From Candidatus Poseidoniaceae archaeon (GTDB taxonomy: Archaea; Thermoplasmatota; Poseidoniia; Poseidoniales; Poseidoniaceae), in assembly GCA_949373075.1 (NCBI GenBank), contig CASIBX010000012.1:1-43703 (forward strand): DNA of 43,703 nucleotides. Reading direction: 5' to 3'. Below are positions 1 to 43,703 of the stretch, piece after piece. How positions within the stretch are numbered: position 1 is the stretch's first letter; the number at the start of each line of letters is the position of its first letter. The translations under genes and the position numbers were made by a program. The notes under the pieces are model-generated. The model was not told the DNA's origin, searched no databases, and worked only from the letters and a program-made list of their open reading frames with translations.

Positions 1-647
1 CGATGAACTTTGAAGTCCTCTGCAGAGCATGTACACACATAGCCAAATCCTCCATCGAGCATCTTCTTTGCGTATTCATGGTAGTGCTCCATCCTTTCAC
101 TAGCGATAACAATACGGTGGGCTGGAAATCCACACAACCATTCTTGCTGTATTGGAATTGAATCATATGCTTCCATCATAGGTGGTTTAACCGTAGTGTC
201 AGTGTCATCAAACCTTAGTATCAATTCACCGTCTAAATCTTTGGCATATTCTCCATTGATTACCAGACCTCGTGAGTGCCCAAATGACAACGGCCCGTTA
301 GGGTTTGGAGCGAATCGTAAAATTGGTTTTTGGCCATTCAAATTAGGTAATTCAGGGAGTCCTTCACGTCTTGTCTGAACTTTTCTTTCCAATAATTGGG
401 GAGCCTCATCCTCTAAAATTTTAGTAATAGCATCTAGACCATCGCTAGTAGCCATAGCATTTGCTTGTGATACTGCTTTTGCCACAAGTGGTGCAATAAA
501 CTTCCCAAATTGTCTCAGGTCCGCTCTATTGCCCATTATTCTACTAATCACTGAACCGGCTTGACCTTCACCAGAATATTGCAAGCTGTTTTGCAATGCA
601 AGATGGCGAATTAAGTCAGATGTTGCCTGGTCCGGCTCCCATTCCAT
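1..647 (-). CDS. gltX: Glutamate--tRNA ligase, archaeal type (C-terminal part runs off the window)
   Basis: Not in the ORF track because it is open at the window edge. Minus-strand translation from ATG at 647: MEWEPDQATSDLIRHLALQNSLQYSGEGQAGSVISRIMGNRADLRQFGKFIAPLVAKAVSQAN...PILRFAPNPNGPLSFGHSRGLVINGEYAKDLDGELILRFDDTDTTVKPPM; class I GluRS HIGH-type motif (FAPNPNGPLSFGH) and RFDDTD. Confidence 0.93.
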   Translation of the reverse strand, partial: MEWEPDQATSDLIRHLALQNSLQYSGEGQAGSVISRIMGNRADLRQFGKFIAPLVAKAVSQANAMATSDGLDAITKILEDEAPQLLERKVQTRREGLPELPNLNGQKPILRFAPNPNGPLSFGHSRGLVINGEYAKDLDGELILRFDDTDTTVKPPMMEAYDSIPIQQEWLCGFPAHRIVIASERMEHYHEYAKKMLDGGFGYVCTCSAEDFKVH

Positions 648-673
648 AACTAGGGCGTGGGGCCTTTAGTTCT

Positions 674-1321
674 TCAAAACAAGGTTCGCTGGCTCGCATT
701 TGGGCGTAGTGGAGGAGTTCCTCCCCATGCGTTTTCAACTGTTTTCCACGACCATCTCAGACAATCATGCGGGGTTTCTCCCTTTACCAATTCGACAACC
801 GCTGCCTTCGTCTTTGGGTCAGATGGGTAGCCGCTACCAATGTCGAATCCTAATTCATTAGATATCTCAGAAACCAGTCTGTCACGAGTTACTTTCGCAA
901 TAATACTGGCCGCACTAACCTCTGGATGATTTTCATCAGCCTTGTGTTCCGCATTGCACTCCTTGCCTGACAATCGTGAAACATTTTTGGCAAATCTTTC
1001 AGCGTTTACATCACAAGCGTCCAGCATAATTTCGCCTTCGGGCATGATGGATAATGCTTCAGCAAATAATTCAACTTCTAGGTTGTTTAGATTATCTGAA
1101 AGATCAATTCTTTCAGGGCTACAAACCACTATCTTGTGAGGCATTTCCTTTAGTATTTCAAAAAGTTCTTCTCTTTTTTTCTTACTCAAATCTTTAGAAT
1201 CCTTTACTCCCAATTCCCTTAATTGAGATTGTGATGTTGAAGCGAATGCACACACTACTAGGGGACCAATTACTGGACCTCTACCTGCTTCATCGACTCC
1301 TATGTTCATTTTACCACTCAC
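674..1321 (-). CDS. rnhB: Ribonuclease HII
   Basis: MNIGVDEAGRGPVIGPLVVCAF...DACDVN...AEHKADENHPEVSAASIIAKVTRDR: RNase HII active-site motifs. Confidence 0.95.
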   Translation of the reverse strand: MSGKMNIGVDEAGRGPVIGPLVVCAFASTSQSQLRELGVKDSKDLSKKKREELFEILKEMPHKIVVCSPERIDLSDNLNNLEVELFAEALSIMPEGEIMLDACDVNAERFAKNVSRLSGKECNAEHKADENHPEVSAASIIAKVTRDRLVSEISNELGFDIGSGYPSDPKTKAAVVELVKGETPHDCLRWSWKTVENAWGGTPPLRPNASQRTLF

Positions 1322-3702
1322 AAATCAAGGTCATCGAGATCTAGCATCTCTGGAACGTCTTTCTTCCTAGCCACCGTTCTTTCAGTTACAGGAACTATGT
1401 CATCAGGAAGTGCAACATTGGCCATATGTGGTTTGTTAATTTCACCCGATGCAATATCGCTAACTAAACCATCTAATTTGGACCTTGTCGCAACGCTATC
1501 ATGATGGTCAAGAACGGTGTTAGCGGCACCTACCAATCCCGACTCCACAGGCTCCAAACTTGGCTTTGTTTCACCACTTACAGCTTTGAACATTCCAGTG
1601 AAGGCCTCATTCGATACTTGTGGAGATTCAACCGGTTGAGGGACAGGCTGTTTTTTAGTTGCAAATTCAGCCATCCAGTCTCCAGAATTGTCCTCACTCT
1701 TGGGCAGCGGTTTCAACAAGGCCGCTTCTTCCATTCGGATTTGCCTATCCCTAAGTGATTTATTTATCATCAATCCACTCAACATCGCCGCTATAAAAAT
1801 CCATTTCCAAGCCCAAACTAAACTTCCAGCAGTTGCGAAGAAAGTAGTGATTGAATTTACGACTGTGCTTTCATCTTCTGTAGTTTTCTCAACAGCATCA
1901 AACGACGAATTAGCAGAATATGTAAATGGGTTTTCTTCAGCTAGTCGGCTGTGAGCGGTAATGTTAAGATAAAAATCATCATTTGAACCTTGGTCATCAG
2001 GAATATTTGCCCACGCCCTGAATGTGAAGTTTTCACCCATTCCGCAATTGACAATTTCGAAAGACCTTATGTTTTCAACATCTTCTTCATAGACAGAACC
2101 AGTTGGGGGAACAAAACTCATTTCAGTGTAGTAGGATGAAGTCATTCGTATTACTAAACCATCAACAATATTACCTTCATTTCGCATAGTGATGGCTACT
2201 TCCAGTTTACTATTGCTAACTGAACTAACAGTTTCCTCCCATACCCATTCAACAAACGGCGCAGTTTTAGATTCGATAAGAAGCGAGTCGATTACCAAAC
2301 CATCGATTCTATGCAATTCTAGTTTCGCAGATGCTGGGAGATAACCGTCTGCATTTAGAAACGGTGTCAGATTAAGTGGGATATTTGAACTGGTCTCGCC
2401 TTTAGATAATCCAATGATGTCTGGTGTGATCTCAAAGTTCATTCCAGTTTCATCGATTAAGTGTAGGGAATATTCTTCATAATAATTACCATTATTTTCG
2501 ATTTGAATCATCCGTTGACAAGTGGTGTTCAGTTCGACTGACATGCACATGTCTCCCGTAACTGACAAATTCCCACCTCGCTCCCAGTCAATGATTGATG
2601 ATACACTAACCGAATTCGTTCTTTGAGGAAATGCCTGTGGGCTGACAATCAATTCAACTGATAACTGGTCGATATTTTTGTTCGGCGCATCAAACCCGAT
2701 TTCGATTATTCTCGATTCATTAGGCTCTAAAGCTTGGAACTCAAAGGCATTGAACAATGCAACAGTCCAACCATCTTTCTCAATTCTATCATCTGTGACT
2801 CCATCCAGTTGCAAGTAAGCATCGAGGTATGTGTCGATATTTCCATTATTGCGTATTGCTACTTCAATCCTACCAGTTTCACCTGGGTCAATACTCAAAT
2901 TTTGGGTAGTGGAATCAATGGTCATATTATGGAACGTCTGCATTTCGAGTTCGAACGTCCAACTGGAAACTCTTCTGTCGAGGTTTGATTCAGCCTCAAG
3001 ATGGAATGTTGGACCAGTACCGGCTAATGGGGCGCCATTTTGTACAGATGGTGTGATTATCCAAAAGTTGATGAAAATGTCTTCGCCATTGGATAAGTCC
3101 AGTAATACTTCACCGTCACCATTTACATCCTGTACGAATCCATATTCCCAATTAGAATTAGTTTCCATCCTAATTTTTACTAAATCATCAAAGCCTGCAT
3201 TATTGGAAATGTTAACTGCCAAACTTGTGTTTACACTCTGTTGAACATAGAAGGAAGAGCCATCATTTGCCCCAAATGTTAGGCTGGACCAGCGCGAGAC
3301 TAGCGCATCAATTTCGAATGTTTCACTCCATTCCGGAACTTCTTGACATGTGATGTCTAGAGAAAACGGTAATGTCTCATAATCGGAATTTGGAGCCGCA
3401 GTAATATTGATGTTGAATTCTCCTAACCTGCCGGATGCAACTCTGGTCCATTCATCGGGTATTCCCTCGGTTGTTAAGTTGGGATGAGATTGGTTCAATT
3501 CTATTTGGAAATGTCTTTCTGCACCGACTAAATTATGCCAAGCAATTCTGTAAGATACTGTTTCTCCTGGATGGATTATAACTTCCTCATCAATATAAAA
3601 CTCGAAAGGAACTTCTTCAGCGCTGACTTGCATCTGTGGCATTATCATAATGATAACCAGAGCCAATAAGATGCGGCGCATAATTTCTGGACGGGGTTCC
3701 AC
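1318..3702 (-). CDS. Secreted/membrane-anchored surface protein with repeated Ig-like/CARDB-type segments, one C-terminal TM and a cytoplasmic tail
   Basis: Signal peptide RRILLALVIIMIMPQMQVSA (probable start Met at 3681), repeated 'NNGN.D'/'ENNGNY' beta-sandwich motifs, TM segment WKWIFIAAMLSGLMI near the C-terminus. Overlaps rnhB by 4 nt. Confidence 0.7.
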   Translation of the reverse strand: MEPRPEIMRRILLALVIIMIMPQMQVSAEEVPFEFYIDEEVIIHPGETVSYRIAWHNLVGAERHFQIELNQSHPNLTTEGIPDEWTRVASGRLGEFNINITAAPNSDYETLPFSLDITCQEVPEWSETFEIDALVSRWSSLTFGANDGSSFYVQQSVNTSLAVNISNNAGFDDLVKIRMETNSNWEYGFVQDVNGDGEVLLDLSNGEDIFINFWIITPSVQNGAPLAGTGPTFHLEAESNLDRRVSSWTFELEMQTFHNMTIDSTTQNLSIDPGETGRIEVAIRNNGNIDTYLDAYLQLDGVTDDRIEKDGWTVALFNAFEFQALEPNESRIIEIGFDAPNKNIDQLSVELIVSPQAFPQRTNSVSVSSIIDWERGGNLSVTGDMCMSVELNTTCQRMIQIENNGNYYEEYSLHLIDETGMNFEITPDIIGLSKGETSSNIPLNLTPFLNADGYLPASAKLELHRIDGLVIDSLLIESKTAPFVEWVWEETVSSVSNSKLEVAITMRNEGNIVDGLVIRMTSSYYTEMSFVPPTGSVYEEDVENIRSFEIVNCGMGENFTFRAWANIPDDQGSNDDFYLNITAHSRLAEENPFTYSANSSFDAVEKTTEDESTVVNSITTFFATAGSLVWAWKWIFIAAMLSGLMINKSLRDRQIRMEEAALLKPLPKSEDNSGDWMAEFATKKQPVPQPVESPQVSNEAFTGMFKAVSGETKPSLEPVESGLVGAANTVLDHHDSVATRSKLDGLVSDIASGEINKPHMANVALPDDIVPVTERTVARKKDVPEMLDLDDLDL

Positions 3703-3766
3703 ATTTCAATAGACCGGAACAGATGTTCAATGCCACGATTGTAGCTGTATGTTGCAAAACAAAAGA

Positions 3767-3776
3767 GTATATACTA
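3767..3776 (+). promoter_or_regulatory. Probable archaeal TATA box for the fasciclin gene
   Basis: agtatatact, about 25 nt upstream of the ATG at 3797, in the divergent intergenic gap; spacing fits a leaderless transcript. Confidence 0.5.
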
Positions 3777-3796
3777 AGCGAATAGCGTTGCGGGCA

Positions 3797-6159
3797 ATGC
3801 AGAGAAAAACTGTTACCATGCTAGTAGCCATACTTATGTTGTCAGCGATACCACTCAATGTGGCTGCCGATGAGAACGATGACATACCGACAAATGCGAT
3901 GCATCCACTGGAGTTCATGACTCCTTGGTCGCAGCACTTGCTCACGCTGATTTAGTGACCACGCTTCAAGGCGATGGACCCTTCACAGTATTCGCTCCAA
4001 CCGATGATGCGTTCACAGCGGCTGGAATCGATTTGTCAACATTTGATACAGATGAAGAAAATGCTACTTTAGCAGATATCTTGCTGTACCATGTTTATTC
4101 TGGAGCAGTCAATGCCGCTGATGTAACAGATGGATTGACTGTAACAATGGTCAATGGTGATGAAGCATCATTCACAGTAACAGATGGTACAGTGATGGTT
4201 GGGGATGCTACTGTAACAACTGCCGATGTAGCTTCATCTAACGGTATTATCCACGTTATCGATACAGTCCTAATGCCTCCTGCAGATGTTGCCCCTCAAG
4301 GTGAGATCTGCTACAACACAGTTACCCACATGATAGTGCCAGGGTCCGATGCTACTGAATGTGAATCTTACATGTATCTCGAAAATTACGAAATGAATGG
4401 TCAAAATGTCACCGGATGTTACAACTCAGTTACTCATCAGGTTACAAATGTAAGTCAAGCAATTTGTGAAGGTTACATGTGGACTCCTGCAGTCGATATT
4501 GCCATGACAGCGATGGCAACTGGAATACACAGTTCATTGGTTGCTGCTCTGTCAAAGGCTGACTTAGTTACAACACTTCAAGGAGATGGACCCTTCACTG
4601 TATTCGCACCAACAGATCAAGCATTCACAGATGCTGGAATCGATTTGGATTCGTTTACTACAGATGAAGAGATTGCAGCATTAGCAGACATATTGCTTTA
4701 TCACGTATATTCGGGGGCAGTCAATGCAGCAGATGTGACAGATGGTTTGACTGTTACAATGGTCAACGGAGATGATGCTTCATTCACCGTAACTGCGGAT
4801 GCGGTAATGGTTGGCGATGCTACTGTCACACTGGCTGACGTACCGGCCAGCAATGGTGTAATCCATGTGATTGACACGGTTTTAATGCCACCTGCTGACT
4901 TAGTTAACGACATTCCAACAATTGCGAGTGGAACTGGAGTTCACACTGCTCTGGTTGCGGCTCTGTCTAAAGCAGATTTGGTAACAACTCTGCAGGGTGA
5001 TGGTCCGTTCACAGTATTTGCACCAACCGACCAAGCATTCACCGATGCAGGGATCGATTTGGATTCATTTACTACAGATGAAGAGATTGCAGCACTAGCA
5101 AATATCTTGCTTTACCATGTTTATTCAGGAGCAGTCAACGCAGCTGACGTAACAGATGGTTTGACAGTTACAATGGTGAATGGGGATGATGCTTCATTCA
5201 CAGTAGCAGATGGAACTGTGATGGTAGGCGATGCAACCGTAACGGCAGCTGATGTAATTGCCAGCAACGGAGTAATTCACGTAATCGATAAGGTGCTAAT
5301 GCCACCAGTAGAGTTAGTCGACATTCCTTCCATTGCGGTTGGAACTGGTGTTCACGATTCACTCGTAGCGGCTCTTACTAAGGCGAACTTAGTTACAACG
5401 CTCCAGGGCGATGGGCCATTCACCGTATTTGCACCAACAGACCAGGCATTTACGGATGCAGGGATCGATTTGGATTCATTTACCACAGATGAAGAGATTG
5501 CAACTCTAGCAGACATACTACTCTTCCACGTTTACTCTGGTGCGGTTAACGCAGCAGATGTGACAGATGGATTAACAGTGACAATGGTTAACGGCGATGA
5601 TGCTTCTTTCACAGTGGCAGATGGTACAGTAATGGTTGGAGATGCAACAGTGACAATTGCAGATGTAATGGCGTCCAATGGAGTAGTCCATGTCATCGAC
5701 AAGGTTCTAATGCCACCTGCAGATGTAATTACCTGTGATGTTACAATCGGTATCTCTTCTGACGGCTATGCATTCTCTCCAGCATCTGTGACAATTCAGG
5801 TTAATCAGACCGTTTGCTGGCAGTGGACTGATGCTGAGATGGCTCACAATGTAAAGGAAGTTGATGGAATGAAGTCTACAACCTATGTTACGGATGGAAT
5901 CACTTCTGGTGCTCCTGGTGTCAATGTCGATTTCAGTCACACATTCACTGAAGATACTGTATTCTACTATGTTTGTGAGCCACACATGTCTCTAGACATG
6001 TTTGGTAAAGTCACTGTCGGTGATGGTGGAATAGTAGATCCAGTTGTCAGTGATGACAAGGAAGAAGAGAACACACCAGGTTTCCTCGGGGTCACAATGA
6101 TTCTGGCTACGCTTGGTGCAGTACTCTACTCTAGGTCAAACCGCGACGAAGAACTGTGA
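3797..6159 (+). CDS. Secreted four-repeat fasciclin (FAS1) protein with C-terminal plastocyanin/cupredoxin domain and C-terminal TM; reading frame broken near 3900-3910
   Basis: Signal peptide in ORF 3749-3955 (MQRKTVTMLVAILMLSAIPLNVAADEND) continues in another frame as TGVHDSLVAALAHADLVTTLQGDGPFTVFAPTDDAF (ORF 3925-6159). Cupredoxin: SPASVTIQVNQTVCWQWTDAEMAHNV...FYYVCEPHMSLDMFGKVTV. Confidence 0.85.
3910..5720 (+). repeat. Four tandem FAS1-coding repeats (about 390 bp each) with high internal similarity
   Basis: Repeated blocks translating to LVAAL.KADLVTTLQGDGPFTVFAPTDQAFTDAGIDLDSFTTDEEIA.LADILLYHVYSGAVNAADVTDGLTVTMVNGDDASFTV...VIDKVLMPP at roughly 3910-4290, 4510-4895, 4918-5305 and 5326-5720. 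Confidence 0.9.
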
Positions 6160-6184
6160 TCTGTAATTAACGGGAAAAGTTGGC

Positions 6185-6213
6185 GCTGCAACTGCCTTCG
6201 TGGTGGTTGCAGC
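6185..6213. terminator. Hairpin between convergent genes (fasciclin and pheT)
   Basis: GCTGCAAC-tgccttcgtggtg-GTTGCAGC, perfect 8-bp stem; a second short palindrome gagactgtagtctc follows at 6230-6243. Confidence 0.45.
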
Positions 6214-6241
6214 TGCCTTCGGTTTCGCTGAGACTGTAGTC

Positions 6242-7909
6242 TCAATGAACTGGGTCTTGCATAACACTGGCAAGTAATTGTACATCGATTTGTGCACCAC
6301 TCATTGGTACATTCAAATCGAATGATTCGGAAACGTGTGGGTCGAGTTCCCCACACTCACCGACTGTAGTGCCATTCACAATAATTGATGCTGAGCGTCC
6401 TTCTAGCCATGGTCCGCCTTCGAGTACTTCTAGGGTCCAATCTTGGCATCCTAAGTCTCGCATCAGTGCTTGGATTCTTCCCCTTAGTGATGCAAAACCA
6501 CCTGAGTTCTCAGCTACTAAGAAAGCGAAGCGGTCACGATTTGTATGGTCGATTACCACAGTTCCCAACTCATAAACTCCCTGAGGTAGGTCATGATGCC
6601 TATTTGCCGCCAGTAATCGCAGCAATCCAGGAAGGATATTTTGTCGCAGAATTGTATGTTCAGTAGTTATTGGATTCGTCATACGAGTAATCGCTCCATC
6701 TTTCTTCCATCGCATAGAAGTGAACTGGTCGGAATCGTTTGAAAGTGTCAATGATTGAATTTGAATCAATCCCAGTCCCTGAAGTGCTTCACGTATTCTT
6801 CTACGTAGATGCCCGTCTTGTCTAGGGATTGCGGTTAGTGGGGCTTTAGGAACATCATATGCAAGGTCATCATATCCGTGGCCAATTGCAACTTCTTCAA
6901 CCAGATCAATTGGGTGTAATATGTCGAAACGCCATCTTGGCATTAGAATTGAAAGCACCCCTGACAAGTCTCCCTTGTATTGTCCACCCATTCTTCGAAT
7001 AGCTTCTTCGATTTCATCATCACTAAATGAATTACCAAGTATACCTTCAACCAATTCTCGCTCAACTTTGTGCTCAATTGGAGTTCCATTGAGGCTCCAG
7101 TCTTTTCCTTCACAGGTAGTGACTCTGACCGATTCTACCTGTCCTCCTAATACTGATAATTGTAGGCAAATCAACATCAAAGCAGACTCACAAGCACGCA
7201 AATCAAGCCCTGTAACGTCAATGAATATGTCACGAGTTTTCTCAGTAACTGTAGTGTGGTCCCCGTTGATAATTGGTGGGAAAGATAGCACTGAGTCATT
7301 AGCGTCAAAAATAATTGGAACTTTATCCATTCCATCCAAAAGGTGAGCATAATCAACACCCTTAGGGTGCTTTTCTAGGATTTCATCAATTGTCATTTCA
7401 TCATCCATTGCTAGTGGTATGAATGAATGGCTTCTCTCAACGGCTTCAACTCTAAATGGGGGTTCTAAGGTTGACAGGTCATGAACTCCAATAGAAGCCC
7501 TCTTCCTTCCTCGGCCTAATGCGAAATGCAATTTTTCTTGATGGTCCATCAATCTCTTAATGATGTCTTCATCGAGTTCTAATCCTCTTACCACCGCTCC
7601 GAGAATTACTGGTCGGATATCAGAAAGTTCTGAGGCGACACGCATTGATATTGTACCTGGCTTTACTGCCAAGCGTGGACTTGGAGGCGAGTCGTGTAGG
7701 AATGGCATCATTCCATGAAACAATGTTTCTGGTGAAAGTAAATCTGGGCGGTCAGGGAAAATTTCGATATCGAGTACATCTTCATCACATGTGTCGATAT
7801 CTGTTCCCATCAATGGTAATCTAAATGCTAAATCTTCGACGTCATGAACTCTACCACGTGACTCTACGAGTCGGCGCAAGAGGTTCTGTTTGACGCTGAT
7901 TGTGGGCAT
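6242..7909 (-). CDS. pheT: Phenylalanine--tRNA ligase beta subunit, archaeal type
   Basis: MPTISVKQNLLRRLVESRGRVHDVEDLAFRLPLMGTDID...DIEIFPDRPDLLSPE...RGRKRASIGVHDL...PPIINGDHTTVT...DLVEEVAIGHGYDDL. Confidence 0.95.
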   Translation of the reverse strand: MPTISVKQNLLRRLVESRGRVHDVEDLAFRLPLMGTDIDTCDEDVLDIEIFPDRPDLLSPETLFHGMMPFLHDSPPSPRLAVKPGTISMRVASELSDIRPVILGAVVRGLELDEDIIKRLMDHQEKLHFALGRGRKRASIGVHDLSTLEPPFRVEAVERSHSFIPLAMDDEMTIDEILEKHPKGVDYAHLLDGMDKVPIIFDANDSVLSFPPIINGDHTTVTEKTRDIFIDVTGLDLRACESALMLICLQLSVLGGQVESVRVTTCEGKDWSLNGTPIEHKVERELVEGILGNSFSDDEIEEAIRRMGGQYKGDLSGVLSILMPRWRFDILHPIDLVEEVAIGHGYDDLAYDVPKAPLTAIPRQDGHLRRRIREALQGLGLIQIQSLTLSNDSDQFTSMRWKKDGAITRMTNPITTEHTILRQNILPGLLRLLAANRHHDLPQGVYELGTVVIDHTNRDRFAFLVAENSGGFASLRGRIQALMRDLGCQDWTLEVLEGGPWLEGRSASIIVNGTTVGECGELDPHVSESFDLNVPMSGAQIDVQLLASVMQDPVH

Positions 7910-7913
7910 TTAA

Positions 7914-9428
7914 TCACCTTGCAAACCAGTGTGGTAATGGCCGGTCATATCCAGCAAGGCGTAGTCCGCTAACAGCCGCAGTATCTTGGTCGCAAGCTCT
8001 GAGGTTTGCTCTGGTAAGGGAGTCTATCGATGCTAATCCTAAACGGTTTAGGTGTGCTGATAACCCTGCGGTAACCTGGGCAATCCATCCTGCTAAATTC
8101 TCATCAGGTGCTGGACAAATTGTGAAACCGATATTCGATGCACACAAAATGGCCAAGTCTTCACTCGTAGCAGCCCATGGTAGCCACAGTGATGCAATAC
8201 AATCATCTTCCAAAGTTGTGGAAGCAGACCTTCCAACCAGTGGTAATGAGGCTGCAGCACATAGTCCGCTACCATCACTTAGTACACTAACTGCTGCATC
8301 TGCACCATGATGCTGTGAATCTGCATGTAGGGAAGCAGATTGTCCAACTCCTCTAATCATCAGGACCTTTGCGATAGGCCCCGCAATACACCTTAGTGCA
8401 ACCAATAATCCATCGATAGCCGCACCATCTAAGCGTGGCAATGAATCCATGTCAATTGCAAACCCTGATGCGGCCGTAACTAGGCTAACAGCATCTGCAA
8501 TATTATCGGAATCAATAATCACGATGTCACAATCCCTTGGATTCTCATTAACTAAGCATGGGTGGAACAAATCATCCTGAACACCGTTTGGAATGTAGGG
8601 TAGTAGTGGTATTGGAAGTGCTAGAGAATCTTCCTTACCGATTAGAGCCACCGTGTCACATGTTGAATGTGCAGGGTTGTGGCTTGTAGTAGCGGGTAGT
8701 AAGGCGATTCCTGAAAGATCTTCACGGCATTGTGCCATAATACCTTCAACCACATCACCATCAGATTCTAGGCAAACAGCATCAGCAGGGATCTGTAAAT
8801 CTTCATCTCCTAGCAATTTGTTGATTTGAGCTAGTTCTGTTTTTTCTAGGGGTCTAAGTGTAACACCAGGTGGTGGCGTAGGACATCTTCCATTGACGAT
8901 TATCCTTCCTCCACCCATGTTGGCACCGGGGTCTCCTCCTACATCGCCATGAACGATGATGTCTCCACCAGTCATGCCTCCGCCAATTCGAATTCCAGCG
9001 TCGCCCCGAATAATCAACAGACCTCCGCTCATTTTGGATCCAGCATCATCGCCTACTCCATCGAGAATAGTAATTCTTCCACTTTTTTGTCCATAGCCGG
9101 CACAAGCACCTGCCGCTCGTTCACAGGTTATTTTGTTGCCATTATTTCCTGCACCCAAGTAAGAACCAACATCACCTTGGTGAGTATATGTTCCACCTTG
9201 GCCAAAGGCGGCAGTAAATGGACCTAAGTAACCTAGACTTCGAACCTTGGAACCTTCCGGCAAATTAGGACAGAGACCTAGTTCACCATCTTTAGGAACA
9301 GGGTCGCCGCTAGTGGTCCAACCAATCCGCAGTACGATGTTTCGCTCTAGGGCTTTTTCCAGTTGTGCAGGAAGCCTAGAATTGATACTCATCGAACTCG
9401 CAACTACGTCATCAATGTCTGCCATCAC
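7914..9428 (-). CDS. GXGXG-domain protein fused to a glutamate-synthase-like (FMN-type) domain lacking clear Fe-S cysteines
   Basis: N-terminal GXGXG repeats (GDAGIRIGGGMTGGDIIVHGDVGGDPGANMGGGRIIVNG); C-terminal part ends ASIDSLTRANLRACDQDTAAVSGLRLAGYDRPLPHW, resembling the end of the glutamate synthase central domain. Confidence 0.7.
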   Translation of the reverse strand: MMADIDDVVASSMSINSRLPAQLEKALERNIVLRIGWTTSGDPVPKDGELGLCPNLPEGSKVRSLGYLGPFTAAFGQGGTYTHQGDVGSYLGAGNNGNKITCERAAGACAGYGQKSGRITILDGVGDDAGSKMSGGLLIIRGDAGIRIGGGMTGGDIIVHGDVGGDPGANMGGGRIIVNGRCPTPPPGVTLRPLEKTELAQINKLLGDEDLQIPADAVCLESDGDVVEGIMAQCREDLSGIALLPATTSHNPAHSTCDTVALIGKEDSLALPIPLLPYIPNGVQDDLFHPCLVNENPRDCDIVIIDSDNIADAVSLVTAASGFAIDMDSLPRLDGAAIDGLLVALRCIAGPIAKVLMIRGVGQSASLHADSQHHGADAAVSVLSDGSGLCAAASLPLVGRSASTTLEDDCIASLWLPWAATSEDLAILCASNIGFTICPAPDENLAGWIAQVTAGLSAHLNRLGLASIDSLTRANLRACDQDTAAVSGLRLAGYDRPLPHWFAR

Positions 9429-9536
9429 CCCTGCGGGGTGTGTTCTCTCTCATCAACCGTTTGCCTCTTAGGGACTAAACAAACGCGAAGCAAGGTTCAT
9501 GTGAGGGGCGCGAAGGCACTGCATACAGGGAGCCTC

Positions 9537-10571
9537 ATGACCATCAAGGTTGCAATTAATGGGTACGGAACAATTGGTAAGCGAGTTGCAGACGCTGTAG
9601 CATGCCAGAATGACATGGAAATTATTGGTGTTACCAAGACACGTCCAGCATTTGGATGCGATTTGGCAGTTCGTAAAGGCTACCCGTTGTATTGTACATT
9701 TGATGATGCTGACAGGATTGCGGCTTTCGCTGATTCAGGTTACGTTTGTCACGGCGGTCTTTCTGATCTGCTAAAAGTAGCAGATGTAGTAGTAGATTGT
9801 TCACCTGGTAAAATGGGAGCCGATAACAAGGCTAAGTATCAGGAAGCCGGAGTCAAGTGGATTTTCCAAGGTGGAGAGAAACATGCTATGACCGGATTAT
9901 CCTACACATCCTGTGCAAATCACATGGCAAATCTGAATGCTGAGGGTACCCGAGTTGTTTCCTGTAATACAACTGGATTATCGAGAACATTAGTTCCTTT
10001 ATACAATCACTGTGGTGAACTTTCAGTTGAGTGCACCATGATTCGTCGAGCTGCAGACCCTGGAGATTCGAAGAAGGGTCCAATTAATGCCATAAAACCG
10101 GTACTCAAGGTTCCAAGCCATCACGGGCCAGATGTAATGACCGTAAAGCCTGAAATTAAAATCAATTCTTTAGCAGTTGCAGTTCCAACAACCATCATGC
10201 ATGTACATTCGATAGTAGCTACACTTCCTGAGGGCCACGGACTTACTACTGAAAGTGTACTTGAAATGTGGGCCAACAGCCCACGTGTAGTCATAATGCA
10301 CGGCGAAGAAACAGGTATCACTACAACAGCAGAAGTAATGGAATTTGCTCGTGACATGGGTCGGACTTGGGGAGATTTACACGAGATATTTGTATGGGAA
10401 GATGGTGTCAAATTAGTTGATAACAATCTGTATTACTTCCAAGCAATTCATCAAGAGTCTGATGTCATCCCCGAGAACGTTGACGCCATACGCGCATTGA
10501 TGGGTACGGAAGAGGATTGGCAGGCATCAGTAGCCAAAACAGATGCTGCAATTGCAGCACTATTTGAGTGA
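9537..10571 (+). CDS. gap: Type II (archaeal) glyceraldehyde-3-phosphate dehydrogenase
   Basis: From ATG 9537: MTIKVAINGYGTIGKRVADAVACQNDMEIIGVTKTRP...VSCNTTGLSRTLVPL; catalytic SCNTT. The listed ORF start at 9363 is too far upstream. Confidence 0.95.
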   Translation: MTIKVAINGYGTIGKRVADAVACQNDMEIIGVTKTRPAFGCDLAVRKGYPLYCTFDDADRIAAFADSGYVCHGGLSDLLKVADVVVDCSPGKMGADNKAKYQEAGVKWIFQGGEKHAMTGLSYTSCANHMANLNAEGTRVVSCNTTGLSRTLVPLYNHCGELSVECTMIRRAADPGDSKKGPINAIKPVLKVPSHHGPDVMTVKPEIKINSLAVAVPTTIMHVHSIVATLPEGHGLTTESVLEMWANSPRVVIMHGEETGITTTAEVMEFARDMGRTWGDLHEIFVWEDGVKLVDNNLYYFQAIHQESDVIPENVDAIRALMGTEEDWQASVAKTDAAIAALFE

Positions 10572-10585
10572 GCCCTATAGGGCTC
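10570..10585 (+). terminator. Palindromic hairpin directly after gap
   Basis: gagccctatagggctc, perfect 6-bp stem with TATA loop, overlapping the stop codon. Confidence 0.4.
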
Positions 10586-10610
10586 ATCTTAGGCTTGTAT
10601 TCAAGTATAG

Positions 10611-16103
<5,493 letters not shown>

Positions 16104-16107
16104 TATT

Positions 16108-16457
16108 ATGAGCCGTAACAAGGGTCGTGCAAAGGCTAAGCATCAGCGCCGTCAAATGCGCTATTGAAGCACAGACCCATCTATCATCGGTCATGTACTG
16201 ATGTTTCTATGCCGATGATTGCACGACGAAATGCAGCAAAGCATTTGGTAAAAACCTCATCAAGAAACCGCTTACCTTTACCTAGTGCGCAACGGCATTG
16301 GATTTGTCAGAGGTTGCACTACATTATCTGATTCCTGGAACTAACTGCCCGAGTAAGGATTAGAGCGGGTCAAAGAACCACAACCTGTCTTCAATGCGGT
16401 CGTATCAGACGCCTTGGTGGCGGTCCAAAATCACACAGGAGGGCTAGCAATGACTAA
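16108..16457 (+). CDS. rnp4: RNase P protein component 4 (Rpp21/Rpr2 family); frame disrupted
   Basis: MSRNKGRAKAKHQRRQMRY..., then IARRNAAKHLVKTSSRNRLPLPSAQRHWICQRC...RVRIRAGQRTTTCLQCGRIRRLGGGPKSHRRASND across shifted frames: Zn ribbon and basic helices typical of archaeal Rpp21. Confidence 0.75.
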
Positions 16458-16736
16458 CATTCCTAGTAAGCATCAAAAATCAGGCAATGGACCGTGATTT
16501 TCAGCCGAGTGTACGTATCGGTAAAACCGGTGATTACCGACAATCTAATCGAGGAGATTATCGGTCAGTTATCGAAGAGAAAATTAGTCAAAATAAAGAT
16601 CAATAAGGGAATTTACGAACGTGATGATCGAGTCTTAGTTTGGGAACATTTGGCAGAAGCCACATCTTCAGTGGTAGTACTTGCTAGAGGAAATGTCGGC
16701 GTATCTGTGGTCCAACTAGTGACCCAACGCTCATAG
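16450..16736 (+). CDS. YhbY/CRM-domain RNA-binding protein; frameshift near 16530
   Basis: FQPSVRIGKTG (one frame), then VITDNLIEEIIGQLSKRKLVKIKINKGIYERDDRVLVWEHLAEATSSVVVLARGNVGV. Confidence 0.75.
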
Positions 16737-16759
16737 AGGCGACATAACTAGCGGGCAAT

Positions 16760-18412
16760 ATGCGTACCACCCGCATCCTCAATCGGCACCCCTCCCAATG
16801 GATTGCTCTTCTAGCACTAGTTTTTGCGGGTATGATGAGTTTCATAGCCTCTTCAAACGCAGGCGGCGGTGCAGCTGTCGACATTGGAATTACTCTAAAA
16901 GACGGTTTTGGAAATGAACCGGTATGGGTTGGTCTTGGAATTCTATTATTCGTTTATGCGCTGATTATCAGCGAGGTTGTCCACAGGACATTGGCGGCTG
17001 CATTGGGTGGGATATCCGCTATTCTTGCATTGAATTATTACAAGTCTGGTGCGGCTTTGACACTCGCAGAAACGACTACCCTGATCGAATGGGAAACCAT
17101 TGGATTATTGTTGGGAATGATGGTTATGGTTGGTGTTATTTCACACACTGGAGTTTTTGAATGGTTTGCTGTACAGGCTTACAAGCAAAGCAAAGGAAAT
17201 GTCTGGACTCTTGTTGTGATACTGTGTTCAGTTACGGCAGTTCTTTCTGCATTCTTAGACAATGTTACAACCATGCTACTTCTAACGCCAGTAACCATCC
17301 AACTCGCTCGTGTTTTAGATTTAGATCCCATTCCAGTATTAATTGCAGAGGTTTTGTTCTCTAACATTGGTGGTGCCGCTACCATGATTGGAGACCCCCC
17401 AAATATCATCATTGGCTCAATGATGAGTGAATCTGCAATTGCAGCTAATAGCGATAAAGGTGTAGCTGCCTTAGCAAGTCAAGGGGTTTCCTTCAATGAT
17501 TTCATTATCGAACTCGCACCGGGGATTTTACTGACAATCATTCCAACATTCATGATGCTAAAGTGGATGTACGCTGATGAGTTCGCTGGTGAAAGAATCC
17601 GTGATGTCGAAGAACTAGAGGCGAAATATGGTGTTAAGGATGCCAAAATGTTGAAGTCTTCTGGTACCATTTTGGGTCTAGTTATCCTTGGTTTCTTCCT
17701 AAACCCGATTCTTCACATTCCTGTGTCTTGGGTTGCATTAGTTGGTGCTGTTTTGATGCTATTAGTAACCAACCGTCATGAACTCGAAGAGCCTTTAGAG
17801 AAAGTAGAATGGAGTACTCTGATTTTCTTTGCAGGTCTATTCGTTCTAATCCATTCATTGCAGCACTTGGGAGTAATTTCGTGGATTGGCGACCAAGTTG
17901 AATCCTCAATCATCTACTTTGATGAAGAATATCGATTTGTTGCAGCACTTGTCATTATCTTGTGGGTAAGTGCAATTGCGTCTGCATTCATCGATAATAT
18001 TCCTTACACAATCACAATGATACCAGTTGTGTTACAGATTTCAACCTCATTGAATCTAGATCTCGGTCCAATGATTTGGGCCCTGGCATTCGGGGCATGC
18101 CTCGGCGGAAATGGTACTTTGATAGGTGCCTCTGCAAATGTAGTTACAGCTGGAATGAGTGAAGAAGCGGGTTATCCGATTTCATTCAATCAATTCTTCA
18201 AGGCGGGTTTCCCTGTAATGTTGATGACAGTTTCGATAATTACTGCGTATGTCGTCATGGTATACTGGGTAGATGAAGTTTGGAAATGGATTTTCCTGGG
18301 AATCGCACTGTTTGGAATCATTTGGCAATTTTACAACGGTAAGAGCAAAGGTAAGAATTGGGCTGAAGCATTAGTCGATGACCAATCTGTAATCAACTTC
18401 GGAGAAGAGTGA
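16760..18412 (+). CDS. NhaD/ArsB-type ion transporter (P-protein-like permease)
   Basis: 550 aa, 12 or so hydrophobic segments; SAFLDNVTTMLLLTPVTIQLAR, FSNIGGAATMIGDPPNIIIG, SAFIDNIPYTITMIPV, LGGNGTLIGASANVV: duplicated ion-transporter-superfamily signatures. Confidence 0.88.
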   Translation: MRTTRILNRHPSQWIALLALVFAGMMSFIASSNAGGGAAVDIGITLKDGFGNEPVWVGLGILLFVYALIISEVVHRTLAAALGGISAILALNYYKSGAALTLAETTTLIEWETIGLLLGMMVMVGVISHTGVFEWFAVQAYKQSKGNVWTLVVILCSVTAVLSAFLDNVTTMLLLTPVTIQLARVLDLDPIPVLIAEVLFSNIGGAATMIGDPPNIIIGSMMSESAIAANSDKGVAALASQGVSFNDFIIELAPGILLTIIPTFMMLKWMYADEFAGERIRDVEELEAKYGVKDAKMLKSSGTILGLVILGFFLNPILHIPVSWVALVGAVLMLLVTNRHELEEPLEKVEWSTLIFFAGLFVLIHSLQHLGVISWIGDQVESSIIYFDEEYRFVAALVIILWVSAIASAFIDNIPYTITMIPVVLQISTSLNLDLGPMIWALAFGACLGGNGTLIGASANVVTAGMSEEAGYPISFNQFFKAGFPVMLMTVSIITAYVVMVYWVDEVWKWIFLGIALFGIIWQFYNGKSKGKNWAEALVDDQSVINFGEE

Positions 18413-18482
18413 TTTTACTACTCATTTCTGCGGTGTGTTCAAAGGTCTGTAAGCGCTCCCGTATACCGTTTGGGCCGATAGC

Positions 18483-19786
18483 ATGCAAGAGTGTCGGGTA
18501 TGTGGATTGCTTTTCCTAGGAGGGGGGGCTTGCCCATCATGCGGTTCACAAGTAGCAGTCGATATTGTCGACCAACGATGTTGTCACGATGGATGACGAC
18601 TCGATTCCAGGTCTCGATGATGTCGTGGAATGCAATGGGTTCCGATGATGAATCTGGCGATGATGATGACAATACTTCCATTTGGAATGGGCGCGAAAGC
18701 CGAAGTTCTCCAGTCTCGCATTACCATTCGGAGTGGGCTCAAACAGTGCAGGTAGTTGATGAAGTTACAATTCCTGAGCCAGATGAATTACCTGACGAAA
18801 TTCCTTTTGATGAAGAAATTCCTTTTGATGAAGAAATTCCTTTTGATGAAGAAATTCCTTTTGATGAAGAAATTGCCTTCGAAGAAATACCTTCAATCGA
18901 TTTCATCGATGAACTTCCATCTAACAATGCTTCGTCAGTTTCGGATTCAAAACAAGATATTTTTCGTGAAGAAGCAGACACTCCATCCGTGCCTGAAATC
19001 CCTCAATTGGTCGCAGAAAACACACCTGAGCCGCCTTCGCCTGCTGAAGTCATAGAAGACCCCCTGGATGCTCTATCAGAAGACGTACCTGACATGTGGC
19101 GGATAGATGCGGCTGCAGTTGATATGGACGAAATTTACTCACAAGATGAGCAGATAGTCGAGGTTTCATTTGACAATGATCTTAGCAGTGGGGATGTCCA
19201 AGTTACTTTTGATGACTTCCACCACACTGCGGATGAAGAATCCATGGCCTCAGACGATGATGCACCCGGACTTCATCCCGCAAGGGCCCTCTCTGTCGAT
19301 ACAGTGGGTGAGCCTGACCTAGAACAGATGATTCAAGCATCTTTCAATCACATGGCAGAATCTTCGTGGATACAGGCAGCACAAGTGCTCTCATCGGCTT
19401 CTACAAATCGACAAAACGACCCTTCTATTTTGAACAATCTTGGATTGGCATTATTGCAATCTGCCCTTGAGATGGATAGCAAGGGTGATCCGATGTCTTC
19501 ATCGCAGTATGAAGCATCGATAATGGCCCTAAGACAAGGTGCAAAAGCCGATTCAGAAAACAACACTATTTTACTAAACTTAGCACATGCACTTTTGGTC
19601 AGTGGACGTGCCGAAAAAGCTCTCGGAGTTCTCAACGTTTTGAGGTCTAGGGAGAGCTCGAATGTAGAGGTGGAAAATGCTCTTGGGGCTGGATTAATTC
19701 AACTAGGTAGAATCGAAGAAGCTCGTTCTGTACTCTCTCAATATGCCGAAGATAAGGTCGTTTTAGCCAATTTAGAATTGATTTGA
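18483..19786 (+). CDS. Zinc-ribbon + acidic linker with EIPFDE repeats + TPR-like C-terminus; probable frameshift near 18580-18630
   Basis: From ATG 18483: MQECRVCGLLFLGGGACPSCGSQVAVDIV (zinc ribbon), then in the frame of ORF 18491-19786 DESGDDDDN...EIPFDEEIPFDEEIPFDEEIPFDE...and TPR-like NDPSILNNLGLALLQSALEMDSKGD...ENNTILLNLAHALLVSGRAEKALGVLNVL. Confidence 0.7.
18797..18886 (+). repeat. 18-bp tandem repeat (4 exact units + 1 degenerate)
   Basis: gaaattccttttgatgaa at 18797, 18815, 18833 and 18851; degenerate gaaattgccttcgaagaa at 18869. Encodes EIPFDE. Confidence 0.97.
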
Positions 19787-19812
19787 GCGGAGTTTCCGCT
19801 CAGGTTACAACA

Positions 19813-19832
19813 GCACTTTCTGAGTGTTTTTT
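19813..19832 (+). terminator. Intrinsic-type terminator after the zinc-ribbon/TPR gene
   Basis: gcact-ttctg-agtgt hairpin followed by a T6 run. Confidence 0.5.
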
Positions 19833-20064
19833 AGCACTGAAATGAATACTGTAAAACGTGGTACTGAGTCGCAGTTTTTACAGGGTAGTAAGCCTCGGTG
19901 AAACACTGCCTATCCCGATGGCTTGATATAGGGGAGGTAGGTCGGGGGGTTGCTTATGCACTTGGGCATGCAAATATGCCTGGGGAAGTGACTAGAAGGG
20001 CCGCCCTGCGGGGAGACGGTCTTTCAACGATGTCTAAATTGGCATGACTGGATACCGAAGGGTT

Positions 20065-20090
20065 ACTCGCACAGGTGTGGTACATACACA
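20065..20090 (+). ncRNA. 5' strand of the 23S pre-rRNA processing stem
   Basis: actcgc-aca-ggtgtggtacatacaca pairs with cgtgtatgcaccgcacc-a-gcgagt at 22953-22976. Confidence 0.65.
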
Positions 20091-20094
20091 TTCT

Positions 20095-22948
<2,854 letters not shown>

Positions 22949-22952
22949 TTTT

Positions 22953-22976
22953 CGTGTATGCACCGCACCAGCGAGT
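22953..22976 (+). ncRNA. 3' strand of the 23S pre-rRNA processing stem
   Basis: See 20065-20090. Confidence 0.65.
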
Positions 22977-23010
22977 GCCCTTCATTCATAAGTTCATGCC
23001 AATTTGAGAA

Positions 23011-23031
23011 GCGATCCAAACGCTGGATCGC
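23011..23031 (+). other. Stem-loop in the 23S-5S spacer
   Basis: gcgatcca-aacgc-tggatcgc, perfect 8-bp stem. Confidence 0.6.
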
Positions 23032-23057
23032 ATCCATTTCCGATTCGAAAGAAGATG

Positions 23058-23176
23058 GGTGCACGGTCATAGCGATGGAGTTTACCCGGTCCCATCCCGA
23101 ACCCGGAAGTCAAGCCCATCTGCGTCAGTTCTGGTACTGTGGTGCGAGAGCCCACGGGAACGACTGTCACTGTGCC
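23058..23176 (+). rRNA. rrf: 5S ribosomal RNA (ends approximate)
   Basis: ggtgcacggtcatagcgatggagtttacccggtcccatcccgaacccggaagtcaagcccatctgcgtcagttctggtactgtggtgcgagagcccacgggaacgactgtcactgtgc; archaeal 5S core and pairing termini. Confidence 0.93.
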
Positions 23177-23211
23177 TCTCTTCTTTCCCTCGGAAGAATT
23201 CCCCGCAACCT

Positions 23212-23274
23212 TTACTCCATTATTTGGAGTAAGGAATTTGGCCGCATTCCGCATTTGTGGAGTGCGGCCTTTTC
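23212..23274 (+). terminator. Double hairpin terminator after the rRNA unit
   Basis: ttactcca-ttattt-tggagtaa (23212-23233), then ggccgcattccgca-tt-tgtggagtgcggcc (23241-23270, 14-bp stem allowing G-U) followed by tttt. Confidence 0.65.
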
Positions 23275-23342
23275 CAATTTACAGAGTACCCTGGTTCCGA
23301 AGGAACCATCAACTAACGACACATACGTACAGGTGAACAGAC

Positions 23343-24005
23343 ATGCCAATTGCAACCAGTGACATACTTGGCTCAGACCAAGTTGGAATCTACCTCGCTG
23401 TGTGTGGCAACGTTGTTTTCCACCCTCACGAGCTTAATGAAGAGGCAATAAATCGGATCGATGAATGCCTCGGCTTGGAGAGGCATCCTCTTTCTATCGG
23501 AGGCTCAACATTGGTTGGGGCTTTGGTTGCAGGTACAACAAAAGGACTTGCTGTAGCCGACATTGCTACTGAATCTGACATTGATGCCCTCACAGCTTTT
23601 GGTGACGTCGTCGTTATGGAAGGTGGTGTGAATACAGCAGGTAACCTTCTTCTTTGCAATGAAAATGGGGCGATAGCATCTCCTTCAATTCCTGAAGATG
23701 GAGTTGAGGTTATTTCTCAAATTCTTGGTGTCCCTGTGGCTGTTTCATCTATTGCTGGTGAGGATGTAGTAGGTTCACTCGGTATCGCTAACGACCAGGG
23801 TGTTTTACTCCATCCAGATGTTTTGCCTGATGAAGTCAAGTTAATCGAAGAGGTTCTTGGAGTGCCACCTATGGTTGGTACTGTTGCCTTTGGTTCTCCC
23901 TATGTTGGTGCAGGTTTGGCTGCATCAAATAACGGCGTAATCGCTGGACGCGAGACCACTGGCCCTGAATTAAATCGCATTGAAGATGCACTTGGTTTAA
24001 TTTAA
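23343..24005 (+). CDS. Translation initiation factor 6 (aIF6)
   Basis: DQVGIYLAVCGNVVFHPHE...IGGSTLVGALVAGTTKGLAVADIATESDIDAL...GEDVVGSLGIANDQGVLLHPDVLPDE: repeated aIF6 signatures. Confidence 0.93.
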   Translation: MPIATSDILGSDQVGIYLAVCGNVVFHPHELNEEAINRIDECLGLERHPLSIGGSTLVGALVAGTTKGLAVADIATESDIDALTAFGDVVVMEGGVNTAGNLLLCNENGAIASPSIPEDGVEVISQILGVPVAVSSIAGEDVVGSLGIANDQGVLLHPDVLPDEVKLIEEVLGVPPMVGTVAFGSPYVGAGLAASNNGVIAGRETTGPELNRIEDALGLI

Positions 24006-24049
24006 TTCTCGTGCCAATGTTGAAAGGCGTCATGCGCAGGCGTTAGGCC

Positions 24050-24961
24050 ATGGGAGAATGTCTCTATTCCGGTAAAGTCAAAGAAGTCTGGTCAACTGAT
24101 GACCCTGATATTCTTGAATTTCGATATACAAACCAAATATCAGTGTTTGACCAAATCATCCCTTCGCTAATTCCCCGCAAAGGTGAATCTCTTAACAGAA
24201 CAACATGCCACTGGTTTGAGTTAGTTGAAAAAGAAGGGATTTGTAGAACTCACATAGTTGAAAGGAATGCTACAGACAGATGTCTTGTACGCCGTGTCGA
24301 TATCTTCCGTGAGCCAGGAGCAACTCCTAGGGATGGAGAGTGGGTTTTCGTACCTCTTGAAATCGTGTGCCGTCATTATCTGGCCGGTTCTGGTTGGAGA
24401 AGGTACAAGCGTGGAGAATTGACTTCTGAAGAACTAGGTTTCCCTGAAGGAACTGTTCTCAAATCAGGGGCTAAACTTCCGGCACCTTACATCGAAGTTA
24501 CAACGAAGTTCGAAGCATATGACCGCCTTATTGACCGTGATGAAGCTTTAGAGATTGCAAATATCACTCCAGAAGAGTTAGATTCTCTAATAGATGTCGT
24601 AATCAAAGTTGATGCGTTGATTGAGCGAGAGGCACTTAAGCGTGGCTTGATTCATGTTGATGGTAAGAAAGAATTTGCTTTAGGACCGGGCCGTGTGCCA
24701 GTTCTTGTAGATTCATTCGGAACTTTAGATGAAGACCGTTGGTGGGACTTTGAAGAATACCAGAACGGTAACATTGTTCAATTATCAAAAGAGTTTGTTC
24801 GCCAACACTATGTTGGAACTGGCCATCAAGAAGTCCTGCGTATCGCTAGAGAATCCGGTGATTCAGACCCAGCCATCCCCGCCCTTCCTGACGAAGTAAT
24901 CGATCAAACTGCAGCACTTTATGCTTCGATGTATGAACGATTAACTGGGAATCTGTTTTGA
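24050..24961 (+). CDS. purC: Phosphoribosylaminoimidazole-succinocarboxamide (SAICAR) synthase
   Basis: YSGKVKEVWSTDDPDILEFRYTNQISVFDQIIPSLIPRKGESLNRTTCHWFELVEKEG...VPLEIVCRHYLAGSGWRRYKRGE...HVDGKKEFALG. Confidence 0.93.
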   Translation: MGECLYSGKVKEVWSTDDPDILEFRYTNQISVFDQIIPSLIPRKGESLNRTTCHWFELVEKEGICRTHIVERNATDRCLVRRVDIFREPGATPRDGEWVFVPLEIVCRHYLAGSGWRRYKRGELTSEELGFPEGTVLKSGAKLPAPYIEVTTKFEAYDRLIDRDEALEIANITPEELDSLIDVVIKVDALIEREALKRGLIHVDGKKEFALGPGRVPVLVDSFGTLDEDRWWDFEEYQNGNIVQLSKEFVRQHYVGTGHQEVLRIARESGDSDPAIPALPDEVIDQTAALYASMYERLTGNLF

Positions 24962-24963
24962 AA

Positions 24964-25599
24964 TTAGTTGTGGATTCTCAACATAACTCCACATCGCCTT
25001 TTTTCAGCAGCTCTTAGATGTGCAACAATATGCTTCGCTGCATCTTGACAACCCCCATCTAGCGGTTCATCTGCAGAAGGTGTCCAACATCGCGATGTAA
25101 TCGCTTTCCTGAGTGTTGTTGTTTCTTCGTTTGTCAACCATCCAAGAATTTCTAAACGACCAACTCCTTTCTCCATACTAGTTCCACTCATCCTTGTGTT
25201 CAACTTCACCAGTAAATCAGTCATCTCTTCTAATTCCTCAGGCTCTCTTCTTGAATCTCGAATCCATTCTCTGAGATATGAAATGGCTGAGCCATCACCA
25301 TACGGAAATCTCCCAAACTTTTCCTTGGAAATGCCAGTTTCTAGATGTGATGGTCTACCGTTTCTTGTTAAATCCACACACGATACAAAAAAGAGGTTTG
25401 CATCATCCCAGGTCATAGTTGAACGGTCTTCAGGGTCTGCTACTCCTTGTGAAACTAAACGAATACGTAACTCATCGTGATTATTGATCATGGATTTCCA
25501 ATCGCCACCGTCAAGTGCTGAGTACACATCTATCAGACGGTCTGACACAACCGGATCGATTGTCAAAAACGGAGTAGTGGTGTTAATGGCCTCTTCCAT
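24964..25599 (-). CDS. Uncharacterised 211-aa protein
   Basis: Long ORF convergent with purC; no family recognised by eye. Confidence 0.6.
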   Translation of the reverse strand: MEEAINTTTPFLTIDPVVSDRLIDVYSALDGGDWKSMINNHDELRIRLVSQGVADPEDRSTMTWDDANLFFVSCVDLTRNGRPSHLETGISKEKFGRFPYGDGSAISYLREWIRDSRREPEELEEMTDLLVKLNTRMSGTSMEKGVGRLEILGWLTNEETTTLRKAITSRCWTPSADEPLDGGCQDAAKHIVAHLRAAEKRRCGVMLRIHN

Positions 25600-25630
25600 G
25601 TTTGAGCGGGAGTGTCACTCATGGATGAAG

Positions 25631-28600
25631 TCAACGGTCTGCCATGAAGGCATCAAGTCGACTAGAAATGTCCTCTTTGGGTTCTTGTTTTGGTTCCAAA
25701 TCAGTTTTGATTTCATGTCGCAGCGCAGATAGTCTTCCACTTGCAGTTGAATCATCAATATCAATTACTTCTTCTTCAAGTTCAATTTCAACTTCAGGTT
25801 CAGGGTCCGGAAGTTCTTCCTCAAACGGCTCGTCACCAAGACTCATGTCATCGATGGTCATCTCCTCATCAGGTTGTGTCTCTTCAACCACTTCCTTTCT
25901 GATGACAGGCTTTTCCTTCTTTGTCACTGCAGTTTCTGGTTTCTTTAAGTTTAGTACTCCACCGAAATAAGCGAGTACTATGAGGATTAATGCAATTCCT
26001 CCAGTCCAGTAAAGGTCCGATGATTCATATGTTACCAGAGGCAAATTATCGGCATACACTTTCATCGAGTTATCGGAGGAGTCATCATCTACATCCCATG
26101 GTGCTAGGCAAGAAATCGTAGCAGTAACTTCTGCGCCATCATCAATTTTCTCAGGTCTATCGATTTCTATACTTGGTGCATATTTACTTCCATGAATGTC
26201 AACAGCGATTGATTTCTGCCAATTTCCATCTGTTTTAGCAATATTTACTTGACAGATGGAGCCTTCCATAATTTCGTACCCTTCTCTATCAATTCCTACA
26301 TTTATTGAATCATCATCAATATTGAAATTAGATATCTTCAGGTTCCATCCAGACTGTCGGGCTATATGCTCGGATACAGTTGAAAGAAGTGATAGCCCGT
26401 TTGAATCTACAATTAAGATCTCTACAGTTACAAGTCCAGGTTCTGGGTCCCATGATAATGCAGACAGGTTTACTGTCATGTTATCACCTGGGCTCAGTCG
26501 TATAGTGCGACTGTCAAGCATTTCACCATCACTAGTCCTCAGCCAAGCATTAGCCACCAATGGGTGTTCTGAATTAGCAGTTAACAAGCAGGAAGTCCAA
26601 AGAGTAGAAGTTTCTTCTATTCCTAAGCTTGCCAATGCTCCGAATGCGTTATCGCAATTAGCCTGATGGATAGGGGCAGGTATTCCGTACAAATGTAATG
26701 CCATTCCGTTGTGTGTGGTGTTACTTCTCGTTTCTGGAAGTGGCACCAATGAAGTTACTACACCATCACTAGACGAGTCTGTTGAAACAGATACTTTCTC
26801 ACCCGACCGCCCGGTGTGAACTGGGCTGGATATCAGCACAGTGTCGCTTTGGGTCACTGTTATTGCGTGAACCAATGTTCCTAATGTTGGATGCTCTAAT
26901 TGTATGTCTAACTGAAAATTATTCTCATTCCAATCATTTGTCGGTTGGAGTTGCAATGGCATTCCCTTAATCTCACCGGGAGCAACCACGACTACTTCTT
27001 CGCTGACAAGTAGCCAACCTGATGGTAGGTTAGGTACCGATAATTGCATTATTGCGACATCATTTCCTGTATTTTCTATCCAAGCAGTTGGCCAAGATGA
27101 AACATCCTGTCGTACCATCCATGCTCCATTGGAGTCGAGTGTAATTCCAGGAGCAGTTCCAACTCTGACTGGAACTTGTTCTACAATTTGTCCTGCTCCA
27201 TTTCCATTAGATATCCGTATGCTAATGATTCCAACTTCACCCGCAACAGCGTCTTCGGGGGGCGTTACGGTTATTGTGATTGTACCTGAATCTCCAGGTT
27301 CTATCATTGGCCCATTATTTGGAAGAGTTACATTCCAACCCTGTCCGGCTTTAGCGAAATACGGCATAGCGGGTTCGTTACCTTTCTGTTCGACGAGGAT
27401 TTGTAGTTCTCCTCCTTCAGGAGCAACTTCCAGAGAAGTGTTCGATAAGTCTAATCGCCATCCAGCTACAGTCTCAACCTCTAATTCAATGCTGGTTTCA
27501 TCATCGATGTCAAAGCCACTCGATGACGCTATTAGTGTTAGGTTGGCTATTGTTCCCGCCCATGAATTTTCAGGAATAGTTACATTGAGAATAAGAGGTT
27601 CAGTTTCCATTACTTGCAACCGAGAAGAATTGATGGAATTAGCCTGCCAAGTTGATGTGTCGTTTCCTGAATGTGCAACCGCAAACGAAGGAGTCAAAGT
27701 TAGTACATCATCGGTGTTTCCTATATTTGTAATATTAATGCTGAGGCTTAACTCATCACCTGGTGCGACTTGAATCCAACTTCCCTGTTCGATTTCAACA
27801 TCCCACCTATGGTCAGGCCTTGCTTCTATGGTAATGTTGGCTCGGTCACTAACGGAGGTGTCACCGGTGCTTGTCCAATCAAATATAATTTCAAATGTCT
27901 CTCTTGCAGGTACATCTTCCGGTAGTGTAACCCATACAGGTACCATTGTGAGTCCTCCTGCTCCGATTGTTCTGGTAGGATTAGATATTTCGAAAAGCAC
28001 TTCAGGAGCCTGTGATAAATTACCAGCATTTGTACTGCCTACCAGCGTGAAAGTATCTTCTCCATTACCTGGGTTTTGCAATTTGAGAATGATTTTTGTA
28101 CGTTCACTGACATTGAATACAGCTCCATCTGCTGGCGTTACAACTTCAGCTTCTGCCCTGAATACTTGTAACACATGTAATGAGATTGATAAATCTGAAT
28201 TCGCAACTAATGATTCACTTTGATTGAAGTGATGGCGCATAGGCGGTGCATCTAGTGGTAGGTCAAGATGAAGTAATCCATTTTGACCAGTCATTTCAAG
28301 CATAGTTCCATTGATAGCCAGATCACCACTTGCACTCCAAACCCATCCTTCCTTCAGCATGCCGCAACTAGACATGTCCCACTGTAATGTGGTGCCTGCA
28401 TAGTTTGAATCAATGTCCCATGATAGGCCAGCAGTTGGTACAGTTCTGATGTGTGGTATATCTGTCGATACATTACTGGCGAACACAGTTACCGTGAAAT
28501 CTTCACAAATCTCCTCATCCCCTGAACCAATGCACAAAGTAAGTGTCGAAGATGTCGAATCTCCTAGTGTTTTGGTTGCTGGAACTTCAAACTCGATTAG

Positions 28601-31168
28601 ATATTCTTCTTTGGCACTCGAGTCCAATTCAATACTCCATTGTGTATTACCCGAATAATCTACTATAATTGTATCAGAACTCCAGGAGTTTGATGACCAT
28701 TGCATTTCAGTAGTCTCTTGTGCATTACCTACATTTTCAACAAGTAACCAGACATGTGCTACGTCACCTGGCTGGCCATATCCCACTCCTAACGGGAGAC
28801 CTGCAGCACCCTGTAAGGATAGGCCACGTGTTCTTTCAACTTCTAATGGCAATGTGACCGTCGAAGATATATTTTCATTCTGGTCAAGTATCAAAGTCAG
28901 TGGTATCTGTGCATCATCAGAACCCATCGCATTTTGCGGTACAGAGAATTCAAATTGAACAATCTGAGCAACATCTCTTTCAAGATTTAGTTCGAGGTCC
29001 GCTGAATTTACTGGTACAAATGTCCATCCGGCTGGAAGCTCAGAGTTGTCGTAACCTAGGCTCCATGCTGCACTACGGCTACCCGTACTGGTTATTGTAA
29101 CATCAACGATTTGCGATGAGCCAGGCAATGCTCTTGAAATTTCAGATGGTGTTTGAATCTGAGCCACATAAGGCTCCAATACAACCAATGTTGTACTAAA
29201 ATTGTCATTATCGTATCTCGATTGTGTCAGATTGTTATTGATATCCAATACCAATTCCACTGTGTGAACACCTAATGTTGCCTCTACATCAACGCTGAAT
29301 GAGATTGGACCGCCTTCGCCAGAAGGAGCGACAGATTCTGCAACATTAACCCTGTGTCTTTCAATTTCAACTCCATTGAGTAGTAACACAGCATCGACTG
29401 GTTCATCAGTATCTACAATTCCTATGTTGGAATATTGCCCTGAGATAGTTACCATTTCCCCTGGGTCAGGGTCGGTAGGGGTGAAACCAATTCCCCTCCC
29501 ATCTGCTAAAGGTGCAATGTCAGAATTAGCTTCGCTGATCAAAGCATCTCCAACGAGTATGTCCAAATATCCATCTCCATCCATGTCTGCTATTGCAGGG
29601 GCTGCCCATGTCCTGTGTGGCAAATCAATTGGTGCAGACCATCCGGTTCCAATGTCTGCAGAGGTACCTGTATTGCCGTCAAAAGCAAATACTCGCCTGC
29701 CAAAAGCAACCAATAACTCGGGCTCATCTTCTCCATCTAAATCGATAGAGACTGGTGGTGACACTGCGATTTCATCATTGTCAGTACCTCCGCCTCGTTG
29801 TAATGTTCTCGACCATTCTCTGAATGGTGGGTCGATTGTAATGTCGTGACAGCCAGTAGAGCCAGCCCTTTCAGTTAGGGATTCCGGATACCAAGTAACC
29901 CAGCACACTCGGTCAGAAACACCGTTTCCGGTTGTATCGACAGCCAATGGCTCTGCGTCTGCATAACCATTTTTCGCTCTGAACCTCCATAACTCACTGA
30001 TGCTAGTCAACTCCATGCCCACATACTGGGCACCCATTCCTTCATCGCCAGCATTGCTATCCACTGGTAGTGTCAAAATCATTTCAGGTGCAGCATCTGA
30101 GTCCAACTGTGTAATCACGGGACCAGGTAGTCTCAGCCTAGGTGTGTCTTGGTCAGCATCTGTTCCTTGAATGGAAACTCCGTCCCAATCGAGAGAACCT
30201 GTGGCTCCATCGATTTTCCAAACCCACATATTTCCATTGTTTGAATTGACCGTAGTTAGCACCACTGCCCCGTTATTATCGTCAAGCGCTACGAATGCAG
30301 GATCAGAGGGGTGGGTTCCCTTATCAAGAGAGACCTTCCAATCAGTTTCAGGAGTTTGAAGTCCTAATGGAATAGATAGAATCGTAGGATCATCAGTTGA
30401 TGTATCGACTGCAGCAATCACTAACTCTGGGCTACCATCGAGAGATAGGTCCGCAAGTAACGGTTGGGTGACCGAGAGGTGATTGGATTGACTAGTGATC
30501 CAGTGTGGGCTTGTTATTCCAATACGCAAATCCCCGTCAGACCATGACCATAATCGCTCATTAGAGTGGCCAGATGAAGCCCATCCTGACTCATCACATG
30601 ACATGTCAGGGGACCATAAATCTACTTTTAGAGCCGAGTCTGTATCGTATGCAATGGCTATTTCGGGTTTACCATCTCCATCTACATCCACAATAGTTGG
30701 AGTCGAACGAATGTATTTTGCATCTCCAAGATTTACTTTCCACGCCACTTTTGCACTATCGCCTTCGACAATTGCAAGTATTCTTTCAGAATTTGAAGGG
30801 TCAGTATGAGTCATTACAGCAAACAAGTGGTTTTGCCCACAGCGCTCTTTTGCACCTTCAGGTGATGTGATTGACGCTGAGAAATTGGCTATTGCAACTC
30901 CATATCCATCGGCTCCTAGTCCTGAATCAAAGGCGACCCAGTTCACCCCTGGTGTCTCAATAGTCTGTAATCCTGAATCTCCATGCTGTGGTAATATTCG
31001 TGAATGTCCTGGATCTCTGCCATATTGAGCCCATGGCTGGGATAATGGTTCCCATGAGCCATTATCATCTTCACCATCTGCTTGTGTTGGAACTGGAATT
31101 ATGATTGTAGATGCGAGCAGAATGAATAACATCACAACGGCTCGGAATTGTCTGTGCATACTACTCAC
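25631..31168 (-). CDS. Giant (1845 aa) secreted, membrane-anchored protein: N-terminal FG-GAP/VCBS-like beta-propeller, multiple CARDB/Ig-like domains, C-terminal TM and acidic tail
   Basis: Signal peptide (FRAVVMLFILLASTIIIPVPTQA); propeller motifs VDVDGDGKPEIAIAYD, DLSLDGSPELVIAA, IDLDGEDEPELLVAF, ADMDGDGYLDILVGD; many 'ENVGNAQETT/NIGNTDDVL' motifs; TM WTGGIALILIVLAYFGGVLNL; acidic tail EEELPDPEPEVEIELEEEVIDIDD. Confidence 0.85.
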   Translation of the reverse strand: MSSMHRQFRAVVMLFILLASTIIIPVPTQADGEDDNGSWEPLSQPWAQYGRDPGHSRILPQHGDSGLQTIETPGVNWVAFDSGLGADGYGVAIANFSASITSPEGAKERCGQNHLFAVMTHTDPSNSERILAIVEGDSAKVAWKVNLGDAKYIRSTPTIVDVDGDGKPEIAIAYDTDSALKVDLWSPDMSCDESGWASSGHSNERLWSWSDGDLRIGITSPHWITSQSNHLSVTQPLLADLSLDGSPELVIAAVDTSTDDPTILSIPLGLQTPETDWKVSLDKGTHPSDPAFVALDDNNGAVVLTTVNSNNGNMWVWKIDGATGSLDWDGVSIQGTDADQDTPRLRLPGPVITQLDSDAAPEMILTLPVDSNAGDEGMGAQYVGMELTSISELWRFRAKNGYADAEPLAVDTTGNGVSDRVCWVTWYPESLTERAGSTGCHDITIDPPFREWSRTLQRGGGTDNDEIAVSPPVSIDLDGEDEPELLVAFGRRVFAFDGNTGTSADIGTGWSAPIDLPHRTWAAPAIADMDGDGYLDILVGDALISEANSDIAPLADGRGIGFTPTDPDPGEMVTISGQYSNIGIVDTDEPVDAVLLLNGVEIERHRVNVAESVAPSGEGGPISFSVDVEATLGVHTVELVLDINNNLTQSRYDNDNFSTTLVVLEPYVAQIQTPSEISRALPGSSQIVDVTITSTGSRSAAWSLGYDNSELPAGWTFVPVNSADLELNLERDVAQIVQFEFSVPQNAMGSDDAQIPLTLILDQNENISSTVTLPLEVERTRGLSLQGAAGLPLGVGYGQPGDVAHVWLLVENVGNAQETTEMQWSSNSWSSDTIIVDYSGNTQWSIELDSSAKEEYLIEFEVPATKTLGDSTSSTLTLCIGSGDEEICEDFTVTVFASNVSTDIPHIRTVPTAGLSWDIDSNYAGTTLQWDMSSCGMLKEGWVWSASGDLAINGTMLEMTGQNGLLHLDLPLDAPPMRHHFNQSESLVANSDLSISLHVLQVFRAEAEVVTPADGAVFNVSERTKIILKLQNPGNGEDTFTLVGSTNAGNLSQAPEVLFEISNPTRTIGAGGLTMVPVWVTLPEDVPARETFEIIFDWTSTGDTSVSDRANITIEARPDHRWDVEIEQGSWIQVAPGDELSLSINITNIGNTDDVLTLTPSFAVAHSGNDTSTWQANSINSSRLQVMETEPLILNVTIPENSWAGTIANLTLIASSSGFDIDDETSIELEVETVAGWRLDLSNTSLEVAPEGGELQILVEQKGNEPAMPYFAKAGQGWNVTLPNNGPMIEPGDSGTITITVTPPEDAVAGEVGIISIRISNGNGAGQIVEQVPVRVGTAPGITLDSNGAWMVRQDVSSWPTAWIENTGNDVAIMQLSVPNLPSGWLLVSEEVVVVAPGEIKGMPLQLQPTNDWNENNFQLDIQLEHPTLGTLVHAITVTQSDTVLISSPVHTGRSGEKVSVSTDSSSDGVVTSLVPLPETRSNTTHNGMALHLYGIPAPIHQANCDNAFGALASLGIEETSTLWTSCLLTANSEHPLVANAWLRTSDGEMLDSRTIRLSPGDNMTVNLSALSWDPEPGLVTVEILIVDSNGLSLLSTVSEHIARQSGWNLKISNFNIDDDSINVGIDREGYEIMEGSICQVNIAKTDGNWQKSIAVDIHGSKYAPSIEIDRPEKIDDGAEVTATISCLAPWDVDDDSSDNSMKVYADNLPLVTYESSDLYWTGGIALILIVLAYFGGVLNLKKPETAVTKKEKPVIRKEVVEETQPDEEMTIDDMSLGDEPFEEELPDPEPEVEIELEEEVIDIDDSTASGRLSALRHEIKTDLEPKQEPKEDISSRLDAFMADR

Positions 31169-31205
31169 CTACAAATAGCGGGAACTGCAGGGTTGTTATG
31201 GCTTT

Positions 31206-31220
31206 GGGCCCTACGGGCCC
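31206..31220. terminator. GC-rich hairpin in divergent intergenic region
   Basis: gggccc-tac-gggccc. Confidence 0.3.
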
Positions 31221-31328
31221 ATTAGAAAGCGATAATTAGACCCTCTATTTCTAGCCAAAAAGAGGCTTTAGCGGGCCAGTAAGTCCCAGATTCAGGGGGG
31301 TACCATTCAAATAGGGGTCGCTGGTGGC

Positions 31329-31407
31329 GTGAATGACTTCGGTCACACTTCTCTCCCGAGGCACTTGCCGGTGAAGGACGGATGAGGCATCAATACCTCA
31401 CTCGTCC
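31329..31407 (+). ncRNA. Structured leader or small RNA upstream of rpoE1
   Basis: gtg-aa-tgac-TTCG-gtca-cac (31329-31348, UUCG tetraloop) and ggacg-gat-gagg-catcaata-cctc-act-cgtcc (31376-31407, symmetric internal loop). Confidence 0.4.
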
Positions 31408-31448
31408 TCCTTGCAGTAACTCGGTCAGAGGATAAAAAAGGTGTAAAA

Positions 31449-32000
31449 ATGTACAAAGTAGTAACTAAAGAGGATACAATCCGTATTCCTGCGGAATACA
31501 TCCGCAAGGAGAAATCTCTACACGAACACATTGACCGTTTGGCTGCATCGGCTTTCGAAGGTCGATTCGATGACAACAATAACTTCGTTTTAGTCACATC
31601 AAACCACGAGCCTATCGGCCGTGGAAGAATCATTCACGGTGACGGCGCTATTTATCAAGAAGTGAAGTTCGATGCAGTTTTGTTTTGCATCGAAGATTAC
31701 GAAGTAGTCGAAGGCGCAGTTTCTGAAATCAATGATTTTGGTGCATTCGTAAGAATCGGGCCAATGGAAGCACTTCTTCACAAGTCACAAATTATGGAAG
31801 ACCATGTAGATATCAACGCAGGAATGGGTGTTCTAGAAGGACGTAAAGAAGGCCGCAAACTTGGTGTGGGAAGTTCAGTAAGAGCTCGCATAGTTTCACT
31901 ATCCCCTGATACAAGCGACCCTCGTCGCTCTAAGATTGGTTTGACCTGTAAGCAAACCGGACTAGGTAGTCACGAATGGATCCACGAGGACCAAAACTGA
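31449..32000 (+). CDS. rpoE1: DNA-directed RNA polymerase subunit E' (Rpo7)
   Basis: MYKVVTKEDTIRIPAEYI...GRGRIIHGDGAIYQEVKFDAVLFCIEDYEVVEGAVSEINDFGAFVRIGPMEALLHKSQI: S1-domain Rpo7. Confidence 0.95.
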   Translation: MYKVVTKEDTIRIPAEYIRKEKSLHEHIDRLAASAFEGRFDDNNNFVLVTSNHEPIGRGRIIHGDGAIYQEVKFDAVLFCIEDYEVVEGAVSEINDFGAFVRIGPMEALLHKSQIMEDHVDINAGMGVLEGRKEGRKLGVGSSVRARIVSLSPDTSDPRRSKIGLTCKQTGLGSHEWIHEDQN

Positions 32001-32016
32001 ATAGGAGTGTAATATA

Positions 32017-32220
32017 ATGGCTAAGAATCCCTTTGCATGCAGCGAATGTCATCTAATTTTAGCAGAAGGCATCGACCAATGTTCACGTTGTCCATCAGCA
32101 CCAGTCTCTTCTGATTGGTCAGGATATGTCGTAGTAATGAATCCATCTAGATCAGAAATCGCAAGACGCCTGAGTATTGAGGCGCCTGGAAGTTATGCTC
32201 TCAAGGTGAACACCCGTTAA
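32017..32220 (+). CDS. spt4: Transcription elongation factor Spt4 (RpoE'')
   Basis: ACSECHLILAEGIDQCSRCPSAPVSSDWSGYVVVMNPSRSEIARRLSIEAPGSYALKV. Confidence 0.93.
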   Translation: MAKNPFACSECHLILAEGIDQCSRCPSAPVSSDWSGYVVVMNPSRSEIARRLSIEAPGSYALKVNTR

Positions 32221-32232
32221 GGAGGAATTGAA

Positions 32233-32601
32233 ATGGAAATAATTGACCGCAAAGAAAACCCACTACTCAATCGTGTTGAAATCGAATTCCGCTGGAATCA
32301 TGAAGGCAAAGTAACACCATCTCGTGTTGAGATGCTTAATGGAATTGCTTCCATCGAACCTGGTTCCAATCGTGACCTAATTGTTATCAAGGACGTAAAA
32401 ACAAGGTTTGGCCAAGGTTCTACAACCGGGCTAGGTGTTGTATATGCTGATGCTAAATCAATGAAGGTTGAACCGGATTACATGCATGCTAGATACTCAG
32501 GTATGCGTTCATCCAATGCAGCACCTGCGGCCGAAGAAGCCCCAGCTGCTGAAGCACCTGCAGAGGAAGCATCTGCAGCTGAAGATGGAGGTGAGGCTTG
32601 A
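32233..32601 (+). CDS. rps24e: 30S ribosomal protein S24e with Ala/Glu-rich C-terminal tail
   Basis: [27 protein letters not shown]...[34 protein letters not shown], then [26 protein letters not shown]. Confidence 0.93.
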
Positions 32602-32771
32602 TGTCTGACGGTCCTAAGGCTGGTGCAAAGTGGTCCAAATATGGAACCGAAGATGGTAAACTTGTTCGTAAGGCAGAGTTCTGCCCTGAGTGTGGTCCTG
32701 GAGTTTTCCTCGCCACACACGCAGACCGCAAGTCATGCGGTCGCTGTGGTTTCACACAAACTAACGAATGA
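32601..32771 (+). CDS. rps27ae: 30S ribosomal protein S27ae (57 codons including stop; below the ORF-track cutoff)
   Basis: [56 protein letters not shown]: small zinc ribbon directly after rps24e. Confidence 0.92.
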
Positions 32772-32779
32772 TGTTTACT

Positions 32780-33667
32780 TTAGCCCATGTGTGGGCTACG
32801 GTTTCCCTGATTATCGATAACCATCCAGGTTTCATTTTCATTAATGATTTGAACACCTAATTCGGAACGTTTTTTCATTCCGCCACGCAACATCAAATCA
32901 TCTCGCCATGAAATCATTCTCCAATCATCGCCATCAAAAACAGCATGCTGAATTGTGCCACGCAATTTTCTTGCAACTGTTATTTCGTCATTCATGAGTT
33001 CCCACGCCCATCCATCTTTGGATGTTATCAGGAATGTGTCATCGTGTACAAACACATTTTCAATATCGCATTGAACTCCTAATTCATTAGTTTGTAAAAC
33101 CTCACCACTTATCAGCGATATTCTCTGGTAAGTACCTCCTCTTGTCCAAGCAATTACTTCATCTTTGACAATCGAAACCGATGTTATTTCATTGGACCTC
33201 GGTGGTGATTTTCCTTCCGTTTCAATTAGCGGTAAACGCCAAACTTCATTGGCAGATGAATCTATACAATACAATCCTCTTGACCAGAGTGAAAATACGA
33301 TCATATCTTCTTTTGCATCTAATGCTACAGGTTCTGCATCGATGATGTGGCACCAGTGTGAACCTTCAACCATGGATGTATTTTTCTTCAAGCGTAATTG
33401 AGCCCTAGTGATGCCTTCTTTAATGGGTTCTTCAAACATTAGCAAGGCCATTCTCGCAAGTTGCAACTCATGGTCAACCCATGTTGCCACCAACCCTTTG
33501 TCACACATCGAAGCAAAGGTGATTTCACATGGAAATGGACTATTAGTGATGCCATCAACAGAAATTCCGCCATTTACATCAACGATGATTTCTCGGTCGC
33601 CATGGTGCAAAAGTCTCCATGGGGCTGTCTCCATGTATCTGGGAAGAGGGCTAGGCTTGTGAACCAT
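32780..33667 (-). CDS. Uncharacterised protein, possible beta-propeller
   Basis: 295 aa; repeated short beta/W segments (VIAWTRGGTYQRISLISGEVLQTNELG, WRMISWRDDLMLRGG). Confidence 0.55.
   Translation of the reverse strand: MVHKPSPLPRYMETAPWRLLHHGDREIIVDVNGGISVDGITNSPFPCEITFASMCDKGLVATWVDHELQLARMALLMFEEPIKEGITRAQLRLKKNTSMVEGSHWCHIIDAEPVALDAKEDMIVFSLWSRGLYCIDSSANEVWRLPLIETEGKSPPRSNEITSVSIVKDEVIAWTRGGTYQRISLISGEVLQTNELGVQCDIENVFVHDDTFLITSKDGWAWELMNDEITVARKLRGTIQHAVFDGDDWRMISWRDDLMLRGGMKKRSELGVQIINENETWMVIDNQGNRSPHMG
32781..32798. terminator. Hairpin at convergent gene ends
   Basis: tagccca-tgtg-tgggcta, perfect 7-bp stem, just after rps27ae and overlapping the end of the opposing CDS. Confidence 0.45.
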
Positions 33668-33699
33668 TCCTTCAAGAGTCCCGTACTCTAGGCCACGCC

Positions 33700-34611
33700 A
33701 TGGTCAGCCTCATTCTGGTCTCTGGAGGAGACATCGCCTCAACAAATCAGGCTGATGAGTTGCTAAAAATGGCAGATTGGACAGAATTGAATCCAATCGA
33801 AGGCTTGGCTGCATATTCTTACAAGGATGCTAGAATGTGGTGGATGAAAGACGGCTGCTTGTGGGAAGATGATCTTGACAAAAGATGGATGCAAGCCACT
33901 GGAGAAACTCCTTCGGAAATCATATTCCCTTCTCGACACTCTGCTGCAAGCGGTAATGCGTCACTAACATTACACCCTATTGGCACTATGCAGGTACCCG
34001 AAGAACAAACTCCTGATTATGGAGGGAAAGCAGCAGATTGCCCGCCCCCAAACCCACGTCTTGCTGCATGGTGGAGAGAAATGAACAGGGTGGCAAGCGA
34101 TTTGTCAGAGTTTGATTTGTCTTTGGAAACAACCCACCATGGGCCTTGGATTGAAACTCCTTCACTCTTCATCGAAATAGGTTCCACTGCCGAGACTTGG
34201 GGTCATGAAAATGCAGCTAAGGTACTTGCTGGAATAATCTACAGAGGTTTAGGGTTAGACGGAGGTGCAGGTCTTGGTAATTGGAATGGCAAAGGCAGAG
34301 TTGTAGTCACACTGGGTGGTGGTCACTATGCCCCTAGAGGTAATCTTCTAGCATCACATGATGGGATTTGGATAGGCCATATGCTGGCTACATATGCTCT
34401 CCCATTCACAAAAGATGAGTCTGGAAATATCGGTGGGATGTGGGAAAACAGTATTCGTAAAGCAATTGCTGCAACTAAGTTGGGCTTTCCAGGTGGTGAG
34501 GTCATTTGTAGTATGGACAAAAAGGCATTCAAGGGATGGCAACGCCAAGCAATTAGGGAACTTCTGGATGAATTGTCAGTCCCTTTACTCAAAAGTTCTG
34601 AAATCATCTGA
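33700..34611 (+). CDS. dtdA: D-aminoacyl-tRNA deacylase, archaeal DTD2 type
   Basis: TLHPIGTMQ...LETTHHGPWIETPSLFIEIGSTAETWGHENAAKVLAGII...VVTLGGGHYAPRGN. Confidence 0.9.
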   Translation: MVSLILVSGGDIASTNQADELLKMADWTELNPIEGLAAYSYKDARMWWMKDGCLWEDDLDKRWMQATGETPSEIIFPSRHSAASGNASLTLHPIGTMQVPEEQTPDYGGKAADCPPPNPRLAAWWREMNRVASDLSEFDLSLETTHHGPWIETPSLFIEIGSTAETWGHENAAKVLAGIIYRGLGLDGGAGLGNWNGKGRVVVTLGGGHYAPRGNLLASHDGIWIGHMLATYALPFTKDESGNIGGMWENSIRKAIAATKLGFPGGEVICSMDKKAFKGWQRQAIRELLDELSVPLLKSSEII

Positions 34612-35627
34612 TGAAAACCGTCAAGAATCACCGTCACTGGCGTTGTAACATGGTCGGGCGCTTTTCACGCATGGTTGTCGCCATGACCGTCCGTATGCCT
34701 CGATGGTTTGTGGGCTGGGTCAGTCGACGATATGTCGCAGGTCCTAAACTTGAAGATGCTGTTAAAGTAATGAAGCGCCTTTCAAAAGAAGGTGCATGTT
34801 TTACTATCGACGTTCTTGGTGAAGAGATTACTTCGATGGAAGAAGCGACATTCTTCTTGGAAGAATACAAGAGGGTAATTACTGCGATTAGCGAAAATAA
34901 TTTCGATGCCAATCTTTCAATAAAACCAACGGCTTTTGGTCTGCTTCTTGATAGTGAAACCGGCATGGATAATATCGAAGCTTTAGTTTCCTTGGCAAAT
35001 GAACATCAAATGTTTGTTAGGCTCGATATGGAAGACCACAGGGTTACAGATGATACAATTCAAGTGATGTTGGATATGCATGACAAGGGACTAACCAATG
35101 TTGGTGTTGTTCTACAAGCAAGACTATTCCGTACAATTGAAGACATTCAAAACATTGCACAGAAATTAGGACAGAATGCCGATTATCGAATCTGTAAAGG
35201 GATTTATTTGGAACCTGAAGAGATTTCACATACAAACCGCCAACCAATAATCAAAGCAACCAATGACTGTGTTGACGCAATGTTAGATGCGGGTGCATAT
35301 GTTGGTATAGCGAGCCATGACCATCCTGTAATAAACCACACATTAGATGCATTGTCTAAGAGAAATATGGGCCCTAATATTCCCGACCCTAGACCAAATG
35401 CTGGTGGAACTCGTCCACAAAAAGGTCCTGGATATGAATTCCAGATGTTACTTGGAGTAAGAGGCCCTATGCGTCGTAAATTAAGTGCAAAAGGCCACAG
35501 AACAAGAGTCTACATCCCATATGGTGAAAAATGGTACGAGTATTCTATTCGTAGATTGCAAGAGAATCCGACTATCGGAACTCAAGTTGCCAAAGCATTC
35601 TTGATGCCATGGACTAACCGTCCTTGA
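34611..35627 (+). CDS. Proline dehydrogenase (standalone PRODH)
   Basis: FTIDVLGEEITSMEEATFFLEEY...LSIKPTAFGLLLD...VRLDMEDHRVTDDTIQ...RICKGIYLEPEEISHTNR...GIASHDHPVI. True start may be the internal Met at 34650. Confidence 0.88.
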   Translation: MKTVKNHRHWRCNMVGRFSRMVVAMTVRMPRWFVGWVSRRYVAGPKLEDAVKVMKRLSKEGACFTIDVLGEEITSMEEATFFLEEYKRVITAISENNFDANLSIKPTAFGLLLDSETGMDNIEALVSLANEHQMFVRLDMEDHRVTDDTIQVMLDMHDKGLTNVGVVLQARLFRTIEDIQNIAQKLGQNADYRICKGIYLEPEEISHTNRQPIIKATNDCVDAMLDAGAYVGIASHDHPVINHTLDALSKRNMGPNIPDPRPNAGGTRPQKGPGYEFQMLLGVRGPMRRKLSAKGHRTRVYIPYGEKWYEYSIRRLQENPTIGTQVAKAFLMPWTNRP

Positions 35628-36410
35628 TCAATCTCGCCTTTTCCTCTGGCGCCTTTCTGAACTCTTCTTGTTAGGCGTTCCTGACGTTTCTGCATCTGGA
35701 CGAATCGGATTGGGGTTATCTCCCAAACGACCTTCCTTCCATGCCTGTCTCCTTTCTCTTGGAGTTCTTGGAATATCTTCTTCTGGGCGAGGTGGTTCAT
35801 GGAGATAGATTCGTTTGATGTCATGCGCCACAACTCTACCAGTCATGGTGCGTCCAGCACCGGTGTGAATTGCTCTGACTCTCCACCTTTCTCCAGCGTG
35901 CTCCATAATTGTGCTTGCTCTAAACATAGTGTCTCGTTCTACAAAGATAGAATCACTTTCGGAGTGCTCGCCACGAGTTAGTGTTAGTCTTACCATTACA
36001 ATGTCCGAGCGTACTGCATTAGCACGCCCGATTTTCTTAGCATTGAGTTTCTTACGTGAGTTACCAGTTTTGGTTTCAATTCGGTTTATTTCCCAACTAG
36101 CATCAATATGCTCAAAGATGTCTCCAACATGTAGAGTTTCATCTTCATCGATTTCTATTTCCGCTATCATAGAATTAGCACCTTCACTGAGTATGAAAGG
36201 TATGGTGATTGCTTTAGGTTCTCTGATTTGGACGCTGTGGATATGATCACATTCATCACACTTCAGCAAATAGTCTGTGCCAGTTCCGACCTTTTTCTCT
36301 CGTAAAACTTGGTGTCCGCAAGGGTGACGGCAGCCGGGACAATCGGTTACATTCTCTACGAAATCTTCATCTTCGTATTCTTCCAAATCATCTTCAGACT
36401 CTTCGACCAT
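35628..36410 (-). CDS. HVO_0476-family zinc-finger protein
   Basis: CPGCRHPCGHQVLREKKVGTGTDYLLKCDECDHIHSVQI followed by the conserved beta-rich region DEDETLHVGDIFEH...WEINRIET. Confidence 0.75.
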   Translation of the reverse strand: MVEESEDDLEEYEDEDFVENVTDCPGCRHPCGHQVLREKKVGTGTDYLLKCDECDHIHSVQIREPKAITIPFILSEGANSMIAEIEIDEDETLHVGDIFEHIDASWEINRIETKTGNSRKKLNAKKIGRANAVRSDIVMVRLTLTRGEHSESDSIFVERDTMFRASTIMEHAGERWRVRAIHTGAGRTMTGRVVAHDIKRIYLHEPPRPEEDIPRTPRERRQAWKEGRLGDNPNPIRPDAETSGTPNKKSSERRQRKRRD

Positions 36411-36430
36411 GTGACCGCCTCCCTATTTGT

Positions 36431-37189
36431 GTGCCAAGCGCTTCACCTTTGAGGCTGTCGGATGGGAGAAGCCTTGTGAAGGGGAGCCCAAGAGCACAGT
36501 ACATGCGCGAGGAGATACTGGGGGCTATTTTGTCGGCCAACAAAGATTTGTCTCGTGATGAACCGGAAGTTGCAGCTAATATCGGCATCCAATTGGAACA
36601 TATGGCTCTCTCAACATGGTCCATCTCGGTACGAAGAAGAATACGTGATGCAATATCTCTAATCGCTCCCAAGAATGTAATTCAAACCGGTGCTGGAATC
36701 GGACATCTTTCTGCTTGGCTTTTCCACCACTTTGAACAGGGTGAAGTTTTGTCAAACTTTCAGATGATAGAAGAAGGAAACAGGTTTGCAGTAATTCTGG
36801 CACGTCTAAAAGAAAGATACTCATCTGTACCTTCAAGTATTGTAGTCGGCACACCATCTCTACTTTCCAGTGAACTGAAAGCCTGGAATATCTCAAAAAT
36901 TGGTGAACCGCCTATGCTACCAAATGCAGATGCAATCATTGTTGATGCAATAATGCCTAGACTAGCAGATGATGTGAAGTCCCTGCTTCCTCTACTGAAC
37001 AAAAATGGTGTTTTGTTTACTGTGGAGCCAACTCCGCCTGTAGGGGATAGAGAAGAAGATGACCCTGAAGTAGTCGGATTCAATAAGTGGATGGAGTTGA
37101 TTCAATCCACCAATGAAACTCATCATTTGGCATTTGCACCGTTGTTTGGTGGAACTATTGTGGCCTGGATTGAGAGAGATCAGGATTGA
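36431..37189 (+). CDS. SAM-dependent O-methyltransferase-like protein
   Basis: VIQTGAGIGHLSAWLFHHFEQGE...NADAIIVDAIMPRLADDVKSLLPLLNKNGVLFTVE: Rossmann methyltransferase pattern. Confidence 0.65.
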   Translation: MPSASPLRLSDGRSLVKGSPRAQYMREEILGAILSANKDLSRDEPEVAANIGIQLEHMALSTWSISVRRRIRDAISLIAPKNVIQTGAGIGHLSAWLFHHFEQGEVLSNFQMIEEGNRFAVILARLKERYSSVPSSIVVGTPSLLSSELKAWNISKIGEPPMLPNADAIIVDAIMPRLADDVKSLLPLLNKNGVLFTVEPTPPVGDREEDDPEVVGFNKWMELIQSTNETHHLAFAPLFGGTIVAWIERDQD

Positions 37190-38280
37190 GATGCCTCAAT
37201 CAAATCCTTCATTTGAAGTAGTCCATATCCATAGTGGTCATCATGGCCATTTTGCTCACTCTTCTTCTTGGAAGAATCTACAATCCATTGTTTTACATTG
37301 TCAAGCATGTCTGTTCCACCATCCATCAGTTCGGGCTTGTCCTCAAACATCAGAGCGATAGCTCCTGTGACAAATACTGTGGCAGCACTAGTACCCGATG
37401 AAAGTCCCCATTCACCACTAATAGTAATCACTGGAACATCATGAGCTGGAGCAACAACTTCTGGTTTTTCGTCAGGGCTATTTCTTGGAAACAGGGGAGG
37501 CCAAACTCTTCCATCATTATCACCAACTGATGAACCACCCCAGATGTCTCCTGATTCTTTGACTCCCCCAACGCAAATTACAGTGTCAACAATTCCCGGA
37601 GATGCTACGTCCCCATCATCATCTGCACCATCATTACCTGCAGCAGCAATCACCACAATTCCTGCATCATATGCGTTATCGACTGCATCCTCTACTGCAT
37701 CTCCCAATAATATCGAGAATCCAGATGGACTCCCACCTAAAGACAGCGATATTATGTCAACCTCATTTGCAATACACCAATCGATGGCTTCTGCAACCGT
37801 TGCATCATTTCCCTCTCCAGTTTTGCTCAATGCTTTTGCAACATAAAGGTCAACACCTTTGGCGATTCCAGTAAGTCCACCATCGGCGACTAATATTCCT
37901 GCCATGCTTGTTCCGTGTCCATTATCGTCATAGGGGCTTGAAGAGGTTCCAACAAAGTCAGACCATCCAGCTAAATTCAAGTTTTCTAAATCCTGATGTT
38001 CAACATCAATACCAGAATCAACAATACAAACACCTACTCCATTTCCAGAAAGCCCATCGACGTCATCATACTGAATCAGTGAATGGAACGATTCTTCTTT
38101 TTCTAGAACTAGAGATGTGGGCCCGAATAAATTGATTTCTCCAGCCAAAATTTGCCAAGTGAACACACCTATTCCAATAACAAGTGCTGCTGAACAAAAA
38201 ACCGTGATAATCTTAATAAAATCTAAATCATCTACGATTTCGACATCGGGTATTGGAATTAATTCATCCATTATAATCAA
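37180..38280 (-). CDS. Membrane-anchored subtilase (S8 family)
   Basis: N-terminal TM (IITVFCSAALVIGIGVFTWQIL); catalytic Asp (VCIVDSGIDVEHQD), His (DNGHGTSMAGI), Ser (GLSSGTSAATVFVTG). Confidence 0.92.
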   Translation of the reverse strand: MIIMDELIPIPDVEIVDDLDFIKIITVFCSAALVIGIGVFTWQILAGEINLFGPTSLVLEKEESFHSLIQYDDVDGLSGNGVGVCIVDSGIDVEHQDLENLNLAGWSDFVGTSSSPYDDNGHGTSMAGILVADGGLTGIAKGVDLYVAKALSKTGEGNDATVAEAIDWCIANEVDIISLSLGGSPSGFSILLGDAVEDAVDNAYDAGIVVIAAAGNDGADDDGDVASPGIVDTVICVGGVKESGDIWGGSSVGDNDGRVWPPLFPRNSPDEKPEVVAPAHDVPVITISGEWGLSSGTSAATVFVTGAIALMFEDKPELMDGGTDMLDNVKQWIVDSSKKKSEQNGHDDHYGYGLLQMKDLIEASQS

Positions 38281-39497
38281 CCCAAGGCTTCCACAGCCTC
38301 AACTAATGTTTCAGCAAATAATCTGACCTCATCTTCAGTATTGTAAAGGTAAGAGCTCGCACGTAGCGAGCCCCTTTCTAATCCTTTATCGTTGAACCAT
38401 GAATGGACGCAGTGCAAACCACTTCGAACCATGACTCCAGCGGACTCGTCTAGCAAAATCGCAATGTCATGAGGATCAATCTTATCAAAGAGAATTGAGC
38501 AAATACCTCCTCGCTTTGAAGGGTTCTCTGGACCTATGATTTTCATTCCCTCAACATCTTTCAGTATAGATGTCATAACTCGGTTCAGAGATATTTCATG
38601 CTCGTTAACTGCATCCAGGTCAATTTCCGAAATGTAATCAATAGCGGCATTAGTACCCAGTATCCCTGCGTAATTGCCTAGGCCACCTTCAAACCTTGCG
38701 GGTGGTTTGGACCACGTAAATGAATCGTAATGTGAATTATCAACCGTACTTCCCCCTGATGTAATTGAGCGCATATTTTCTAGTAATTCCATCCTGCCCC
38801 AAAGTCCACCCATTCCGGAAGGGCCCATCATTTTGTGAATTGAAAAAGCCATAAAATCAATGTCAAGGTCCTGTATGTCAACCTTCATGTGAGGAGTTGA
38901 TTGTGCACCGTCAATACATACCATTGCCCCGTGGTCTTTGGCGATTCTTGTAGCCTCTTTGACTGGTATGGCGATTCCATCGAGATTACCAACGTGTGAT
39001 AATGATACCATTTTCAATTTGCTTCCAGCATCAGCACATGCTGCTTCAAAAGCTTCCAAATCGAATGTATTATCTGGTCTGGAGCGAACAACCCTGTGGT
39101 CGATTCCTTGTTCCTGTTCTAACTGAAGCCATGGAACTAGGTTGGAGTTGTGCTCTCTATCTGATGTGAGAACTATGTCTCCTTTTTCCCAACTCAGTCC
39201 CTTTGCTACTTGGTTAAGGGAATGTGTTGCATTTTTTGTGAATATCATTTCACCAGTTTCTCTTACGTTGAACATTTTGCCTAACTTGTTCCTACAATTT
39301 GACATTTTACGAGATACTTCAATTGCGTACCTGTGGGCTGAGCGACCACCGCAGCCTGGTGAAACTTCATAGTACGAACGGACTGCTTCAATTACAGGCT
39401 TAGGTCGGAGAGTCATGCAAGCATTGTCTAGGTAGGCGGGAGGATTTTCGGCACATAATGTCGGGAAATCTTCTCGCTTGTCTGCAAACATCACCAT
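38277..39497 (-). CDS. Cysteine desulfurase (class V aminotransferase, SufS-like)
   Basis: YLDNACMTLRPKPV...DREHNSNLVPW...SHVGNLDG...IDGAQSTPHMKVDIQDLDIDFMAFSIHKMMGPSGMGGLWG; catalytic-Cys region MVRSGLHCVHSWF. Confidence 0.9.
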   Translation of the reverse strand: MVMFADKREDFPTLCAENPPAYLDNACMTLRPKPVIEAVRSYYEVSPGCGGRSAHRYAIEVSRKMSNCRNKLGKMFNVRETGEMIFTKNATHSLNQVAKGLSWEKGDIVLTSDREHNSNLVPWLQLEQEQGIDHRVVRSRPDNTFDLEAFEAACADAGSKLKMVSLSHVGNLDGIAIPVKEATRIAKDHGAMVCIDGAQSTPHMKVDIQDLDIDFMAFSIHKMMGPSGMGGLWGRMELLENMRSITSGGSTVDNSHYDSFTWSKPPARFEGGLGNYAGILGTNAAIDYISEIDLDAVNEHEISLNRVMTSILKDVEGMKIIGPENPSKRGGICSILFDKIDPHDIAILLDESAGVMVRSGLHCVHSWFNDKGLERGSLRASSYLYNTEDEVRLFAETLVEAVEALG

Positions 39498-40696
39498 GCC
39501 TCCGAATCGGGAATATAATCAGCAGCTGGACTGTTGATTCCACAACTTGTGCAAGTGTATCTTGATGGGAAGTTTTCACCACACCCTTCACACAACTTTC
39601 CAGCAGGACCTCTACGACTACAATCATCACTTGAACAATCTACTACAGTTTCTCCACTTTCGTTCAAACTTATTGGTGCACTTTCATTGCAGGAGGGGCA
39701 GAATCCTTCTGCAGTTAGGATCACACCATCCATCAACAAGTCAGCAGTTGCTGCTGCGGCTGCCCTAGTCTGAACACGGGTTCCATCTCCTAACATTCTC
39801 TGTGGCAACCAAAGGATGTGCATTATCAGATAAATCAGAATTACTCCAGTGAACAAGTGAATTGCATAAATTGGATAATCACTGACATTTCTATCTGCAA
39901 TGAAATGTGAGCCAGACCAGCCATTAATAATCAATACTACCACCCACATAACTAACATTGCAGACCAAGAGTAAAGGCTGTGTTCAGTCATGGCTTCTTC
40001 CATTACTCTAACATCGGTATGAACATGATGTTCCTTAACGTGTAAGTCTCTAGTTTCCGCAACAGCCTTCCAAAAGAAGTAAGTGAAAAAGCAACCAACT
40101 GCGGTTAAAATAACCCCGCCGAGTGCGTCTCCCAAATTGGCATCTGCAGGGAAACCAGGGGAGTTGACATGCAGCATAATCTGCGATGCAAAAATCGAAC
40201 ACCAAATGATGATGACATTGATTATGTGGCCACGCATGATCGGGAAATTAACAGTTATCTGTATGAAAAACCAGACCCAAAGGATAGATGAAACAATGAT
40301 TTGAAAGAAGACAAATCCGCTCAGTGAACTGAGTCCACCTATTCCGGAAACTTCAGCATCACCACCATCAAACAGTTCGCCAGAAACCGCACCAAGGAAG
40401 AATGCTAACAAACCAGTTAACATTGTCAAGAAATGAGCCTGTCCCCATTCGTGCCTAATCAGTTTGAATTGGAATTTCCATTCTTTACGTAATCGGTCCA
40501 CTGAATTCAAAAGAGGATGCAGGTCACCAAACTTCTTGTCTAGTTCTACATCTCCAAGACGGAAAGGCATGGTGCCATGACCATCTGCCGGGGCGATGAT
40601 TTCAATCTGAACCTCCTCCGCCATGGGCAGTGGTACAGATTCTCCCTTTGAGTTATTTCGGTTCCTCGCACCTCCAGAGGAGGTGGTGAGTCTCAA
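39491..40696 (-). CDS. Polytopic membrane protein with C-terminal double zinc ribbon
   Basis: About 6-7 hydrophobic helices, then CPSCNESAPISLNESGETVVDCSSDDCSRRGPAGKLCEGCGENFPSRYTCTSCG. Confidence 0.75.
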   Translation of the reverse strand: MRLTTSSGGARNRNNSKGESVPLPMAEEVQIEIIAPADGHGTMPFRLGDVELDKKFGDLHPLLNSVDRLRKEWKFQFKLIRHEWGQAHFLTMLTGLLAFFLGAVSGELFDGGDAEVSGIGGLSSLSGFVFFQIIVSSILWVWFFIQITVNFPIMRGHIINVIIIWCSIFASQIMLHVNSPGFPADANLGDALGGVILTAVGCFFTYFFWKAVAETRDLHVKEHHVHTDVRVMEEAMTEHSLYSWSAMLVMWVVVLIINGWSGSHFIADRNVSDYPIYAIHLFTGVILIYLIMHILWLPQRMLGDGTRVQTRAAAAATADLLMDGVILTAEGFCPSCNESAPISLNESGETVVDCSSDDCSRRGPAGKLCEGCGENFPSRYTCTSCGINSPAADYIPDSEAW

Positions 40697-41445
40697 AATT
40701 GAGTTATCGATTCATAGATGTAGAATATACCACTTGCTACAATTCCAACCATAACCCAGTTGTGTATGGTTTTAGATTTCAATTTCTTCAGCCATCTCTT
40801 CCCTACCCGGACTCCGATTAAAGCTGCGATTACTAATATCAAAGTTAGTTCAGCATATTCCCAAATTTCATCTGGTCTGAATATCAGATAAATTGGGATT
40901 CTAGTTAGGTCTACGCATAGTGCCAACACACTTGCCGTGGCAGCAAATGCCATTTTGTCAGGCAATCTCCGAGTTAAGAACATCGCTCTTAGTGCCCCTT
41001 GATGTCCCGACAAACCACCCATGAAACCTGAACCAAATCCGCCTAATCTGTCGTTGGCTTCAGGTATTTTGTATCCTGTCCAATTTTCACTTAGAGTTAG
41101 AATTGGCAGTATTATTAGGAAACAACCTATCACTAACAAAAGCGGTTCTTGAGGAACCATATTTTGCAATAAGGCACCAATTATTGCTCCAATAACTAAC
41201 CAAATACCGTATCGTTTAATCGCTGTGAAGTCAACATGTTCTTTCAGGGAATAATACTTGGCACCATTGTGTGCACCATGGACAATTGCGACTACTGCGA
41301 TGGCTTCATGAGGTTCCATCAATAACAATACTATCGGAGTTAGCATTGTCGAAAGACCGAATCCTGCTGGCACAGTCAATGCTGCGGCAATGAATGCTGA
41401 AATTGCCACAAATACAATCACTAATTCCATTGCTATGCCCTCCAA
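40693..41445 (-). CDS. TauE/SafE family (sulfite exporter-like) permease
   Basis: 250 aa; GFGLSTMLTPIVLLLMEPHEAIAVVAIVHGAHNGAKYYSLKEHVD...GFGSGFMGGLSGHQGALRAMFLTRR. Confidence 0.85.
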   Translation of the reverse strand: MEGIAMELVIVFVAISAFIAAALTVPAGFGLSTMLTPIVLLLMEPHEAIAVVAIVHGAHNGAKYYSLKEHVDFTAIKRYGIWLVIGAIIGALLQNMVPQEPLLLVIGCFLIILPILTLSENWTGYKIPEANDRLGGFGSGFMGGLSGHQGALRAMFLTRRLPDKMAFAATASVLALCVDLTRIPIYLIFRPDEIWEYAELTLILVIAALIGVRVGKRWLKKLKSKTIHNWVMVGIVASGIFYIYESITQF

Positions 41446-41537
41446 CCGTACAAATCAATCTACAACTTTCATCCTAAAAGTACCGACCAAGTCCCGCCAA
41501 CTTCTTTTCCACTCAACATAGATTTGCATTTCAGAGA

Positions 41538-42665
41538 TTATGGATTATTGAATGGGTGGTCTTCAGGACTTTCGTCCCACCCGGTTGGACCCACAACATA
41601 AATTGTGTTTTTCGTTTCAACTCTTGCTGTAGCTCTTTCATCATATGTTATTGCCTGAATTGCTGATGATTTGACCGGCCCTTCACCTAATTTTGGATGA
41701 GCATATGCATAGCCTCTCAGTTTTTGATCCGAAATGAGAGCATCACGAATAACTACTTCGGGTTTGATTTGCGATAATTCTGAATCTTCGGAACCAATCA
41801 TGTATTTGGCAAGAGAGCGATAGTCAATTTCAAAATCTAATCCATTACCCCTATTTGGAAAGATATTCACAAATTCTTCCATTACCTCATCCATTGATAT
41901 TGGGTCATCACCCATTTCAGTGAGGATCGAGAAAAATTCTCTCGCAGAAATTGCTCCACTCTTATCTGTATCAAACACTTGGAATGCTTCTATGAGTTCT
42001 CTTTCTGCTTTCGATTCGTTTTCGATATAATCTTGTACATCTTTCGATTCCTCATTCAGAGGTACGATCCTTTCCCATTCTACTTTATACTCAACATCAC
42101 CATCATCAAAATGGATGTTGAATGAATTATTTGCGTTTTCGCTGGCGATTTTGCCGGGGTAATAATGGCCAAGGTTTCTCCAATTAACAAACACTCTGCC
42201 TCCTTGTTTGAACGGTACACTGGCTGGACGGATTGTTCCAGGTGAGGTCCCAATTACTACGGCTAATTTAGTTTCAATAACCGAATCCTTAGGAACTTCA
42301 ACTCTGTAAGTTCCGTCATCATTCAGCGCTACAACTTTGCATCGATTTAGCCAACGTTCATTCGTTGGGCTATGGTATTCTACATGGTCTCCAACTTGGA
42401 AAAACTGAGGTAGTTCAATTTCGGGAGTTGGAAGGGATTGCTGTGGAGTAGTATCTCCAAGCATTCCTAACTGTTGCAGTGCTGTGATAACCGCAGCAGT
42501 AACTGCAGCAGGGTCGTTATTGATCACTGTATTACTTACTACGTCACCACCAATCACAGAATCCTGCATGTTGATCTGATTCCCCTCTGAAGAGGGTGGC
42601 GCGGGAATCCACTCATTTCCAGTCCACATAAATTTACCATCAGGGCTCATTACAGGGTCGCTCAT
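41538..42665 (-). CDS. Multidomain protein: N-terminal DG..W..EWIP tag, Tudor-like beta-barrel segment(s), EF-hand
   Basis: MSPDGKFMWTGNEWIPAPP; QGGRVFVNWRNLGHYYPGKIASENANNSFNIHFDDGDVEYKVEWERIVPL (Tudor/Agenet-like); LIEAFQVFDTDKSGAISAREFFSILTEMG (EF-hand loop DTDKSGAISARE). Confidence 0.75.
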   Translation of the reverse strand: MSDPVMSPDGKFMWTGNEWIPAPPSSEGNQINMQDSVIGGDVVSNTVINNDPAAVTAAVITALQQLGMLGDTTPQQSLPTPEIELPQFFQVGDHVEYHSPTNERWLNRCKVVALNDDGTYRVEVPKDSVIETKLAVVIGTSPGTIRPASVPFKQGGRVFVNWRNLGHYYPGKIASENANNSFNIHFDDGDVEYKVEWERIVPLNEESKDVQDYIENESKAERELIEAFQVFDTDKSGAISAREFFSILTEMGDDPISMDEVMEEFVNIFPNRGNGLDFEIDYRSLAKYMIGSEDSELSQIKPEVVIRDALISDQKLRGYAYAHPKLGEGPVKSSAIQAITYDERATARVETKNTIYVVGPTGWDESPEDHPFNNP

Positions 42666-42784
42666 ATTATCGCCTGATTATTGAATCATATCAATTATAC
42701 TCCCAATTTTATATTCATCATGATTAACTGGAAACAAACAATTGAATGAATCGTATTTATTCAATGTACGGGTGTAAAATTAAT

Positions 42785-42807
42785 AACGGCTTAGTAGTAG
42801 CCGTTTT
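42785..42807 (+). promoter_or_regulatory. Hairpin plus T-run immediately upstream of a start codon
   Basis: aacggct-tagtagt-agccgtt-tt, then ATG at 42808. Confidence 0.4.
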
Positions 42808-42978
42808 ATGCAGAAATGGGAATACAAGATGATACGCAAAAATTACGGACAAGAAAGTTCAGATGGTGAAGTCCGTAACAAATTGAGCAATAAAGGATTG
42901 AATGAACTTGGGCAAGATGGCTGGGAATTAGTTGCTGGCGTAAAAGGAAGACTTTACTTCAAACGTCCACTAAATTAA
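42808..42978 (+). CDS. Small DUF4177-like protein (56 aa; below the ORF-track cutoff)
   Basis: MQKWEYKMIRKNYGQESSDGEVRNKLSNKGLNELGQDGWELVAGVKGRLYFKRPLN: WEYK...LN.LG..GWELV pattern. Confidence 0.7.
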   Translation: MQKWEYKMIRKNYGQESSDGEVRNKLSNKGLNELGQDGWELVAGVKGRLYFKRPLN

Positions 42979-43044
42979 CGCAATTTTGTGTTTCCAGTAA
43001 GTCATAAGGGGATTGTTGATACATCAAAGTCTCGAGGGAACAAT

Positions 43045-43703
43045 ATGTCAGCCCCCATCTTATCCGATGATGGGTTCTGGAAATTTGATGAAGGAGAATG
43101 GATTCCAACTGAAAAGCAACTGCTATCAATAGCGAATGGAGCGATTCCCCATGATGCTTTAGAAGAACAAACTGTTCTCATTGACAGCAGTAAGACCAAG
43201 AGAAATTCTTTCTCAGCATTTTATTCCAACATGCGCCCTGAAACTCGATTGTATTCCTTCGTTGGAGTTTGTGTTTCTGTGACTTTTCTATCGCTAATCC
43301 TTGTTCTAGCATCGCTTCCAATCAACTCAAGTATTGTTTTGCCAGTGACTGACTGCTCAAAAAATGAATCACTACAGGTAATTGGGGCTGCATCTGTAGA
43401 TAGTAGTCCTCTGATGGAAGAAGAAAACTGCCCTCACGAATTAAAAATTGCTTCATGGAATTTAGAAAACTTTGGACAATCTAAGGCCAACAACCCTGAG
43501 GAATTATCTGAAATTGCAGGGAAGATCAGAAACTATGACATTGTTGCTGTTCAGGAGATAGAGGATAAAAATACAGGCACTGCACCCTACATTCTTCAGG
43601 ATGAAATTGATGAAATATCGGAGTATGGCATGGTACTATCCAATCGCACAGGGGCTTTTTGTGAGGAGAAATCTAATTCATACATTTCTGAGCAATACGC
43701 TTT
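43045..43703 (+). CDS. Membrane-anchored endonuclease/exonuclease/phosphatase (DNase I-like) protein, partial at window end
   Basis: Open to the window edge and absent from the ORF track: MSAPILSDDGFWKFDEGEWIPTEKQ...TRLYSFVGVCVSVTFLSLILVLASLPI (TM)...ELKIASWNLENFGQSKANNPEELSEIAGKIRNYDIVAVQEIED: EEP motifs WNLENFG and D.V..QE. Confidence 0.85.
   Translation, partial: MSAPILSDDGFWKFDEGEWIPTEKQLLSIANGAIPHDALEEQTVLIDSSKTKRNSFSAFYSNMRPETRLYSFVGVCVSVTFLSLILVLASLPINSSIVLPVTDCSKNESLQVIGAASVDSSPLMEEENCPHELKIASWNLENFGQSKANNPEELSEIAGKIRNYDIVAVQEIEDKNTGTAPYILQDEIDEISEYGMVLSNRTGAFCEEKSNSYISEQYA

What the first reader, a model, noticed from the sequence alone, without database searches (positions are those of the whole stretch)
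41538..42665. Tudor-like plus EF-hand protein in an archaeal genome
Seen: one ORF combines a short W-rich N-terminal tag, a conserved-looking segment INMQDSVIGGDVVSNTVINNDPAAVTAAVITALQQLGM, one or two Tudor/Agenet-like beta-barrel segments (QVGDHVEYHSPTNERWLNRCKVVALNDDGTYRVEV and GGRVFVNWRNLGHYYPGKIASENANNSFNIHFDDGDVEYKVEWERIVPL), a canonical EF-hand loop (DTDKSGAISARE), and a C-terminal segment RGYAYAHPKLGEGPVKSSAIQAITYDERATARVETKNTIYVVG that looks like a separate module. Known: Tudor-family modules read methylated Lys/Arg or bind nucleic acid, mostly in eukaryotes; EF-hands bind calcium. Inference: a cytosolic Ca-responsive adaptor (no TM or signal peptide seen). I do not recall a described archaeal system with this layout.
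Basis: partly seen in the sequence, partly recalled or inferred. Interest (0 to 1): 0.72.

Follow-up and report, generated by a model that had tools for sequence, protein, structure and literature searches.

The report
Tudor–EF-hand adaptor of marine archaea
Marine Group II archaea carry an order-wide family of soluble proteins that join Tudor barrels (domains that in animals read chemical marks on proteins) to a calmodulin-like lobe, and in several lineages the gene sits next to, or is fused with, a gene for a flotillin-type membrane-scaffold protein.

Summary
The ORF is real, but on the minus strand (41541-42665, 375 aa). It belongs to a family spread through the archaeal order Poseidoniales; no full-length relative was found outside it. 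Prediction and profile searches confirm two SH3-like Tudor barrels (a 53BP1-type aromatic cage is conserved in the second), a paired EF-hand lobe, and separate end modules. The claim of a Ca-responsive adaptor is only partly supported: the window's own EF loop is canonical, but the key position-12 Glu is Lys or another residue in about half of relatives, and the second EF loop is degenerate. New here: in both families of the order the gene lies head-to-head with a two-gene operon (helical protein plus SPFH protein), and in one genus the whole cassette is fused to the SPFH coiled coil. I read the family as a soluble adaptor of an SPFH membrane scaffold that binds clients through its Tudor cages. 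For the window's own genus this is inferred only: that neighbourhood is absent, and the C-terminal Tudor-knot of most relatives survives only as a decayed remnant. Tudor-like plus EF-hand proteins are known from bacteria, where they are secreted; the intracellular, SPFH-linked archaeal form appears undescribed. Ligand and Ca binding are untested.

The parts
41538..42665 (-). Tudor-EF-hand protein, 375 aa (stop codon 41538-41540)
   Evidence: homologues
42588..42665 (-). residues 1-26: N-terminal W-tag (SPDGKFMWTGNEWIP), a module shared by many Poseidoniales proteins and replaced by a zinc ribbon in some orthologues
42462..42575 (-). residues 31-68: conserved DSxxxGDxx..TxxNND..AVTxAV segment, a low-confidence loop followed by one helix
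   Evidence: invariant columns; helix 52-65
42216..42404 (-). residues 88-150: Tudor-like barrel 1
   Evidence: strands 94-147; tandem-Tudor Foldseek matches
42054..42212 (-). residues 152-204: Tudor barrel 2 with conserved cage W162, Y/F169, F/Y186, D188
41781..42044 (-). residues 208-295: EF-hand pair; second loop degenerate
41937..41972 (-). residues 232-243: canonical EF loop DTDKSGAISARE
   Evidence: conservation
41550..41765 (-). residues 301-372: C-terminal beta module (GYAYAHPKLGEG...YVVGPTGW), no Pfam or PDB match; matches standalone proteins of about 126 aa
41455..41535 (-). frameshifted and internally deleted remnant of the C-terminal Tudor-knot barrel that most orthologues carry (MQIYVEWKRSW...)
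   Evidence: intact versions

Best explanation
The gene encodes a soluble modular adaptor of Poseidoniales. Shown or predicted: N-terminal W-tag (or zinc ribbon), two Tudor barrels, an EF-hand-pair lobe, a beta module and, in most orthologues, one more Tudor-knot barrel. Inferred: the family works with an SPFH-domain membrane scaffold (flotillin/HflK-C class) encoded with a 175-aa helical protein. The N-terminal part would join the scaffold's coiled-coil end, where the natural fusions place it. The Tudor barrels would bind cationic or methylated Lys/Arg peptides of client proteins through the conserved cage. The EF lobe would be a calmodulin-like helix-binding or structural module that binds Ca2+ only in some branches, possibly including the window's. 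Which clients are bound, and why, is unknown.
For: Fusion: in genus g9 one frame reads SPFH, coiled coil, W-tag, Tudor, EF, C-module (L124, L096, L129). Adjacency: head-to-head with the helical-SPFH gene pair in both families of the order, on at least five separate branches of the tree. Of 9 sampled genomes holding both the Tudor-EF gene and this SPFH type, 7 have them adjacent or fused (count; genomes are related, three genera). SPFH identity: Pfam Band_7 24.0 vs 23.6 bits and Foldseek HflK/C 2e-8, prohibitin, flotillin, vault. In the fusions the W-tag cassette sits where the other SPFH type of the same order carries a C-terminal zinc ribbon, and zinc ribbon and W-tag also interchange on the Tudor protein. 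Tudor fold: Sgf29 9.8e-5, PHF20 Tudor TM-score 0.88; cage invariant or aromatic-for-aromatic in 48 sequences.
Against: The window's own gene is next to TauE, a cysteine desulfurase and a subtilase, conserved only in its genus. Genus g1 genomes searched have, with one possible exception (G243, 3% contamination), only the distant zinc-ribbon SPFH type. Co-occurrence across genomes is not significant (9 of 23 vs 28 of 123, Fisher p 0.12), and many genomes have the SPFH pair without any Tudor-EF gene. The whole-protein model has pTM 0.46, so domain arrangement is not known, and residues 26-76 are low confidence. No direct interaction evidence exists.
Confidence: 0.5

Rival explanations
1. Calcium-responsive adaptor: Ca2+ binding to the EF loop changes the shape of the lobe and gates Tudor binding.
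For: The window's loop DTDKSGAISARE has ligands at 1, 3, 5, 9 and 12 and passes Pfam EF-hand gathering; its clade keeps this pattern.
Against: Position 12 is non-acidic in about half of relatives and position 5 is mostly Thr; the second loop lacks ligands, so at most one site remains per lobe.
Confidence: 0.2
2. Nucleic-acid or chromatin reader: the tandem Tudor binds DNA, RNA or a methylated chromosomal protein.
For: Closest solved relatives are histone readers (Sgf29, KDM4A, 53BP1, PHF20) and the cage is conserved.
Against: The protein is acidic (61 D+E vs 31 K+R), the genomic links are to a membrane-scaffold protein, and no chromatin gene was seen nearby.
Confidence: 0.12
3. Lineage-specific domain-shuffled protein with little present function, in decay in the window's clade.
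For: The C-terminal Tudor-knot is broken in the window and in L073; domain content varies widely; many genomes of the order lack the gene.
Against: The remaining 375 residues keep strong conservation in every module across the order.
Confidence: 0.1
4. Cell-envelope peptide binder like the secreted bacterial chromo-like proteins.
For: Those bacterial proteins also combine chromo-like domains with EF-hands (PMC5906684).
Against: No signal peptide or TM segment; in genus g9 fused to an SPFH protein with no visible signal sequence.
Confidence: 0.04

Closest known systems
Tudor / chromo-like (Royal) superfamily, 53BP1, PHF20, KDM4A and Sgf29 type
   Same: SH3-like barrels, tandem arrangement, conserved aromatic cage plus Asp
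   Different: Archaeal, combined with an EF lobe and lineage-specific end modules; ligand unknown
Secreted bacterial chromo-like domain proteins (Kaur et al. 2018, PMC5906684)
   Same: Prokaryotic chromo-like barrels, tandem copies, sometimes with an EF-hand
   Different: Those are consistently secreted; this one has no signal peptide and links to an SPFH scaffold gene
EF-hand / calmodulin lobe
   Same: Paired EF-hand helices; Pfam and PDB matches
   Different: Second loop degenerate; first loop loses ligands in about half of relatives
Bacillus subtilis PspA-YdjGHI SPFH system (PMC8581546)
   Same: An SPFH protein without its own membrane anchor, encoded with partners that determine its location
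   Different: No PspA, YdjG or YdjH homologue was shown here; the partners are a Tudor-EF protein and a helical protein

Membership tests
Tudor / chromo-like superfamily | SH3-like five-stranded barrel | tested here: met
   AlphaFold strands 94-147 and 157-202 at pLDDT about 80-87; Foldseek to Tudor structures
Tudor / chromo-like superfamily | Significant sequence match | tested here: met
   Relatives pass Pfam gathering; profile vs KDM4A 1.6e-7 and 53BP1 9e-7; the window protein alone is below gathering
Tudor / chromo-like superfamily | Aromatic cage residues | tested here: met
   Barrel 2: W162 48/48, Y/F169 48/48, F/Y186 48/48, D188 48/48; equivalence to 53BP1 by alignment and cage positions recalled from the literature
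Tudor / chromo-like superfamily | Binding of methylated Lys/Arg | not testable with these tools
   needs a peptide-binding assay
EF-hand, Ca2+-binding | Helix-loop-helix pair | tested here: met
EF-hand, Ca2+-binding | Canonical ligands in the window's loop | tested here: met
   DTDKSGAISARE, first loop only
EF-hand, Ca2+-binding | Ligands conserved in orthologues | tested here: not met
   position 12 is E or D in 37 rows and K in 35 of those compared; second loop degenerate
Secreted bacterial chromo-like proteins | Signal peptide / secretion | tested here: not met
   no hydrophobic N-terminal stretch
SPFH-scaffold accessory protein (role) | Gene linkage or fusion to an SPFH protein in the family | tested here: met
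SPFH-scaffold accessory protein (role) | Same linkage at the window's own locus | tested here: not met
   different neighbours

The most novel reading that the evidence does not exclude
An intracellular archaeal reader system: tandem Tudor cages bind methylated Lys/Arg on client proteins and hold them at an SPFH membrane scaffold, with Ca2+ control in some branches. This would be a Tudor-type mark-reading module in prokaryotes outside the cell wall and outside chromatin.
Probability: 0.15. Interest if true: 0.8.

Novelty: new variant of a known kind. Interest (0 to 1): 0.5.

Why it matters
Tudor-type readers are usually thought of as a eukaryotic chromatin tool whose ancestors were secreted bacterial proteins (PMC5906684). 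An abundant, uncultured marine archaeal order with soluble Tudor barrels, conserved cages and a genetic tie to an SPFH scaffold gives a concrete place to ask whether archaea read protein methylation inside the cell, and what SPFH scaffolds do in archaea.

Tried and rejected
Operon partner at the window locus: TauE, TM401, cysteine desulfurase and subtilase are conserved only inside the genus. Homologues in the wider class and phylum: the only hit outside the order is a single Tudor on a multi-helix membrane-like protein of another family. Identity of the C-terminal module: no Pfam, NCBIfam or PDB match. Phyletic co-occurrence with SPFH as support: not significant. Weak NCBIfam hits (XopAW 13 bits, XerD 12 bits) are far below cut-off and rejected as EF-hand-like or chance. 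Helical partner: no Pfam match. Papers on Marine Group II plus Tudor, or SPFH plus Tudor plus archaea: none found.

Full report
Location and reality. The ORF at 41538-42665 reads on the minus strand; on the plus strand it holds 14 stops. The window's genome is a 1.62-Mb, 60%-complete assembly. Its nearest named relatives are Candidatus Poseidoniaceae, i.e. Marine Group II archaea (94% identical protein in CASIAP010000010.1). Among 291 genomes of the order, 166 have at least a partial match and both families have near-full-length homologues. Searches of about 200 genomes each of the class and phylum gave no full-length hit outside the order.

Domains. Pfam puts EF-hand models above gathering in the window protein; Tudor models are below it there and well above it in relatives. 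The AlphaFold model (48 sequences, mean pLDDT 72) shows two barrels, a four-helix EF pair and a C-terminal beta module; residues 26-76 are unreliable. Foldseek returns tandem Tudor and Agenet structures first, and calmodulin complexes for the lobe. A profile of barrel 2 finds KDM4A and 53BP1. In the alignment with 53BP1 the residues matching its cage W, Y, F and D (positions recalled from the literature) are W162, Y169, F186 and D188, invariant or aromatic-for-aromatic in 48 of 48 sequences.

EF-hand. In 44 aligned orthologues loop position 1 (Asp), the central Gly and the Ile are invariant, but position 3 varies (N, D, G), position 5 is mostly Thr and the second loop lacks ligands. In the wider set position 12 is Glu or Asp in 37 rows and Lys in 35 (nine zinc-ribbon rows matched a wrong motif there and are not counted on). 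Canonical loops cluster in the window's part of the tree. So the fold is conserved and calcium binding is not; the window protein may still bind one Ca2+.

Modular variation. Most orthologues end with an extra Tudor-knot/Agenet barrel (two in L028), some with a further CNGTY domain; some start with a zinc ribbon instead of the W-tag, and one such group carries three Tudor barrels. The window copy lacks the last barrel: directly after its stop codon a remnant (MQIYVEWKRSW...) survives in another frame, internally deleted, and L073 shows separate damage of the same barrel. The W-tag also heads TPR, membrane and other proteins, and the C-terminal module also occurs almost alone or on a membrane protein.

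SPFH link. In genus g9 the cassette is the C-terminal half of an 860-residue protein whose N-terminal half is an SPFH domain and coiled coil. In other genera a separate gene of that SPFH type, preceded by a gene for a 175-aa helical protein, is head-to-head with the Tudor-EF gene. SPFH identity rests on a Pfam Band_7 match in one member and on Foldseek to HflK/C, prohibitin, flotillin and vault. Linked loci fall on at least five branches of a low-resolution tree. Among 9 sampled genomes holding both, 7 have them adjacent or fused; chance for one genome is of the order of 0.2%, but the seven come from only three genera, so the binomial figure overstates the case. A second SPFH type, present in the window's genome after an ABC transporter, carries its own C-terminal zinc ribbon, and the g9 fusion carries the W-tag cassette at the matching place. 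I take this as evidence that W-tag and zinc ribbon are alternative modules at the scaffold's end.

Limits. The window's genus lacks the linked arrangement, presence and absence across genomes do not correlate significantly, and no ligand, Ca2+ or interaction test was possible. Function is therefore inferred for the family and more weakly for this copy.

Known context. Kaur et al. 2018 describe bacterial chromo-like domains as consistently secreted, sometimes with EF-hands, and rare in euryarchaea (PMC5906684). In B. subtilis the SPFH protein YdjI depends on partner proteins for membrane location (PMC8581546). I found no paper describing a Tudor-EF or Tudor-SPFH protein in archaea, within an open-access library only.

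Verdict. Real, well conserved, and a new variant of a known kind. The calcium claim is weakened; the SPFH link is the more interesting and more testable part.

Noticed in passing
window 42988-43701 (+): Divergent neighbour with a degenerate W-tag (ILSDDGFWKFDEGEWIP), a TM segment and the start of an endonuclease/exonuclease/phosphatase domain; it runs off the contig end.
   Followed up: partly
window 10611-12760 (+): A subtilase split over two overlapping ORFs (profile 1-93 and 104-288), which looks like a frameshift or pseudogene.
   Followed up: no
L045, L042, L100, L116 and others, between C-module and last Tudor-knot: An extra domain (CNGTYLPS..GDQWWYLADRNSLDTKRGDYYRVKSSSDTPP) with no Pfam match, present in one part of the family.
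   Followed up: no
L065, L066, L068, L071 (TPR-like or repeat proteins), L069, L070, L173: The W-tag, usually with a DSxxxGD segment, heads many otherwise unrelated Poseidoniales proteins and looks like a lineage-specific adaptor tag.
   Followed up: partly
L172 4247-6027 (own genome, G000:C43): Helical plus SPFH gene pair with a C-terminal zinc ribbon, directly after an ABC transporter operon (solute-binding protein, permease, ATPase); the same order occurs in L175.
   Followed up: partly
L178 2577-3398, L179 2682-3524, L180 2585-3466: In another family of the class a single Tudor barrel precedes a multi-helix membrane-like protein.
   Followed up: partly
window 25634-31168 (-): A giant 1845-aa protein with FG-GAP and NEW3 domains, probably exported.
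   Followed up: no
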